Positions 1-64,000 of a DNA stretch of 64,000 nucleotides are shown piece by piece (the first letter of the stretch is position 1; each line of letters starts with the position of its first letter). The position numbers and the translations under genes were made by a program. Source of the DNA: Cochleicola gelatinilyticus (GTDB taxonomy: Bacteria; Bacteroidota; Bacteroidia; Flavobacteriales; Flavobacteriaceae); NCBI RefSeq assembly GCF_001637325.1, contig NZ_LRXL01000037.1:434001-498000 (forward strand), read 5' to 3'. The notes beneath the pieces are model-generated. The model did no database searches and was not told the origin of the DNA. It saw only the letters and a program-made list of their open reading frames with translations.

Positions 1-276
1 GATAATTCCGTCGCCATTCTTATTATCCTGTCCCTTTAGCACTCCAGTACGATCGAATAAGAATTCAAGGTCCAAATCTTCGGGAACGGTACGTACAAAT
101 TTTGGTGCCGTCGCACTGGTTCCTTGTCCTTGCGCTTCACTATACTCCACCTTGTATTTAAAAATGTATTTCTCCGGATTCAGCAGTGATGTAAATTCTC
201 CATCTCCCGCTTTTTCGGTGAATTTATCATCTTTATACGCGGTGATTCGCAGCTTTTTTAATTCTCCTTTGCTCAT
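1..276 (-). CDS. eCIS hub/tube-adaptor protein (CIS-tube domain, LysM expected), 5' part only
   Basis: The first 92 codons of a gene that leaves the window at base 1. The protein opens MSKGELKKLRITAYKD and contains LLNPEKYIFKYKVEYSEAQ followed by a stretch ending LEFLFDRTGVL. This pattern is known from the CIS-tube domain of Afp7/Pvc7-type proteins, which link the inner tube to the baseplate and usually carry a C-terminal LysM domain; the LysM part would lie outside the window and is inferred. The ATG overlaps the stop of the upstream DUF5908 gene by one base (TAATG), so the two are translationally coupled within the injection-system operon. Its position after the Pvc6-like gene matches Pvc/Afp gene order. 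Confidence 0.8.
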   Translation of the reverse strand, partial: MSKGELKKLRITAYKDDKFTEKAGDGEFTSLLNPEKYIFKYKVEYSEAQGQGTSATAPKFVRTVPEDLDLEFLFDRTGVLKGQDNKNGDGII

Positions 277-437
277 TATCGTTCGTTTTTACGTTGTTGG
301 ATCCTCATAACTTGTTCCACACACGATTCGATTAATTTTGAAGTTTTGTCACCCGATTCCTTATTAGGAGTTGCATTGGTTTGTGCATAGTCGTTGACTT
401 TGATTTTTATGTTCAGTTCTTTAATTTCAATAGGCAT
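276..437 (-). CDS. DUF5908-type small protein (Pvc6/Afp6 position)
   Basis: A 53-residue protein beginning MPIEIKELNIKIKVND and ending in a basic tail (RIQQRKNER). The MPIEI(K/R)EL start is typical of DUF5908 proteins, which sit between the tube gene and the LysM/CIS-tube gene in Bacteroidota injection systems, the position of pvc6/afp6. It starts one base after the stop of the upstream tube gene, and its own stop overlaps the next ATG. The molecular role of this family is not well established; a small structural part of the tube or baseplate is inferred from position. No signal peptide or membrane segment is visible. Confidence 0.75.
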   Translation of the reverse strand: MPIEIKELNIKIKVNDYAQTNATPNKESGDKTSKLIESCVEQVMRIQQRKNER

Positions 438-438
438 G

Positions 439-879
439 TTATACGAGTGTGAAATAGTTATAGGCGAGTTCTATGGTCTCAACGGCTAATTTGTTTTCTT
501 CGGCATTAAAATCTTCCACGGTCCATTTTACTGGATAGGCATGAACAACATTCCAAGTCATAAGAGGGTCGTGTTCTTCATTTAATAGTTTTACCGTAAG
601 GTCGGTAGGTTCAAACTGAAAACTTTCAATAGCATCACGACACCATTGAATTACTTCAGAATCGATTACCAACCCTCTTTTTAAAACCAGATTCGGAAAC
701 TTGGTGCGTACCGGAAACTTGTGTTTAAATCGGTTTTCTCCTCCTTCCGCAAATTCTTCGGTTTCTATGTCTACGGAAAGTCCAGAAACAGATTGAAATT
801 GCGTATCGGTTGCTTGCGATGAAATCCCGGTAAACTCCACCATGAAATGAAAACTAACCGGGGGGTAGTAATTGGCCAT
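439..879 (-). CDS. Contractile injection system inner tube protein (T4 gp19-like), copy 2
   Basis: A 146-aa protein of the T4 gp19-like tail-tube family, which stacks as hexamers to form the inner tube. Visible family pattern: N-terminal strand YPPVSFHFMVEF, then VSGLSVDIETEEFAEGG, a central LKRG, an IQWCRD helix, and near the C-terminus LLNEEHDPLMTWNVVHAYPVKW. The length fits the family (about 140-150 aa). Its ATG overlaps the stop of the neighbouring tube gene by one base. It differs clearly from that neighbour, so these are two specialised tube paralogues, as with Pvc1 and Pvc5, one probably lying near the baseplate. Which copy forms the bulk tube cannot be told from sequence. Confidence 0.88.
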   Translation of the reverse strand: MANYYPPVSFHFMVEFTGISSQATDTQFQSVSGLSVDIETEEFAEGGENRFKHKFPVRTKFPNLVLKRGLVIDSEVIQWCRDAIESFQFEPTDLTVKLLNEEHDPLMTWNVVHAYPVKWTVEDFNAEENKLAVETIELAYNYFTLV

Positions 880-1316
880 TAATCTCCGTTTTGAATAATT
901 AGCCCTTCATGAGCGATTTCCATAGATTCGATGGCTGTTTCGTTACCATCCCCTTTTAGATCGGTCGATTGGATCTTAATTGGAAATGCATTTTTTACTT
1001 TCCAAACAATCACCGGTTCGTGTTCTTCATTAAGAAGTTGAATGGTAATATCTCTTCGCTCTATGGTATTCAACTTTACGGTATTCCACCATTGAAAATA
1101 TTCGTTGTCATTTTTAAACGAACCTCTTTTTAAGGTGATGTTGCTGTATTTTTGAAGTCCGGGCATTTTAATTTTGCTGTATTCTGGACTTGCACCATGG
1201 CGGTATTCGATCAATTCGGTTTCTACGTCAAGTCCGGAGACTTCTGTGAATCCTATATTTGTTCCTCCCCATTCTACCGAGAAATGAAACTTTACTAATG
1301 GATATGTTTCTGCCAT
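879..1316 (-). CDS. Contractile injection system inner tube protein (T4 gp19-like), copy 1
   Basis: A 145-aa gp19-like tube protein. Matching landmarks are YPLVKFHFSVEWGG, VSGLDVETELIEYRHGA, NITLKRGSF, YFQWWNTV and LLNEEHEPVIVWKVKNAFPI. It directly follows the sheath gene in transcription order, with 75 bases between them, and is coupled to the second tube gene. The pairing of one sheath with two tube genes is usual in Bacteroidota eCIS loci. It would act in the cytoplasm during particle assembly and then as the channel lining. Confidence 0.88.
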   Translation of the reverse strand: MAETYPLVKFHFSVEWGGTNIGFTEVSGLDVETELIEYRHGASPEYSKIKMPGLQKYSNITLKRGSFKNDNEYFQWWNTVKLNTIERRDITIQLLNEEHEPVIVWKVKNAFPIKIQSTDLKGDGNETAIESMEIAHEGLIIQNGD

Positions 1317-1391
1317 TGTGATGTGTTTTTAATTGTTAGTATTAAGGTTTCAAATTTTAGTGATGTATTCCTGTTCATAATTCATTAAAAA

Positions 1392-3332
1392 TTATGCTTC
1401 CTGCATTTTATGAGAGAATTTCAATACGATAAACTCTGCCGGACGCACTACTGCCATTCCTATTTCCACGATCATGTTTCCATTAAGAATATCATCGGCA
1501 GTCATGGTCTCGCCCAAACCGATGCGCACATAAAACGCCTGATTCGGTTTTGCTCCGGCTAACGCACCGGCTCTCCATTGCAGGGTTAAAAAGTTTTCGA
1601 TCATAGCCCGAACTTTTACCCAAGTGTTGGCATCGTTGGGTTCGAAGACAAATTGTTCTGTTGCTTTTTCAACCGATTCTTCTACCATATTAAAAAAGCG
1701 ACGCACTGGAACATATTTCCATTCATTATCATTTCCTGCAAGGGTACGTGCGCCCCAAACGAGAATCCCTTTACCTGTAAAAGATCGAATTGCATTGATC
1801 GATTTTCCAGTGGTATGTACGTTGAGGTCTTTTTGTTCGTCATGGGTTATTTTTAAAGAAGGTTTTACCACATAGTTAACGCCCACATTTGCAGGTGCTT
1901 TCCATACACCTCGGTCATTATCTACCCGTGCGTAAATACCCGCCATAGCACTACTGGGCGGCATGATCACAGGCATCGCATTGATAGCAGTTTTTATTGC
2001 ATTATACGCGGCACTGTCTGTTCCTTCAATAGCACTAAGCATCATTCCGTCGAGAGCACCGTTCGTGTCTACTCCCTGTGCTGCAGCAATGGCATCGATA
2101 AGTGTAGGGTCGATGAGATCGATCACACTTTGTAAAGCGGCATTTATTCCTGCAACAGTAGCAAGTGCTGCGGTAGATTCATTTTTTACATCAGTTCCAT
2201 TTCCTGCACCTTCAATTGTTGTAATGTGTCCTTCTAAAGCGGTAATGAGGTCAGGTAGAGGCTGTCCACCTGCGGTAATCGCTGTATTAACGGCATCGGC
2301 GGCTGCAGTTGCGGCAGCTGCTGTGGGTCCATCTTCATCGGCAGCAGTTGCCGCATCATTTCCCGCGGTTACGGCATTGTTGGCTGCAGTAACAGTATTA
2401 TTTAAAGCATCTACAATAGCTTGTAGTGGCGTAACAATAGAATCGGAATTGGTTAGTGCATCTCCGGCGGTCATTGCCTGTAAGGCTATATCTGCATTAG
2501 AAAGGTCTGTAGTTAAAGCGGGACTATCATTCTGTACCGATTGAATATCTAGCAATGCGGAATTAGCAGCTTCAATTTCGTCGGCAAGTGCTTGAGAATC
2601 TTCAGAGTTGTGTGTAATGGCAACAGTAGTTTCGTTGTAATGAAAGTCTAAGATTGTTTCCAAATACGGGTAATAAGCTGCTCCGTATTTTAAATAATCT
2701 TTGCCAAGACTAATACGATCTCTTAATACGAAAGAGTCGTCTTCTACATCTTCACTGGTATGGGTGTCGATAATCGTGAACCGATCCTGCATGTCATTGC
2801 ATTGTAGCAGTGCATTCTGATATAAAGTGTAAAATTCTACTTCCCCTAGGATTTTAGCATCGGGAAAAAGTAGCAGTGTAGGTTCATCTTCTTTCCGAAG
2901 CGCATCTAAACCGTCATTAAGGTCATCGAAAAGCACATTGTTAGCACCACCAGTGTCGTAATTGTTTACCGAGACAATGTAACAGGGACCTCCTCCGTTC
3001 GCAAAATATAATTGCATGGCGTAGTACATGATATAAGGGGAGGGAGTGGAAGGTTGTGCCGGAACAATGGTGCGTTCTATGGTGCCATTTACAATCACAT
3101 CATTGATAGTAACTGCAATGGTTGTTTCCGGTTTTGCACTTCCGAAATACGTTTCGTATTCCAGCAAGGAACTTATTCGTGTTGGTTCTCCAGTAATAGA
3201 AGCTCCCTTTTTAAGCGCAAATTCGGTGTATCCGATAAATGCCGGGATCGCTGTTTCTACCTGAGCGACAGAGGGAGGGAACTTAGATATTTCCTCCACA
3301 TAAACTCCGGGTGTTTTGTACATAGTTGCCAT
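1392..3332 (-). CDS. Contractile injection system sheath protein with large Ala-rich insertion
   Basis: A 646-aa tail sheath protein. The N-terminal YKTPGVYVEEISKFPPSV motif and the conserved C-terminal domain (GILVWGARTLAGND, VPVRRFFNMVEES, then FVFEPND and NTWVKVR) are typical of phage and eCIS sheaths; the final strands include MAVVRPAEFIVLKFSHK. Between about residues 230 and 455 the core is interrupted by a low-complexity block rich in Ala, Asn, Thr and Asp, after which the core resumes at PPSSAMAGIYARVDNDRG. The insertion falls where sheaths carry variable outward-facing domains. Contraction of this protein drives the tube. It lies 12 bases downstream of the unknown 284-aa gene. A long plus-strand ORF over the insertion is a shadow of this composition. 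Confidence 0.93.
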   Translation of the reverse strand: MATMYKTPGVYVEEISKFPPSVAQVETAIPAFIGYTEFALKKGASITGEPTRISSLLEYETYFGSAKPETTIAVTINDVIVNGTIERTIVPAQPSTPSPYIMYYAMQLYFANGGGPCYIVSVNNYDTGGANNVLFDDLNDGLDALRKEDEPTLLLFPDAKILGEVEFYTLYQNALLQCNDMQDRFTIIDTHTSEDVEDDSFVLRDRISLGKDYLKYGAAYYPYLETILDFHYNETTVAITHNSEDSQALADEIEAANSALLDIQSVQNDSPALTTDLSNADIALQAMTAGDALTNSDSIVTPLQAIVDALNNTVTAANNAVTAGNDAATAADEDGPTAAAATAAADAVNTAITAGGQPLPDLITALEGHITTIEGAGNGTDVKNESTAALATVAGINAALQSVIDLIDPTLIDAIAAAQGVDTNGALDGMMLSAIEGTDSAAYNAIKTAINAMPVIMPPSSAMAGIYARVDNDRGVWKAPANVGVNYVVKPSLKITHDEQKDLNVHTTGKSINAIRSFTGKGILVWGARTLAGNDNEWKYVPVRRFFNMVEESVEKATEQFVFEPNDANTWVKVRAMIENFLTLQWRAGALAGAKPNQAFYVRIGLGETMTADDILNGNMIVEIGMAVVRPAEFIVLKFSHKMQEA

Positions 3333-3343
3333 AGTTTCGATTA

Positions 3344-4198
3344 TTAGTTAATATATATTTCTGAAATTGTTTTTATTATAGTTCCGCCGCCATCCTTTTC
3401 GAATATGAGACGTTTGGGGGAGGCTGCCGGAAGTTCTGTTCCGTTATCTGTATATCCCACTATTCCGTTCTTAACAAGCGGCAAGGTCGTGGGATCTGTA
3501 GAATGAAGGAGTGCATTGCTAGTTGCCTGTAAGTAATTCCAAATTGTACTTCGATTCTTCAGTTGAATTTTAAATTCGGTCGGGGTTACCTTTAGTGTGT
3601 TATTTCCATTCAAGATATTCCTAGTGCCTTCATCAGCTTGCATTTGGAGGGAAATAATACCGAAAAGTCCAATCTTTTCACTGGCGGAAAGCCCTTCAGA
3701 AACAGCTTCAAAAGTCGTTTCAGAAATTGTAAAACCGGATATCGCAGTGGTTGTATTTTCTATATCTATTGTTGGAAATGAGTTTGCTTCCGAAGCAGGT
3801 TTCCGATTTGAAAAATAAAACGGTATGCTTGGAGTAGCTTTTATGGTTGAATAATTTTCGAAAAGCGGATCGGTAGTATACAGTAAAAATACTAGCGTTT
3901 CAGATTGAAGCAATGCTATAAAGGGCTCGTAAATCCCCGAATCGGGAGCAGTTTCTTTCGCTTTTGCAAATAGTGAGATGCCATGTGAGTGATGCTTAAG
4001 ATGTATTTTCTGATTGTTCAGCAAGTGCTGGGTCCTTTCAGAAGGAATAATGCGCATAAACTCGTTTAATTCGTATTTCTCTAGTTGAGTTTGTTTTAGT
4101 GTTGTATCACTATCGAAAGCTATGGTGCCATTATCTAAGAAGTAATGGTGGTAGAGGTTTAAATGAAACAAAGGGCGGTATGTTATTTTAAAACTCAT
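3344..4198 (-). CDS. Unrecognised eCIS-operon protein, 284 aa
   Basis: No family is named with confidence. The protein opens MSFKITYRPLFHLNLYHHYF, has no signal peptide or membrane segment, and is rich in beta-type alternation with several Thr/Ser clusters. The start overlaps the end of the DUF4255 gene by four bases (ATGA), and the stop is 12 bases before the sheath gene, so it is an integral member of the injection-system operon. A gene at this position between the DUF4255 and sheath genes recalls other Bacteroidota eCIS loci. A structural role in the tail cap or sheath attachment is inferred only from position. Confidence 0.7.
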   Translation of the reverse strand: MSFKITYRPLFHLNLYHHYFLDNGTIAFDSDTTLKQTQLEKYELNEFMRIIPSERTQHLLNNQKIHLKHHSHGISLFAKAKETAPDSGIYEPFIALLQSETLVFLLYTTDPLFENYSTIKATPSIPFYFSNRKPASEANSFPTIDIENTTTAISGFTISETTFEAVSEGLSASEKIGLFGIISLQMQADEGTRNILNGNNTLKVTPTEFKIQLKNRSTIWNYLQATSNALLHSTDPTTLPLVKNGIVGYTDNGTELPAASPKRLIFEKDGGGTIIKTISEIYIN

Positions 4199-4788
4199 AA
4201 AGTCTTATTTTTAAGAGTAGCTTCAATTTGTGTGATGGGGGTTCCTTTATCGGTAATGGTGTCGCTTTCTACTTTTACGATGCTTACCTTATACAGAATG
4301 CTGGGAAGGGATTTACCACCAAGTGTTCCCCAGATATAGTTTAATTGTTCGAAGGTTGGAGTAAAGAGAGAGACGTTAAATTTGAATTCGGTTATGTGAT
4401 CCAAGGTCGTAATTGTTGGATTTAGAGGTGTGTTAGTTTGCGTAAATACATTTTTACCTTGAAAGAATTCTAGGATATAAGAAACCGAGGTAATTGATCT
4501 TGTATAAACGGTTCGATTGGCAGAAAACAGAATATACACATTAAGGTGAATGGGCTTATTTTTATAGACCGTTTCCCCGTTTTTAATTCTAATATTCGGA
4601 TTATTTTTTAGAGAAATCTCTTCTTCAATATTCACAAGACTAAGAACAATCTTGTCGTTCATGGTAGTAATCTCGGGGTCATCTATTTTTGCTACATTCT
4701 CAAGCACTACTAAATTGGCTTCAGATTGTTTCAATTCTAGATACTCCGAAACCTGATCTTTCAGTATTTCGAGTGTTTCGTAAATCAT
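4195..4788 (-). CDS. DUF4255 (Pvc16 N-terminal domain) tail terminator
   Basis: A 197-aa protein starting MIYETLEILKDQVSEYLEL, with IVLSLVNIEEEISLKNNPN and later YILFSANRTVYTRSI, the pattern of DUF4255/Pvc16_N. In Afp and Pvc particles, Afp16/Pvc16 caps the tube and sheath and sets tail length. It is the first gene of the operon here, with a promoter-like element 44 bases upstream. No transmembrane segment is visible; it acts during assembly in the cytoplasm. Confidence 0.85.
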   Translation of the reverse strand: MIYETLEILKDQVSEYLELKQSEANLVVLENVAKIDDPEITTMNDKIVLSLVNIEEEISLKNNPNIRIKNGETVYKNKPIHLNVYILFSANRTVYTRSITSVSYILEFFQGKNVFTQTNTPLNPTITTLDHITEFKFNVSLFTPTFEQLNYIWGTLGGKSLPSILYKVSIVKVESDTITDKGTPITQIEATLKNKTL

Positions 4789-4831
4789 TACGATGAGTCT
4801 ATTTGTTAGTATGTCTGAGGAGGAAGTGATT

Positions 4832-4839
4832 CAAAGATA
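4832..4839 (-). promoter_or_regulatory. Promoter -7 element for the injection-system operon
   Basis: On the minus strand this reads TATCTTTG, a perfect match to the Bacteroidota -7 consensus TAnnTTTG, 44 bases before the DUF4255 start. A -33-like TTTTCG lies upstream on the same strand. It would give a short untranslated leader. Confidence 0.5.
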
Positions 4840-5042
4840 GGAAATAAAACTACACGAAAATATAGGTAATTTCCTGTTAATTAATAAGTTATATATTTGG
4901 TTTAATGTGACAAACCCCTTTTGTTGTTACAGGGAAAACCCTATGTGTAGAAAGTATTTTCCCTCTTTTCGATATGAATAATAGGCGATCCAATTCAATT
5001 GTGTATTTTTATTCGCACACTAAACAACCAAATATTTTAATT

Positions 5043-5405
5043 ATGTCTAAACCTAAAAACTGTATAACTCCTACTGAGGCCAAACAACTCCAAGAGAACT
5101 GGATGGATACACGGGCATTATATATAAAAAATGAAACGGGATCTGAAGATGTTTCGAATGTTTTTTACACTGTAGAGGAATTAGAGGAATACCTAACGTA
5201 TGTAAAAAATGAATCGAAAAAGCAGGGGATCGATTCACCTGGAATACGAATTTACTTTGCAGCTTACAATGATAGTAAGTCCAAAAAAGCTACTGTATTT
5301 TTAGCTCCTACTGAAGGTGATGCTGCTTCTTCTAATACAAATTATAAATTAGATCCTTTGAATAAAGGAGTGGGTGGATGGCCTCCTGCACCTTATAAAA
5401 ATTAA
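5043..5405 (+). CDS. Unrecognised 120-aa protein divergent from the eCIS operon
   Basis: The start is placed at the ATG giving MSKPKNCITPTEAKQLQENW; an upstream in-frame ATG at 4974 would add 23 residues that overlap likely promoter sequence. The protein is soluble and charged, with a middle EELEEYLTYVKNESKKQG helix, a strand IRIYFAAYND and a Pro/Gly-rich tail ending GGWPPAPYKN. No signal peptide is visible. Only nine bases separate it from the membrane-protein gene, and the kinase and regulator genes follow, so it probably belongs to that module. Its function is unknown. Confidence 0.75.
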   Translation: MSKPKNCITPTEAKQLQENWMDTRALYIKNETGSEDVSNVFYTVEELEEYLTYVKNESKKQGIDSPGIRIYFAAYNDSKSKKATVFLAPTEGDAASSNTNYKLDPLNKGVGGWPPAPYKN

Positions 5406-5414
5406 ACCTTACCT

Positions 5415-6128
5415 TTGAAAGATTTTCTATTAACTGTTGTACCGATTGTTTCAGTCGAATTATTAGCGGCACTCACAGGACTTTATTTTCTTTTTAGGGC
5501 AAAAAAAAAGATAGAAACTCCCATTCGTTTTTTTATATTTTTTCTTTGTCTTACGGTAGTTGTTGAAATTACCGGAACGTATTCACCTATCGCATATTTT
5601 ACGGATTATGAGTATTTTGGATTTATTAAAAATACATGGTTAGAAAAAAACTTTTGGATTTATAATATTTATTCGATTATTTCTTTTGCGGTTTATATTT
5701 CATTTTTTCTTTGGTATTTAACTAATAGGAATCAAAAAAAAATTGGCTATGCTTTACTTGTTGTATACATAATTACCTGCATTGTTAATTTAGTTTTGTC
5801 TGACGTGTTTTTGAATGCATTTTCATCTTATACCGAAGTTGTAGGAAGCATTTTAATTCTATTTGCGATTATACTTTATTATTTTCAAATGTTATACAGT
5901 GATGCAATTCTTAATTACACGAAGATGCTTCCCTTTTATATTTCGTTGGGAGCGATGTTATTATCCTTTGTATTAACACCCTTGGTTATTTATGGCCGCC
6001 ATTTTGATGTTGACCGAAGTCCCGAATTTGTAGAATTGTATAAAACGCTATTGGTAGGCACAAATGTATTGGTATATTTAATCTATACTATTGGTTTTAT
6101 TATATGTCTAAAGAAGAAAGACTCTTAA
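5415..6128 (+). CDS. Multi-pass membrane protein (about 7 TM) preceding a sensor kinase
   Basis: A 237-aa hydrophobic protein with about seven membrane segments, beginning LTVVPIVSVELLAALTGLYF and ending with a short KKKDS cytoplasmic tail. No catalytic motif is recognised. TTG at 5415 is the only usable start, because an in-frame stop lies four codons upstream and no early ATG exists. The end overlaps the histidine kinase gene by 25 bases, so it is likely co-translated and may act as the membrane sensor of that kinase; this is inference from order. Confidence 0.7.
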   Translation: MKDFLLTVVPIVSVELLAALTGLYFLFRAKKKIETPIRFFIFFLCLTVVVEITGTYSPIAYFTDYEYFGFIKNTWLEKNFWIYNIYSIISFAVYISFFLWYLTNRNQKKIGYALLVVYIITCIVNLVLSDVFLNAFSSYTEVVGSILILFAIILYYFQMLYSDAILNYTKMLPFYISLGAMLLSFVLTPLVIYGRHFDVDRSPEFVELYKTLLVGTNVLVYLIYTIGFIICLKKKDS

Positions 6129-6892
6129 TACTTTATTTTATAATTATCTTAGTACTGGCTGGGCTGGTGCTTGTAATTTTTTTTATTGCGTTCCAAAAGC
6201 GAAAAAATAAAATGCTTTTAGATCGTTATGAGGCGCAACAGAAATTTCAAAAAGAGATCGAACGTTCGAAATTAGAAATACAGGAACAAACCTTTAAAAA
6301 CATCGCTTGGGAATTGCACGATAATGTTGGACAGTTGCTTTCGGTAGCAAGTATGCAATTAAACAAAATGCTTCAAATTACCACGGTGGAGAACCAATTG
6401 CACCTAAAAGGGGAGTTAAATGAAACTAAAACAGTCGTTAGCGAATCGTTGCAAGAAATTAGAAATCTTTCTAAACTTTTAAATAATGATGTAGTTCTTA
6501 AAAACGGACTAATAGCATCTTTAGACTTAGAAATAAAACGTTTTAATAAGCTTAATTTTTTAGAAGCTACTTTCAATATCAAAGGAGAATTGGTTGATAT
6601 AAAAAGTGAACATGAAATAGTAATATTTAGAATCTTGCAGGAGTTTTTTTCGAATGTGACAAAGCATGCAAAAGCAAGTAAATTATTTGTACATTTAACC
6701 TACGAGGAGCAAGCACTTGAAATTATAGCAGGTGATGATGGTGTAGGATTTGATCTTGAAACTCAAAATTCTAATTCAGGAATGGAAACAATGAAAAGCC
6801 GTGCAGAACTGTTAAAAGCAACCTTTTCAATTAGTTCTAAACCAGGACAAGGAACCTTACTAACGCTAACTTATCCATACCAATATGAGTAA
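6104..6892 (+). CDS. NarL-type sensor histidine kinase
   Basis: A 262-aa kinase: one N-terminal membrane segment (about residues 7-30), a basic/coiled stretch (35-65), then the DHp region with WELHDNVGQLLSVAS carrying the phospho-accepting His, followed by an HATPase_c domain with N-box FFSNVTKHAKA, G1 DDGVGFD and G2 GMETMKSRAELL. This is the HisKA_3 class that pairs with LuxR-type regulators. It lacks its own extracellular sensing domain. It overlaps both the membrane-protein gene (25 bases) and the regulator gene (8 bases), which indicates a tight operon. Confidence 0.88.
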   Translation: MSKEERLLILYFIIILVLAGLVLVIFFIAFQKRKNKMLLDRYEAQQKFQKEIERSKLEIQEQTFKNIAWELHDNVGQLLSVASMQLNKMLQITTVENQLHLKGELNETKTVVSESLQEIRNLSKLLNNDVVLKNGLIASLDLEIKRFNKLNFLEATFNIKGELVDIKSEHEIVIFRILQEFFSNVTKHAKASKLFVHLTYEEQALEIIAGDDGVGFDLETQNSNSGMETMKSRAELLKATFSISSKPGQGTLLTLTYPYQYE

Positions 6893-7538
6893 TACCAAAT
6901 CGAAAAATGTGGTAATTGTAGATGATCATTTGCTTTTTGCGGGATCACTTGAACAACTAATAGATACTTTCGATGGATATCATGTGCTCTATCATGCAAA
7001 AAATGGAAAAGATCTAATACTTCAACTAAAAGCGGTGGATCAATGCCCAGATATTGTGTTACTCGATATTAATATGCCTGTAATGAATGGTGTGGAAACT
7101 ATGGAATGGCTCACAGCGAATTATCCCGAAATTAAAGTTTTAGCTCTTTCAATGGAAGACGAAGAAACAACAATCCTAAAGATGTTGATGAATGGAGCTA
7201 AAGGCTATTTACTGAAAGATATTCATCCCGAAAAATTAAAAGAGGCCTTAGATGAAACCATCGAGAAAGGATACTATCATTCCGAAAAAGTTTCGGCGAC
7301 CTTATTGCGATCTTTACAACCGAATGTTCCCAGTATTGAAGACAGTTTTAAAGAAAATGAATTAATCTTTATGAAGCTGGCGTGCAGCGAAATGACATAC
7401 AAAGAGATCGCAGGAAAAATGAATTTAAGTCCGAAAACGATCGACGGTTATCGACAGGAATTATTTAACCGACTTGAAATAAAGAACAGAGTAGGATTAG
7501 TGATCTATGCATTAAAAAATAATTTAGTCAGCATTTAA
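6885..7538 (+). CDS. LuxR-family response regulator
   Basis: A 217-aa protein with an N-terminal receiver (VVIVDDHLLFAGSLE; phospho-acceptor Asp in IVLLDINMPVMNG; later KGYLLKDIHPEKL) and a C-terminal LuxR-type helix-turn-helix (MTYKEIAGKMNLSPKTIDGY). It starts inside the end of the kinase gene, an 8-base overlap, so the two form a cognate pair. Its targets are unknown; the divergent injection-system operon is a candidate by proximity. The 3' end overlaps the convergent rluA-type gene by 15 bases. Confidence 0.9.
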   Translation: MSNTKSKNVVIVDDHLLFAGSLEQLIDTFDGYHVLYHAKNGKDLILQLKAVDQCPDIVLLDINMPVMNGVETMEWLTANYPEIKVLALSMEDEETTILKMLMNGAKGYLLKDIHPEKLKEALDETIEKGYYHSEKVSATLLRSLQPNVPSIEDSFKENELIFMKLACSEMTYKEIAGKMNLSPKTIDGYRQELFNRLEIKNRVGLVIYALKNNLVSI

Positions 7539-8189
7539 ACAGGCGTTCCAGATCGCATCGTTAGGGGGCGGTGCTGTAATAGTAAGTGGTTCCTTTTGTA
7601 CCGGATGTACAAATGTTAATGATCTTGCATGTAAATGAATACTCCCATCTTTATTACTTCTATCAAAACCATATTTTAAATCTCCTTTAATGGGGCTGCC
7701 AATAGCCGATAACTGCGACCGGATCTGATGATGTCGTCCAGTTTCTAGGTCAACTTTCATTAACGCATACCGATCTAATTTTTTTTCTACGGAATAATGC
7801 AAAATTGCTTTTTTACTGTCGGGTACTTCGTTACTATGCGCATACGATTTATTTTGTTTTGCATTCCGCTTCATATAATGCACTAATGTTCCTGATGTTT
7901 CTTTTGGAATTTCCTGTACCACAGCCCAATAAGTCTTTTCAGTTTTTCTTTCTGAAAATAATTTATTTAAACGTGTAAGCGCTTTTGAAGTTCTTGCAAA
8001 AACTACAATACCACTCGTCGGGCGATCCAGTCTATGTACTACACCTAAATAAACTGCGCCAGGTTTGTTGTACTTTTCAGAAATGTAAGATTTAACTACT
8101 TCAGAAAGTGGTTTGTCTCCTGTTTTATCCCCCTGTACTATATCGCCGGGACGTTTGTTTACAATGAGTAAATGGTTGTCCTCAAACAA
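7524..8189 (-). CDS. RluA-family pseudouridine synthase
   Basis: The visible part is 221 aa and contains NKRPGDIVQGDKTGDKPLSE and the catalytic HRLDRPTSGIVVFARTSKA, in which the Asp of RLD attacks uridine, then GRHHQIRSQL and a final HARSLTFVHP. It modifies rRNA or tRNA uridines. No ATG is available: the only conventional start is TTG at 8189, while homologues known to me begin about ten residues earlier, with a residue pattern like STKDNLQVLFEDNH. That stretch is present here in frame, back to an ATA at 8219 and a stop at 8249. The true start may therefore be a rare codon. Confidence 0.85.
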   Translation of the reverse strand: MFEDNHLLIVNKRPGDIVQGDKTGDKPLSEVVKSYISEKYNKPGAVYLGVVHRLDRPTSGIVVFARTSKALTRLNKLFSERKTEKTYWAVVQEIPKETSGTLVHYMKRNAKQNKSYAHSNEVPDSKKAILHYSVEKKLDRYALMKVDLETGRHHQIRSQLSAIGSPIKGDLKYGFDRSNKDGSIHLHARSLTFVHPVQKEPLTITAPPPNDAIWNACLNAD

Positions 8190-8303
8190 TACCTGAAGGT
8201 TGTCTTTGGTACTAAATATTTTATGTGTCGGTTTTTTTTGGATACTTCAAGAATTACGATGAACAGACAGAAGGTATTTTTTTGAATACTTTGTTTTTAA
8301 CTA

Positions 8304-9122
8304 CTAGTATTGCTCCTTGTCATTAGGGAAATCGCTGCTTTTTACATCATCAATGTACTGCTTAAATGCGTTAGTCATTTCTGCATACATATCGAGGTAG
8401 CGACGTAAAAATCGGGGATTAAACTCGTAGGTCATTCCTAACATATCATGTGTGACTAATACTTGCCCGTCAACTCCATTTCCTGCACCAATTCCAATAA
8501 TTGGGATCGTTAAACTTTTGGCTACTTCTTCTGCTAAAGCGGCAGGAACTTTTTCAAGTACAATTGCAAAACAACCGGCTTTTTCTAAAAGTAATGCATC
8601 AGCTTTTAATGTTTCGGCTTCCTCTTCTTCTTTAGCACGTACTGTGTAGGTTCCAAATTTATAGATCGATTGTGGCGTGAGTCCTAGATGTCCCATTACT
8701 GGAATACCTGCGTTCAGAATTCGTTTAACCGATTCTTTAATTTCTTTTCCACCTTCTAACTTCACCGCATGGCCGCCACTTTCTTTCATAATTCGAATGG
8801 CAGAACGAAGCGCTTCTTTAGGATCGCTTTGATAACTTCCGAAGGGAATATCTACAACCACTAAACTGCGCTCTATAGCTCGTACCACCGACGTAGCATG
8901 ATAGATCATTTGATCTAATGTAATAGGTAGAGTCGTTTCATGTCCTGCCATAACGTTCGAAGCCGAATCGCCCACAAGAATGACATCAATGCCTGAGCCA
9001 TCTACTATTTTTGCCATGGTATAATCATAGGCGGTAAGCATAGAGATCTTTTCTCCTCTTTTTTTCATATCTACCAATGTTTTTGTGGTGATACGCTTAT
9101 ATTCTTTTTTGGCTACAGACAT
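8304..9122 (-). CDS. panB: 3-methyl-2-oxobutanoate hydroxymethyltransferase
   Basis: PanB, 272 aa, transfers a hydroxymethyl group from methylene-tetrahydrofolate to 2-oxoisovalerate to make ketopantoate for pantothenate and CoA. Visible motifs are [32 protein letters not shown], the PFGSYQ loop, [13 protein letters not shown] and [18 protein letters not shown]. The length fits the family. The pairing with an RluA-type gene downstream is familiar in Flavobacteriaceae. It is divergent from the small secreted protein at 9185. Confidence 0.97.
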
Positions 9123-9150
9123 ATTATAATGAATTAAAAAGTAAAAGTAC

Positions 9151-9158
9151 TAAATTTG
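9151..9158 (+). promoter_or_regulatory. Promoter -7 element
   Basis: TAAATTTG matches TAnnTTTG and lies 26 bases before the ATG at 9185. Confidence 0.4.
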
Positions 9159-9184
9159 ACATTCACTCTTTATGCTAATCTATT

Positions 9185-9652
9185 ATGAAGTATCTGTTTT
9201 TTTTAATTGTTACAGGAATTAGTACCCTTAGTTTTTCTCAAAATGAACTTTCTGAGGCAAATGCAAAGTTGTTTATCGATGTATTTTTCGATGGTTTTCA
9301 TAGTGGCGATACGTTAAAAATGAAATCTGTAATGATGCCAAACATGATGATGCAAAGTGCCTATGTTCAAAGTGATGGAGAAAATAAGGTGCGTTATTCC
9401 CGAGGTAGCGATTTTCTTAAAGTAATAGCTGCTAGACCTGAAGGTCAAGTTTGGGACGAACAAATTCTTGGTTACGAAGTACTTTCAGACGGGAATCTGG
9501 CACATGTCTGGACACCGTATCGATTTTATGTGGACGGAAAATTTAGTCATTGCGGAGCTAATTCGTTTACACTAGTATATACCGATGAAAGTTGGAAAAT
9601 ACTTAATATTATAGACTCTCGTAGAGTGGGAAGTTGTGAAAAAGAGGAATAA
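9185..9652 (+). CDS. Secreted NTF2/SnoaL-like protein
   Basis: A 155-aa protein with a signal peptide (MKYLFFLIVTGISTLSFSQ). The mature part looks like an NTF2-like (DUF4440/SnoaL) fold: an N-terminal helix (EANAKLFIDVFFDGFHSGD), then strands ending LAHVWTPYRFYVDGKFSHCG and SFTLVYTDESWKILNIIDSR. The C-terminal pattern W-K-I-x-x-I-x-D-x-R is typical of the group. The substrate is unknown, and the protein should be periplasmic or secreted. It is a single gene between panB and a convergent secreted peptidase-like gene. Confidence 0.75.
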   Translation: MKYLFFLIVTGISTLSFSQNELSEANAKLFIDVFFDGFHSGDTLKMKSVMMPNMMMQSAYVQSDGENKVRYSRGSDFLKVIAARPEGQVWDEQILGYEVLSDGNLAHVWTPYRFYVDGKFSHCGANSFTLVYTDESWKILNIIDSRRVGSCEKEE

Positions 9653-9684
9653 CTTTTACATGAATTTTTTCGTCTAAAAACGGA

Positions 9685-10200
9685 TTAATTATCAAAGTTA
9701 ATTCCGGCAACAGTATGTAGTGCTTCATTCTTTTTTCGTTGAAATGCAGGCGATTGTTCAAAGAGTATTTTTATTTGGTTATCCCAGTCGTTGACAATAT
9801 CAAAATAACTCGAATTTACTTTCGACATAATAATTCCACAATCATTGCAAACATGTTCTGTATACTCTAAGAAGTAATGTGCAAATTCATGATAAGCGAC
9901 AACTTTTACAATTTCTTCATCTAAAAGTGTAACCCAATTAACTACAATATTTTCAATATTGCCTTGTTTATTTCGTTGCACCATTCCTAGAGTGGAGCCA
10001 TGAAGAGAGGTCTGTAATGTATCGACAATAGCAATGTTTTTTAATTTAAATAATTTCTCGTGGTAATCAATATTATATTCTTTACATAACTCAAAGAAAT
10101 TGTCTAAATGACTTTTTAATCTACCATCAATGGAGACGTTTTGTGCACTTAGATTTTGAATAGAACAAAGAAATACGAGGGCTAAAAAAAGTATTCTCAT
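9685..10200 (-). CDS. Putative secreted zinc metallopeptidase (HEFAH)
   Basis: The start at 10200 gives a signal peptide (MRILFLALVFLCSIQNLSAQ); an upstream ATG at 10224 adds eight residues. The mature protein of about 150 aa has VVAYHEFAHYFLEYTEH, an HExxH-type zinc motif (HEFAH), followed by a CNDCG pair. Overall resemblance to known peptidase families is weak, so the activity is inferred from the motif alone. It is transcribed towards the SnoaL-like gene, and a 197-base spacer with no recognisable signal separates it from sdaA. Confidence 0.65.
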   Translation of the reverse strand: MRILFLALVFLCSIQNLSAQNVSIDGRLKSHLDNFFELCKEYNIDYHEKLFKLKNIAIVDTLQTSLHGSTLGMVQRNKQGNIENIVVNWVTLLDEEIVKVVAYHEFAHYFLEYTEHVCNDCGIIMSKVNSSYFDIVNDWDNQIKILFEQSPAFQRKKNEALHTVAGINFDN

Positions 10201-10421
10201 AAGTAGGAATTTAGAGTGAAACATAAGATTTGGGGAAATCTCTTACCTTAAATTAACTAAATGCCTTCTAACTTATTGCAGACTAAAGTGTTAAATGTGT
10301 GATTTATGAAGAATATTCTTACATTTTTAAAGATAAAAATAGTTTTTTGTCGATTATTTACGCTTTTAAGCGGTAAAATAAAGATATTTTATAATTTAAC
10401 TGTAGTCGTTTATATGAATTA

Positions 10422-11849
10422 TTAACAATCACTCATATTTACCTGTACCGCCAATCCACCTTCACTCGTTTCTTTGTATTTACTCGTCATATCTTTAGCA
10501 GTTTCCCACATGGTAGTGATTACTTTATCAAGTGGAACCTTTGCTTTGGTAGGATCATTATCTAAAGCCATTTCGCATGCATTAATTGCTTTAATAGCGC
10601 CCATTGCATTGCGTTCAATACACGGAATTTGCACCAACCCGCCAATAGGATCGCAGGTAAGTCCTAAGTGATGTTCCATGGCAATTTCAGCAGCCATTAA
10701 TGCATGTTCTGGAGAGCCTCCCATTAATTCGGTTAACGCACCAGCCGCCATAGCAGATGATACTCCAATTTCTGCTTGGCATCCACCCATAGCGGCAGAA
10801 ATCGTAGCCCCTTTCTTAAAAATACTACCAATTTCTCCAGCAGTTAATAAAAACCGTTTAATATCTTGAAAGTTTGCATCGTGATTTTCAATAACGAGGT
10901 AGTACATTAATACAGCAGGGATTACTCCAGCACTTCCGTTGGTAGGTGCTGTTACAACTCTTCCTAACGATGCATTTACTTCGTTTACTGCGAGGGCAAA
11001 GCAGGACACCCATTTAAGAATTTGCCTAAATTTTACTTCTGTATTGCGAATGGCGCTTATCCATTCTACAGCATTTGTATATTTTTTATCTTCTGGAAGC
11101 AAATTCTTATGTACATTATATGAGCGTCTTACTACATTAAGGCCTCCAGGTAAAATACCTTCTGTGTGGCAGCCTGTGTACATAGAATCTAACATTACAT
11201 CCCATATTGCTTTAAGTCCGTCATCGATTTCATCATCAGAACGCAAAGAACGTTCATTGGCTAAAACTATTTCAGAAATAGATTTTCCTTCAGACTTACA
11301 ATATGCGATGAGTTCGGTTGCTTTCTCTACAGGAAACGGAAAATGCGAAAACTCTTCAATTTTCTTTTTTGCTCTTTTTCGTTCTTTTTGTACCACAAAT
11401 CCGCCACCAATAGAGTAGTAGGAAGCTGATGTTTTTTTGCCATTTTTCAATAAGGCTCTAAATGTTATGCCATTAGGATGAAACTCTAGAAATTTTCGTT
11501 GGAATGTAATGTGTTCCTTCGGAATAAAAGAAATTCGTTTTTCACCATTTAGCATAAGAACTTTATGTTCGCTTATTAGGTCGATCTCTTTCTGAAGGTT
11601 TTCTATTGGAAAGGTAATTGGATCGAACCCTGAAAGTCCAGACATAACAGCAATGTCTGTTGCATGCCCTTTCCCTGTAAGTGATAAAGAGCCATATAGA
11701 TCTACTGAAATCGATTCGATAAGGTCGAAATTCCCATTCTTTTTTAAATGTTCTATCCATCGCCCGGCAGCTCGCCAAGGACCTAATGTGTGAGAACTAG
11801 AAGGGCCTACACCAATCTTTAACATGTCGAAAACGCTGATACTTTCCAT
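10422..11849 (-). CDS. sdaA: L-serine ammonia-lyase (single-chain, iron-sulfur type)
   Basis: A 475-aa single-chain L-serine dehydratase that converts L-serine to pyruvate and ammonia. The beta domain comes first (SVFDMLKIGVGPSSSHTLGP), then the alpha domain with the [4Fe-4S] cysteine context in GCHTEG, MGGCQAEIGVSSAMAAGA and the TCDPIGGLVQIPCIERNAMG segment. Length matches E. coli SdaA. It is a monocistronic gene with its own TATCTTTG element 17 bases upstream. Confidence 0.97.
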   Translation of the reverse strand: MESISVFDMLKIGVGPSSSHTLGPWRAAGRWIEHLKKNGNFDLIESISVDLYGSLSLTGKGHATDIAVMSGLSGFDPITFPIENLQKEIDLISEHKVLMLNGEKRISFIPKEHITFQRKFLEFHPNGITFRALLKNGKKTSASYYSIGGGFVVQKERKRAKKKIEEFSHFPFPVEKATELIAYCKSEGKSISEIVLANERSLRSDDEIDDGLKAIWDVMLDSMYTGCHTEGILPGGLNVVRRSYNVHKNLLPEDKKYTNAVEWISAIRNTEVKFRQILKWVSCFALAVNEVNASLGRVVTAPTNGSAGVIPAVLMYYLVIENHDANFQDIKRFLLTAGEIGSIFKKGATISAAMGGCQAEIGVSSAMAAGALTELMGGSPEHALMAAEIAMEHHLGLTCDPIGGLVQIPCIERNAMGAIKAINACEMALDNDPTKAKVPLDKVITTMWETAKDMTSKYKETSEGGLAVQVNMSDC

Positions 11850-11865
11850 AGAATTTTGCTTAATT

Positions 11866-11873
11866 CAAAGATA
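11866..11873 (-). promoter_or_regulatory. Promoter -7 element for sdaA
   Basis: The minus strand reads TATCTTTG, a perfect TAnnTTTG match, 17 bases upstream of the sdaA ATG. The predicted transcript leader is very short. Confidence 0.5.
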
Positions 11874-12093
11874 GTATTTTCTTATACAGGAAAGAAAGAA
11901 GAAGAACGCATTTCTACGGGAAAAAAGAAGAGGTGTATCCATAGAGTTTAAAAATGAAAAGGCAATGATGTGAAGTTGGAAGAAAGGGTAATACCTCATG
12001 ACGAAGAAGGAGTTTATCGGTCTAATAAATATGTAAACATGACACGAAAGTTTCATAAATGAAAAATCATGTTCATATCTTTTATTGGAAATA

Positions 12094-12109
12094 TTCCATA
12101 AATATGGAA
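12094..12109. promoter_or_regulatory. Perfect palindrome, candidate operator of the umuDC-like cassette
   Basis: TTCCATAAATATGGAA: arms TTCCATA and TATGGAA with a 2-base centre, placed 8 bases upstream of the -7 element and therefore over the -20 to -36 region. The word GGAAATA also occurs at 12087 and 12106. A dyad at this position is expected for a repressor or activator of DNA-damage genes; the protein that binds it is unknown. Confidence 0.5.
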
Positions 12110-12116
12110 ATAATCC

Positions 12117-12124
12117 TATTTTTG
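12117..12124 (+). promoter_or_regulatory. Promoter -7 element of the umuDC-like cassette
   Basis: TATTTTTG matches TAnnTTTG. The ATG begins only five bases after it, so the transcript should be leaderless or nearly so. No clear -33 element is seen, which fits dependence on a regulator bound at the adjacent palindrome. Confidence 0.5.
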
Positions 12125-12128
12125 TAAT

Positions 12129-12497
12129 ATGAATATAACTGCATCAGGAAAATTACAAAAAGTACAAAGTCGACACACTGCAGAAGTGTCAAAACAGACA
12201 GGGTTTCCCAGTGCTGCAACGCATTATTTAGAAGCACCTATCGATCTTCATAAAGAATTGATTTATAATCAGGATGCTACGTTTTTTATTCGGGTGGACG
12301 GAGATGCTTATAAAGAGTTTAAAATTTTAAACAAAGATGTATTAATCGTAGATCGATCACTTTCGCCATCGCAAAATCGATTGGTATTAGTTACCGAGAA
12401 TGGTACGTTTAAAGTTAAACGAGTCGTCACCCAAACAGAGGAAGAAACGTGTATTTTTTGGGGAGTAATTACGTATATAATACATAATGTCTTATGA
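12129..12497 (+). CDS. umuD: UmuD-like S24-family protein lacking the catalytic serine
   Basis: 122 aa. It aligns by eye with Umu[21 protein letters not shown] matches the cleavage-site region (C-G in E. coli, T-G here), and [20 protein letters not shown] matches the SGDSM active-site region. The nucleophile Ser60 of E. coli UmuD is Ala60 here, while the general-base Lys97 is kept (FKVKRV). Self-cleavage, which normally activates UmuD as a polymerase V subunit, should therefore be impossible. It overlaps the polymerase gene by four bases (ATGA). The C-terminus is shorter than in E. coli. Confidence 0.85.
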
Positions 12498-13756
12498 TTG
12501 CAATGGTAGACTGTAATAGCTTTTACGCTTCGTGTGAGCAAGTATTTCGACCAGACTTGCAAGGCAGACCTATTGTGGTTCTTAGCAATAATGATGGGTG
12601 TATTATCGCAGCTAACAAAGAGGCGAAAGCGATTACCAATATTCCTATGTTTGAGCCAATTTTTAAAATAAAGGACCAGTTAATAAAGAATAGGGTTGTT
12701 TTTTTTTCTTCAAATTATACGTTGTACGGTGAAATGTCACAGCGGGTGATGAATATTTTAAACACTTTTTCGCCTCATGTAGAGGTGTATAGCATCGATG
12801 AAGCTTTTTTGGAGTTAAGCGGAATGAAGTATATTTCTTTGCAATCGTATGGACACACTATAAAAGAAACCATCTTTAAAAATACAGGGCTTCCGGTAGG
12901 TGTAGGAATCGCCCCTACGAAGGTATTAGCAAAACTTGCCAATAGAATTTCAAAAAAGGAACCAGAAAACAATCATGTATTTGTGATAGATTCTGAAGAA
13001 AAACGATTGTACGCTCTTAAGTGGGCAAAAATTGGAGATGTGTGGGGGATTGGCCGAAAGCATGCGGAACGGCTAAAAAATATTGGGGTGTTTACTGCGT
13101 ATGAATTTACACAGATTTCTTTAGCTTGGGTTCGTAAAGAAATGACGGTAGTGGGAGAACGTATTTGGAGAGAGCTTAAGGGAGAACCGTGTATAGAGTT
13201 TACAACTATGCCTAAACCTAAAAAGGGGATTGGTACAGCAAAGTCTTTTGGAAAAAAATTAGAAGACCTAGAGCGTATTGAAGAAGCTTGTGCTTATTAT
13301 ATCAGTGAAGTAAGTGAAGTGTTGCGGGCTCAAAAATCCTGCGCTACTTATATTCAGGTATTTATTATTACGAATTACCATAGTGAGGTGGATAAACAAT
13401 ACTCAAACAGTCGTACGGTCACGCTGGATATCCCAACTAACGATACGTTTACTTTAATTTCTGAAGCAAGAAGAGCATTGCATTTAATTTATAAACCTGG
13501 ATATCGGTATAAAAAGGTAGGAGTAACTTTAAGCGGAATTATTCCCCAAGAATATGTACAGGGTAATTTGTTTGTAAAGCCTTCTAAATTAAATAAAGTA
13601 GAACTCATTAATACCTTTGATAGGATCAATGCTAAATACGGAAAATCTACAGTAGCTTCGGCAATGATCGGTACCCGCATGAGCGAATGGGAGTTAATTA
13701 AAAAAGAACGAAGTCCGAGGTTCACTACACAATGGAGTGAATTATTAACGATTTGA
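12494..13756 (+). CDS. umuC: Y-family translesion DNA polymerase (UmuC)
   Basis: A 420-aa Y-family polymerase. Catalytic acidic residues are visible in [14 protein letters not shown] and [13 protein letters not shown]; helix-hairpin-helix and little-finger segments follow ([19 protein letters not shown], then [16 protein letters not shown]). The C-terminal UmuC-type extension is present. It inserts nucleotides opposite DNA lesions, an error-prone process usually induced by DNA damage. It is translationally coupled to the UmuD-like gene, so both depend on the promoter at 12117. Confidence 0.95.
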
Positions 13757-14060
13757 AATAGGGATTTATATCGGCCTTAAAACAACGTAGGAACACGAAT
13801 TTATCGGTGTATTTGGTTTAAAAGAATTGTTATGTGTAAAAAGCATGCTTGTTGAAGTTCCGTTTATAGTGAATAAACTAAAATAAAATGAAAAGGTGAT
13901 TATCAAATTGATTTTTTTCTTTTGAAGAAAGGGTGAAAAAAGCGGTTTTTTAAATTCCTGATATCTTTATTTACTATATAATATAAACTCCCAAAAGTCT
14001 TTACAACACGAATTGCTGGGTGAGGGTAATTCTAACTCATGCAATAGTTAGTTCGCAAGA

Positions 14061-14117
14061 GGGATAGAAGCAGGCTACCGTGTAGCGCGGATAGCCCGAC
14101 CCGAAGGGGCTTGCCCT
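14061..14117 (+). ncRNA. Structured element resembling the Flavo-1 RNA motif
   Basis: It begins GGGATAGAAGCAGGCTACCG, continues to GCGGATAGCCCGACCC and closes GGGGCTTGCCCT. Two hairpins can be drawn: GCTAC/GTAGC, and AGCCC/GGGCT, enclosed by an outer AGGG/CCCT pairing. The GGGATxGAAGC...GCGGATAGCCCG pattern recurs in flavobacterial genomes and appears to correspond to the Flavo-1 motif; that identification is from memory. The enclosing 494-base spacer (13757-14250) otherwise holds AT-rich sequence up to about 14020 with nothing recognised, and the dnaK promoter elements. Confidence 0.55.
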
Positions 14118-14157
14118 ATCTAAAACTGCCAATAGAGAGTTGTTTATGTTTCAGTTT

Positions 14158-14172
14158 CTGCCAGCCTGTCAG
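14158..14172 (+). promoter_or_regulatory. Tandem CTGnCAG motifs upstream of dnaK
   Basis: CTGCCAG and CTGTCAG stand one base apart, each itself a near-palindrome, 11 bases before the sigma-54-like element. They are candidate binding sites for a stress regulator; which one is unknown. Confidence 0.4.
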
Positions 14173-14182
14173 TCTCTTTTGC

Positions 14183-14198
14183 TTGGCATAATGATTGA
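14183..14198 (+). promoter_or_regulatory. Sigma-54-like -24/-12 promoter of dnaK
   Basis: TTGGCATAATGATTGA: the GG at 14185-14186 and the GA at 14197-14198 have the 12-base offset of -24/-12 promoters (consensus TTGGCA-N6-TTGC). The last base deviates (GA for GC). It lies 52 bases upstream of the dnaK ATG. No good TAnnTTTG element is seen in this spacer. Confidence 0.45.
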
Positions 14199-14250
14199 CT
14201 TATAGAGAGCGTAAGTAAAAATTGAACATCAAAATATAAACTATAACATT

Positions 14251-16158
14251 ATGAGTAAAATAATTGGAATCGACTTAGGTACAACCAACTCCTGCGTTGC
14301 TGTAATGGAAGGTAGCGAGCCAACGGTTATTCCTAACGCCGAAGGAAAAAGAACGACACCCTCTGTGATCGCATTCGTTGAAGGCGGAGAGATTAAAGTG
14401 GGGGATCCTGCAAAACGACAAGCGGTAACCAACCCAACGAAAACGGTTGCATCGATTAAGCGTTTTATGGGGAACAAATATTCGGAGTCTAAAAAAGAAG
14501 CCGATAGAGCTGCTTATGAAGTAGTAAAAGGAGACAATGATACCGCTCGTGTTAATATCGACGGGAGAATGTATACGCCTCAGGAATTAAGTGCGATGAT
14601 TCTTCAGAAAATGAAGAAAACCGCTGAAGACTATTTAGGACAAGATGTAACTCGTGCTGTAATTACAGTGCCTGCATACTTTAATGATAGTCAGCGTCAC
14701 GCTACAAAAGAAGCGGGTGAAATCGCAGGATTAAAAGTAGAACGTATTATTAATGAGCCTACAGCGGCTGCATTGGCATACGGATTAGATAAAAAAGACA
14801 CCGATCAAAAAATTGTAGTATTCGATTTTGGTGGTGGTACGCATGATGTATCGATCCTTGAACTAGGAGACGGTGTATTTGAAGTATTGTCTACCGATGG
14901 TGATACACACTTAGGTGGTGATGATGTAGATGAAAAAATTATTGACTGGTTGGCAGATGAATTTCAAGCGGCTGAAGACATGGATCTTCGTAAAGACCCA
15001 ATGGCGTTACAACGTTTAAAGGAAGCTGCTGAAAAAGCGAAGATCGAATTATCATCTTCTGCACAAACAGAGATCAACTTACCGTATGTAACTGCAACGG
15101 CAAGCGGACCAAAGCACCTTGTTAAAACATTAACTCGTGCGAAGTTCGAACAATTGATCGACGATTTAGTAAAAAGAACGATAGAGCCTTGTCAAACTGC
15201 ATTAAAAGCGGCAGGATTAAAAACAAGTGATATCGATGAGATTATTTTAGTAGGTGGTTCTACACGTATTCCTGCAGTACAGGAAGCGGTAGAGAAATTC
15301 TTCGGAAAAGCACCGAGTAAAGGTGTAAACCCAGATGAGGTTGTAGCAATTGGTGCTGCGATTCAAGGGGGTGTATTAACTGGAGATGTTAAAGATGTAT
15401 TGTTACTAGATGTAACGCCACTTTCTTTAGGTATTGAAACGATGGGTAGCGTAATGACGAAACTGATCGAAGCAAATACTACCATTCCTACAAAGAAAAG
15501 TCAGGTATTCTCAACCGCGGCAGACAATCAGCCAAGTGTAGAGATCCACGTATTGCAAGGAGAGCGTCCTATGGCAAACGACAATAAGACAATTGGTCGT
15601 TTTCACCTAGACGGAATTCCACCAGCACAACGAGGCGTACCGCAAATTGAAGTTACTTTCGATATTGATGCCAATGGTATTATTAAAGTAAGTGCTACCG
15701 ATAAAGCGACTGGAAAATCTCAGGATATTCGTATTGAAGCTTCTTCTGGACTTACTGAAGAAGAGATCAAGAAAATGAAGCAGGAAGCAGAAGCAAATGC
15801 AGAAAGCGATAAAGCGGCTAAAGAAACTGTTGATAAAATCAACGAAGCCGACGGAATGATCTTTCAAACGGAAAAGCAATTGAAAGAATTTGGTGAAAAA
15901 TTATCTGATGATAAGAAAAAACCAATCGAAGATGCTTTAGAAGAATTGAAGAAAGCGTACGAAACGAAAGACGTTGCTCAAATTCAACCTGCGTTGGATA
16001 AGATCAATGAAGCGTGGAAAACAGCTTCGGAAGAAATGTACAAAGCTCAGGCTGATGCACAAGGTGCTCCAGGACCTGATGTTGATACAGAGGCGAATGC
16101 TTCTACTGAAGAAGAAGGAAGCGACGTGGAAGACGTAGATTTCGAAGAAGTAAAGTAA
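14251..16158 (+). CDS. dnaK: Molecular chaperone DnaK (Hsp70)
   Basis: 635 aa. ATPase-domain signatures are [19 protein letters not shown] near the start, [19 protein letters not shown] (Bacteroidota-style TH instead of TF), and [18 protein letters not shown]. The substrate-binding domain ([18 protein letters not shown]) and an acidic tail ending EDVDFEEVK follow. It refolds proteins with DnaJ and GrpE, neither of which is nearby. It is a single-gene unit closed by a terminator at 16251, with a stress-type promoter upstream. Confidence 0.98.
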
Positions 16159-16202
16159 GCAAGAAGTTGGTTTTGCGATAGCAAAACTCTACGTATCGCT
16201 TA

Positions 16203-16221
16203 TCCCGAGCTTGTCGAGGGA
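16203..16221. repeat. Copy of a dispersed short repeat (CGAGCTTGTCGAGG type)
   Basis: TCCCGAGCTTGTCGAGGGA is an imperfect dyad and a word that recurs between genes in many flavobacterial genomes. Only one copy is seen in this window. It sits between the dnaK stop and its terminator. Confidence 0.35.
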
Positions 16222-16250
16222 TCTTTACGCCAAATTATATACATATTAAA

Positions 16251-16280
16251 AACGCTCTACAGCAATGTGGAGCGTTTTTT
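16251..16280 (+). terminator. Intrinsic terminator of dnaK
   Basis: Stem AACGCTC/GAGCGTT with a 12-base loop followed by a T run, 92 bases after the dnaK stop. In the rest of the 16159-16544 spacer only the repeat at 16203 and the palindrome at 16512 stand out. Confidence 0.8.
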
Positions 16281-16511
16281 ATTGTAGCTTATAGATGGGT
16301 AATTTCTATATTTTTAAGTAAATAAATTGTATTCAATTCTTCTCGTAAAAATTTGAAATATTACCGAAACTAGCGATATTTCTACATAAAAGTATGAGTT
16401 TCTCAAATTTGATTTTTTCAATTCATCTTTCTAAAGTGTAAGAGGATTCTCCAAAATCTTGCATTAAAAGATTGAGCGATTCTGTAGTGTCTGTAACATT
16501 AATTAATTTTT

Positions 16512-16527
16512 TGTAAATTAGTTTACA
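16512..16527. promoter_or_regulatory. Palindrome upstream of the 16545 gene
   Basis: TGTAAATTAGTTTACA: perfect 6-base arms with a 4-base centre, ending 17 bases before the ATG. A possible operator or leader hairpin; nothing identifies a regulator. Confidence 0.35.
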
Positions 16528-16544
16528 CTCAAAAAAAATCATTT

Positions 16545-17450
16545 ATGAAGCTGACTATCACTTTTTTACTTCTGTTTCCGATATTATGTATGGCGCAAAA
16601 TAAATCTAAAATATCTGATGCAAAAGAAGATAAATCCCAAAGAAATTCTAACACAATTAGTGTAAATACTAATTCTCCAACAAGCAGCGATACCAACATT
16701 GTGACTTTAGAAATTAGTGGAATACTTGATTCTAAAGATGTGATTATAACGGGGCCTATTGGCTGGGAAACTAATATAAATGAATTTCGTCAAGGTGCTG
16801 ATCGTGTCATGCGGGTAAAAGGAGGAACTACTATGGAATTACCTTTTATTTTTGAAACATCTAATCCTGACAATATAAGGGCTATTCAAAAATGGTATGC
16901 TATGAAAGATACTCGTCAGAAACCAACTCCAAAAAACATGGTAATCTCTGTCGCGAATTCAAATGGCAAGATTATAACTAACTATAAATTATTTAGTTAT
17001 ATACCCACACAAATACGTACCAAAAATGAGGGGCGAACATCATTTACGTTTGAAAGTAGTAAAGAACCCGACTTAAAACTCGCTGTTGATATTCCGGATG
17101 ATTTTGGTTCCGCTTCATTATATAGTTCCACTAAAAATAAGCTAGTAGAAATTAGTGGTGTTACACATTCTAATTTTAAACCAGTCGTTGAAATTGATTA
17201 TTCAGAAAAAATTATAACCTTAGAAATGTCAATCCGCGAGGGTAAAGGTTTAACCACCTTCGTTAAGAACAGTGCAAATGGTATTAGCGACCAAAGAGTC
17301 ATGAAGATATCTCAGCTGTCAAGAAATGGAGCACAAGTGGTATCTTCTGAAAGCTTTACCGAAATACTCCCCTTTAAATATGAATTATTCTTTGAATCTG
17401 ATTTAAGTATAAAGGCAAGAACATCATTTAGGTATGTAGACAAAAAATAA
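16545..17450 (+). CDS. Secreted protein resembling injection-system tube domains, 301 aa
   Basis: A signal peptide (MKLTITFLLLFPILCMAQ) and a Ser/Asn-rich linker to about residue 45 come first. Residues of about 60-165 follow the gp19 tube pattern seen in this window's own tube proteins: NEFRQGADRVM, then a strand ELPFIF, a helix IRAIQKWYAMK, and MVISVANSNGKIITNYKLFS followed by YIPTQI. A second weaker copy may run from about residue 210 to the end (KISQLSRNGAQVVSSESF, then ILPFKYELFF). These are by-eye matches. It lies 12 kb from the injection-system operon as a single gene. Its function is unknown. Confidence 0.7.
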   Translation: MKLTITFLLLFPILCMAQNKSKISDAKEDKSQRNSNTISVNTNSPTSSDTNIVTLEISGILDSKDVIITGPIGWETNINEFRQGADRVMRVKGGTTMELPFIFETSNPDNIRAIQKWYAMKDTRQKPTPKNMVISVANSNGKIITNYKLFSYIPTQIRTKNEGRTSFTFESSKEPDLKLAVDIPDDFGSASLYSSTKNKLVEISGVTHSNFKPVVEIDYSEKIITLEMSIREGKGLTTFVKNSANGISDQRVMKISQLSRNGAQVVSSESFTEILPFKYELFFESDLSIKARTSFRYVDKK

Positions 17451-17546
17451 TTTGTACAACAGAACGTATCAAGTTTATACTGCACTCATATAAGTAAACC
17501 TCATTTTTTAAATAATCGCTCTTGTTATAAATATATTATAGCAACA

Positions 17547-17554
17547 TATTTTTG
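17547..17554 (+). promoter_or_regulatory. Promoter -7 element
   Basis: TATTTTTG with a TTG 22 bases upstream. It would drive the 17712 gene with a leader of about 150 bases. Confidence 0.35.
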
Positions 17555-17711
17555 TGCTCTTTTAGTAAAATTAGCCAAGCAATAATTAAATTTTACTTAG
17601 CTTGATGGGAATTTGTGGTTGCAAATTGTTATTGATACGATTATGTTGTACTTTTTAGATTGCATAAAGATTTGTGCATCACCTTCTGCTATATCCAAAA
17701 ACAACTGTGTT

Positions 17712-18974
17712 ATGAAAAAAATAAAATTCCGAAGAAATCTTACTTTTTTGTATTATTTCATATTTCTTGTTTTCTTTATTCCGAAAACGGGCGCGCAGGA
17801 GCTTGAAAATTTTAGAGAATATTCTGGTACGGTTGTAAATGCTGTTACAGGCGATCCGGTAGAGGCTGTAAGTTTAACCATAAAAGATCATAACATTAGT
17901 ACCATCACAAATACCGACGGAGCATTTACTCTTAAAATTCCAAATGAAATTACTTCGGAAGTATTACAAATTGCAGATTTGGGGTTTCAACTGAAGGAGA
18001 TTTCGTTATCTCAGCTTTCACAGGATATTGAAATTCGTCTTACGCCAGCGATCACTACATTACCCGAAATAAGCATTTTAGGATATAAAGATGCTGAAGC
18101 TTTAGTTCGCAAATTATTCAAAGAAAAAGATAATAGTGATATAAATACTCCGTTACTTATGACGGCTTTTTATCGGGAGACTATAAAACGACGAAATCGC
18201 GATGTTTCATTAACAGAAGCCGTTGTAAATCTTTACAAGCAGCCTTACGCTTCTTCAAAAAAAGATATGATCGAATTGCATAAGGCCCGAAAAAGTACAG
18301 ACTATAAAAGGTTAGACACAGTAGCACTAAAACTTCAGGGAGGCCCTTTTTCAACATTGTATTTGGACATGATGAAATATCCAGATTTCATTTTTACAGA
18401 TGAATCGATCGACTATTACTCATTTAATTTTGAACCTAGCTCTACAATAAATGGAAAACCAGTATATGTAATTGGTTTTCAACCCAAAGTAGAAGATGGA
18501 CTTCCAAGTTTTAAAGGAAAGCTTTTTGTGGCATCAGATCAATTGGCATTGGCAGGTGCAGATTTTTTTATGGAATTAGGAAATACTGATGAGGCAAGTA
18601 AAATCTTTGTGAAAAAGAAACCTAGAGATATTATTGTAACCCCAAAAGAAGCCACCTACCATATAGACTATCGGGAAAAGAATGGCAAATGGTATTATGG
18701 CTACGGAAGTGTTTCGTTATCCTTTAAAGTGAATCAAAAAGGAAAGCTTTTTAATTCTAATTATACTATTTCTTCTGAAATGGCGGTAACCGATTGGAAA
18801 CTTATTGAAGAAAATCAGAAGCCAGAAACAAAAATGAAACCAACTGTTGTAATGACCGACGAAAAATTTGGGTTTGCAGACCCCGATTTTTGGGGACTTT
18901 ATAATGTAATAGAGCCCGAGAAATCGATCGAGTCTGCAATTAATAAAATTCAACGGAAGTTAAAGCGTCAATAA
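17712..18974 (+). CDS. Carboxypeptidase-like regulatory domain protein
   Basis: The start at 17712 gives MKKIKFRRNLTFLYYFIF, a signal peptide cut near GAQ; the ORF extends 33 codons upstream without signal-peptide character. Residues of about 40-125 form a CarboxypepD_reg-like beta-sandwich (GTVVNAVTGDPVEAVSLTIK, later NTDGAFTLKI). The remaining ~290 residues are a domain of unknown function found behind this sandwich in Bacteroidota, with strand-rich segments such as FKGKLFVASDQLALAGADF. Such proteins are exported; a cell-envelope role is inferred. It is a single gene. Confidence 0.75.
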   Translation: MKKIKFRRNLTFLYYFIFLVFFIPKTGAQELENFREYSGTVVNAVTGDPVEAVSLTIKDHNISTITNTDGAFTLKIPNEITSEVLQIADLGFQLKEISLSQLSQDIEIRLTPAITTLPEISILGYKDAEALVRKLFKEKDNSDINTPLLMTAFYRETIKRRNRDVSLTEAVVNLYKQPYASSKKDMIELHKARKSTDYKRLDTVALKLQGGPFSTLYLDMMKYPDFIFTDESIDYYSFNFEPSSTINGKPVYVIGFQPKVEDGLPSFKGKLFVASDQLALAGADFFMELGNTDEASKIFVKKKPRDIIVTPKEATYHIDYREKNGKWYYGYGSVSLSFKVNQKGKLFNSNYTISSEMAVTDWKLIEENQKPETKMKPTVVMTDEKFGFADPDFWGLYNVIEPEKSIESAINKIQRKLKRQ

Positions 18975-19101
18975 ATATAGTACGTTATAGATGCATTGCT
19001 TATAAATTAAAATAATGCTTGTTACAACGTCACAATAAGTAACGTTTATTTAATTCCAATAAATAATTAATACCTTTCGGCTGCTAACTAAAAAAGTTTC
19101 C

Positions 19102-19953
19102 ATGGATACTATTTCAACGATCATATTAGCAGGAGGGCTTATTGTTATCATGCTTGGCATGGGATTAAGTTTACGATCTGAAGACTTTAAACGTATTTTT
19201 TTATATCCTAAAGCTATTTTTATTGGTTTAATAAATCAACTTATTTTTCTTCCATTAATTGGTTTATGTATTGTATTATTATTTCCACTTCAACCTGAGA
19301 TTGCTGTAGGAATATTAATTCTATCTGCTTGCCCAGGAGGACCTACTTCTAATTTAATTACACATTTAGCGAAAGGAGATTTAGCACTTTCGGTTACACT
19401 AACAGCTTTTAGTAGTCTAATCACAATTTTGACAATTCCATTTATAGTTAATTTTGCCTTGCTAAATTTTTATAATGAAGGAACAATTATAGAATTAGAT
19501 ATATTTCAAACCATAGCGCAAATAGCAATTATTGTTGTGATTCCAATATTAATAGGAATGTTTGTTAGAAATAGAAAAGAAGAATTTGCAAATAAAATGG
19601 GAAAGCCGGTGCGTATTGCTTCAGGAATTTTGCTAATCGTTATTATTGTCGGAATTGTATTAAAAGAGCGCGCACATTTCGCATCTTATTTTGAACAAGC
19701 TGGTCTAGCAACACTTGTTTTAAACATAGCTACTATGCTAGTAGGGTATATAACAGCAAGAATGTTTCGTGTAAAGAAAGAACAGTCTATTTCTATTGCT
19801 ATAGAATCGGGGATTCAAAACGGAACACTTGCTATCACTATTGCGGTAATATTGTTAGGGAATTCTGCATTTGCAATTGCACCAGCAGTGTATAGCTTAT
19901 TAATGTTTTTTAGCGGTGGACTTTTAATCTATTGGGGAAATAAACAGACATAA
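19102..19953 (+). CDS. Bile acid:sodium symporter (BASS) family transporter
   Basis: A 283-aa protein with about nine or ten membrane segments. Family landmarks are MLGMGLSLRSEDFKRI in the first helices, the LSACPGGPTSNLITHLAKGD motif between helices, and AIESGIQNGTLAITIAVILL near the end. These correspond to the crossing sodium-site helices of BASS transporters. It imports an organic anion with sodium; the substrate cannot be read from sequence. It is a single gene with no partner. Confidence 0.9.
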   Translation: MDTISTIILAGGLIVIMLGMGLSLRSEDFKRIFLYPKAIFIGLINQLIFLPLIGLCIVLLFPLQPEIAVGILILSACPGGPTSNLITHLAKGDLALSVTLTAFSSLITILTIPFIVNFALLNFYNEGTIIELDIFQTIAQIAIIVVIPILIGMFVRNRKEEFANKMGKPVRIASGILLIVIIVGIVLKERAHFASYFEQAGLATLVLNIATMLVGYITARMFRVKKEQSISIAIESGIQNGTLAITIAVILLGNSAFAIAPAVYSLLMFFSGGLLIYWGNKQT

Positions 19954-20112
19954 AATTTACAACTCATCATTTCAATCTTTCTAGATTTATAGCTTTTACA
20001 TTGTAATTATTTGAGAGGGTATTTGTTCCGCGTACCTTGAAAATAGTTAACTACCAGATCTATAAAATATTTGGTAGGTTTTAAAGTAATGTTTACAGTT
20101 TACTATAACCAA

Positions 20113-20139
20113 GAAGCGACCCCTTGTGGGAGTCGCTTC
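20113..20139. other. Strong hairpin in the 19954-20373 spacer
   Basis: GAAGCGAC/GTCGCTTC with an 11-base loop. There is no T-run on either side, so it is not a classic terminator, though it lies between two genes that end towards each other (stops at 19953 and 20374). It could also be a small-RNA stem. The rest of the 420-base spacer is AT-rich, with nothing recognised. Confidence 0.4.
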
Positions 20140-20373
20140 AACCAAATAAATCAATTATTAACTAAATAACAATTAACTTTCCTTTTTCGCTATAGGAGCG
20201 ATAATTTTTTATATAGAAACAAAATATATTTCTAATTATGGTACAATATTATTAAAAAGATACTTGGTTGCAATATCCTTTACGTTAAATTTAACGTTAT
20301 TTAATGTACTTATAACGAAAACATTTTTAAATGTTAAAAATATAACAGGTGGTTATATACTTAAAAAAGGAAA

Positions 20374-21084
20374 TTAATTTTCGTCATCTGGTGTTTCGAT
20401 AGCGATCACTGAATTGCCAACTTTTTGAATGGCAGGTTTTTCTAAATCCAATGCTACGCCAGAGTTGGAGAGCATTACAATAGAAAATATGTTTGTATTA
20501 TCGAAGTTGTTTTCTGCAATCATAACCTCTCGTAAGCTTTGTGTTGTCGCTAGATCTTCTGGTAAAGAACCATATAGTTTATTATCGAACACATTAAATA
20601 CAATAATGTTTTTTAAATTATTTAATGAATAAGGTAAAGTGCCAGTTAATTGGTTACTGCTTAAATGTAATTGCTTTAAATTAACTAAATTACCAATCGA
20701 GCTAGGGATAATTCCAGTTAGAAAGTTTCCATTAAAAGCTAATAATTCTAATTTAGTTAATTTCCCAATAGATTCTGGTAAGCTTCCGCTAATTTCATTA
20801 AATGAAAGTTCTAATACTTTTAAATTTTCAAGATCGCCAATAGATGCAGGTAGCGTACCTTTTATTTTATTAAATAAAAGACTAATACCCGTTACTGTAT
20901 TATTCTCAACTGTAACCCCTTGCCAATTTTCTACAGGTTCATTGAGCTCCCATGTGTTGACCCAATTTTCACCATCGGTGGCAATATAAAAATCAATAAG
21001 AGCTTGTTTTTCTTTTTGAGGAACTTCTGCATACATAAGTGTGGAAGCTAATAATGCAACAAGGGTAAGTAGTGTGTTTTTCAT
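20374..21084 (-). CDS. Secreted plant-type leucine-rich-repeat protein
   Basis: The start at 21084 gives signal peptide MKNTLLTLVALLASTLMYAE; the ORF extends 22 codons upstream into sequence without signal-peptide character. An LRRNT-like cap (ALIDFYIATDGENWVNTW) is followed by about five LRRs of 24 residues with the LxxLxxLxLSxNxLTGxLP pattern (for example LKVLELSFNEISGSLPESIG and LKQLHLSSNQLTGTLPYSL). No T9SS sorting domain is seen at the C-terminus (VIAIETPDDEN). It probably works by protein binding outside the inner membrane; its partner is unknown. Confidence 0.85.
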   Translation of the reverse strand: MKNTLLTLVALLASTLMYAEVPQKEKQALIDFYIATDGENWVNTWELNEPVENWQGVTVENNTVTGISLLFNKIKGTLPASIGDLENLKVLELSFNEISGSLPESIGKLTKLELLAFNGNFLTGIIPSSIGNLVNLKQLHLSSNQLTGTLPYSLNNLKNIIVFNVFDNKLYGSLPEDLATTQSLREVMIAENNFDNTNIFSIVMLSNSGVALDLEKPAIQKVGNSVIAIETPDDEN

Positions 21085-21188
21085 AATTTGGAGGCTAAGA
21101 TTATTCTTACAATTTAATGTAAAATAAAGCGTTTTACCTCTAAAGAACAAATATATTCGATGAAATACACAAATTTGTAGTAATTTTA

Positions 21189-21827
21189 TTACGCTATTTC
21201 ATTAATGTAGGCTACGTTAACTTCATGTACACCCTTAAATACGCGAATTTCCAAGCGGTCTGAGAACAAATGAGTTGCTTTTAAAGATTCTTCTGTTTTT
21301 TTAGCTTCTGTTATATATTCATCGTTATCTCCATACAAGTAGGTAACCGTGGTAGTAGTATCTAAATGAGTAAAATTCTTGGCGGTTAACTCTATGGGTA
21401 TTCCGCCCGAATGAAGAACTAGGTGATTGCACAAAATTTTTCTGCTTGCTATCCAACGTGTTGCGATCGATACTCCTTGAGAATACCCAAGAATAATAAA
21501 ACGAACGGGTTGCTTTGTAATAGTGGTTTCATAAACTCGGTCAATATACTCGAGTACATTATTTGTTTCAGTTTTAGTGTTTTCTTTAGTTAACCAGCTT
21601 GCACCTACATGTTTAAAGTTTTTACCTTGATAATATTTAGACGGAGCCTGAGGAGCCACAATGTAGTTTTCTTCAGGATTTAGATTAGAAAAATAACGAA
21701 TAAAATACCGACTTAAATATCCCATTCCATGAAATACCAACCAGACATTCTTAGTTTTATCGGTATAATTATTTAATTCTGAATAGGTATTAGTAGAAGT
21801 ATAAGAAACTTGCTTTTCTGAAGCCAT
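21189..21827 (-). CDS. Alpha/beta hydrolase (phospholipase/carboxylesterase type)
   Basis: 212 aa with no signal peptide. Motifs: WLVFHGMGYLSRYFIRYF (oxyanion region), nucleophile Ser in ILGYSQGVSIATRW, an acidic YLYGDNDEYI, and His in FKGVHEVNVAYI. This is the full triad of the YpfH/carboxylesterase 2 group. The substrate is unknown. The divergent gene at 21870 (thioesterase) starts 43 bases away, so a shared promoter region is likely. Confidence 0.85.
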   Translation of the reverse strand: MASEKQVSYTSTNTYSELNNYTDKTKNVWLVFHGMGYLSRYFIRYFSNLNPEENYIVAPQAPSKYYQGKNFKHVGASWLTKENTKTETNNVLEYIDRVYETTITKQPVRFIILGYSQGVSIATRWIASRKILCNHLVLHSGGIPIELTAKNFTHLDTTTTVTYLYGDNDEYITEAKKTEESLKATHLFSDRLEIRVFKGVHEVNVAYINEIA

Positions 21828-21869
21828 TGTATTTGGGGTTTTGTATTTTTACAAATGTAAACGAAACCT

Positions 21870-22289
21870 ATGAAGTATTCTAAATCTGAAATTCTTGATG
21901 CATGTAAAAAAATGTGTAAGAACACTTTAATGGAAACATTAGATATTGATTTTATTGATGTTACAGACGATACTATCGTGGCGAGAATGCCAGTAACTCC
22001 AAAAGTTCATCAGCCAGACGGTGTATTGCATGGCGGTGCAATGGTTGCATTGGCAGAAAGTGTAGGAAGTGCGGGAGCTTTTATTTTTTTAGATTCTAAA
22101 AACATAAATATTCGCGGCATTGAAATTTCTGCGAATCATGTAAAAGGGGTTCGAGATGGTTTTGTATATGCAACGGCACAGGTTCTTCATAGAGGTAGAA
22201 CGACACAATTATGGCATATAAAGATTACAAACGAAGAAGGAGCACTTGTATCTATGGTAAAATTAACAACTCTTACGCTTCAAAAATAA
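21870..22289 (+). CDS. PaaI-family acyl-CoA thioesterase (hotdog fold)
   Basis: 139 aa. The hotdog-fold motif is visible: VHQPDGVLHGGAMVALAESV with the catalytic acidic residue in the helix after HGG, then ANHVKGVRDGFVYATAQVLH and RTTQLWHIKITNEEG. One base separates it from menF and menD follows, so it very likely hydrolyses 1,4-dihydroxy-2-naphthoyl-CoA (the MenI role) in menaquinone synthesis. The role is inferred from context; the family is clear. Confidence 0.88.
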   Translation: MKYSKSEILDACKKMCKNTLMETLDIDFIDVTDDTIVARMPVTPKVHQPDGVLHGGAMVALAESVGSAGAFIFLDSKNINIRGIEISANHVKGVRDGFVYATAQVLHRGRTTQLWHIKITNEEGALVSMVKLTTLTLQK

Positions 22290-22290
22290 T

Positions 22291-23358
22291 ATGAATTACA
22301 ACTCTTTAGTGCAGCAGGTTGAAAATCATTATAAAGATCGTAAACCATTCGTACTTTTTTGTCCACCAGAAAGTGATAATATACAAGTGTATCTTCAAAA
22401 AGATAGTACTTTGTATACAACGAACGATTTTTCAGAAAATGGTTTTGTATTTGCTCCTTTCGATTTTAATGGAGAAGCAATTTGCATGCCCGTTTCTAAA
22501 TGTGACTGTAGTGAAGTTTCCTTTCAGAAAGAAACTATTGAAGAATATACAATAACAGCTTCTGAGGACCATATAGAAAAAGAAGCCTACCTCGAGTTAG
22601 TTCGTGCGGCTATGACTGAAATTAGTGGAAAAAAGGCTAAAAAAATAGTTACTTCTCGACCTCACACTCTTAATTCTAAACCGTTACAATTATCACTTTT
22701 ATTAAAACGATTATTGCAATTATACCCCGGAGCTTTAAGGTATATATGGTTTCATCCTAAAACCGATTTATGGTGTGGTGCCACGCCCGAAACATTATTA
22801 GAAACAAACGGAATTTCGTTTAAAACAATGGCACTTGCTGGAACTCGAAAAATTAATGAAAAAAGGCCGCCCGATTGGACTCATAAAGAGATCGATGAGC
22901 AACAATTGGTTACCGATGCCATAGTGCAGAGTTTACAACGGGTCACTTCTGTTGTACGCCTCTCTAAAACGTATACTCAAAAAGCAGGATCTCTCGCTCA
23001 TTTAAAAACAGACATAACGGGCGTATTAAAAAATGGTAAAACAAATCTTGCAACCATTGTTGGGACCTTACACCCAACACCTGCAGTTTGTGGAACTCCT
23101 CAAAAGAAAGCCAAATCTTTTATTCTTGAAAGAGAGAAATACCAAAGAGAATATTATACGGGTTTTTTAGGGCCAATCGATCAACTTTCTCAGAGCGGAC
23201 GACTATTTGTTAATCTACGATGTATGAAGATTACAGATACCACAATAACTATTTATGTAGGTGGAGGAATTACTGCCGCATCGATTCCAGAGGATGAATG
23301 GAATGAAACACAACATAAACTTGGCACTATGATGCAGGTAGTACAACCAATGCTTTAA
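22291..23358 (+). CDS. menF: Isochorismate synthase
   Basis: 355 aa, chorismate-binding family. The C-terminal catalytic domain has KKIVTSRPHTLN, LWCGATPETLLETNGISFKT, MALAGTRKINE, LHPTPAVCGTPQKKA and FVNLRCMKITDTTITIYVGG. It isomerises chorismate to isochorismate, the entry to menaquinone. The length is a little short for MenF, but typical of Bacteroidota forms with a reduced N-terminal part. It lies in a compact menaquinone cluster, 32 bases before menD. Confidence 0.92.
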   Translation: MNYNSLVQQVENHYKDRKPFVLFCPPESDNIQVYLQKDSTLYTTNDFSENGFVFAPFDFNGEAICMPVSKCDCSEVSFQKETIEEYTITASEDHIEKEAYLELVRAAMTEISGKKAKKIVTSRPHTLNSKPLQLSLLLKRLLQLYPGALRYIWFHPKTDLWCGATPETLLETNGISFKTMALAGTRKINEKRPPDWTHKEIDEQQLVTDAIVQSLQRVTSVVRLSKTYTQKAGSLAHLKTDITGVLKNGKTNLATIVGTLHPTPAVCGTPQKKAKSFILEREKYQREYYTGFLGPIDQLSQSGRLFVNLRCMKITDTTITIYVGGGITAASIPEDEWNETQHKLGTMMQVVQPML

Positions 23359-23390
23359 TCTTTCTTATTCTCTTCGTATTTTTATAGCCT

Positions 23391-25055
23391 ATGACTTTTT
23401 CTAATAAAGTATTGTCGCAAACAATTACCCAACTTTGCTTAATCAAAGAGATTGATCACATTGTTATTTCACCTGGTTCTCGAAATGCACCGCTTACCAT
23501 AGGTTTTACAGAACATCCCGAATTTAAGAACTTTAGTATTATCGATGAACGTTGCGCCGCTTTTTTTGCAATGGGAATGGCACAACAACTAAAAAGACCA
23601 GTCGCATTAGTATGCACTTCTGGGTCGGCATTACTAAATTATTACCCTGCAATCGCAGAAGCCTTTTATAGCAATATTCCCTTAGTAGTGATCTCTGCCG
23701 ATCGACCACAACACTTAATCGACATAGGTGACGGACAAACAATTAGGCAGGAGAATGTGTACGCCAATCACATTTTGTACAGTGCCAATTGTATGGAAGG
23801 AACGGAACATCAAATTAAAAACGAAACTGAAATAAATATCGCCCTAAACACTGCTATTGAATTAAAAGGTCCTGTGCATATTAATGTTCCATTTTCTGAA
23901 CCTCTTTATCATACTACCACAGAACTTTCGGTACGGCCACAACATGTGCCAGCAAGATTAGAAAAAAATACGATCGACCTTTTAGAAACAAAATTATTAG
24001 ATACTTGGAATGCTGCAAATCGAATTATTGTTTTAATAGGTGTGTTAGATCCTGAAAGTATCGATGAAGATTCACTAGAAAAATTAGCAAAAGACCCCAG
24101 AGTGATTGTATTTACTGAAACGACCTCTAATGTATATCATGAGAATTTCTTTCCAGCAATAGACCAATTAATAGCCCCGTTAAATAACACAGACTTCGAA
24201 AGATTACAACCAGACCTTTTACTTACGTTTGGAGGAATGGTAGTTTCAAAGAAAATAAAAGCTTTTCTTCGAACCTATAAACCAAATAAACATTGGCATG
24301 TGGATATAAAACGTGCGTTCGACACTTATTTTTCACTTACGGAACATATTAAATTAAACCCTGGTGATTTTCTTAAAGCCTTTTTGCCCAAAGATATTCA
24401 ACATACTAGCACTTATTTTAAAACCTGGGAACAAGTAAAAATACACCGCCTTAAAAAACATGAAACCTATTTAAACTCGATCCCATTTTCAGATTTAAAA
24501 GTTTTTTCTGAAATAGTAAAAAGGTTGCCAGATGCCATACAGCTTCAGTTAAGCAATAGTGCTACAATTCGTTACGCACAATTGTTTTCAATTAAGCCAT
24601 CAATTAAAGTATTTTGTAATAGAGGAACTAGTGGTATCGACGGAAGCACTAGTACTGCGGTTGGAGCTGCTTTTATAGCTTCAGAACAAACGGTTTTTAT
24701 AACAGGAGATCTTAGTTTTCTCTACGATAGTAACGGACTTTGGAATGCTTATATTCCGAAACATTTCAGAATAATCCTAATAAATAATGGGGGAGGAGGT
24801 ATTTTCAGAATTCTTCCGGGAGCTAAAAAAGTAAGTCAGTTCGATACTTTTTTTGAAACAAAACACAATTTTTCAGCCAAACATCTTTGTGAGATGTATG
24901 ATTTTAGATATGAACATGTAAATAGTTTGGAATCACTTCAGAAATCTTTAGCAACTTTTTTCGATGCCTCTGATGTTCCTAAATTATTGGAAATAGATAC
25001 TTCTAAACAGAACAATGATGAAATACTAGTAACTTATTTTAGTGAAGTACGGTAG
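23391..25055 (+). CDS. menD: 2-succinyl-5-enolpyruvyl-6-hydroxy-3-cyclohexene-1-carboxylate synthase
   Basis: 554 aa, thiamine-diphosphate enzyme. Motifs: HIVISPGSRNAPLTIGF, DERCAAFFAMGMAQ (catalytic Glu region), ALVCTSGSALLNYYPA, and the ThDP-binding segment TGDLSFLYDSNGLWNA with NNGGGGIFRILPGA. It condenses 2-oxoglutarate with isochorismate. Its last 17 bases overlap the convergent 25039 gene. The next pathway gene in this window, menB, is 3.2 kb downstream; menC, menE and menA are not in view. Confidence 0.96.
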   Translation: MTFSNKVLSQTITQLCLIKEIDHIVISPGSRNAPLTIGFTEHPEFKNFSIIDERCAAFFAMGMAQQLKRPVALVCTSGSALLNYYPAIAEAFYSNIPLVVISADRPQHLIDIGDGQTIRQENVYANHILYSANCMEGTEHQIKNETEINIALNTAIELKGPVHINVPFSEPLYHTTTELSVRPQHVPARLEKNTIDLLETKLLDTWNAANRIIVLIGVLDPESIDEDSLEKLAKDPRVIVFTETTSNVYHENFFPAIDQLIAPLNNTDFERLQPDLLLTFGGMVVSKKIKAFLRTYKPNKHWHVDIKRAFDTYFSLTEHIKLNPGDFLKAFLPKDIQHTSTYFKTWEQVKIHRLKKHETYLNSIPFSDLKVFSEIVKRLPDAIQLQLSNSATIRYAQLFSIKPSIKVFCNRGTSGIDGSTSTAVGAAFIASEQTVFITGDLSFLYDSNGLWNAYIPKHFRIILINNGGGGIFRILPGAKKVSQFDTFFETKHNFSAKHLCEMYDFRYEHVNSLESLQKSLATFFDASDVPKLLEIDTSKQNNDEILVTYFSEVR

Positions 25056-25437
25056 TGGATTTTGAAATTAATTGATCTGCCCAGATTTTAGCTTCATCGA
25101 AAGTAGAAAATGAGAGAATAGGTTTTTTAAAGAAGTTTTCTTCAAGCTTTACAGATTCCTGCGCCATTTTTGTATATCCTACTACAGCAATTCCTTTTAA
25201 GTTAGGAAGTCTTTCCAAATATTTATAATCGATAGGATTAACCGCATAGTTATTTATTCTATGAGAAATATATACCATTGGTCTAGATCCAACTTCAATT
25301 AGAGAACGGGTTAGTAAAGAAATACTTGATTTAATAGTTACCAATACATCTGGGTTTGCTTCAAAAACGACGATATTTTTGCAAATTGTAACTGTAGCTA
25401 ACTCTGATTTTATAATTTTTGGAAATTTCTTGCTCAC
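25039..25437 (-). CDS. SpoIIAA/STAS-like small protein, 132 aa
   Basis: A soluble protein with an alternating strand/helix layout: VTICKNIVVFEANPDVLV, then VYISHRINNYAVNP, LKGIAVVGYTKMAQES and a final FSTFDEAKIWADQL. The final 'F x T x x E A x x W' pattern is typical of STAS-like proteins of flavobacteria (SpoIIAA-like). No catalytic residues are known for the group. It is convergent with menD, overlapping 17 bases, and is probably unrelated to menaquinone. Confidence 0.65.
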   Translation of the reverse strand: MSKKFPKIIKSELATVTICKNIVVFEANPDVLVTIKSSISLLTRSLIEVGSRPMVYISHRINNYAVNPIDYKYLERLPNLKGIAVVGYTKMAQESVKLEENFFKKPILSFSTFDEAKIWADQLISKSTTVLH

Positions 25438-25715
25438 GATTTATTAATGATTTGGTTAATTCGGCTGGCAAAAGTAGGAAAAATCTTATATCGAGCTACT
25501 AGGTAATTTTTATCTCGTGTATTATTCGACGAAAAGCTGTTATTTTCCGAGTAAGAACAAAATTATCGAGTGATTTCTTCTAGTTTTGTGTTTTAATTAT
25601 AAATTTCTTGTGCTTTATTTTAGAAAAATTTTGGAGCAGCTAAATTTTCATGATAAAATAAATGATGTTTTTTTTCATCTTATAGAAGAATGGTATTTTC
25701 CTTTTCTGAAAGTTG

Positions 25716-25723
25716 TACCTTTG
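25716..25723 (+). promoter_or_regulatory. Promoter -7 element of the CvfB-like gene
   Basis: TACCTTTG, five bases before the ATG at 25728, so the message should be leaderless. This rules out an upstream in-frame ATG at 25713, which lies inside the promoter. Confidence 0.5.
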
Positions 25724-25727
25724 TAAA

Positions 25728-26558
25728 ATGATTCAATTAGGACAATACAATACCCTTGTTATATTAAGAGAAACCGAGCCAGGCCTATATCTTGGTGATG
25801 CGGAAGGAAATGAAATATTGTTACCACACAAGTATAAGCCCGAAACTTTTGAGATCGGTGATGATATAGAGGTATTTGCCTATTTAGATAACGAAGAAAG
25901 ACCTATTACGACTACATTAACGCCGTATGTTACCCTTAATAATTTTGGATATTTACATTGTAGTGATGTAACAGAATTTGGTGCTTTTATGGATTGGGGT
26001 CTAGAGAAACAATTATTTGTTCCTTTTAAAGAACAGGCCCGTCCCATGAAAATAGGGAACTGGTATATTGTTTATTTATATCTTGATGAACTAACAAATA
26101 GATTGGTGGGTTCAAGCAAAACAAACCGATATTTAAATAATGATACCGTAACTTTAGCACAATTCGATAAAGTAGATATTTTAGTTACACATCTTACAGA
26201 TTTAGGGGCGAATGTGATTATTAATGGTGTACATAAAGGGCTAATTTTTATTGATGATATTTTTGAAGACATTCGTACCGGAGATCGAATGAAGGCCTAC
26301 GTTAAAAAAGTACGTGATGATAACAAGATCGATGTTGTATTACAACCTCCGGGATATAAAAGTATAGAGCCCAATGCAAATTTTATCCTTGAAGAATTAC
26401 AAGCTGCAGGGGGATACTTAGCATTGCATGATAAAAGTGATCCCCAAAAGATTAAAAATGAATTGGGAATGAGTAAGAAAAGTTTTAAGAAAGCAATAGG
26501 GACACTTTATAAAGACAAGCAGATTGTTATTAAAGATGACGGTATAGAGCTACTTTAA
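25728..26558 (+). CDS. S1-domain RNA-binding protein (CvfB family)
   Basis: 276 aa. Several S1-like OB folds are seen: residues 1-60 (TLVILRETEPGLYLGDAEGN), about 65-130 (GYLHCSDVTEFGAFMDWGLE), and a third (NVIINGVHKGLIFIDDIFED). A winged-helix end follows (GMSKKSFKKAIGTLYKDKQI). CvfB proteins bind RNA and affect virulence-factor expression in Gram-positives; the role in Bacteroidota is unclear. It is a single gene with a leaderless-type promoter. Confidence 0.88.
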   Translation: MIQLGQYNTLVILRETEPGLYLGDAEGNEILLPHKYKPETFEIGDDIEVFAYLDNEERPITTTLTPYVTLNNFGYLHCSDVTEFGAFMDWGLEKQLFVPFKEQARPMKIGNWYIVYLYLDELTNRLVGSSKTNRYLNNDTVTLAQFDKVDILVTHLTDLGANVIINGVHKGLIFIDDIFEDIRTGDRMKAYVKKVRDDNKIDVVLQPPGYKSIEPNANFILEELQAAGGYLALHDKSDPQKIKNELGMSKKSFKKAIGTLYKDKQIVIKDDGIELL

Positions 26559-26599
26559 TAAAACGAATAAAAAAATCTTAGTTCTAACTTACTAATTAA

Positions 26600-27043
26600 T
26601 TAATAACCCCTATTAACCCTGTAAGGAGCACATCGCGCACAAATACCGTAAGGTGGGCAGTCGCCCAATAAGTCTAGTCCTCGTACTTCTTTGTAAACAC
26701 TGTTATCTACACCACTTGCGGCATCATCTGCATATCCACTAAATCCATTTAAACCATATACCTTAGCATTCACCGGATTAATTTCTACTTTACTACTAAT
26801 AAATTTTCGGGATTCTCCTATTGCGCCAACCATATCTACTGGTTGCCAAAAAGTGGTTCGGGTCATTAAATTAAAGGTGGGTAATTTTTCAGAAAAAGCA
26901 GGTCCTTTTTCTAAACTGAAGTTAGTAAGCGATTCTATATCGGGTAATGCGTCAGCTTCAATAGTGAAATAACGAGTGTCAAAGTCGTATTGCGCTAGTG
27001 CAAAAGACGGAAGTAATAGAAGTAAAAGAAGCAGTTTTTTCAT
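26600..27043 (-). CDS. Unrecognised secreted protein with Cys-rich end, downstream of C1 peptidase
   Basis: 147 aa from the ATG at 27043 (signal peptide MKKLLLLLLLLPSFALAQ). An alternative ATG at 27076, two bases after the peptidase stop, would lengthen the signal peptide. The C-terminus holds a cysteine cluster: LDLLGDCPPYGICARCAPYR. No family is recognised. It is tightly linked to the upstream cysteine peptidase gene, so it might be its substrate, inhibitor or partner; this is inference from arrangement only. Confidence 0.7.
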   Translation of the reverse strand: MKKLLLLLLLLPSFALAQYDFDTRYFTIEADALPDIESLTNFSLEKGPAFSEKLPTFNLMTRTTFWQPVDMVGAIGESRKFISSKVEINPVNAKVYGLNGFSGYADDAASGVDNSVYKEVRGLDLLGDCPPYGICARCAPYRVNRGY

Positions 27044-27078
27044 TGAAATAAATGTAACAACAAATGAACCAAACATGA

Positions 27079-28206
27079 CTATAGGCTTAATTTTTTTAGA
27101 GTACTCTTCGGAATAGCATCTTTATGTACAGTTATACTAATCGCTTTCAGTTTCATATATGCTTCGCTGAAGTAAACAAATCCACCGTTAGCATTTCTAG
27201 ACTCATCTGTGCCCCAACTATTTTTAACCTTATAATACTTTATACCGTTTTGGTCGCGTAACATTCCAGTAACGTGCATTAGATGATCATCGGTGGTATC
27301 GAAACTCTCAAACTTATCTTGTCGATATTCTTGTGATATCATCATTTCTGGATAAACGCCTTGCAATGCTTTAATATTGTTTTCTGAATGCTTCGGAATA
27401 ACCGCTACACCATCTTTTGAAGAAAAAGTGCGTTCACTTACATCGCAATCTAGTTCTACCGTATACCCCTTCTGAAGCGCATGATCTATCGTTGCAATCA
27501 TTTCATCGAGAGGAACGTTATAAAAACTTCCGTAGCTCCAATTATCGGGAATGTTCAAAATAAATTCAGAATAAAAAGGCGCATGTGTAAATGAAGTTAC
27601 CGAAACATAATCATCAGGATTGATTTTGGTCATTTTTAAAAAACTCTCAGGGGTATATTGAACACCTTCAAAAGAAAAAGACATTGCGTTTTTATTTGTC
27701 CCAAGATATACGTCTAATACAGCATTTACAGCCGTCCGCCATTTTTTACTGAGCTGTTTTCCTGGATTGTCAATATATGTGTCTAACATTGCATTTAATA
27801 TAGCGACTAACTCTGCATGATTGTGTTTTGTTTCTGAAACTTCTAATCCACTATAAGCACTTTGAGGTACAAGACCAAACTCAGCAACAGAATTTAGTAC
27901 ATCGTGTGCCAATCCTCCTTCACTAAATTGAGCCTTACCTTGTCGCATCACGTAATTGTCGGCTTTTTTCGGGTACGTATGGCGTACTGTATACATTTCA
28001 GATAAATCGATTTGCTTTCCGGTGAGCCTTATAATTTCAGACTCCAGAAAAGAAGAAGTAGAGAAACTCCAACAAGTACCAGTACGTCCTTGACTAATAA
28101 CAGGAGTAGCCTCAAGGTCGATTTCGGTAGTAAATGTATAAGGTTGTTGTGCAGAGACAGTAATTGAAATCATAAAGATTCCGAAGAGAAAGAAAAGATT
28201 TTTCAT
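27079..28206 (-). CDS. Secreted C1-family cysteine peptidase (bleomycin-hydrolase-like)
   Basis: 375 aa with signal peptide MKNLFFLFGIFMISITVSAQ. The papain-fold active site is intact: Gln39 and Cys45 in ISQGRTGTCWSFSTSSF, His in TDDHLMHVTGMLRD, and Asn in KVKNSWGTDESRN. Extended insertions match peptidase C1B (bleomycin hydrolase/aminopeptidase C), but the presence of a signal peptide sets it apart from cytosolic PepC. It should act in the periplasm or outside. It is co-transcribed with the small Cys-rich protein. Confidence 0.9.
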   Translation of the reverse strand: MKNLFFLFGIFMISITVSAQQPYTFTTEIDLEATPVISQGRTGTCWSFSTSSFLESEIIRLTGKQIDLSEMYTVRHTYPKKADNYVMRQGKAQFSEGGLAHDVLNSVAEFGLVPQSAYSGLEVSETKHNHAELVAILNAMLDTYIDNPGKQLSKKWRTAVNAVLDVYLGTNKNAMSFSFEGVQYTPESFLKMTKINPDDYVSVTSFTHAPFYSEFILNIPDNWSYGSFYNVPLDEMIATIDHALQKGYTVELDCDVSERTFSSKDGVAVIPKHSENNIKALQGVYPEMMISQEYRQDKFESFDTTDDHLMHVTGMLRDQNGIKYYKVKNSWGTDESRNANGGFVYFSEAYMKLKAISITVHKDAIPKSTLKKLSL

Positions 28207-28245
28207 TGTATAAGAGTATAAAATGTGTGCATTCGAGGGAATTAG

Positions 28246-28253
28246 TATCTTTG
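28246..28253 (+). promoter_or_regulatory. Promoter -7 element of menB
   Basis: TATCTTTG, 16 bases before the menB ATG; a perfect TAnnTTTG match. Confidence 0.5.
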
Positions 28254-28269
28254 GCTAAAATTACAAAAT

Positions 28270-29109
28270 ATGAACGCACCTGAGTGGAAAACAGTTAAAG
28301 AATATTCAGATATTACGTATAAAAAGGCTAATGGGGTGGCCCGTGTAGCATTTAATAGACCAGACGTAAGAAATGCATTTAGACCTAAAACAACTTCAGA
28401 ATTATTAGATGCATTTCACGATGCGCAGGAAGATACAAGTATTGGAGTTGTATTATTGTCTGCCGAAGGTCCTTCTTCTAAAGATGGGGTGTATAGCTTT
28501 TGCAGTGGGGGAGACCAAAAAGCTAGGGGACATCAAGGATATGTAGGAGAAGATGGGTATCATCGTTTAAACATTCTTGATCTTCAACGAATGATTCGTT
28601 TTATGCCTAAAGCTGTGATTTGCGTAGTTCCTGGTTGGGCTGTAGGAGGTGGACATAGCTTGCATGTGGTGTGCGATATGACTTTGGCAAGTAAAGAACA
28701 TGCAATTTTTAAACAAACCGATGCCGATGTAACTAGTTTCGATGGTGGCTACGGAAGTGCTTACTTGGCAAAGATGGTAGGGCAGAAGCGAGCTCGTGAG
28801 ATCTTTTTCCTCGGAAGGAATTACAGTGCACAAGAAGCTTTTGAAATGGGAATGGTGAATGCCGTAGTACCACATGAAGAATTAGAAGCGACCGCTTTCG
28901 AATGGGCACAGGAAATTTTAGCGAAATCGCCAACTTCTATTAAAATGCTAAAATTTGCAATGAATCTTACCGATGACGGTATGGTTGGACAACAAGTTTT
29001 TGCTGGAGAAGCTACGCGATTGGCATATATGACAGAAGAAGCAAAAGAAGGACGTGATGCTTTTCTAGAAAAAAGAAAGCCTAATTTCGATAAAAAATGG
29101 TTGCCTTAG
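28270..29109 (+). CDS. menB: 1,4-dihydroxy-2-naphthoyl-CoA synthase
   Basis: 279 aa, crotonase fold. Motifs: RVAFNRPDVRNAFRPKT, YSFCSGGDQKARG (oxyanion hole), VPGWAVGGGHSLHVVCDMTL and TSFDGGYGSAYLAKMVG. These match MenB specifically, which closes the second ring of the naphthoquinone from succinylbenzoyl-CoA. The length is standard. It stands alone 3.2 kb after menD with its own promoter. Confidence 0.97.
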   Translation: MNAPEWKTVKEYSDITYKKANGVARVAFNRPDVRNAFRPKTTSELLDAFHDAQEDTSIGVVLLSAEGPSSKDGVYSFCSGGDQKARGHQGYVGEDGYHRLNILDLQRMIRFMPKAVICVVPGWAVGGGHSLHVVCDMTLASKEHAIFKQTDADVTSFDGGYGSAYLAKMVGQKRAREIFFLGRNYSAQEAFEMGMVNAVVPHEELEATAFEWAQEILAKSPTSIKMLKFAMNLTDDGMVGQQVFAGEATRLAYMTEEAKEGRDAFLEKRKPNFDKKWLP

Positions 29110-29162
29110 TTTCTATAATTAGTAAATAAATTCGTGATAACATGTGAAATGAATTTACTTTA

Positions 29163-30083
29163 CTAAGCAGCTAACTTAAGCTCTTTACGAATCTGTTTTA
29201 TGGTTAGTGTACTTCCATCATGACTCCACCCTGGAGGTCCAAAGATGTACATGAATTTATGGTACCAATTTCTAGACTTTTTAGTGTCCTCCCAAATATT
29301 CTTATACTCATGAGTTAAAATAACATAGAGATTATAAGAATTTGGTGGAGTAGATACTCCATACGAAATCGCTACATTCTCGTCTAGCTCTTTCCATGTA
29401 CCAAAAATTCTGTCGAATATGTTTAAAAAACCACCATGATTTTTATCCATATACTCGATATTACTAGCATGATGCACTTGATGCATGGTATGGGTATTTA
29501 CAAAGTGCTCTAAGAAACCAAGGTTTTTTATATATTTTGTATGAAGTTGAAATTGCCATAATGCTTCAATTCCTAGACACACTACGAGCATTTCGGGTGG
29601 AAAACCAATTATAACGATCCAAACATAAAAAAAGGGTTTGTAAAAAATTGTAAACCAACCATTACGAACTGCCGTCCCTAAATTAAAATTATCTGAAGAG
29701 TGATGCACAATATGAGCGGCCCATAAAAAGCGAACCATATGGTTTTGTCTATGAAACCAATAATACGTAAAATCATCTAAAAGCATGCAAAGTATCCAAA
29801 TATACCAAGCGTAACCAAAAGACTCATATCCTAAAATGTTAGTTCGAACTCCATCCACAAGTGGATTAAAAATTTCATAAGCAAACACAAAAATAAAGAT
29901 CATAGAAACTGCCTTAATCAATGCTCCGAGAAAAACAGAACCAATTCCTAACAATAAGCTGGCAGTTAGGTCTTTCCATTTGTAAAGATATTTATCGTCA
30001 AATTTTTTGCTGTAAGTAAGTTCTAAAGCAATAAAGCCTAAAAAACAAGGAACGCCGTAAACTAACGGGTTGGTAAAATCCAT
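29163..30083 (-). CDS. Sterol desaturase / fatty acid hydroxylase family protein
   Basis: 306 aa, with about five membrane segments and the diiron histidine clusters of the family: WFHRQNHMVRFLWAAHIVHH (H..H and HxxHH types) and MHQVHHASN near the centre. Such integral membrane enzymes use O2 to hydroxylate or desaturate lipids; the substrate is not predictable. The next gene ends towards it at 30344 after a 260-base spacer that holds a terminator at 30297. No obvious promoter was found. Confidence 0.88.
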   Translation of the reverse strand: MDFTNPLVYGVPCFLGFIALELTYSKKFDDKYLYKWKDLTASLLLGIGSVFLGALIKAVSMIFIFVFAYEIFNPLVDGVRTNILGYESFGYAWYIWILCMLLDDFTYYWFHRQNHMVRFLWAAHIVHHSSDNFNLGTAVRNGWFTIFYKPFFYVWIVIIGFPPEMLVVCLGIEALWQFQLHTKYIKNLGFLEHFVNTHTMHQVHHASNIEYMDKNHGGFLNIFDRIFGTWKELDENVAISYGVSTPPNSYNLYVILTHEYKNIWEDTKKSRNWYHKFMYIFGPPGWSHDGSTLTIKQIRKELKLAA

Positions 30084-30296
30084 AAGGTATTTTTAAATGC
30101 GCCAATGCCAAAATTGGTTAAGGTCGCTTCGGGTAAGATAAAAATTTATTTTGCAATACCTAACTATTACATCATAAAAGCACTTTAAAAGTATTTGTGC
30201 TTTTTTAATTATTGGTATGATTTTTTTTTTCGTTACCGGATAGTTTAATAGTTTTAAAAATATCAGAATTTTTAAAGTAAATAAATGATTAAAAAA

Positions 30297-30324
30297 AAGT
30301 CGAAAACAAGAAGGCTTTCGACTT
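30297..30324. terminator. Bidirectional intrinsic terminator
   Basis: AAGTCGAAA/TTTCGACTT with a 10-base loop, A-run on the left and T-run on the right, so it can stop transcription on either strand. It follows the stop of the minus-strand 30344 gene. Confidence 0.75.
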
Positions 30325-30343
30325 TTTTTTAAAAAATTGAGAT

Positions 30344-30976
30344 TTATGACCGGACCTGGAATTCTTCTACCGCATTTTCAATTTTATTTTCTCCAGATAG
30401 TATTTCGAATGCCTGATTTTTTGCGACATTCATGTCTAGGCTTTTAACCAAAGTACGTGCTACATCTTGTCTAGGAATACTTCCTTGTTGGTTTAGTTTT
30501 TGTTCAAGTTGAATCTTTCCTGTTCCTTCTTCATTAGTTAAAGATCCTGGTCTCACAATGCTGAAGGTCAATCCACTAATATCTAAATATTGATCTGCAT
30601 TTTGTTTTGCCTGTAGATACTCTTTAAGTTCTCCTTGAGGTTGATCTGCTCCCATAGAACTTAACATAACAAATTTTGAGATTCGTTCTTTTTTCGACGC
30701 ATCAATTAATTTTTTAGCACCTTCCTGATCTACGTTAACAACATCGCTACCACCAGAGCCTGCTGCAAAGATTACTTTGTCTATTCCTTTTGTGGTATGT
30801 GAAATATCTTCAGTAAGATTTCCCATCACCGTTTCAATTCCTTGCTGCTCAAAATCCTTTTTCTGAGAATCTTTTCTAATCATTGCTACAGGAGCGTAAT
30901 TCGATGAATTTTTTAATAAGGTGATTATTTTTCTTCCGGTAGTGCCTGTTGCACCTGCTACTAATATTTTTTCCAT
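30344..30976 (-). CDS. NAD(P)-binding SDR-like protein (NmrA/atypical SDR group)
   Basis: 210 aa. The Rossmann motif ILVAGATGTTGRKIITLL is at the N-terminus; VIFAAGSGGSD and ISKFVMLSSMGADQPQGELK follow, and YLDISGLTFSIVRPGSLTNE marks the extended/atypical SDR group. The catalytic Tyr-x-x-x-Lys of classical SDRs is not evident, which suits the NmrA/YwnB-like binding or epimerase-like subgroup. Probably cytosolic and monocistronic. Its substrate is unknown. Confidence 0.85.
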   Translation of the reverse strand: MEKILVAGATGTTGRKIITLLKNSSNYAPVAMIRKDSQKKDFEQQGIETVMGNLTEDISHTTKGIDKVIFAAGSGGSDVVNVDQEGAKKLIDASKKERISKFVMLSSMGADQPQGELKEYLQAKQNADQYLDISGLTFSIVRPGSLTNEEGTGKIQLEQKLNQQGSIPRQDVARTLVKSLDMNVAKNQAFEILSGENKIENAVEEFQVRS

Positions 30977-31124
30977 ATTAGCAAGATACTGTATAAAGAG
31001 TTTTATAAGTAACTGTTTAACGTGACCTTAATACTACTTTAATCATTATTAACAGTAGGTTCTTACACTTGTACTTAACTAGTGTTGGTTGAGTAGTTAT
31101 CGCTTTAAAAATTAAATGTAGGAA

Positions 31125-32114
31125 TTGTATTACAGTTTTGTTTTTTTAATTAATTTTGCATTTTATCTATTTAATTATTATTTAGCATTGAAAAAGCATT
31201 TTTTCTTAGCGATACTATATTCTATATTAATAGTTTATGTATTGGGGTATCTTTCAATAGAGTTTTTTGAGAACTATGGGTGGACCTTGTTTTTATTAGC
31301 TCCACTATTATTAGGTTTTCTTCCTTCATTTATAGTGTCGAATAGAGTTACAGTTACTAAAAAGGAATCTTATATGATGGGATTTATAGCTTTATTCATT
31401 GCTTGTATTGCACTTCTTGTGTTAGGTATTGAAGGAATTGTATGTATTTTAATGTCTCTTCCGCTTTTCATTATTTCAACGCTCTTGGGTATTGTCTTAG
31501 TTCACCGCGTCAACATTAGGAATATAAACAACCCTAAAATTATATTAGCACTTATAGTAGGATATATATTTGCTTTTTTCACACTCGATTATGTAAATTA
31601 TACAGAAGATCTTATTCCAGTTACGTCAACTATCGTAATAGAAAATTCTATAGAGAAAGTTTGGGGCAACGCAATAAAAGGCTCCCAATTCTCTAAACCC
31701 GATCTATTGTTAGATAAATTAGGAATAGCGTATCCTAAAAGTTCTCAATTTAAAAGCGAAGGTATAGGTGCTATTCGTGAATATAATTTTACTACGGGAA
31801 GTTACTTACAAGCGGTTTCTAAATGGGATCCCCCTTATATAGTTGAGTTTAATACCAAAGAGGCTCCTATACATATGACAGAAAACAATCCTTTTTGGGA
31901 AATTTCTCCAACACACTTATTTGGTTACTTTGTTTCAATTAAGGGAGCGGTAAAATTAACGGAGCTTTCGTCCAAAAAAACAAAGGTTGAAAACACTACA
32001 TGGTATCAAGTACATATGACTCCAATTCCCTATTGGAAATTATGGTCTAATGGGGTTGTTAAAAGATTTCAGAAAGCATTTTTAGAAAATTTAAAAGACG
32101 ATTCTGAAAACTAA
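31125..32114 (+). CDS. Membrane protein with C-terminal SRPBCC-like domain
   Basis: The first ~150 residues form about five membrane segments; after TEDLIPVTSTIVIENSIEKV comes a soluble ~160-aa part with the START/SRPBCC pattern (IEKVWGNAIKGSQF, GIGAIREYNFTTGS, later TWYQVHMTPIPYWKLWSNG). The start is TTG at 31125, giving MYYSFVFLINFAFYLF; an in-frame stop two codons upstream and no early ATG support this. Such domains bind hydrophobic ligands. The function and substrate are unknown. Confidence 0.7.
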   Translation: MYYSFVFLINFAFYLFNYYLALKKHFFLAILYSILIVYVLGYLSIEFFENYGWTLFLLAPLLLGFLPSFIVSNRVTVTKKESYMMGFIALFIACIALLVLGIEGIVCILMSLPLFIISTLLGIVLVHRVNIRNINNPKIILALIVGYIFAFFTLDYVNYTEDLIPVTSTIVIENSIEKVWGNAIKGSQFSKPDLLLDKLGIAYPKSSQFKSEGIGAIREYNFTTGSYLQAVSKWDPPYIVEFNTKEAPIHMTENNPFWEISPTHLFGYFVSIKGAVKLTELSSKKTKVENTTWYQVHMTPIPYWKLWSNGVVKRFQKAFLENLKDDSEN

Positions 32115-32160
32115 TTCCTAATAAAAATTAAAGCAATATACTTTCAGAAGAATTCATATA

Positions 32161-32194
32161 AAAACGGTGCCGTTAATTTCTACAACACCGTTTT
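32161..32194. terminator. Bidirectional terminator between convergent genes
   Basis: AAAACGGTG/CACCGTTTT stem around a 16-base loop, flanked by A and T tracts, between the 32114 stop and the asnB stop at 32202. Confidence 0.7.
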
Positions 32195-32201
32195 ATAAAA
32201 A

Positions 32202-33902
32202 TTATTTAGCATATGCTTCATCATGAACATTTGCAACAGCCCGTCCACTTGGGTCGTTCATGTTCTGAAAACTTGCATCCCATGCCAATGCTACAGGACT
32301 ACTACACGCTACACTAGGTACACTAGGTACACTTAGCGCAGCTGCATCACTCGGGAAGTGCTCTTCAAAAATAGAACGATAATAAAATTCTTCTTTACTT
32401 GTGGGTGTTTGGATAGGGAAGCGGTATTGTGCATTTGCCATTTGATCATCACTAACCTGCTGGTTTACCATTTCTTTTAATGTATCGATCCAACTATAAC
32501 CAACACCATCACTAAATTGCTCTTTTTGTCGCCATGCTACACTTTCAGGAAGCATATCCCCAAAAGCTTCTCGTAACACCCACTTTTCCATAGCTTGCTT
32601 GGTTTTAGGTCCATCTGCTTTCGCTCCTGTAACAATCATTTTATCTTTAGGATTTAAACGCATTGCGACATCCATAAATTCTTTATCTAAAAAAGGCACA
32701 CGTCCCTCAATACCCCAAGAAGCTAGCGATTTATTTGCACGAAGGCAATCGTACATGTGTAGTTTATCTAATTTCCGAACGTTCTCTTCATGAAAATCTT
32801 TTGCAGAAGGGGCTTTGTGGAAATACAGGTACCCTCCAAATATTTCATCGGCACCTTCGCCACTTAAAACCATTTTAATACCCATAGCTTTAATAGCTCT
32901 CGCAAGCAAAAACATAGGTGTGCTGGCACGAATCGTAGTAATATCATACGTCTCGACATGATAAATAACATCTCGAATGGCATCGATACCTTCCTGAATC
33001 GTGAACTTCACCTCGTGATGCACCGTACCTATATGATCTGCCACTTTTTGTGCAGCGGCAAGATCTGGAGAACCCTCTAAACCAATAGCAAAGGAATGTA
33101 ACTGTGGATACCATGCACTATCTTTGTCGCCAGTTTCAACTCGTTTGTCAGCATATTTTTTAGCCAGAGCAGAGGTGATAGACGAATCCAGACCCCCAGA
33201 CAGAAGTACTCCATAAGGTACATCGCTCATTAATTGTCTGTGAACTGCCGCATCTAATGCGTCTCTAAGATCTGAAATACTAGTTTCATTTTCTGCAACG
33301 TTGTCAAACTCCATCCAGTCACGTTTCCACCATCGTTTTAACTCACCATCCCGACTGTGTAAATAGTGTCCTGGAGGAAATAATTCTATTTTGGTACATA
33401 CTCCTTCTAGTGCTTTTAATTCTGAAGCCACATAAAATGTTCCATTTTGATCCCATCCCATATATAACGGAATAATACCCATATGGTCACGAGCAATTAA
33501 ATATTCATCTTTTTCAACATCGTATAATGCAAATCCAAAAATACCATTAAGATCATCTAAAAAATCAACACCCTTTTCTTTGTAAAGTGCAAGGATTACC
33601 TCACAATCTGATTTGGTCTGAAACTGATACGGTTTTTTTAATTCTTTTCTTAATTCCAAATGGTTATATATTTCGCCATTAGCCGCCAAAACAAGATTTT
33701 TATTTTCCGAAAACAAAGGTTGCTTCCCCGATGTTGGATCCACAATAGCCAAACGCTCATGAGCCATAATGGCTTTTTCATTATTAAATATTCCACTCCA
33801 ATCTGGTCCACGGTGACGAATACATTTAGCCATTGATAACACCTTAGGTCTTAGTTGTTCACTAGATTCTTTTAGCTGAAAAGCACATACAATTCCACAC
33901 AT
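32202..33902 (-). CDS. asnB: Glutamine-hydrolysing asparagine synthase B
   Basis: 566 aa. The N-terminal glutaminase domain begins MCGIVCAFQ with the catalytic Cys2, and the synthetase domain has the ATP loop VPYGVLLSGGLDSSITSALA and KMVLSGEGADEIFGGYLYFH. It makes asparagine from aspartate with glutamine as the amide donor. The 5' leader holds an Asn-rich leader peptide and a terminator (34019-34060 and 33961-33997), so expression is probably controlled by attenuation that responds to charged tRNA-Asn. It is transcribed away from the upstream dehydrogenase gene's stop. Confidence 0.97.
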   Translation of the reverse strand: MCGIVCAFQLKESSEQLRPKVLSMAKCIRHRGPDWSGIFNNEKAIMAHERLAIVDPTSGKQPLFSENKNLVLAANGEIYNHLELRKELKKPYQFQTKSDCEVILALYKEKGVDFLDDLNGIFGFALYDVEKDEYLIARDHMGIIPLYMGWDQNGTFYVASELKALEGVCTKIELFPPGHYLHSRDGELKRWWKRDWMEFDNVAENETSISDLRDALDAAVHRQLMSDVPYGVLLSGGLDSSITSALAKKYADKRVETGDKDSAWYPQLHSFAIGLEGSPDLAAAQKVADHIGTVHHEVKFTIQEGIDAIRDVIYHVETYDITTIRASTPMFLLARAIKAMGIKMVLSGEGADEIFGGYLYFHKAPSAKDFHEENVRKLDKLHMYDCLRANKSLASWGIEGRVPFLDKEFMDVAMRLNPKDKMIVTGAKADGPKTKQAMEKWVLREAFGDMLPESVAWRQKEQFSDGVGYSWIDTLKEMVNQQVSDDQMANAQYRFPIQTPTSKEEFYYRSIFEEHFPSDAAALSVPSVPSVACSSPVALAWDASFQNMNDPSGRAVANVHDEAYAK

Positions 33903-33960
33903 AATTCTTGATTTTATTTGGTTAAAGTTGATTTTCTAAAAAACATTTTCTTATAGCTAC

Positions 33961-33997
33961 AAAAAAAAAGCCTGTCAAGAAAAAACTTGACAGGCTT
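33961..33997 (-). terminator. Intrinsic terminator in the asnB leader (attenuator)
   Basis: On the minus strand, AAGCCTGTCAAG and CTTGACAGGCTT form a perfect 12-bp stem around a T6 loop, followed by nine T. It lies 58 bases before asnB, 21 bases past the leader-peptide stop. It could also serve as the terminator of the dehydrogenase gene upstream. Confidence 0.85.
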
Positions 33998-34017
33998 ATA
34001 TATCTCGACAAGTTTTT
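33981..34017 (-). promoter_or_regulatory. Antiterminator pairing in the asnB leader
   Basis: AAAAACTTG (34017 down to 34009), one base after the leader-peptide stop, is perfectly complementary to CAAGTTTTT (33989 down to 33981), the end of the terminator's 5' arm plus its loop. The two structures exclude each other. A ribosome finishing the leader peptide would cover the first segment and let the terminator form; stalling at Asn codons would free it. Confidence 0.65.
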
Positions 34018-34018
34018 G

Positions 34019-34060
34019 TTAAGGCATATAATTATTATTATTTGATACGTTTACTAACAT
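34019..34060 (-). CDS. Asn-rich leader peptide upstream of asnB
   Basis: A 13-codon ORF reading MLVNVSNNNNYMP, with five asparagine codons (AAC, then four consecutive AAT), followed directly by an antiterminator segment and an intrinsic terminator, and then asnB. The arrangement is that of classical amino-acid attenuators such as his, leu and thr in enterobacteria. The start is preceded by an A-rich stretch rather than a Shine-Dalgarno, as usual in Bacteroidota. It is too short to be expected by chance to carry this codon content in front of the matching biosynthetic gene. Confidence 0.75.
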   Translation of the reverse strand: MLVNVSNNNNYMP

Positions 34061-34090
34061 CTACTTGTTTTTTTGTTGCTTATTGAATTG

Positions 34091-34098
34091 CTAATGTA
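34091..34098 (-). promoter_or_regulatory. Possible -7 element for the asnB leader transcript
   Basis: The minus strand reads TACATTAG (six of the eight positions fit, counting the two n), 31 bases before the leader ATG. No convincing -33 element is seen, so this is a weak call. Confidence 0.25.
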
Positions 34099-34191
34099 GG
34101 AAAATAATTTAAAGGATCTGTTTTTTTTTGAAACTATTTACCCATTTTGTTTTTCTCTCGCTCAAAAAGTTTCCTTCTAAATTACTGAATG

Positions 34192-36606
34192 CTATCTTAG
34201 TTTAGGAAAACTAGAAGGGTTCGTTTCATGCATAATACCATAAACAGTTTCAAAGACATCCTCGATTGAAGGTTTAGAAAAATAATCTCCATCGGTTCCA
34301 TATGCTGGGCGATGTGCTTTAGCAGCCAATGCCTGAGGCTTACTGTCAAGATATTTATAGCCACCCTGAATATCTACAATATGCTGTAAAATATAAGCAG
34401 AAGCGCCTCCAGGTACATCTTCGTCGATTACTAATAAGCGGTTTGTTTTCTGCACACTCTTTACCATCTCGTGATTTAGGTCTAAAGGAAGTAGCGATTG
34501 TACATCGATAACTTCAGCGTTTATTCCTACCTGTTGTAATTCTTTGGCAGCTTCTAGAACGATGCGAAGCGTACTTCCGTAGGAAACTAATGTAATATCG
34601 GTTCCTTCTTTAACGGTTTCAACAACACCAATAGGAGTTCTAAATTCTCCTAAATTAGTAGGCATTTTTTCTTTGAGTCTATATCCATTTAAGCATTCGA
34701 TTACCAATGCTGGTTCGTCGGTTTCTAAAAGTGTATTGTAAAATCCAGCTGCTTTGGTCATGTCCCGAGGTACTAAAATATACATACCACGTAATAAATG
34801 AATTAGACCACCCATTTGCGATCCACTATGCCAGATCCCTTCCAATCGATGTCCTCGTGTACGAACAATTAAAGGAGCTTTTTGTGCCCCTTTGGTACGG
34901 TAGCGTAAAGTAACCAGGTCATCGCTCATAATTTGAAGGCAATACAATACATAATCTAAGTATTGTATTTCAGCAATAGGGCGTAAGCCACGCATAGCCA
35001 TTCCTAGTCCTTGACCCAAAATGGTAGCTTCTCGAATTCCGGTATCACTTACTCGCAACTCCCCGTATTTCTCCTGCATTCCCTCAAGACCTTGATTTAC
35101 ATCACCAATTTCTCCTGCATCTTCACCAAAAATTAATGTATTGGTATGTTTACTAAAAATAGCATCAAAATTATCTCGCAATACTACTCTTCCATCTACC
35201 TCTTCAGCATCTTCGTCGTATGTTGGTGTTACTTCGGAAACTGTTGTCGCATTTTCTTCGGCTTCAGAATAAAGATCTGATGAGTATTTGGGTTGAATGA
35301 TCTCAAAATAATTTTCAATCCATTCTTGAAGCTGTTTCTTTTCAGTAGAATTTTCACCAATTACATAGCGTAACGCTTTTCTAGCGGAAGAGATTACGTC
35401 TTTACGAAGCGGTTCTTTTTCCGAAGCAAGTTCATTTTTTATTTTTTCAATAAAATTTTTATTCGGGGAGCTTTCAGCAACATTTCCTAATAATGTAACG
35501 GCTTCCTTTTGTTCTTGCTTTTGAGGAGCTAGAAATTTTTCCCAAGCTGCTTTTTTACCTTCACGAACCTCTTTCTTAATAGTTTTTTCTATTTCGATAA
35601 GTTCCTCTTCGGTAGCCATATCGTTGGCTAGCATCCATAAGCGCATTTGTACATTACAGTCGTATTCGCGTTCCCACGCTAGACGATCTTCGCTTTTATA
35701 GCGTTCGTGCGATCCACTGGTTGAATGTCCCTGTGGTTGTGTAAGTTCTTGAACATGAATTAGTACCGGGACATGCTCTTCCCGAGCGATCTTTCCGGCA
35801 TTCTGATAGGTTTCGATAAGGGCAGGATATTCCCAACCTTTTACGCGCATGATCTCATATCCGTTTTCATCTTTGTTGCGTTGAAACCCTTTTAAAATCT
35901 CCGATATATTCTCTTTGGTAGTCTGGTGTCTCGCATGAACAGAAATTCCGTACGCATCATCCCACACACTCATCACCATAGGTACTTGTAAAACCCCTGC
36001 AGCATTGATAGTCTCCCAAAATAATCCTTCACTAGTACTTGCATTCCCAATGGTTCCCCACGCTACTTCGTTTCCATTAATTGAGAAGTTTGTCTTGTTT
36101 TCGATGCCTTTAACGTTTCTAAAAATTTTAGATGCTTGCGCTAATCCAAGTAAACGCGGCATTTGTCCTGCAGTAGGGGAGATGTCTGCACTACTGTTCT
36201 TCTGATTTGCAAGATTTTTCCAACTTCCGTCAGAATTTAAACTATGTGTTGCGAAGTGACCTCCCATCTGTCTTCCAGCACTCATAGGATCTGAATCTAA
36301 TTCGGTATGACCGTATAAACCAGCAAAAAATTGTTCGATAGTTAACTTCCCAATTGCCATCATAAAGGTTTGGTCGCGATAGTACCCACTTCGCCAATCA
36401 CCGTTTTGAAAAGCTTTCGCCCAAGCAAGTTGTGGCACTTCTTTACCGTCTCCGAAAATTCCAAATTTAGCTTTTCCCGTTAGCACCTCCCGACGCCCTA
36501 ATAAGCTACATTCACGACTGGTAACAGCGATTTTATAATCGGTTATCACTTGTGCTTTAAAGTCTTCAAAAGAAAGTTCGGTATTGGTCTTTGGGTCTGT
36601 TTGCAT
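34192..36606 (-). CDS. Fused alpha/beta 2-oxoacid dehydrogenase E1 component
   Basis: 804 aa. The N-terminal half is the alpha subunit (GDWRSGYYRDQTFMMAIGKL, PMSAGRQMGGHFATHSLNSD, ThDP-site region GNASTSEGLFWETINAAG) and the C-terminal half from about residue 470 is the beta subunit (LIFGEDAGEIGDVNQGLEG, PLIVRTRGHRLEGIWHSGSQ, VPRDMTKAAGFYNTLLETDE). Fusion of the E1 subunits is characteristic of Bacteroidota. It decarboxylates a 2-oxo acid, probably branched-chain, for an E2/E3 complex not in view. A single gene; the leader of asnB begins after its stop. Confidence 0.92.
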   Translation of the reverse strand: MQTDPKTNTELSFEDFKAQVITDYKIAVTSRECSLLGRREVLTGKAKFGIFGDGKEVPQLAWAKAFQNGDWRSGYYRDQTFMMAIGKLTIEQFFAGLYGHTELDSDPMSAGRQMGGHFATHSLNSDGSWKNLANQKNSSADISPTAGQMPRLLGLAQASKIFRNVKGIENKTNFSINGNEVAWGTIGNASTSEGLFWETINAAGVLQVPMVMSVWDDAYGISVHARHQTTKENISEILKGFQRNKDENGYEIMRVKGWEYPALIETYQNAGKIAREEHVPVLIHVQELTQPQGHSTSGSHERYKSEDRLAWEREYDCNVQMRLWMLANDMATEEELIEIEKTIKKEVREGKKAAWEKFLAPQKQEQKEAVTLLGNVAESSPNKNFIEKIKNELASEKEPLRKDVISSARKALRYVIGENSTEKKQLQEWIENYFEIIQPKYSSDLYSEAEENATTVSEVTPTYDEDAEEVDGRVVLRDNFDAIFSKHTNTLIFGEDAGEIGDVNQGLEGMQEKYGELRVSDTGIREATILGQGLGMAMRGLRPIAEIQYLDYVLYCLQIMSDDLVTLRYRTKGAQKAPLIVRTRGHRLEGIWHSGSQMGGLIHLLRGMYILVPRDMTKAAGFYNTLLETDEPALVIECLNGYRLKEKMPTNLGEFRTPIGVVETVKEGTDITLVSYGSTLRIVLEAAKELQQVGINAEVIDVQSLLPLDLNHEMVKSVQKTNRLLVIDEDVPGGASAYILQHIVDIQGGYKYLDSKPQALAAKAHRPAYGTDGDYFSKPSIEDVFETVYGIMHETNPSSFPKLR

Positions 36607-36788
36607 ATTCGGAAGTATTTGTTGTAAAAATAGCTAAAAACACGAAGCAAAGCAACGTTAAAATTTTAGTTAATTCTTAGTGAAATTTATAGTTTACTGA
36701 TAATATAAAAAATAATTTAGGCTTAATGTACCTTTTTCTAAGAATCGAAAATGAGAATCCAGAAATTAATAGTAATATTTCAAAAAAA

Positions 36789-37019
36789 CTAAGATGCTCT
36801 TTTTAACTTGTTATAATTTAAAAGAATCCATCTTCCCAATAGTAAAAAAGGAAATCCGTGTCACATTACATCGAACTAGTCTGCAGCATCCATACTGTTC
36901 GCGCCTCCCACGATCCATTTTAATTTTGCCCAGATAGGTGGCCCTGGGAAAAAAGGAGCAAACCCTAATGTTACACTAAGAAATATAATTAGCTTTATAT
37001 TGTTTATTAGAGCATTCAC
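36789..37019 (-). pseudogene. Small membrane-protein gene with two in-frame stops
   Basis: Read from the GTG at 37019, ten bases after the stop of the upstream gene, the frame encodes a hydrophobic start then GFAPFFPGPPIWAKLKWIVG, GANSMDAAD, a TAG (codon 48), FDVM, a TGA (codon 53), and HGFPFLLLGRWILLNYNKLK before a final TAG. I recall small flavobacterial membrane proteins of about 70-75 aa reading KxKWxxGGAxGMxxMDWFDLxxHGxPF, so the TAG replaces Trp and the TGA a residue before His. Either a decayed gene, or an intact 47-aa protein. The remaining spacer, 36607-36788, shows nothing recognisable. Confidence 0.55.
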
Positions 37020-37028
37020 TTAGATGCT

Positions 37029-39842
37029 TTAATACCACTCTCTTGTAAAAAGACTTAAAAGTGTTTTTGGACTCAGAGTAACAATAAATCTAATTTTTTG
37101 ATCATAATCGGGAAGGTTTGGCTCGAACCCTAGATTTGAATACATTGGGAAATACAATTCGAAGTAATCGGCCACTAGGCTTAGACGAATCCCACTGTCA
37201 AAAACTGCTTGTGTCCCTGTACCTTTGTTGTGAATTAAACCTGCATCCCCATAGGCATAGATCCATTTCCATATATTGGTACTGGCATTAATTGTAGTGA
37301 TCCAACTATCTGCGAAAGCAGGCTCCAGTTGCGATTTAAATCCACCTTCCGCTACAATAAGTTGTTGACTAAACAACCCAGTATCTTCACTTCTTCCGTA
37401 GTAATTGTAATCGAATAAATAATCACTTGGGCGGTCTAATGCAAAATTAAAGAAGTTGCCATCTTTTTGAGTGTCATTAAAGATGAAAGCCCCTGCGTAC
37501 ATTCTTAGATTTAATTGTCTATTGTTGTTAAACAATTTACGGTACTCAAAAGTTGCAGAAACTTTACTGAATTTAGACGAAACTTGATAATCAACTTCTC
37601 CTCGAAAATAGTTAATAAGATTCGGATTCGAATAAACATATTGCACATCGAGAACGCTGTAATTAGGGTCTTGATCTGGATCATTAGGATTTTCATCTCG
37701 CAACACATTAATATTTCGAATATTAATAAACTGCTTTTCGTTATCACGGAGATCACGATTGCGAAAGGCGAACGTCATAAATGGAGTAAAACGTTTGTAA
37801 AATAAATTCTCATCGTAACTATAATAACTACCTGAAAGTCCGTAACGCATTGAATACAATCGGTCTTGATCTAGTCGCTGAGTATAAACGACCGATCCGT
37901 TTCCTACCAAAGTTTTAGAGCGGAACCCAAATTGAGGTTCCAGTTTGTAATGAAGTCCTTTTGGTAAAACGGTTTTATTGTATAGTTTAACTCCTGCGGT
38001 AAGTCCGTCGTATAAATTATACTCAAAGATTGGCATAAAAAACAATTGGTTGTATGCTGGGTCTTCCACATCTTGAAACAACCTAAATTGTATGGGGCGA
38101 TTCAACAATCCTTTTACGGCTTTGTAGTTATTTCTTTGGTTAAATTCGGTGATCTTTCCTTCGTAATTAAGAACTAACTTTCTTACATCTTTAGCGGGAA
38201 CTGTAATTATTTCATTGTTTGAAATAGGACGCGACCACGTTTTAAAAATGATGCTGTCTTTGTTGATTCCATAGAGGGAAACGGGCAGCGTATTGCCTTT
38301 TAAGTTTTTAATTTCAACCTCTAAAGAATCTCCTCTGCGAGCTACCTTCTTTATTTTAAAATCTATCGTAGTTCGTGATGCGGTATAATCTTCAAAAAAC
38401 CAATCGACAGGTAATGTGGTATTTTCTTCAATAGCACGCTGAAACGCATACGATTTAATTGGAGTTGTTTTATTTTCAGAAAAAAATGATTTTATACTTT
38501 TATCGAGCGTGTCTCCTCCAAGATAATCTGCAAGGTAGATCAACCCCGAACCTCCATAATAATCGTTGGCAATATTCTTGTTGAATTTTGTCAACGAATC
38601 ACGCGGCGTGGTTATCTTTTGGTGCAAATTATTACGCGCCATATTTAAATAAAGCAGCGGGTATTGATCGTTGAATTCTAAATCGGCAGCATGTGCCCAC
38701 CGAATGATCCAAAAGTCACTTAAATCCCCGATAATCTTCATTTTTGGGTAATGAACATCTACATAATTGCGCATTAAATAAATTTGTAAGGCACCAATTA
38801 ACCAAGCATCTTCCCGTGGGTGCAATGCGAGTGTATTTTCTAAATAAGAGCGAGTAATGGTTTTAAGTTGCTCCATATCATATTCAAACCCGTCGGGAAA
38901 CGGACTAATAAAATCGGGCAATTGATTAAGACCATAAACGGGGCTATTTCGGTACGCCTCATCACTTACAATTAATTTTTTAAAAGGATAGCTGCCTAAT
39001 TTTTCATCTAAGAAATGAACCACTCTATCTGTAAACAAAGCTTGCATTTCACGGGATACCTTCGCATCTTTTCTGTTAGTTACAATAGCTACTTTATCTG
39101 TTTTAATAGTTTCAAAAATAGGTTGTTTATTTAAAAACAAAATCGCTTTCATCCGGTCGTTTCCGCGAAGCTGAGTAGTTCTCATTCCCTTGTTTACTTC
39201 CTGAGAAATCTCATCCAATTCTGAAGTAAGTAAATAGCGTTCGGGAGCGGTAAATGTGATATTAAATTCTGAAGGTTTTAAATAAAGATCATCTGTATTT
39301 TTATTGCTGTAGGCTTCCCAACCATAGTCGTATTCGGCAGGAGAAATATACCAATACCGAAGCCTATAGTTGTTATCCTTGTCAACCCCAAAGCGTGTAA
39401 ATTTAACATCGGGAACTTTTACAGTATACGATATCGTAAACGTTGCTTTTTCTCCAGGCATTAATCCTTTACGAAGCGCAATTTTTAAAATGTCTACCTC
39501 GTCGCCACGCTCCCATACCAAAGGACTATTGTTGGTATCGATTACAGTATGTATGGTTGTATTTCCACGATCATCGTTTTTTTCAAAATGAAAAGAACTA
39601 TCGTAATTTTCACCAAAGCGTTTCGCTAGTGGGGTTTTTTTGTTAGAGAAACTATTCGCCCAATCATTAAAATAAAGTGTGTCTAAGACTACGGTAGAAT
39701 TATTTCTGAAAACAATTTCTTGTTCTATCGCAATTGTCTTAGAGTCTGGATCTAATACCGCGTTGATCGTGATGGGTTGTTGCGCCGATACAGAGCATGC
39801 AATACCACAAATAATAACAAATATGTATGAGGTTAACTTCAA
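37029..39842 (-). CDS. M1-like metallopeptidase-related protein with C-terminal outer-membrane barrel
   Basis: 937 aa with signal peptide MKLTSYIFVIICGIACSVSAQ. The first ~550 residues follow the M1 aminopeptidase layout, with an N-terminal beta saddle (ITINAVLDPDSKTIAIEQEI) and a helical domain, but the zinc motif HExxH is not found: the corresponding segment reads LHPREDAWLIGALQIYLMR. From about residue 600 the sequence is amphipathic strands ending in aromatic residues (SLFTREWY), like an outer-membrane barrel. It overlaps the upstream nuclease-like gene by four bases (ATGA). Probably a non-catalytic, surface-anchored relative. Confidence 0.75.
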   Translation of the reverse strand: MKLTSYIFVIICGIACSVSAQQPITINAVLDPDSKTIAIEQEIVFRNNSTVVLDTLYFNDWANSFSNKKTPLAKRFGENYDSSFHFEKNDDRGNTTIHTVIDTNNSPLVWERGDEVDILKIALRKGLMPGEKATFTISYTVKVPDVKFTRFGVDKDNNYRLRYWYISPAEYDYGWEAYSNKNTDDLYLKPSEFNITFTAPERYLLTSELDEISQEVNKGMRTTQLRGNDRMKAILFLNKQPIFETIKTDKVAIVTNRKDAKVSREMQALFTDRVVHFLDEKLGSYPFKKLIVSDEAYRNSPVYGLNQLPDFISPFPDGFEYDMEQLKTITRSYLENTLALHPREDAWLIGALQIYLMRNYVDVHYPKMKIIGDLSDFWIIRWAHAADLEFNDQYPLLYLNMARNNLHQKITTPRDSLTKFNKNIANDYYGGSGLIYLADYLGGDTLDKSIKSFFSENKTTPIKSYAFQRAIEENTTLPVDWFFEDYTASRTTIDFKIKKVARRGDSLEVEIKNLKGNTLPVSLYGINKDSIIFKTWSRPISNNEIITVPAKDVRKLVLNYEGKITEFNQRNNYKAVKGLLNRPIQFRLFQDVEDPAYNQLFFMPIFEYNLYDGLTAGVKLYNKTVLPKGLHYKLEPQFGFRSKTLVGNGSVVYTQRLDQDRLYSMRYGLSGSYYSYDENLFYKRFTPFMTFAFRNRDLRDNEKQFINIRNINVLRDENPNDPDQDPNYSVLDVQYVYSNPNLINYFRGEVDYQVSSKFSKVSATFEYRKLFNNNRQLNLRMYAGAFIFNDTQKDGNFFNFALDRPSDYLFDYNYYGRSEDTGLFSQQLIVAEGGFKSQLEPAFADSWITTINASTNIWKWIYAYGDAGLIHNKGTGTQAVFDSGIRLSLVADYFELYFPMYSNLGFEPNLPDYDQKIRFIVTLSPKTLLSLFTREWY

Positions 39843-41086
39843 AAAGATTTTATGAATTTTAGGGTTTGCTGGTTGGGAAGGTTGGTGTGAATATAATAAA
39901 CTCCTTCTGCAAAATGTGAAATATCGATCTTAATATTTTCTGAATGTACTGAACTTCTTTTTAATATACTCTGTCCTAGAACGTTGTAAATGGTAGCTGC
40001 AATAGGTTGTGTTACTTCTGAAGGGATTTCAATTTCTACTTCTGTAGATACGACTGAAGCTCTTAGTTTGACCTCAATTTCTGAACCTTCAAACGCAATG
40101 GTACTTAATAAAATATCTTCTTCAGTTTCCAACTGCATAACCACTGGAAGATGATCACTCATGCTGTACAAACTATTCCGAAGAGACTGCGAAAATTCTC
40201 CTACGCAAGAACTATCACTAATGTTATTGTTATAACAATTACCGTTGTTTCCGAAGGCTTTATAACTACCTTCCACATAACGTAATTTCGGATTCGAGGT
40301 CATGTTCTGTGAGATGGTGATAAAATCGAAACGATCGTCTAGACCACCCCCAGCACCTGCGCCAAAAGGCCCCGAACTTATACGAGTACTTTGTGTATGA
40401 ATGTCTTGAAAGTCGATATTATTATTCCAGGAACCGGGCGTATCTATGGGGTCGATCATTACAATCGTATTGGTAGGATCGAGTAATTCTTGATAGGCGG
40501 GCTCGTTAGAAGTATAGACATTAAAATCTCCTGCAAATAGTACAAAAGCGTTGGGGTCTAGGGTTTCTAATCGTTGGGTAAATGTATTTACCATGTCTAA
40601 ACGTAGCGCTCTGTTATCTGGACCTTGACTTGATTTTAAGTGGCTAACAAATACTTAAAGAAAAACAGGTTCGGCTTGTTGATTTGCAGTATTTAGCTTC
40701 AGTTGGTAATGATTAATATCTCGAACAGAAGTTTGTAATATTTCAGAATTTTCTAACGAAAACACATCGTTCTTAAAAAATATTAATTGTTGCAGATTTG
40801 CTTCCCCAGAAGTATTCGGCACAAATGAAGCTCGTGAATATCGGTTTCCCGAATCGTTTAAAGAAGTATTCAATATTAGGTTTGCTCCTTGTGAACTTTG
40901 CAATTCACACACCATAAAGAGATCGGGTTCGTATTGGTTTAAAATATTTTGCAAAATCTGTTCTCGTGCCCCTGGTAGTGCTTCCGGAAATTCGAGCAGG
41001 TTATAGAACATGGTATTGATCGTATCTTGCGCACTTGCAGAAATGGAAATACCTAAGAATAGGGTAATTGCTATATTTTTAAACAT
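39839..41086 (-). pseudogene. Secreted endonuclease/exonuclease/phosphatase with T9SS signal, broken by an in-frame stop
   Basis: One continuous frame of 415 codons with a single TAA at 40655-40657. Part one starts with a signal peptide (MFKNIAITLFLGISISASAQ) and MFYNLLEFPEALPG; reading on past the stop gives VFVSHLKSSQGPDNRALRLD, FVLFAGDFNVYTSNEP, GLDDRFDFITISQN and MSDHLPVVMQLE, the complete motif set of this family. A T9SS type A sorting domain ends it (IYNVLGQSILK, GVYYIHTNLP, LKFIKSF). The stop changes one codon between PVFL and VFVSH. An ATG at 40594 could restart translation, but without the N-terminal catalytic part. Confidence 0.85.
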
Positions 41087-41104
41087 ACAGGGGAGTAGTC
41101 TTTT

Positions 41105-41794
41105 TTAAAAGTTTGGACTGTGATTATATTCGTCGTAAAAATCATTTAAAATTTCAAGAACTTCATCTTCATTATCAACCACGTGAACCAAATCCAAATC
41201 TTCGGGGCTTACATTGTTATTCATTTCAAGCAGTGTGCTTTTAATCCAATCCATGAGCCCTTTCCAAAATTCTCTTCCCACTAGGATTAACGGGAATTTA
41301 TCGATCTTGTGTGTTTGTATTAATGTGAAAGCTTCAAAAAATTCGTCTAATGTTCCAAATCCACCAGGCATCACTACAAAACCTTGTGAGTACTTCACAA
41401 ACATCACCTTTCTAACAAAGAAATAATCAAAATCGATACTCTTGTCACTATCTATATAGGGATTATCATGCTGTTCGAAGGGTAGTGTAATATTTAATCC
41501 AACCGAAGTTCCTCCAGCAAGATGTGCTCCTTTATTACCCGCTTCCATAATACCGGGACCACCGCCAGTAATAACGCCATATCCGTTTTCGGTAATTTTT
41601 TTCGCAATACTTTCTGCTAATTTGTAATATTTATTATCTGGTTTGGTACGTGCTGACCCGAAGATAGAAACACAGGGACCAATTCGGCTCATTTTCTCAT
41701 ATCCATTTACAAATTCCCCCATGATCTTAAAGATCGCCCAAGAGTCGTTTGTTTTTACTTGATTCCAGTTTTTTGGTGTAAGCTCATTTCTCAT
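41105..41794 (-). CDS. LOG-family Rossmann protein (TIGR00730)
   Basis: 229 aa. The signature PGGFGTLDEFFEAFT and the GGGPGIMEAGNKGAHLAGG loop identify the LOG (Lonely guy) family: phosphoribohydrolases that release bases from nucleoside 5'-monophosphates. In bacteria the physiological substrate is uncertain and may concern nucleotide pools. It is the first gene of a minus-strand run (LOG, nuclease-like, M1-like, small membrane protein), with 18 bases to the nuclease-like gene, and uvrA lies 85 bases upstream. Confidence 0.9.
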   Translation of the reverse strand: MRNELTPKNWNQVKTNDSWAIFKIMGEFVNGYEKMSRIGPCVSIFGSARTKPDNKYYKLAESIAKKITENGYGVITGGGPGIMEAGNKGAHLAGGTSVGLNITLPFEQHDNPYIDSDKSIDFDYFFVRKVMFVKYSQGFVVMPGGFGTLDEFFEAFTLIQTHKIDKFPLILVGREFWKGLMDWIKSTLLEMNNNVSPEDLDLVHVVDNEDEVLEILNDFYDEYNHSPNF

Positions 41795-41879
41795 GTGTAC
41801 AATTCAAAAGTTTAATAGTTTAAAAGCTAAGTTTCCTAAAATGGTTTTACAGTTTAGGATTAGAATTAGCGGCAATTGG

Positions 41880-44711
41880 CTAAAGTAATTCTTTTTTAAG
41901 GAAGCGTGCCGTGTAGCTTTTTTTGTTTTTAATGATTTCCTCTGGGGTTCCTACAGCCATTACTTTTCCTCCTTTTTTTCCACCTTCGGGACCAATATCT
42001 ATAATGTGATCAACGGTTTTAATTACGTCGAGATTGTGTTCAATAATAAGTACTGTATTTCCTTTGGCTACCAGTTTATTAAGCACAAGCATGAGTACGC
42101 GAATGTCTTCGAAATGAAGTCCCGTAGTGGGTTCATCAAGAATATAAAATGTATTTCCAGTGTCTCTTTTAGATAGTTCGGTCGCTAATTTTATGCGCTG
42201 TGCTTCTCCACCAGAGAGGGTTGTAGATTGTTGTCCTAAGGTAATATAACCCAGTCCTACATCACGAATAGTTTTTAATTTTCGGAAGATCTTCGGAATA
42301 GATTCAAAGAAATCACATGCCTCGTCGATAGTCATTTCTAATACATCGTAGATCGAATTCCCTTTGTAGCGAATCTCTAGTGTTTCTCGGTTAAAGCGTT
42401 TTCCTTGGCAGGTTTCACATTCTACGTATACATCGGGAAGAAAGTTCATTTCGATCACTCGCAAACCACCACCTTTACACGTTTCGCATCGTCCCCCAGT
42501 TACGTTAAAACTAAATCGTCCTGGTTTATAACCGCGAATAAGTGCTTCTGGTATTTTAGCAAACAAGCTACGTATTTCTGAAAAAACACCTGTATACGTT
42601 GCAGGGTTCGAACGGGGTGTTCTTCCAATGGGTGACTGATTGATATCGATTACTTTATCAAGATGTTCTAACCCTTCGATCTTTTTATAAGGCATGGGTT
42701 TTTTTACACCATTGAAAAAATGTGCATTTAGAATAGGGTAGAGGGTCTCGTTGATTAAAGTAGATTTCCCACTTCCTGAAACTCCAGTGACCCCAATCAT
42801 TTTTCCTAAAGGAAGGTCGATCGATACATTTTTAAGGTTGTTTCCAGTAGCGCCTTTTAGCGATAATACCTTCCCATTTCCTTCTCTTCGTTGCTTCGGA
42901 ATTTCAATCTCTCGGGTTCCATTTAAATAATCTGCGGTAAGAGTATTATGCTTTTTTATTTCTGAAGGCGTTCCTTCTGAAACGATTTCGCCACCGTGTC
43001 TACCTGCCGCCGGACCAATATCGAAAATGTAGTCGGCATGTTCGATCATGTCTTTATCGTGTTCTACCACAATGACCGAATTTCCAATATCTCGTAACTG
43101 CACCAGTGATTGAATTAATTTTTCATTATCCCGTTGATGCAAACCAATACTGGGTTCGTCTAAGATATAAAGAACTCCAACAAGCTGCGAACCTATTTGA
43201 GTGGCCAACCGAATGCGTTGTGCTTCTCCTCCCGAAAGAGATTTCGAACTGCGGTCGAGTGCGAGATAGGTAAGTCCTACATCCACGAGAAATTGCAATC
43301 TACTTTTAACTTCTTTAATTATTTCTGAAGCGATCTTCAATTGGGTGTCGCTTAATTCTTTTTCTAATTTCTGAAACCAAGCCGCTAGTTCTACCACATC
43401 CATATGTGCGAGTTCGGCGATGTTTTTTCCGTTTACTTTAAAGTAAAGTGATTCTTTCCGAAGGCGACTTCCACCACATTCTGGACATGAGACCTTATCC
43501 ATGTATTCTTTTGCCCATCGTTGCAGCGATTTAGATTCATTGGCTTCAAACGTGTTTTGAAGAAACGTCGCGACGCCTTCAAAATCGATGTTATAATTTC
43601 GAGTAATGCCTAACGTTTTCGACTCAACTTCAAATTTTTCTTTTCCTCCAGAAAAGATCATTTCTTTTGCTGCTTTTGGAAGAGTAGAAAATGGATCACT
43701 TAGTTTAAAATCGAATCGATCAGCGATTAACTGTAATTGTTTAAAGACCCAGTTGTTTTTTTGAGGTCCGTGTGGTGCTAAGGCTCCTTGTTTAATAGAA
43801 AGAGTAGGGTCGGGAACGAGTTTATCTAGGTTTACTTCGTAGAGGGTTCCCAGTCCTTTGCAATTGGGGCACATTCCCTTTGGAGAGTTGAATGAGAAGT
43901 TATTAGGTTCGGGGTTTGGATACGAAATTCCACTCGATGGACACATAAGTGATCGACTAAAATAACGTGTTTCATCAGTATCATTGTCCAGAACCATGAG
44001 TACATCATTACCGTGATACATGGCGGTATTAATAGTTTCGGTAAGTCGCTTATCGCTATCGATCTCCTGTGCTATTTTTAAGCGGTCGATGACGATCTCG
44101 ATATCGTGATTTTTATAACGATCTACCTTCATACCTTTTGTAAGGTCTTTTACTTCTCCATCTATGCGAACTTTTAGAAACCCTTGTTTTGCTATTTGTT
44201 CAAATAATTCGCGATAGTGTCCTTTTCTAGAACGAATTACAGGAGCCAAAATACTTACTTTTTTTCCGTCGAAGTCGGATAATATAAGCTGTTTAATTTG
44301 CTCATCGCTATAACTTACCATTTTGTCTCCCGTATTGTAACTATAAGCATCGCTTGCACGTGCGAAAAACAATCGGAGGAAATCGTAAATTTCGGTAATG
44401 GTCCCTACGGTAGACCGTGGACTTTTGCTGGTTGTTTTTTGTTCGATTGCAATGACAGGGGAGAGGCCTTCAATTTTATCAACGTCGGGACGTTCTAGAC
44501 TTCCTAAGAATTGTCGTGCATAAGCAGAGAACGTTTCTATATAACGACGCTGCCCTTCGGCGTATATGGTATCGAATGCCAGCGAAGATTTTCCACTGCC
44601 AGAAAGACCCGTTATTACAACCAGTTTTTCTCTTGGTATTTTTACATCAATGTCCTTTAAATTATGAACGCGAGCGCCCAAAACTTCAATAAAACCTTCA
44701 TTTTCTGCCAT
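41880..44711 (-). CDS. uvrA: Excinuclease ABC subunit A
   Basis: 943 aa from the ATG at 44711; a TTG three codons upstream lies inside the promoter element at 44718 and is rejected. Two ABC-ATPase halves: Walker [15 protein letters not shown] and [14 protein letters not shown], signatures [12 protein letters not shown] and [12 protein letters not shown], and zinc-finger cysteine pairs ([18 protein letters not shown]). It recognises bulky DNA damage with UvrB in nucleotide excision repair. Length and order are standard for bacterial UvrA. Confidence 0.98.
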
Positions 44712-44717
44712 AGTTTG

Positions 44718-44725
44718 CAAAGGTA
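44718..44725 (-). promoter_or_regulatory. Promoter -7 element of uvrA
   Basis: The minus strand reads TACCTTTG with the ATG six bases later, so a leaderless or nearly leaderless transcript is expected. Confidence 0.5.
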
Positions 44726-44812
44726 CTCATTTGGAATGAAAATTTAGAAGAGATGTCATTGTGTAAAGAAGGATTTAACTAATTTTATTTTAGCGAGGCA
44801 ACATGTTCTGTG

Positions 44813-45841
44813 TTATGGATCTACCTCTTCAAAAATAAATTGGAAAAATGTAGTACTTAGAAAGAAAACAGTACTAATTATAAATGAAATACTAAGAATT
44901 AATACTTGTACTGGAACGTTAAAGAGAAGATACACTAGAGGGAGAATTATTCCCATACACGTTATTATTACAAAGAGAATATTTAAATACAAAACAGAAA
45001 CAGGCAGTTTTGCTTTGTTCTTTAATCGTTCGGATAAAAGATTAGGTATTATTTTTTTAGTAGCATATTCTCCAAGTTTCGATAAAAACAGTTCGTTAAA
45101 TGAAGAATCCTCAAAAACTTGAGGGTCCATTTTACTGGCGAGCTGTATCATTTTATCTTGTTTGTCTTCAGAAATACCTTCAATATCAAGAGACTCTTTA
45201 TAGAGTGCATATTTGTAACCAAAAAAATACCATAATCCCGAACCACATTTATGGGTGTGCCATTTTTCGACCAATTTTGGTTTGTAATTTTTAGGGTATA
45301 TTGTAATGCTTGGAGTTGCTTTTTGAAGAGAGTTTGTAAATAATAGAGATTTTAGTTCAAGGTATAGGTTTTCGGTATCTCCATAGTGATGATCCTCTTG
45401 AAGGAATTCGATCGCTTGTTTCGATTTTCCTTTATAGAAATCTTTTACATCAAAATAAGTGAGTCCTTCAAATTCGTCATCAATATAACTTTTTAGCCCC
45501 GGCAACCATAACTTAGATTCTAATAAAATAGTGACAATTTTTCTAAAATCATGCATTTTTTGAATCACTATATTGTAAGAACCACTAGAATCATCTACCC
45601 GATTTCTCCATTTAGACATTGTTTTTACAACATAAAAATAGATGAGTAATAGTAATACAATGGAGATCGCTATAAAAATATAAAGTAATCCTTCTAATTG
45701 TTTTTCAAATTCTAAACTTACCGTTGCCTTTTGATGAAACACGAATAATAATATTCCAAAAAGACCCAAGCTAAATACGAATGGAATTAGAATATAGAGT
45801 TGTTTATGATTTGATCTATTTGGCATTAATAGGTTGTTCAT
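44813..45841 (-). CDS. Unrecognised membrane protein, 342 aa
   Basis: Two membrane segments near the N-terminus (about 19-38 and 48-68) and two near the C-terminus (about 285-335) flank a ~210-aa soluble part containing WLPGLKSYIDDEFEGLTYFD and THKCGSGLWYFFGYKYALYK. No catalytic motif or family is recognised. The topology suggests an inner-membrane protein with a cytoplasmic central domain. It is a single gene between uvrA and the gamma-glutamyltransferase gene, with AT-rich spacers on both sides. Confidence 0.7.
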   Translation of the reverse strand: MNNLLMPNRSNHKQLYILIPFVFSLGLFGILLFVFHQKATVSLEFEKQLEGLLYIFIAISIVLLLLIYFYVVKTMSKWRNRVDDSSGSYNIVIQKMHDFRKIVTILLESKLWLPGLKSYIDDEFEGLTYFDVKDFYKGKSKQAIEFLQEDHHYGDTENLYLELKSLLFTNSLQKATPSITIYPKNYKPKLVEKWHTHKCGSGLWYFFGYKYALYKESLDIEGISEDKQDKMIQLASKMDPQVFEDSSFNELFLSKLGEYATKKIIPNLLSERLKNKAKLPVSVLYLNILFVIITCMGIILPLVYLLFNVPVQVLILSISFIISTVFFLSTTFFQFIFEEVDP

Positions 45842-46053
45842 CTCTTAAAATGAAGCTGAAAATTTTTAAAATTTAGTTAGACTGAAAATAAAAATACTAC
45901 TAAAATTTTTCTGAATTTTTAATTAAAGTAGACTTTAAAGATATTTTAACGAGTCTAATATTATGATAATTTCTTACAAAAAGTAGTATTTATCTTACAA
46001 TTCGTTGTTGTGGCGAATTGATTCGATAAACGGTGCTTTTAAATGTGGTTATT

Positions 46054-47793
46054 TTAAAAACCCTTAGCAGTATCATCGCCTCTAGGATCGGCTCCGCCTT
46101 CTAATTTTCCATTGGAAAGTCTTAAAATTGCATCTACCTTTCCTATAACAGGAGCAGAACTTACGTCTGTTGTATAGTTTAATTTTTCGAGTTCGCTCAA
46201 GGTCTCTTCAGAGAATCCATTAGGTTCAAATTGGATCACGTCGGGTAGCCATTGATGATGAAAACGGGGTTGATTTACGGCCTCTTGCATATGCATGTCG
46301 TATTCGTATACATTTAAAATGGTTTGAAGTACAGAGGTAATAATGGTAGATCCGCCAGGAGTTCCTAAGCTCATCCAAAATTCATCGTTTTTTTCAACAA
46401 TAGTTGGTGTCATGGAGCTGAGCATTCTTTTTTGTGGAGCGATAGCATTTGCTTCTCCTCCAATTAAGCCAAACATATTGGGTTCTCCAGGTTTTGCACT
46501 AAAATCATCCATTTCGTTATTGAGAAAAAAACCAAGTTCTTTTACATATAATTTCGATCCGAAAGCTGCATTTAATGTTGTTGTTACAGCAATAGCATTT
46601 CCTAATGAGTCGACAATAGAGTAATGCGTGGTTTCAGTACTTTCATTTTTATACGCTTCGAACCCTTCAATAGAGCCATGCTTTATTTTGGAAGAAGCTG
46701 TAGCATTATTAAAACTAAAATTTTGCATTTGTCTGGCAGCGTACGTTTCAGAAAGTAAAGAGTCAACGGGTATTTCTACAAAATCTGGATCTCCCAAATA
46801 GTAACTTCTATCTGCATAGGCTCTTCGTTCTGCTTCTGTAAGTAGTTGTATTGCTTTCGTACTGTTGTGTCCGTATTCTTTTAAGGGATAAGGCTCGATC
46901 ATTTTAAAGATTTCACCTAAGCAAATTCCACCACTTGAAGGAGGTGCCATGGAAATTATTTTTAACTCCTTATAATTAAAAACGATGGGGTCACGCCACT
47001 CTGCTTCATAAGCGTGTAAGTCTTCAATAGTGATAATTCCATTTTTCTTTTTAATAAATTCAACAAGTTGTTGTCCTGTTTTTCCACCGTAAAATTCCGC
47101 ATGTCCGTTTTCAGAAATTCGTTGTAACGTAGCAGCTAATGCTTTGTTTATAAGGGTGTCGCCAGCTTTGTGTTGTTTAGTAAATATGGAGGTTTCTCCA
47201 TTAACTTCAAGAAAAATATCTGCATAAAAGTTAAAACGTTCTGCCTGTTGTTCTGTTATAATATATCCTTGGTTCGCAAGATCGATAACAGGTTGTAAAA
47301 TTTCTTCAATAGGGAGACTTCCTAGTTTTTCATGAACCGCAAAAATACCTGCAATGGTCCCTGGCACTCCCACGGCAAGAGCTCCTGTTTTACTTTTTTC
47401 AGAAATAAAAGTTCCATTTTCGTCGAGATACATATCTTTTGTTGCTTGTAATGGGGCTTTTTCTCTATAATCGATAGTTCCTAATTCACCGTATTGGGTT
47501 CTATATACAATAAAACCACCACCACCCAAGTTTCCAGCATACGGATAAGTTACAGCCAGGGCCATTTCGGTAGCAATCATAGCATCGAAGGCATTACCTC
47601 CTTTTTTCATTATATCTGAACCAATTTTCGAGGCTTCCATTCTGGCTGAAACAACCATAGCATTTTTTGTAATGACCCCTATTTTAGGGAGTGGTGTTTC
47701 AGTTTTATTTTTTTCTTTTGTCGCGCTTGTATTGGTTTGTTTGCAAGAGGCGATTAGAAACGACAGTAAAAGATAGAGGAGGAGTCGATTCAT
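46054..47793 (-). CDS. ggt: Gamma-glutamyltransferase (lipoprotein)
   Basis: 579 aa. The N-terminus (LYLLLSFLIASCKQTN) is a lipoprotein signal peptide, so the enzyme should be membrane-anchored. MVVSARMEASKIGSDIMKKG opens the large subunit; the autoprocessing site and nucleophile Thr lie in ETTHYSIVDSLGNAIAVTT, and the oxyanion segment is KRMLSSMTPTIV. It cleaves gamma-glutamyl bonds such as in glutathione. It overlaps the upstream AcpH-like gene by four bases. A hairpin without T-run (CAATTCG/CGAATTG, 45998-46020) lies downstream. Confidence 0.95.
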   Translation of the reverse strand: MNRLLLYLLLSFLIASCKQTNTSATKEKNKTETPLPKIGVITKNAMVVSARMEASKIGSDIMKKGGNAFDAMIATEMALAVTYPYAGNLGGGGFIVYRTQYGELGTIDYREKAPLQATKDMYLDENGTFISEKSKTGALAVGVPGTIAGIFAVHEKLGSLPIEEILQPVIDLANQGYIITEQQAERFNFYADIFLEVNGETSIFTKQHKAGDTLINKALAATLQRISENGHAEFYGGKTGQQLVEFIKKKNGIITIEDLHAYEAEWRDPIVFNYKELKIISMAPPSSGGICLGEIFKMIEPYPLKEYGHNSTKAIQLLTEAERRAYADRSYYLGDPDFVEIPVDSLLSETYAARQMQNFSFNNATASSKIKHGSIEGFEAYKNESTETTHYSIVDSLGNAIAVTTTLNAAFGSKLYVKELGFFLNNEMDDFSAKPGEPNMFGLIGGEANAIAPQKRMLSSMTPTIVEKNDEFWMSLGTPGGSTIITSVLQTILNVYEYDMHMQEAVNQPRFHHQWLPDVIQFEPNGFSEETLSELEKLNYTTDVSSAPVIGKVDAILRLSNGKLEGGADPRGDDTAKGF

Positions 47794-48374
47794 AATTCTT
47801 TAAGTTTGTTTTTAGAATATGTAATAAGTTCGGCAAAAAAATCGGTAAATTCCTTTTCGAAGTCGGTGTAAAATTCTTCCAGTTCGGCAACGGCTAAATT
47901 CATTTTTGAGATGCCTTTTGTTCGAATGTTCATTTGTGCTAAAATTCTACTAATTCCTGGAATAGTAGCATAACTATGTAACCAATTATCGGCAATCATA
48001 TGTGGCATTATACGTTGAATACGCGTGGGGAGAATTTCAAAATTAGAATGAAGCATTTTGTAAAATGTATCCACATATATAGCAAGTGGTTGCTCATGAT
48101 AAAGATTCCAATTTTTTGCTAAAAAATGATCGTATAAAATATCTACGATTACCCCACTATAATGTCCGTAATTTTCGTGCAATCGAGCAGTACTTTGACG
48201 TACAATAGGGTGTGCATCTGTGTAGCTGTCTATAGCGCGGTGTAGTAAAATACCTTGTTGAATTTTTGGAGGATATTTTAAGTACTTTTTTCCTTTAATT
48301 CCATCAGCGATAAAGTTACCAATAGTAATACTTTCGTCCTCATTAGAAAGGTATATGTGTGCTAGATAATTCAT
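47790..48374 (-). CDS. ACP phosphodiesterase-like protein (DUF479)
   Basis: 194 aa from the ATG at 48374, giving MNYLAHIYLSNEDESITIGN, the family's usual start; the ORF runs 20 codons further up, overlapping the glmM promoter. Conserved HRAIDSYTDAHPIVRQS and ILYDHFLAKNW hold the metal-binding His and Asp residues. AcpH removes the phosphopantetheine arm from acyl carrier protein. It overlaps the ggt gene by four bases and is divergent from glmM. Confidence 0.9.
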   Translation of the reverse strand: MNYLAHIYLSNEDESITIGNFIADGIKGKKYLKYPPKIQQGILLHRAIDSYTDAHPIVRQSTARLHENYGHYSGVIVDILYDHFLAKNWNLYHEQPLAIYVDTFYKMLHSNFEILPTRIQRIMPHMIADNWLHSYATIPGISRILAQMNIRTKGISKMNLAVAELEEFYTDFEKEFTDFFAELITYSKNKLKEL

Positions 48375-48421
48375 TCCGCACAATTTACGAAATAGCATCG
48401 AAGAAAAATAGCTGAAAAAAG

Positions 48422-48429
48422 TATCTTTG
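48422..48429 (+). promoter_or_regulatory. Promoter -7 element of the phosphoglucosamine mutase gene
   Basis: TATCTTTG, 15 bases before the ATG at 48445, a perfect TAnnTTTG match. It rules out the ATG at 48427, which lies within the element. Confidence 0.5.
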
Positions 48430-48444
48430 CACAAAATTCATTTC

Positions 48445-49833
48445 ATGACATTAATAAAATCTATTTCGGGAATACGAGGAACCATTGGCGGCGCTCAAGG
48501 TGAAAACTTAACGCCGATTGATGCGGTAAAATATGCAGCAGCCTATGGTAGTTGGGTTAAAAATCAACTGGATAAAGAACATTATAAAGTAGTAGTTGGA
48601 CGTGATGCACGGATATCAGGACACATGGTGCAACAATTAGTAATGCAAACCTTAGTGGGTATGGGGATTCATGTGATCGACCTCGGATTGTCTACAACTC
48701 CCACCGTAGAAGTGGCAGTTACAATGGAGCATGCAGATGGAGGTATTATACTTACAGCGAGCCATAACCCTAAACAGTGGAATGCATTAAAGTTACTTAA
48801 CAACAAAGGAGAGTTTTTAAATGCAGCTGCCGGACAGGAAATTCTGGATATTGCGGAACAAGGCACGATACAATTTTCTGAAGTAGACGATCTAGGAGAG
48901 ATCTCTATAAATGATGCGTATATAGACCTTCATATAGATGAAATATTAGATTTACCTTTAGTAAATACCGAAGCGATTAAGCATGCTGGATTTAAAGTAG
49001 TTGTTGACGCTGTGAATTCTACTGGAGGTATCGCAGTTCCATTATTGCTAGAAGCTTTAGGGGTGACACCAGTGAAATTATATTGTGATCCTACAGGAGA
49101 ATTTCCACATAACCCTGAGCCTCTAAAAGAACATTTAGGAGATCTTATGGAACTAGTTAAAACCGAAAACGCTGATTTTGGTATTGTGGTCGATCCCGAC
49201 GTAGACCGCCTTGCTTTTGTAGATGAAAAGGGGAATATGTTTGGAGAAGAATACACACTCGTAGCAGTTGCAGATTATATTTTACAGCATAAAAAAGGCA
49301 ATACGGTATCTAACATGTCCTCATCGCGTGCATTACGTGACGTGACCGAAAAGCATGGAGGAACCTATACTGCAAGTGCTGTTGGAGAAGTTAATGTGGT
49401 CGAAAAAATGAAAGAAACACATGCCGTAATTGGAGGAGAAGGCAACGGCGGAATTATCTATCCTGAATTGCACTACGGAAGAGATAGCTTGGTGGGAATT
49501 GCTTTATTTTTAAGTCATTTAGCTGAAGAAAAAGTCTCGGTTAGCGCACTTCGGAAAAGATATACCTCGTATTTTATGAGTAAGAAAAAGATTCAACTTA
49601 CTCCGCAATTAGATGTCGATGCACTTCTGAAGGCAATGGAAGTGAAATATGCTTCAGAACAAATAAATACTATCGATGGTGTAAAAATAGATTTTGCTGA
49701 AAACTGGGTACATCTTCGAAAATCCAATACAGAACCCATTATTCGAATCTATACGGAAGCTAAATCACAGGAAGAAGCAGATGTGCTGGCAGACAGAATT
49801 ATTTCAGAAATAAAAGAAATAGCAGGAATTTAG
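48445..49833 (+). CDS. glmM: Phosphoglucosamine mutase
   Basis: 462 aa. The phosphoserine loop is ILTASHNPKQWNALKLL, the metal-binding loop DPDVDRLAFVDEKG, the sugar loop GGEGNGGIIYPE, and the phosphate-binding end RKSNTEPIIRIYTEA. These mark the alpha-D-phosphohexomutase family; the GlmM assignment (glucosamine-6-P to glucosamine-1-P for peptidoglycan and LPS) is likely, though a phosphomannomutase role is possible. It is a single gene, convergent with the CocE-type hydrolase gene. Confidence 0.88.
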   Translation: MTLIKSISGIRGTIGGAQGENLTPIDAVKYAAAYGSWVKNQLDKEHYKVVVGRDARISGHMVQQLVMQTLVGMGIHVIDLGLSTTPTVEVAVTMEHADGGIILTASHNPKQWNALKLLNNKGEFLNAAAGQEILDIAEQGTIQFSEVDDLGEISINDAYIDLHIDEILDLPLVNTEAIKHAGFKVVVDAVNSTGGIAVPLLLEALGVTPVKLYCDPTGEFPHNPEPLKEHLGDLMELVKTENADFGIVVDPDVDRLAFVDEKGNMFGEEYTLVAVADYILQHKKGNTVSNMSSSRALRDVTEKHGGTYTASAVGEVNVVEKMKETHAVIGGEGNGGIIYPELHYGRDSLVGIALFLSHLAEEKVSVSALRKRYTSYFMSKKKIQLTPQLDVDALLKAMEVKYASEQINTIDGVKIDFAENWVHLRKSNTEPIIRIYTEAKSQEEADVLADRIISEIKEIAGI

Positions 49834-49867
49834 TGTGAATGAAAAAGATATAATGAAGAAACCCTCA

Positions 49868-51709
49868 TTAGTCATTAGTCATTGCTTTTAAATATGCTGT
49901 TTCCCCACCAACAATTGGAAGGGTAATTGTGGTTGCATCTAAATCTATAGTTAGTTGTGTTCCAGGTTTTGGTAGTAGGGTAAATTCTTTATCACTCGAA
50001 AAAATCATGAGTGCTAGTTGCTGTCCTTTAGGAATAATCTGATCATCGGGCATGAGGTCGAAGTTCACTTCATAAAATTGCTTAGGAACCAACGGACTAC
50101 TATCTGTTAATGAGTTATGATTTTGTGGATCTGCCCATCCACGGGTAATAATATTATCGGTGATTTTTGCATCTTTTGCATCATTCCAAGGAAGAGATAC
50201 TAACCAAACCGATAGATTGGCAGCTGGTTTACTACTCGACATAGTGATAGATACTTTTGGTACTCCCGAGATATGTAAAGCTTCTTTTAATACAGGGGTG
50301 GTATATACCAATCGATGTTTACTAGTTTCAGCAGTAACTAATTCTTGTCCAGAAATAGTGGCATTATCTGTGAAATTTTCGGTCTCTTTCTTTTTTGTAT
50401 TTTTAATGCTTAATGTTCCTTGTTTCGGTGCTCCTGAAGACAAATGTAATGTTACAGGGTTCGAATTAGGGTTTGGGTATTCAGCATAGGCGGTAGGCTT
50501 GTCTCTAGAGTCATTTTCGCGAACAATCCATGCGTGTGCATCGTTTTCTACTCCATTTTCTATTCCATGCAGATATCTTGTAAACCAACGATTCATTAAT
50601 TTCATAGGAGGCGGTCCGCCATGTCCATTTTGATGGTAATAAATCTGTGAGGGAATTCCTTGCTCTTTTGCTGCTTTATAAATTCGATAGCTGTGCTCTG
50701 GCATTACATTCCAGTCATTAAACCCATGTGACATTAGCAATGCTGCCTTCATAGGTTTCATATCATTCAGATAATCACGTCCAGCCCAGAAATCGTTGTA
50801 ATCTCCGGTAACCCGGTCCATCCCGTTTTTCATTTCGGTATCACGTACGGTTTGATTGTTATAAGCTCGTTTCGCTTCATCACCACTGTGAATAAAGTCA
50901 TACAGTACATCGATATCTTCACCTAAATAGCCTCCAGGAGAACGTACGAGTCCGTTAGATCTGTAATAATGATAATAGGAAGTATTTGGTGCAATTGGAA
51001 TGATGGCTTCTAAACCTTCAACTCCAGTTGTGGCAGCTGCTAATGGAATGGTTCCGTTATAAGAAGTACCTGTCATTCCTACTTTTCCAGTAGACCAAAA
51101 CGCTTCTACTTTTTCGTGGCTGTCTGGTTCGGTGTATCCTGCAGCGCGGCCGTTCAGCCAGTCGATCACCGCTTTTGGAGCCAAAGATTCATTATCACCT
51201 CCTACTGTAGGTGCTCCTTGTGAGAGTCCGGTACCTGGTGATGAAGAGTGAACAACAACATATCCTCTTGGAACCCATTTATTAATATGTGAATTTGAGA
51301 TTATAGGACGCTTTCCCATTCGTTTAACTTCGGGATGAACACGCTCTTTAGCAGTCGCTCCTAATTCATGATTCACATCCCAAAAAAGACCTTCAACGTT
51401 AGGGGCAACTCCGGCAAAATAGGGACTTGACACATAAATTATTGGGAGTTTAAGACCATCGGTGTCGGTTTGTTTCGGTCTTGTAACACTCACATGCATT
51501 CTGTCTGGCTTGTTATCACCGTCGGTATCGAATTCGGTTTCTACCCACAAGTCGTGTCGAATCCATTGGGATGCATCTTCAAAAGCAGTAACTATTTGTG
51601 CTTCTCCATCTTCAAAAATAGGCGCAGCTTGAGTAGTGCTTTGCGCATATAGATTGGGTGTTGCAATAAGAAAAATTACAAGCGACAAAAAGGATAACAT
51701 CTTTTTCAT
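49868..51709 (-). CDS. CocE/NonD-family hydrolase (Xaa-Pro dipeptidyl-peptidase type, S15)
   Basis: 613 aa with signal peptide (MKKMLSFLSLVIFLIATPNL..). The catalytic Ser is in KVGMTGTSYNGTIPLAAAT, Asp in MSHGFNDWNVMPEHS and His in YYHQNGHGGPPP. A PepX C-terminal jelly-roll domain begins near residue 420 (VTLHLSSGAPKQGTLS, later VSITMSSSKPAANLSVWLV). It is exported and removes Xaa-Pro dipeptides or hydrolyses acyl esters. It is monocistronic. Confidence 0.92.
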   Translation of the reverse strand: MKKMLSFLSLVIFLIATPNLYAQSTTQAAPIFEDGEAQIVTAFEDASQWIRHDLWVETEFDTDGDNKPDRMHVSVTRPKQTDTDGLKLPIIYVSSPYFAGVAPNVEGLFWDVNHELGATAKERVHPEVKRMGKRPIISNSHINKWVPRGYVVVHSSSPGTGLSQGAPTVGGDNESLAPKAVIDWLNGRAAGYTEPDSHEKVEAFWSTGKVGMTGTSYNGTIPLAAATTGVEGLEAIIPIAPNTSYYHYYRSNGLVRSPGGYLGEDIDVLYDFIHSGDEAKRAYNNQTVRDTEMKNGMDRVTGDYNDFWAGRDYLNDMKPMKAALLMSHGFNDWNVMPEHSYRIYKAAKEQGIPSQIYYHQNGHGGPPPMKLMNRWFTRYLHGIENGVENDAHAWIVRENDSRDKPTAYAEYPNPNSNPVTLHLSSGAPKQGTLSIKNTKKKETENFTDNATISGQELVTAETSKHRLVYTTPVLKEALHISGVPKVSITMSSSKPAANLSVWLVSLPWNDAKDAKITDNIITRGWADPQNHNSLTDSSPLVPKQFYEVNFDLMPDDQIIPKGQQLALMIFSSDKEFTLLPKPGTQLTIDLDATTITLPIVGGETAYLKAMTND

Positions 51710-51882
51710 AATACTGTATTTTAAGTAAAAAGGTTTCAGTAGTAACGTTGCCTTTCAGAAAAAAAAAAGGCAATCAAGTGTATAAAAGTAGAGAAACTAA
51801 ATGGATATGTACACTTCATTCATTACACCAAAAGATTTACTTCCGAAGAAAGAATCTATACATAACGTATCATTAAATTTAA

Positions 51883-52521
51883 TTAAGCTTCTATTTTTTT
51901 TAGTTCCTTATAATTTCGGTTTAGACGTTTCAGTAAGGTTCCATAGATCAGCCAATAGAATAGCATTAATAATCCAAGAAATGCAAGCCCTACAATCAGC
52001 TGTGTTATAATGAAATATGTTTGAAATTTCTCTTCAGAAAGTGCTTGTTCTCCTAGATCGACCACTTCGTACAAATGATGCATGTTGAAATAGAAAAATA
52101 GATTGACAGCAATGGTTGAAAGTACAAACATGCCAATATTGTAATATACAAAATAGCGAACTGTTTTTCGTGTTCTTAAAATATTCGCCATTAATTCACC
52201 AATAGTATCGGTCACACGAATGCGTTTGTAGTTTTTATAAAAATAGAAGATGAAAATAGCGACTACTACATAATGCACTAAATTTACGTAGATCGAAATT
52301 TTATGCAATCCCATTTCAACTAAGATTTTATGTTGAGAATCTGGGATGAAAAATAAAATAGCAATCCAAAATAGCATTTCAGCAATACCAATAAAAAAGA
52401 TCCACTTTACAATAGAAGACGATTTTTTTAATAGCATGCTATAAATAGCTGCGTACGACAATTTGGGTAACTCTTGCTCCCTTTTCTGCCATTCTTTTTT
52501 TAATACCTCTAATTGATCCAT
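51883..52521 (-). CDS. Membrane protein co-transcribed with a sigma factor, 212 aa
   Basis: Four membrane segments follow a charged N-terminus (MDQLEVLKKEWQKREQELPK). The end is basic (LKRLNRNYKELKKIEA). No zinc-binding anti-sigma motif (HxxxCxxC) is visible. It starts ten bases after the sigma factor stop, and flavobacterial ECF-type sigma genes are often followed by a membrane protein of this size, so a role in controlling the sigma factor is inferred. The mechanism is unknown. Confidence 0.75.
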   Translation of the reverse strand: MDQLEVLKKEWQKREQELPKLSYAAIYSMLLKKSSSIVKWIFFIGIAEMLFWIAILFFIPDSQHKILVEMGLHKISIYVNLVHYVVVAIFIFYFYKNYKRIRVTDTIGELMANILRTRKTVRYFVYYNIGMFVLSTIAVNLFFYFNMHHLYEVVDLGEQALSEEKFQTYFIITQLIVGLAFLGLLMLFYWLIYGTLLKRLNRNYKELKKIEA

Positions 52522-52531
52522 AGGAGGAGGG

Positions 52532-53026
52532 TTAGGGATTTAATACTTTTCGTAATTTTTCTTTAATTCGATTCATTTTTACTCGGGCATTCACTTCGGT
52601 AATACCGAGCGTTTCTGAAATCTCTCTATAATTCTTATCTTCTAGATACAAAAACACTAATGCTTTATCGATATCGTTAAGATCTTTTACTGCACTGTAC
52701 ATTAGCTTTAACTGTTCTTCGATCGTGTCATCATAATCTTCCGAAGAAATTTTAAAACTAATTTTTTCGTAATCTTGTGTTTGTATCTGTCGTTTTGACT
52801 TTCTATATAGCGTTATAGCTGTATTTAATGCTACGCGATACATCCAAGTACTAAATTTCGCATCCCCTCTAAATTTTGGAAACGCGCGCCATAACTGTAT
52901 GGTGATTTCCTGAAACAGATCGTTATGTGCATCGCGGCTGTTTGTATACAGTCTGCAGATCTTATGTACGATGTTCTGGTTGGCCTCTAGCTGGGTTACA
53001 AAACTATGTTCAAGGTCTTCGTTCAA
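52532..53026 (-). CDS. ECF-type RNA polymerase sigma factor
   Basis: 164 aa. Region 2 includes NIVHKICRLYTNSRDAHNDL and FQEITIQLWRAFPKFRGDAK with FSTWMYRVALNTAI; region 4 is LVFLYLEDKNYREISETLG followed by ITEVNARVKMNRIKEKLRK. Region 3 is absent, as in group 4 (ECF) factors. It directs RNA polymerase to an unknown regulon, possibly including its own operon. The downstream membrane protein is a candidate regulator. Confidence 0.93.
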   Translation of the reverse strand: MNEDLEHSFVTQLEANQNIVHKICRLYTNSRDAHNDLFQEITIQLWRAFPKFRGDAKFSTWMYRVALNTAITLYRKSKRQIQTQDYEKISFKISSEDYDDTIEEQLKLMYSAVKDLNDIDKALVFLYLEDKNYREISETLGITEVNARVKMNRIKEKLRKVLNP

Positions 53027-53150
53027 GGATGGATTGTTAGTTGTACGATTAGTAGAAAACTTTTTAGGTTTGTTACAAATTTGCTAAAAATAAGATAATT
53101 TAAGTGCTTTTTGCCTTGTAAATAGTACCTTTATAACACACAATAAGCGT

Positions 53151-54425
53151 ATGAATATTCCCAAATCGAATGCTCCTAGAATCATTGTAATTGGTGGTGG
53201 TTTTGGAGGGGTTTCTCTCATAAAGAAACTTCAGAAATTAGAGGTGCAAGTAGTACTATTTGATCGCCATAATTACCATACATTTCAACCCTTATTGTAT
53301 CAAGTCTCTACTGCAGGACTAGAACCAGATTCGATTGCGTATCCGCTTCGGAAAATTTTCAGAAAAAATAAAGATTTTCATTTTCGCTTGGCTGAAGTTG
53401 AACGGGTAGATACAAATGTAAAAGAAATTTATACTTCCATCGGAAACCTTACGTACGACTATCTTGTTATTGCCACAGGAACTAAAACTAATTACTTCGG
53501 AAACCAAGCGATAGAGACTAACAGTATGCCGATGAAAACAGTTCCGCAGGCATTAAATATTAGAAGTTTAATGCTTCAGAACATTGAAGAAGCAGATATA
53601 ACGAGCGACCCAGAAAAACGGAAGCGATTGCTAAATTTTGTAGTTGCGGGAGCGGGACCCACAGGGGTTGAATTAGCAGGTGCATTGGCAGAGTTTCGAA
53701 AAGGAATTCTAGAACATGATTATCCCGAACTAGAGGAGGAAGAAATGAAAGTGCATTTAATTGAAGGTGCCGATAGAGTTCTGCCTCCAATGAGTGAAAC
53801 TGCCTCTAAAAAAGCAGCGAAGTTTTTAGAAAACTTGGGAGTACAACTTCATTTAAAAACCTTTATTACCGATTATGATGGAAGTATTGTAACGACCAAA
53901 GATGGAACCACTTTCGAAACCGAAACGTTTATTTGGGCGGCAGGAGTTACCGGAGCACCCATTGGTGGAATCGATGGAAATTCTCTTATCGAAAAGGCCA
54001 ATCGATATAAAGTGGATCGTACCAATAAAATTGAAGGTCTTGAAGCTGTTTACGCCATAGGCGATATCGCTCTTATGGAAACAGAAAACTTTCCGAAGGG
54101 ACACCCACAAGTAGCACAGCCTGCCATTCAACAAGGAAGCCATTTAGGGAAGAATTTTAAAAAGATACTGGAAGGGAAAACACCAAAGCCTTTTGTGTAT
54201 TTAGATAAGGGAAGTATGGCAACCGTAGGAAGAAATAAAGCAGTAGTCGACTTTAAAAAAATGCACTTTGCAGGTGCCTTTGCTTGGTTTCTATGGATGT
54301 TTGTGCATTTATGGTTTTTGGTTGGTTTTAGAAACAGAGTGATCACATTCTTCAACTGGACCTACAGCTACATTAATTACGATCGTGCTGCACGCTTAAT
54401 AATTCGTCCGTTTACAAAAAAGTAA
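53151..54425 (+). CDS. ndh: Type II NADH dehydrogenase
   Basis: 424 aa. Two Rossmann motifs: IIVIGGGFGGVSLIKKL (FAD) and FVVAGAGPTGVELAGALAEF (NADH); FAD contact ETFIWAAGVTGAPIGG and AVYAIGDIALME follow. The C-terminus carries a hydrophobic amphipathic region (FAWFLWMFVHLWFLVGF) that anchors it to the inner membrane. It passes electrons from NADH to menaquinone without proton pumping. It is a single gene, with a TACCTTTA promoter-like word at 53126. Confidence 0.92.
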   Translation: MNIPKSNAPRIIVIGGGFGGVSLIKKLQKLEVQVVLFDRHNYHTFQPLLYQVSTAGLEPDSIAYPLRKIFRKNKDFHFRLAEVERVDTNVKEIYTSIGNLTYDYLVIATGTKTNYFGNQAIETNSMPMKTVPQALNIRSLMLQNIEEADITSDPEKRKRLLNFVVAGAGPTGVELAGALAEFRKGILEHDYPELEEEEMKVHLIEGADRVLPPMSETASKKAAKFLENLGVQLHLKTFITDYDGSIVTTKDGTTFETETFIWAAGVTGAPIGGIDGNSLIEKANRYKVDRTNKIEGLEAVYAIGDIALMETENFPKGHPQVAQPAIQQGSHLGKNFKKILEGKTPKPFVYLDKGSMATVGRNKAVVDFKKMHFAGAFAWFLWMFVHLWFLVGFRNRVITFFNWTYSYINYDRAARLIIRPFTKK

Positions 54426-54434
54426 TTTCCCTAA

Positions 54435-54569
54435 TTAGGAGCAGCCATCACAAAACCCAGATATATCGTTTTCTAGACACGCTACCTTACCACATTCGAG
54501 GCATCTAAAATGGATATGGTTATGGGAATTGGCAAAAGATATTTTTGCAGCACCTACTAATTTAAGATA
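54435..54569 (-). pseudogene. C-terminal remnant of a Fur-family repressor gene
   Basis: The minus strand encodes KISFANSHNHIHFRCLECGK followed by VACLENDISGFCDGCS and a stop. This matches the zinc-binding C-terminus of Fur-family regulators (HxHHxHxHFxCxxCGKVxCL, then a CxxC end), but with about 15-20 residues missing between the two CxxC pairs and no N-terminal DNA-binding domain: an in-frame stop lies just upstream. It cannot act as a repressor. It lies in the 200-base spacer after ndh. Confidence 0.6.
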
Positions 54570-54625
54570 TTAGTTTATAAAATAATTAAAATTAATCTGC
54601 ATAAACTCCAACCTAATTAAAAATT

Positions 54626-55747
54626 TTAGGCTTGATTTCGTGTGTACGTGACAAGCTCCATTTCTTCAGCCTTACCTTTTAATTTCTCTTTTCCAACGGG
54701 ATGTTTTACGACTCGTTTTGGAAGTTTATAAGATAAATCTCCAAATTCTTTTGAGGCTAAAATCTCAACTCCAAGTTCATTACAAAGCGATTGAATTCTC
54801 GAAGTGGTATTCAATACATCTCCCGAAAAAGCGATATCCCTTTTAATCTGTCCAATTTCACCTACCATGACATTTCCATAATGATAACCAGCTTTAAAGA
54901 CAGGAGCTACACCGTATTTTTTAATATACTTAGGAGATTTGTATGCAATAAGTCGTTTCATACTGTAGAAACATTGTAAGGCATTACCGTGTTTTAAACC
55001 GTGCTTCATTTTCCAAGAAAGCACTACTTCATCACCTACGTATTGGTAAACTTCAGCACGTGTTTGAACAATTGCTGGAGCGATGTCCCTAAAGAAATCC
55101 TTCAGAAAATTAAAATATTTTTCTTCGCCAAGTTCTTCTGCAATTGTTGTAGCGTCTTTTATGTCTGCGAACATAAAAATACGACGTTCATTTTTAGGCA
55201 TAAAATAACGCCCCATAAGATAATCGGGGAATACCCCTGGCCCGTACTTATCGTTTACCATTAGAACAATTAACGTAACAATTACTATAAGTAACCAAAG
55301 AATAAAATTTTTAAGAAATAGCCACGTAGTAAAAAAGTATCCTACTGCTTGAAGTACTTCAGGGTCATAAAAAGGCAAGCCAAGTGCATCACTTTTAAAA
55401 TAAAGCATCCCAATAAAACTAATTAATATAGCAGTAGTTATATATGCAATGGTAATATATAGCAATGCTTTCCAAAAAGCATGTTTTCGCAGCCAACGCT
55501 CCATAAGGTTTACCGTAAATATCCCACCAATGAGCCCAGCAAGTACGGCAACAATCATATTTGCTGTAAACGAAGACTCAAAATCAAAAGCAGAAGTAAG
55601 TCCGCCATTGCTTTTTAAAGTGAAGAATTCATAGAAAAATAATACATTCGAGATTAGTACCCATGCAAAAAGGATCCAAAAGGCTCTTTTACTATAGAAC
55701 CAAATTTGGCGTTCGTTGTATCGTTTAAATTTTGGTTTTTTTGCCAT
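54626..55747 (-). CDS. Membrane-bound class III adenylate/guanylate cyclase
   Basis: 373 aa from the ATG at 55747 (MAKKPKFKRYNERQIWFYSK). About four or five membrane segments in residues 15-170 precede a cyclase homology domain: metal-binding Asp in IFMFADIKDATTIAEELGEE and QYVGDEVVLSWKM, and transition-state Asn/Arg in GDVLNTTSRIQSLCNELGVE. It should make cAMP or cGMP in the cytoplasm. The start codon overlaps the stop of the upstream DUF1801 gene (TAATG). Confidence 0.9.
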   Translation of the reverse strand: MAKKPKFKRYNERQIWFYSKRAFWILFAWVLISNVLFFYEFFTLKSNGGLTSAFDFESSFTANMIVAVLAGLIGGIFTVNLMERWLRKHAFWKALLYITIAYITTAILISFIGMLYFKSDALGLPFYDPEVLQAVGYFFTTWLFLKNFILWLLIVIVTLIVLMVNDKYGPGVFPDYLMGRYFMPKNERRIFMFADIKDATTIAEELGEEKYFNFLKDFFRDIAPAIVQTRAEVYQYVGDEVVLSWKMKHGLKHGNALQCFYSMKRLIAYKSPKYIKKYGVAPVFKAGYHYGNVMVGEIGQIKRDIAFSGDVLNTTSRIQSLCNELGVEILASKEFGDLSYKLPKRVVKHPVGKEKLKGKAEEMELVTYTRNQA

Positions 55748-56343
55748 TAACAATTTTTATATTTATCGTGTAAGCCAACACCTTGAAGAATCATCGGCTT
55801 TATTTTTTCCAACCGATTTTGTTTGGTCGCTTCACGCTTAGCAGAATTAATATGTTCTGCATAATCTTTTTGCTTTCCAAGTGATAACGCTTTAAAAGAA
55901 GTTTCTAATTTCTTGTCCAGTTTAAACACGTCTTTTAATAATTGTGGTAGTACTACCTCTTTTGTACGTACAGGCTTGTATTCTTTTCCTTCACGTGCAT
56001 TTTTAATGGTTTCGTTTATGTATTTCAAGACTAATGAGGTGTCGATAACGTCTTCTTGATGAAATCGCCATTGCCTAAGTGCTTTAGTCTTCTCCTCCTG
56101 TGCATTTAAAAGCTGGTTTTCTTTATCCTTTAAAAAAACTCCTTGATGAAACCAAATGCCCATGTGGTTTTTAAAAGCACCCAACCCTATAAGAATTTTT
56201 CCATTTAATGTATAAGCTGGCGCTCCCCATTTCACTTCTTCTTTTAGGTCGGTTGAGGTAAGCAGAGTTCGCAGCTTTTGTAATTTATCTTTCCAAGTAA
56301 GATGCTTTTCTAGATACTCTTCAATTTTTTCTGCGTCGGTCAT
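55747..56343 (-). CDS. DUF1801/YdeI-like protein
   Basis: 198 aa. The N-terminal half has the DUF1801 (iron-chaperone-like) pattern: LKEEVKWGAPAYTLNGKILI and GAFKNHMGIWFHQGVFLKD; the C-terminal half has the YdeI/OmpD-associated pattern, with FKALSLGKQKDYAEHINSAK and the basic end RLEKIKPMIL. No signal peptide. It may be a small cytosolic binding protein; its function is not established. It is coupled to the cyclase gene by a one-base overlap. Confidence 0.8.
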   Translation of the reverse strand: MTDAEKIEEYLEKHLTWKDKLQKLRTLLTSTDLKEEVKWGAPAYTLNGKILIGLGAFKNHMGIWFHQGVFLKDKENQLLNAQEEKTKALRQWRFHQEDVIDTSLVLKYINETIKNAREGKEYKPVRTKEVVLPQLLKDVFKLDKKLETSFKALSLGKQKDYAEHINSAKREATKQNRLEKIKPMILQGVGLHDKYKNC

Positions 56344-56518
56344 ATAGAAACATTTTAATACTTCAAGATAGGGGTTTTTAAAAGGTTGCGCAATTAAAGA
56401 AATGTTATAATTATAGAGCGCTAGATAACAATTGAGTAGGCTAATTTAACAACTGAGGGTTTTTTCTTCGGAAAGGATCTACCATCTCTTCATCTTTGAA
56501 GTGAACAAAAATACGACC

Positions 56519-58693
56519 ATGAAATCACTCACCACACTTTTACGCTCTAAACTATTCTTTCTTTTTTTAATTATCATATCAGAAACAATCACGGCACAAA
56601 ACATTATCTCGGGTATCGTAACACAAAAAAATGGGGCTCCCATTGCTGGAGCAAACGTGTATCTGGAAGGAACATACGATGGAACTTCTACTGCCTCCAA
56701 CGGATCATTCGTTTTTGAAACTTCTGAAAATGGTGTACAAACACTAACCGTGTCTTTTGTTTCTTTCGAACCTTTTCTAATGGCTGCCGATGTATCGCAC
56801 CTTACAAACTTAACTATTGTATTACGAGATGATGTAAATTCACTAGACACTGTAGTGCTCTCTGCGGGAACTTTTGAAGCCAGTGACAACAGTAAGGTTT
56901 CGGTGTTGAAGCCTTTAGACGTTGTTACCACGGCTGGCGCTGTTGGAGATTTTATTGGAGCTTTACAAACCTTGCCAGGAACCAGTACTGTTTCGGAGGA
57001 TGGAAGACTTTTTGTACGGGGAGGAGATGCATTAGAAACGCAGATCTTTATCGATGGCATTCGTGTATTTACACCGTATACCCCTAGCACCAATAACATT
57101 CCTTCGCGCGGACGGTACAGTCCTTTTTTGTTTGATGGTATCACTTTTTCAACCGGAGGATATTCTGCTGAATATGGGCAAGCATTATCATCGGTCCTTT
57201 TACTAAACACGATCGATGAACCCGATCAAGAAAAGACTGAAGTATCAATTATGAGTGTAGGGGCAGGGATCGGAAATACGCAGAAGTGGGATAAAAGTTC
57301 ATTAAGCGTTAATGCCTCTTATATTAACTTAGCTCCTTATAACGAAGTGTTTTCAGATCGCAACCAATGGCACAAACCATTCGAAACGCTTTCGGGTGAG
57401 ACTGTATTCCGAAAAAAATTCGACAACGGACTTTTAAAAATTTACAATGCCTTCGATACCACAAATTTCGAACTTACGCAGCAAGATATTAATACACCAG
57501 AAGGAGTCCGCTTTCAGTTAAAAAACACCAATTTTTATAGCAACGCCAGTTATACAGGAAGCCTTTCAGATTCGTGGAAACTGATGGGTGGTGCTAGTTA
57601 TACCTATTCTAAAAGTAAATTCGATATTGAGGAGCAAGCAATTAAAGATGTAGAAAATTCGGCTCATTTAAAATTAAAACTTCGGAAGCGTTTCAGTAAC
57701 CGCATAAAGCTTCAGTTGGGAGGAGAACAATTTATAACCAAATTCAATGAAAATTTTAATGGTCCAGATGTGACTGAAGGGTATGGAGTTCAGAATAATA
57801 TTTCGGTACTTTTTTCAGAAGCAGATTTTATTTTTTCTAAAAAGTTTGCAAGTAAAGTAGGAGTTCGGGCTGAATATAGTGCTTTGTTCGATGCGGTGAC
57901 AATAGCTCCAAGAATTTCATTAGCTTACAAAACAGGAAGAGACAGTCAAGTGTCTTTGGCATACGGGGATTTTTACCAACAACCCGATATGGGAGTGCTT
58001 AAATTTGAAAGTGATCTACAAGCCCAAAACACGAAACATTTTATTGCGAACTATCAATATGTAGCGAATAATAGAATTTTTAGAGCCGAAGCATATCGAA
58101 AAGAATATAATGATCTTGTACGTTTTGACACACCAACCGAAACTTTTAACAGCAACTATACAAATGGAGGAGACGGTTATGCTCAAGGAATCGACTTTTT
58201 TTGGCGTGATAACCAAAGTTTAAAAGAGATTGATTATTGGATTAGTTATTCGTTTCTAGATTCGCAACGACAGTATCGTAATTATCCTATAAAAGCGACA
58301 CCTTCGTTTGCCAATACGCATAATGTTTCTGTAGTAGCAAAATACTGGATCGAAGACTGGAAAAGTCAAGTAGGATTCAGTTACCAGTATGGAAGTGGTC
58401 GCACGTATACAAATCCCAATCAACTAGGATTTCTTCAAGAGAGAACAAAAGGATATAACAGTTTGAGCTTAAATTGGGCATACCTTATTTCTCAGCAACA
58501 GATATTGTATGCCTCGGTAAACAATGTACTCGGATTTAAAAACATAAACGGGTATCAATATGCTGACACACCAAATACAACTGGTGATTTTGCTAGACAA
58601 ACGCTTCGTCCAGCTGCCGACCAGTTCTTTTTTGTTGGCTTTTTCTGGACCATTAGTGAGGATAGAAGTGACAATCAGTTAGATAACTTATAA
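56519..58693 (+). CDS. TonB-dependent outer-membrane receptor
   Basis: 724 aa from the ATG at 56519 (MKSLTTLLRSKLFFLFLIII, signal peptide, mature start near AQN). A CarboxypepD_reg-like domain (GAPIAGANVYLEGTYDGTST) comes first, then a plug with FVRGGDALETQIFIDGIRVF, then ~480 residues of amphipathic strands. It imports an unknown substrate across the outer membrane using TonB energy. A CATCTTTG promoter-like word at 56491 lies upstream; DUF2141, TPR and LytS/LytTR genes follow on the same strand. Confidence 0.9.
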   Translation: MKSLTTLLRSKLFFLFLIIISETITAQNIISGIVTQKNGAPIAGANVYLEGTYDGTSTASNGSFVFETSENGVQTLTVSFVSFEPFLMAADVSHLTNLTIVLRDDVNSLDTVVLSAGTFEASDNSKVSVLKPLDVVTTAGAVGDFIGALQTLPGTSTVSEDGRLFVRGGDALETQIFIDGIRVFTPYTPSTNNIPSRGRYSPFLFDGITFSTGGYSAEYGQALSSVLLLNTIDEPDQEKTEVSIMSVGAGIGNTQKWDKSSLSVNASYINLAPYNEVFSDRNQWHKPFETLSGETVFRKKFDNGLLKIYNAFDTTNFELTQQDINTPEGVRFQLKNTNFYSNASYTGSLSDSWKLMGGASYTYSKSKFDIEEQAIKDVENSAHLKLKLRKRFSNRIKLQLGGEQFITKFNENFNGPDVTEGYGVQNNISVLFSEADFIFSKKFASKVGVRAEYSALFDAVTIAPRISLAYKTGRDSQVSLAYGDFYQQPDMGVLKFESDLQAQNTKHFIANYQYVANNRIFRAEAYRKEYNDLVRFDTPTETFNSNYTNGGDGYAQGIDFFWRDNQSLKEIDYWISYSFLDSQRQYRNYPIKATPSFANTHNVSVVAKYWIEDWKSQVGFSYQYGSGRTYTNPNQLGFLQERTKGYNSLSLNWAYLISQQQILYASVNNVLGFKNINGYQYADTPNTTGDFARQTLRPAADQFFFVGFFWTISEDRSDNQLDNL

Positions 58694-58830
58694 TTGATGC
58701 TATTTCTTTCCGAAGAAAAAATCACTTATTTACAATTCAGTCAAGAAATAATACAGTTCAGAAAGAACTTTTTAAATAAACCTTACTTCTCCACGATATT
58801 TGACTGGTAATAAATATTAAACTTTTAATC

Positions 58831-59247
58831 ATGCAAACAGTACTCACATATTTAGCTTTATTACTTACCACTTGGTTTTTAGGAGCGCAAAATTCGGTAG
58901 CAGTTACAATTACAGGATTCGACTCTAATAACGGAAATGTAAAAATTGGGTTGTATAATTCGGAAGATAGTTTTCTTAAAAGTCCATTTAAAGCGGCTAC
59001 TAAGCCTGTAGTCGGTGAGAAAGTACAAATAACTTTTACTAATATCCCTGAAGGTGTATATGCAATTTCTGTTTTTCATGATGAAGATGCAGATCATATT
59101 TTCGATATGTATTTGGGGTTATTACCTGCGGAAGATTATGGCACATCAAACAATGCTTTTAACCCTTTTGGACCTCCTCAATGGAAGAATGCTGTTTTCG
59201 AAGTGGGTACAGGAGACGTTGTACAACAAGAAATAAGAATTAGATAA
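58831..59247 (+). CDS. DUF2141 secreted protein
   Basis: 138 aa with a signal peptide (MQTVLTYLALLLTTWFLGAQ). It follows the DUF2141 pattern: SVAVTITGFDSNNGNVKIGL, then FTNIPEGVYAISVFHDEDAD, and a tail with GLLPAEDYGTSNNAFNPFGP. Such small beta-rich proteins are exported and often accompany TonB receptors in Bacteroidota. The ligand is unknown. It is the second gene of the receptor cluster. Confidence 0.88.
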   Translation: MQTVLTYLALLLTTWFLGAQNSVAVTITGFDSNNGNVKIGLYNSEDSFLKSPFKAATKPVVGEKVQITFTNIPEGVYAISVFHDEDADHIFDMYLGLLPAEDYGTSNNAFNPFGPPQWKNAVFEVGTGDVVQQEIRIR

Positions 59248-59287
59248 ATACACGAACAATAGTATTATAAACGAATAATTAAACACT

Positions 59288-59917
59288 ATGAGAACACTCT
59301 TCATTTTAGCAACATTTCTTTTTTCGGTTTCAGGAATAAGTCAAACAAAGTATGAACAAGGAATGCAAAAGGCTTTCGATCTTTGGAAAAATGAAAAGCC
59401 TATGGAAGCGGCAAATCTTTTTGAGCGTATCGCACAAGCAGAAACCGATAATTGGTTGCCGCTTTATTATGTAGCAAAAATTAATATAATTTATAGCTTT
59501 GGGGAGAAGGATGCTACTAAATTTAGTGCACAACTAGAAAAGGCACGAGATTTTATAAATGATGCCACGGCGATCTCGAAAGACAATCCAGAAATTCTTA
59601 TTTTAGATGCGTTGTGGTATACAGCATGGATTGCATATGATGGTCAAAAATATGGGATGACATATTCGGGGAAAGTGACATCGTTGTATGAAAAGGCGAT
59701 ACAGTTAGCTCCTAAAAATCCACGCGTTGTACTAGGAAAGGCAGAATGGGAAATGGAAGCTGCACAATATTTTGGAAAACCAATTACTCCCTATTGTAAA
59801 GATGTTGCCCGTGCCCTTTCCCTTTTTGCTACCTTTAAACCAGAAAGCGATTTCCATCCTAATGACGGTGAAGGTCGTGCCAAAGAATTACTAAATAACA
59901 GTTGTAGAAAAAAATAA
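59288..59917 (+). CDS. Secreted TPR-like protein, 209 aa
   Basis: Signal peptide MRTLFILATFLFSVSGISQ, followed by helical repeats of TPR type: FDLWKNEKPMEAANLFERIA, WLPLYYVAKINIIYSFGEKD, EILILDALWYTAWIAYD and LYEKAIQLAPKNPRVVLGKA. It is probably a periplasmic scaffold. The stop shares its last base with the kinase ATG (TAATG), so it is translationally coupled to the LytS kinase and may feed it information; that link is inference. Confidence 0.8.
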   Translation: MRTLFILATFLFSVSGISQTKYEQGMQKAFDLWKNEKPMEAANLFERIAQAETDNWLPLYYVAKINIIYSFGEKDATKFSAQLEKARDFINDATAISKDNPEILILDALWYTAWIAYDGQKYGMTYSGKVTSLYEKAIQLAPKNPRVVLGKAEWEMEAAQYFGKPITPYCKDVARALSLFATFKPESDFHPNDGEGRAKELLNNSCRKK

Positions 59918-61245
59918 TGAACTTATTAAAAGAATTTGGAAAAGCATTTTTTATAGGGGTACTTATTTTTATAGTGGTATCACTTATCGAGTATGCAAAT
60001 GGATTTAATGTTTTAAATGCGGGGAATCTCTGGGAGCGTTTTTTATACAACCAATTATTTTCTGTAGGGTTGTATATGGCAAATATGGGCTGGTTCTACT
60101 ATACCATTAAAAAGTATCAACAGGATTTATTTAAAACGAAACCTTTGTTACGAGGTATAGCAGGTGCCATAGTAATTACCCTGCTCACGATTCTTCTAAT
60201 TCGCTTTATTGCAGCGGTTGTGTTCTCAGGGATAGCATTTTCTGATTTTGTTTTAAATGAACGCCCCATAGAATACATTATTTCTTTCGTAATTGCGATG
60301 GTCGTAATCACTATTTTTTATGCGGTGTATTACTATCGTTACAAGCAAGAACGGAAAGTTAAAGAACAAAAGTTTATTGCTGGAGCAGCGTCGGCTCAAT
60401 TCGATGCCTTGAAAAATCAGTTAGATCCACATTTTTTGTTTAACAGCTTGAATGTACTTACCAGCTTAATAGAAGAAAACCCGAAAGCTGCTACAAAGTT
60501 TACCACCTCCTTGTCTAAAGTATATAGATATGTTCTAGAACAAAAGAATAAAGAGCTTGTTACCGTGACAGAAGAGTTAAAGTTTGCAAAACTGTATATG
60601 GCACTTATCGAAATGCGTTTTGAAGATAGTATTGTTTTTACAATGCCCGAGGTACTTCTAAACCCTGAAGCGAAAGTAGTGCCGTTATCGCTTCAGTTAT
60701 TGCTAGAAAACGCGGTAAAACACAATCAAGTGATGCCCTCTAAAAAATTGCACATAACCATTTCCGAAGAAAAAGGAAATCTTGTTATTACTAATACGAT
60801 GCAACCTAAAGAGGTGATTAAAAAAAGTACAGGTGTAGGACTGAGAAATATTGTGCAGCGCTATCAATTATTAACAAAATTACCCGTTTCGATACAACAG
60901 GATGAAAAAACATTTCGTGTAGCAATCCCAATGTTGACTAAAGAAATAACAATTATGAATACACAAGAAACGTATATATCTAATAAAAAATATGCCACCG
61001 CTAAAGAGCGCGTAGAAAAGTTAAAAGGATTTTATATTCATTTAACCATTTATTTACTCTTTGTGCCAGTGTTTATATGGCTAAATTATATTTCTAGAGC
61101 AGGTTTTCCTTGGGCTGCTTTTCCTATTTTGGGTTGGGGCTTCGGAGTATTGGGGCATGCTTCAGACACTTTTAATTATAATCCTTTCTTCGGAAAAAAC
61201 TGGGAACAACGCAAAATAAAAGAACTCATGAATAAAGACCAATAA
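59917..61245 (+). CDS. LytS-type sensor kinase fused to a 2TM domain
   Basis: 442 aa. Four membrane segments in residues 1-145, then a His_kinase domain (LKNQLDPHFLFNSLNVLTSL, phospho-accepting His in DPHFLFN) and an HATPase domain (PLSLQLLLENAVKHNQVMPS, GVGLRNIVQRYQLLT). From about residue 348 a 2TM domain is attached (MNTQETYISNKKYATAKERV, FPWAAFPILGWGFGVLGHAS, ending WEQRKIKELMNK). The internal Met at the junction resembles the start of the free 2TM proteins downstream, so the gene looks like a fusion, or may have a second start. Its partner is the LytTR regulator at 62042. Confidence 0.88.
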   Translation: MNLLKEFGKAFFIGVLIFIVVSLIEYANGFNVLNAGNLWERFLYNQLFSVGLYMANMGWFYYTIKKYQQDLFKTKPLLRGIAGAIVITLLTILLIRFIAAVVFSGIAFSDFVLNERPIEYIISFVIAMVVITIFYAVYYYRYKQERKVKEQKFIAGAASAQFDALKNQLDPHFLFNSLNVLTSLIEENPKAATKFTTSLSKVYRYVLEQKNKELVTVTEELKFAKLYMALIEMRFEDSIVFTMPEVLLNPEAKVVPLSLQLLLENAVKHNQVMPSKKLHITISEEKGNLVITNTMQPKEVIKKSTGVGLRNIVQRYQLLTKLPVSIQQDEKTFRVAIPMLTKEITIMNTQETYISNKKYATAKERVEKLKGFYIHLTIYLLFVPVFIWLNYISRAGFPWAAFPILGWGFGVLGHASDTFNYNPFFGKNWEQRKIKELMNKDQ

Positions 61246-61337
61246 CAGTTCATCTTGCTAAATCTACAATTGAGTAGCAATGCTTTTGAAACATTGAAAT
61301 TAGCTGTTACATTTATATTATTATAAAAATCAAGATT

Positions 61338-61643
61338 ATGGAACCAACACAAGAAACTAAATATTTAAAGGCAAAAGAACGCGTAGCAGAGATAAAAAAG
61401 TTCTACTCTGGACTTATTTTCTATGTGATATTTATAGGCTTCCTCGCTGGACTTAATTACTATGTTAATGAGTTGCGCTATCCATGGTTTTTATGGGCAG
61501 CATTCGGCTGGGGAATCGGATTGTTTTTTCAAGCAGCAAAAGCATTTAGATGGAATTTTGGAATTGGAAAAGACTGGGAAGACCGTAAGGTGAGAGAATT
61601 TATGGAACAAGAAGATCGAAAAGACACTAATCTTTGGAAATAA
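61338..61643 (+). CDS. 2TM-domain protein
   Basis: 101 aa. N-terminal KYLKAKERVAEIKKFYSGL, two membrane segments, and a charged C-terminal KDWEDRKVREFMEQED. This matches the tail of the LytS-2TM protein upstream, in the arrangement of the 2TM family (PF13239). The function of 2TM is unknown; small size and repeated proximity to LytS/LytTR genes suggest a membrane accessory of that signalling pair. Confidence 0.85.
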   Translation: MEPTQETKYLKAKERVAEIKKFYSGLIFYVIFIGFLAGLNYYVNELRYPWFLWAAFGWGIGLFFQAAKAFRWNFGIGKDWEDRKVREFMEQEDRKDTNLWK

Positions 61644-61652
61644 CCTGTACTC

Positions 61653-61988
61653 ATGGAACAAGAAAATAACAAAGCTTATCTCAAAGCAAAGAAAAAAGTA
61701 GAAACGCTAAAGGCATTTTACAACCATTTAGCAGTGTATTGTATCATTAATTTAATACTCATTCTTATTCATGCAAATGTGTTTAGTAAGAGTCCAGTAG
61801 ATTTTACAAGCTGGGGAAATTATGTTGGTGCATTCTTCTGGGGTATAGGATTAGTTTCACATGGCCTATACGTACTATATATTTTTTATGCAAAACAGAA
61901 TGTTTTCCAGAAATGGGAAGAAAAGAAAATTCAAGAATTATTAAACAAACAGGATGAGGAACTCAACAATACCCAATATTGGGAGTAA
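61653..61988 (+). CDS. 2TM-domain protein
   Basis: 111 aa, nine bases after the previous gene. It has the same layout: KAYLKAKKKVETLKAFYNHL, two membrane segments with VGAFFWGIGLVSHGLYVLYI, and a charged end EKKIQELLNKQDEELNN. It is more distant from the other two 2TM copies. Three 2TM units therefore lie in a row before the LytTR regulator. Confidence 0.85.
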   Translation: MEQENNKAYLKAKKKVETLKAFYNHLAVYCIINLILILIHANVFSKSPVDFTSWGNYVGAFFWGIGLVSHGLYVLYIFYAKQNVFQKWEEKKIQELLNKQDEELNNTQYWE

Positions 61989-62041
61989 CTTTTTAAATTC
62001 AATACTAATTTGCGAATCATATTAAAAAAGAATATTCTATA

Positions 62042-62797
62042 ATGAATGTATTAATTATCGAAGACGAAAAGCCTTCAGCCAGACGCTTACAACGAATGTT
62101 AGAGGCATTAAATGTTACTACAGATAAAATGCTGCACAGTGTTGAAGAAGCGATCGAATGGTTTCAAAATAATGAGCATCCAGATCTTATTTTTTTAGAT
62201 ATTCAGTTAAGCGACGGACTTTCGTTCGAGATTTTCGATGAGGTTGAGGTACATAGTGCAATCATCTTTACCACAGCTTTCGATGAATATGCTTTAAAAG
62301 CTTTTAAGTTGAATAGCATCGATTATCTTCTCAAACCTATAGATGAAGAAGAGTTAGAAACTGCTGTAACTAAGTACCAAACATTAAGTGCTCCGGCAAA
62401 ACCATTGCAGCTTAATTTTGAAGACATTAAAAATCTGTTAACCAATCCCATTGAGCGTGAATATAAAAAACGATTTACGACTAAGATTGGGCAGCATATT
62501 AAAATGATTCCCGTAGATGAGATCGAATGTTTTTATTCTGAAAATAAAGGAACATACGCACATACCATCGATGGAAGAAATTATTTATTAGACACCACTC
62601 TTGAAAAATTAGAAGAAGAATTAGAACCAAAAACCTTCTTTCGTATAAGTCGGAAATACTATGTAAATATACATGCCATTAAAGATATTATCTCATACAC
62701 AAATTCACGGCTTCAGTTAAAACTAAACAGCTACAGAGACCAAGAGGTTATTGTTGCACGCGACCGTGTAAAAGACTTCAAGGTATGGATCGAGTAA
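62042..62797 (+). CDS. LytTR-family response regulator
   Basis: 251 aa. Receiver domain: MNVLIIEDEKPSARRLQRML, phospho-acceptor Asp in PDLIFLDIQLSDGLSFE, and KLNSIDYLLKPIDEEEL. The C-terminal LytTR DNA-binding domain reads IKMIPVDEIECFYSENKGTY and TFFRISRKYYVNIHAIKDII. It is the partner of the LytS-type kinase at 59917; targets may include this operon. Confidence 0.95.
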   Translation: MNVLIIEDEKPSARRLQRMLEALNVTTDKMLHSVEEAIEWFQNNEHPDLIFLDIQLSDGLSFEIFDEVEVHSAIIFTTAFDEYALKAFKLNSIDYLLKPIDEEELETAVTKYQTLSAPAKPLQLNFEDIKNLLTNPIEREYKKRFTTKIGQHIKMIPVDEIECFYSENKGTYAHTIDGRNYLLDTTLEKLEEELEPKTFFRISRKYYVNIHAIKDIISYTNSRLQLKLNSYRDQEVIVARDRVKDFKVWIE

Positions 62798-62896
62798 TTA
62801 ATAGGAGTAAAGAGTGTAATATATAAGGAATAATTTTATAGAGAATACCATAATGTGCCATTAGTACTGGCTTCAACTAGTCAAAGAAACTAATCC

Positions 62897-64000
62897 TTAA
62901 TCATTTCTTTCTTTTTCCTTTTTCACTTCAATTCTATTCTCATGAAAAGCAGAAGGAAGTAATTTAGGAATAAACTTTACTAACAAGGGTAATAATAAGG
63001 TGCCTCCTGGGAGCAGAAAAATTGTAAGTGACGGAATACTTTTACAAATATCCAGCAGTTGTTCTTTAACCTTGTTCTTTTCCTCTTTTGAAAGGTCTCG
63101 AAATGTAGATTGCCCTAATAGCACCATTAATTCGCCACTTTCAGACAACTCTTTAACGAGTCGGTTTTTATTCCGAAGAATTAATGTTTTTACTGTTTTT
63201 GAAGACTGCTTGTAAAATTGTTGTACTGGGTTAGAATACTTAAACAGCTGAACATTCGTGGCATTAGTTTCTGCAAAATGTTTAATTGCTTCAATGCTTG
63301 TTTCGATGATTCCTTCAGGTTGTTGTAACGCCACTGCCAACTGTTGAAGAAATTGAAATTCTGAAGTATTCATTTCTTTATCATCCCAAATTGCCAAGCA
63401 ACACAAATCTATAATATACTTCTTCACAACATCATCTTCCTTTTTAAGGTACGAAAGATGTTCTAAGGTATCGATTGGTGATTGGTCGGTTTGATGGTGT
63501 AAATAATCAGATGAAGATTCGAATAACTCCAATAATAATAAATCGTATTTCTTTTTATTTTTTTTAGACTGTAAGGCAAGAACGCATGCATTAATAATTG
63601 CCAGCTCCAACTGGCGCGCATATTCTTTCACCTCGTTGGGATTTGTTAAATAGTATCTAAATGCTTGAACATCTGCATACAGTAGGGCATAGGTAAGTAG
63701 GGAGGCGGCGTCTTTTTTTAAAACAGAATTTCGTTCTTGAATTCGTGCGGAAAGAATTTTTTCGAGATTTTGTTCTGTACTTTGCGACAGAGAGAGCTTG
63801 TGTAAAAAGCGTTTTTTTCCTTTATCTAACTGTTTATAGAATTGTATGATGTGTTCTATCGATTGCTTCGGAAGGAGAGTAGGATCATGCTTATAACTTG
63901 TAACGAGTAAGGCTTGAAACAAATTAACCTTTGTAAACTCTTCATTTGAAAGTTGAAGCGTACTTATTTTTTTAAGAGAAACTGTGTTTACTGAAATACC
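62897..64000 (-). CDS. LETM1-related biofilm-associated protein, 3' part
   Basis: The frame stays open to the window edge, so the gene starts outside; 367 codons are visible. The C-terminal part has LETM1-like helices (FRDLSKEEKNKVKEQLLDIC and SIPSLTIFLLPGGTLLLPLL, one predicted membrane segment) and ends in a charged tail EVKKEKERND. A helical TerB-like region precedes it (LCCLAIWDDKEMNTSEFQFL). This architecture is known from flavobacteria as a LETM1-related biofilm-associated protein; its role in biofilm is recalled, not shown here. Confidence 0.8.
   Translation of the reverse strand, partial: GISVNTVSLKKISTLQLSNEEFTKVNLFQALLVTSYKHDPTLLPKQSIEHIIQFYKQLDKGKKRFLHKLSLSQSTEQNLEKILSARIQERNSVLKKDAASLLTYALLYADVQAFRYYLTNPNEVKEYARQLELAIINACVLALQSKKNKKKYDLLLLELFESSSDYLHHQTDQSPIDTLEHLSYLKKEDDVVKKYIIDLCCLAIWDDKEMNTSEFQFLQQLAVALQQPEGIIETSIEAIKHFAETNATNVQLFKYSNPVQQFYKQSSKTVKTLILRNKNRLVKELSESGELMVLLGQSTFRDLSKEEKNKVKEQLLDICKSIPSLTIFLLPGGTLLLPLLVKFIPKLLPSAFHENRIEVKKEKERND

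Follow-up and report, generated by a model that had tools for sequence, protein, structure and literature searches.

asnB of Cochleicola gelatinilyticus is very probably governed by a ribosome-mediated transcription attenuator that sets the expression of this gene by the supply of charged Asn-tRNA. This reading was obtained by analysing the window, that is, the whole stretch of 64,000 nt, together with related loci, and it draws on the parts found before asnB, their order, conservation and spacing, compensating changes and predicted folding. From these features we infer that the leader is translated, that the promoter lies where proposed below, and that expression responds to asparagine.

Arrangement of the asnB leader region

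The regulated gene would be asnB (32202..33902, minus strand), which encodes a glutamine-hydrolysing asparagine synthase B as judged from its NCBIfam and TIGRFAM matches (NF006949, 920.7 bits with a cut-off of 499; TIGR01536, 462.8 bits with a cut-off of 267.1). Upstream of it on the same strand, a leader ORF encoding MLVNVSNNNNYMP and ending in a stop codon (34019..34060, minus strand; ATG TTA GTA AAC GTA TCA AAT AAT AAT AAT TAT ATG CCT TAA) has Asn at five of its 13 codons, one at 34051..34049 and four consecutive ones at 34042..34031. One base past the leader stop (C, 34018) begins AAAAACTTG (34017..34009), which is complementary to CAAGTTTTT (33989..33981). The former, as AAAAACTTG(T), constitutes segment 2 (34008..34017, minus strand), the predicted 5′ strand of an antiterminator and 3′ strand of a protector helix; the latter is segment 3 (33981..33989, minus strand), the predicted 3′ strand of the antiterminator, which overlaps the 5′ arm and loop of an intrinsic terminator. 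Segments 2 and 3 are joined by a linker (34007..33998, minus strand). The terminator (33961..33997, minus strand) consists of a 12-bp stem (33997..33986/33979..33968), a loop of 6 and a T-run to 33961, with nine T after the GC part, two of these inside the stem; its site at 33997..33968 was the one terminator-like site in 33880..34200, a region in which 50 shuffles gave a mean of 0.1. A preliminary description of this DNA had reported a 13-codon ORF upstream of asnB with five Asn codons, four in a row, a sequence one base after its stop that is complementary to the end of the terminator's 5′ arm and its loop, and a terminator with a perfect 12-bp stem and nine T; the ORF was confirmed base for base, and the pairing and the stem were found at 34017..34009/33989..33981 and 33997..33968, respectively.

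Directly 5′ of the leader ATG lies segment 1, a putative protector, ACAAGT (34063..34068, minus strand), which is complementary to ACTTGT in segment 2. The end of the leader, namely a Pro codon (34024..34022), the stop codon TAA and the C at 34018, is a possible weak-release signature (34018..34024, minus strand). Neither the protector segment (34068..34063) nor the conserved stop context is part of the preliminary description. When the leader was folded, as that description had suggested, the 118-nt stretch 33955..34072 gave −29.4 kcal/mol compared with −15.75 ± 2.98 for shuffled versions (z −4.6). A search of the whole 64,000-nt window revealed no Rfam family at gathering score.

A putative −7 promoter box, TACATTAG (34091..34098, minus strand), ends 30 nt before the leader start and has one mismatch to TAnnTTTG, the consensus stated in PMC9723704. 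Scanning of the 52 distinct leaders described below showed that the best boxes ending at least 17 nt before the leader start had a mean score of 4.75, as against 4.31 ± 0.08 in 200 shuffles (maximum, 4.52), and that the best box lay 20 to 30 nt before the leader start in 37 of 52, with ties broken towards 30 nt. Given the putative box, transcription would start upstream of the protector.

Asn-rich leaders among asnB loci

We gathered 80 asnB loci by AsnB protein similarity alone (the best 80 of 592 confirmed), and 23 of them carried an Asn-rich mini-ORF whose start lies 118 to 262 nt upstream of asnB, with a version of AAAAACTTG and a terminator downstream of it. When 300 nt upstream of asnB were taken from the window and each of these 80 loci, mini-ORFs that start with ATG, are no longer than 20 codons and have four consecutive Asn were present in 22 of the 81 regions and in none of 20 rounds of dinucleotide shuffling. 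Three consecutive Asn were likewise present in 22 of 81, with a mean of 0.7 and at most 2 in the shuffles. Since such mini-ORFs are absent or rare in shuffled upstream regions, the Asn-rich mini-ORF is not a product of chance.

On the AsnB tree, the 24 leader-bearing rows (the window and the 23 loci) formed one side of one branch with a support of 78 (not starred), while shuffled leader labels needed 21 changes on average; a single origin of the device is therefore compatible with this protein tree. The preliminary description had made its proposal depend on the presence of the leader and its Asn codons in close relatives, and the eight rows nearest the window (a set of 9, support 99) all had the leader. 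The starred, that is, well-supported, set of 27 rows includes three leaderless ones, L021, L025 and L033 (Salinimicrobium, Gillisia and a Rufibacter record), so the absence of the leader begins close to the window's group. The AsnB of the last of these (Rufibacter latericius, NZ_RJJD01000001.1) groups with those of Salinimicrobium and Gillisia, both Flavobacteriaceae, with a support of 98; for this Hymenobacteraceae record, gene transfer or a mislabelled or contaminated contig is possible.

The named leader-bearing members include Aequorivita, Altibacter, Luteirhabdus, Gilvibacter and Thermobacterium. Rows named Maribacter, Aquimarina and Arenibacter are without a leader, as are six Flavobacterium-labelled asnB loci (L034, L036, L042, L049, L052 and L067), from which a leader-bearing MAG labelled Flavobacterium (L017) is separate on the tree. 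Among the 57 leaderless loci of the best 80 of 592, two had a mini-ORF with three Asn within four residues, with TTG/GTG starts, and the best match to the covariance model R1, described next, was at L036 (E 0.01, 616 nt before asnB). The device is missing from most of the Bacteroidota asnB genes looked at.

Spread of the device

The covariance model R1 spans the 3′-terminal 24 nt of the leader together with segment 2 and the terminator, and was built on 23 distinct sequences. It matched 45 of 397 genomes drawn from the family Flavobacteriaceae, with some matched genomes sharing sequences from which R1 was built; because R1 includes part of the Asn run, its matches lean towards leaders and may miss those without that run, a bias of which the count of 23 in 80 (best 80 of 592) is free. 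Thirty of the 45 matched genomes, the window's own included, came with loci, and asnB adjoined the match in 30 of 30; of the remaining 15, nine had asnB and six had none. Overall, the device preceded asnB in 39 of 397 family genomes and 25 of 237 genera, each of these 39 matches having an Asn-rich mini-ORF in the asnB sense, one of which (L096) starts with GTG. Searches at the order and phylum levels gave asnB-linked matches in 3 of 395 and 2 of 395 genomes, respectively, all within Flavobacteriaceae.

R1 matches without asnB in the fetched flanks were 6 of 45 in the family, 8 of 11 in the order and 3 of 5 in the phylum search; they make up 15 loci with two repeats, and the 13 different loci were inspected as candidates for further devices. 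In 12 of the 13, the match coincided with the 3′ end of a same-strand ORF, as an ordinary terminator would. At the other one, L132, the best match lay about 490 nt beyond the end of the ORF and a weaker match lay at that end. Since the non-asnB matches are read as ordinary terminators, there is no R1 case outside Flavobacteriaceae. A search without the model covered the asnB upstream regions of 24 further Bacteroidota genomes having asnB at E values up to 1e-100 (25 of 198 counting the window's genome) and found no second case of the device. Mini-ORFs upstream of asnB in three of these 24 passed a loose Asn filter, and one, MIFTFNNNNSNCLFAS (L165, genome G130), has a true Asn run; it is located some 80 nt upstream of asnB without a visible terminator in the interval, and may be a chance ORF, a remnant or a translational version of the device.

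Leader peptides and their stop context

De-duplication of 65 rows, with L092, L097, L102 and L126 added to the distinct set by hand, yielded 52 distinct leaders, of which 29 are additional to the 23 on which R1 was built. They have 11 to 19 codons and at least three Asn each, with a median of seven Asn in the 48 leaders counted. Asn is retained although 46 of 52 employ both of its codons, AAT and AAC, an indirect sign of translation. The peptides vary almost everywhere but at Asn, as seen in MSFNSLNNNNNELP, MLGFNFNLNNNNNGTP, MFTSVINNNFNNNNAKT and MFLNKNSNYQP. The distance from the last Asn run to the stop codon is exactly three codons in 44 of the 52.

The base after the leader stop is C in all 52 leaders, and the last residue is Pro in 40 (CCG 29, CCT 9, CCC 2), Thr in 11 and Arg in one. 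As background we used ORFs of at least 150 aa, excluding asnB by its start sequence, of which 46 were in the window and 186 in loci L001 to L080. There, C followed the stop codon in 5 of 46 and 21 of 186 ORFs, and the last residue was Pro in 2 of 46 and 8 of 186 and Thr in 1 of 46 and 2 of 186, respectively. In Escherichia coli, a stop codon followed by C is in a weak context. Peptides with Pro before the stop codon are a named class of ribosome-stalling peptides (PMC13410324). The Pro/Thr-stop-C ending is thus possibly a slow-release signal; kinship among the sequences and an RNA contact of these bases are other possible causes.

Competing helices

Comparison of the sequences indicated that the three competing helices are kept by compensating changes; the sequences behind the helix statistics are related to one another. 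In the terminator helix (3:4), 99.6% of cells were paired over 10 pairs in the 23 distinct sequences. Four of its pairs changed on both sides, a number reached by 18 of 500 shuffles, and its nine further pair types were reached by 500 of 500. Cells with both-side changes numbered 19 compared with 6.9 in shuffles, and neither this count nor the covariation score was reached by any of 500 shuffles. Paired with its own partner, the helix had 12.25 bp, as against 9.74 ± 0.20 with permuted partners (0 of 2000 reached the observed value). Terminator fold energies ranged from −15.6 to −24.0 kcal/mol in the 52 leaders.

For the antiterminator (2:3), 95.6% of cells were paired and 2 of 11 pairs changed on both sides (258 of 500 shuffles reached 2), with seven cells showing both-side changes compared with 2.0 in shuffles and a covariation score of 0.165 compared with 0.121, each reached by 0 of 500. 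In the subgroup that has CAGAAACTTG and CAAGTTTC, for instance, G-C replaces an A-U pair; one of the inner pairs appears as G-C (11), G-U (5), A-U (3) or unpaired (4). The own-partner helix was 8.77 bp, and permuted partners gave 8.47 ± 0.06 (0 of 2000 reached it). In the protector helix (1:2), ACAAGT(TT), adjoining the leader ATG on its 5′ side, pairs with (AA)ACTTGT downstream of the leader stop. Its mean longest helix was 6.06 bp compared with 4.46 ± 0.11 in 300 shuffles (maximum, 4.77), and other 20-nt stretches further upstream gave 4.19 to 4.85 bp; with permuted partners, 3 of 2000 reached the observed value. A core common to most sequences keeps the permutation margins of both 1:2 and 2:3 small. 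Both-side changes in the protector were found in L088 (ACAGGTTC/GAACTTGT), L097 (ACAAGCT/AGCTTGT) and L102 (AAGGT/ACCTT), and L130 has a longer helix (GCACAAG/CTTGTGC). The protector is merely 4 bp in five of 52 leaders (L015, L096, L110, L114 and L128), and lies 19 to 20 nt before the leader start in L026, L098 and L126.

No role was found for the linker (34007..33998) beyond two inner antiterminator pairs. Linkers of the TCGCGATATA type are well conserved in many members, and another subgroup has TACCCTATA. The preliminary description had proposed aligning asnB upstream regions of relatives to look for Asn-rich mini-ORFs and co-varying stems; in our comparison the leader is kept in the eight rows nearest the window, the peptides vary while Asn stays, and the terminator and antiterminator co-vary.

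Ribosome position and predicted folding

In toeprinting, the 3′ edge of the ribosome lies 12 nt beyond the A-site codon's first base, a footprint that we assumed for all leaders. Under this assumption, a ribosome whose A site is occupied by the stop codon of the window's leader covers the RNA precisely as far as AAAAACTTG extends, and one positioned on the final Asn codon of the run comes just to the first base of the stop codon. Folding was then computed with masks identical for all leaders, either free from the stop codon on or with the first 10 nt past the stop covered, the spacing differing in eight of the 52. With the ribosome stalled on Asn, 6.6 to 10.0 antiterminator pairs (2:3) were expected in all 52 leaders; with the ribosome at the stop codon, 0.0 to 1.7 were expected, again in all 52. 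With no ribosome on the leader, folding gives the protector ahead of the synthesis of segment 3 in 44 of 52 leaders (at least four expected pairs; 5.8 in the window), and once segment 3 is present, equilibrium favours 2:3 in many leaders (median, 6.6 expected pairs). Since equilibrium often favours 2:3, the no-translation branch rests on folding in the order of synthesis.

Considered as an attenuator, the locus has a leader rich in Asn, the amino acid made by the downstream gene, and an intrinsic terminator between the leader ORF and the structural gene. Its predicted antiterminator excludes the terminator, as segment 3 lies within the terminator's 5′ arm and loop, and by folding alone an Asn stall frees the antiterminator and a ribosome at the stop blocks it in 52 of 52 leaders. 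A protector (1:2) that would free the terminator without translation is also present, weak in a minority and often not favoured at equilibrium. As regards a T-box or known riboswitch, no match to a curated RNA family was found in the whole window at gathering score. The reading of the preliminary description, ribosome-mediated attenuation matched to the amino acid that asnB makes, is supported by the relatives, the covariation and the retention of Asn.

Discussion

In the mechanism that we propose, transcription would start about 25 nt upstream of the leader ORF. As long as no ribosome is loaded, segment 1 would pair with segment 2 and the terminator (3:4) could form. With ample Asn-tRNA, the ribosome would reach the stop codon and cover segment 2, again allowing the terminator to form and keeping asnB off. 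A shortage of Asn-tRNA would stall the ribosome in the Asn run, leaving segment 2 free to pair with segment 3 as the antiterminator, and RNA polymerase would read through into asnB. A slow finish at the leader stop would keep the ribosome on segment 2 until the terminator can form. We regard as plausible rather than probable a more specific version, compatible with one origin in Flavobacteriaceae, in which the device is a three-state asparagine attenuator: the protector would sit in the landing site of the leader's ribosome and the slow-release ending (Pro or Thr, stop, C) would park the finishing ribosome on the antiterminator strand, giving off without initiation, on during an Asn stall and off during slow termination.

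Could the terminator simply belong to the upstream gene? It lies downstream of a pyruvate dehydrogenase gene on the same strand, and AAT codons are abundant in AT-rich DNA, so an ordinary terminator of that gene accompanied by an Asn-rich mini-ORF arising by chance in an AT-rich intergenic region might produce a similar picture. Among the 23 loci, the gene upstream of the leader, taken as the longest ORF near it (a smaller intervening gene could be missed), is on the same strand in 21 and on the opposite strand in two, and encodes pyruvate dehydrogenase E1 in nine. Because the upstream gene differs, and is on the opposite strand in 2 of 23, the terminator is not there to serve it, and leader and terminator are kept together all the same. 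Moreover, four-Asn mini-ORFs did not occur in 20 shuffle rounds, and segment 2, which would be without a role next to a plain terminator, fits its own partners better than those of others. We consider this explanation very improbable. The same low probability applies to a riboswitch-like RNA element with a protein or small-molecule ligand, the mini-ORF being incidental. AAAAACTTGTCGCGATATA is strongly conserved in many members, as such an element might require, but no Rfam family was found at gathering score, the linker differs between subgroups (TCGCGATATA, TACCCTATA and TGCCTTATA) while pairing and Asn codons stay, and so short an element presumably has little room for a folded receptor.

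A third possibility is that the ribosome on the leader responds to an overall slowing of translation or to a signal other than Asn, by nascent-peptide arrest. TnaC-type leaders act at the stop codon, as such a leader might. Pro-stop endings are also found among ribosome-stalling peptides (PMC13410324). However, outside the Asn run the leader is hardly conserved, which sets it apart from arrest peptides; a ribosome waiting at the stop codon would cover segment 2 and turn asnB off rather than on; and Asn is the very amino acid that asnB makes. This explanation is also highly unlikely, if by a hair less so than the other two. An attenuator responding to charged Asn-tRNA remains the reading that we prefer.

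The window's genome has an asparaginyl-tRNA synthetase (asnS) and one full-length AsnB, and no AsnA-type synthetase was found in it; free asparagine can therefore supply the charged tRNA to which the leader would respond. Ahead of hisG in this genome (contig C44, about 182000–182800, minus strand, locus L149) lie a His-rich leader ORF, MTNKFLHHHHIFRFAHAR, and a strong terminator, likely a histidine attenuator, so the attenuation principle seems to be used more than once in this genome. This leader was located from the gene, the genome-wide His-codon pattern, with 60 matches, not being usable by itself. A scan ahead of the window's 58 long ORFs gave 16 rows of mini-ORFs containing three equal residues, that of asnB among them.

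The proposed device adds asparagine to the amino acids with comparative support for ribosome-mediated attenuation and places the asparagine case in Bacteroidota. The Pro/Thr-stop-C ending suggests selection on the speed of release at the leader stop codon; if the three-state version is true, the slow-release signature would act as a timing element within an attenuator, and we know of no description of such an element. Since the device works only with a ribosome close behind RNA polymerase, its presence in 25 genera argues for transcription–translation coupling, in bacteria whose translation initiation differs from that of the Shine-Dalgarno type (PMC9723704).

The literature searched, mostly without subscription papers, including the classic comparative attenuator studies, contained no paper evidently on an asparagine leader-peptide attenuator or an asnB attenuator, in agreement with the preliminary description, which knew of no described asparagine attenuator in Bacteroidota. 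Short ORFs reminiscent of leader peptides are mentioned for Bacteroides (PMC7366714), and a His leader is reported in bacilli in PMC2965389, the main text of which has no asparagine case. Asparagine and asnB do not occur in the accessible text of PMC2864571, and that of PMC4974804 has no relevant content on either.

Comparison with known systems

The device invites comparison with three kinds of regulators. Firmicutes T-box regulators with an Asn specifier sense the charging of tRNA-Asn and control terminators before asparagine genes, and the proposed device is alike in both respects. T-boxes, however, bind tRNA directly, and the window is without any Rfam match at gathering score. The ribosome-mediated attenuators of Proteobacteria (the trp, his, thr, leu, ilv and phe leaders) resemble the device in having a leader rich in the amino acid of the gene, competing protector, antiterminator and terminator helices, and ribosome position as the switch. 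They differ in that asparagine is proposed to be sensed here, and in that the protector strand here lies outside the leader ORF, just before its start, whereas theirs is within the leader codons; initiation in the host group also differs from the Shine-Dalgarno type (PMC9723704). Unusual in this device are the Pro/Thr-stop-C ending and the protector beside the leader start codon.

The third kind comprises the attenuators proposed for Flavobacterium psychrophilum, a member of the same family, for which strong clues to leader-peptide attenuation before amino-acid operons have been described, the 5′ elements before pheA and hisG being present in other genera too (PMC9723704). The kind of inference is the same, made before amino-acid biosynthesis operons, and the window's genome also has a His leader before hisG. 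They differ in that neither asparagine nor asnB occurs in the main text of PMC9723704, and the six Flavobacterium-labelled asnB loci are without a leader. Attenuation as such has already been inferred in flavobacteria (PMC9723704), and its asparagine version would be the new part.
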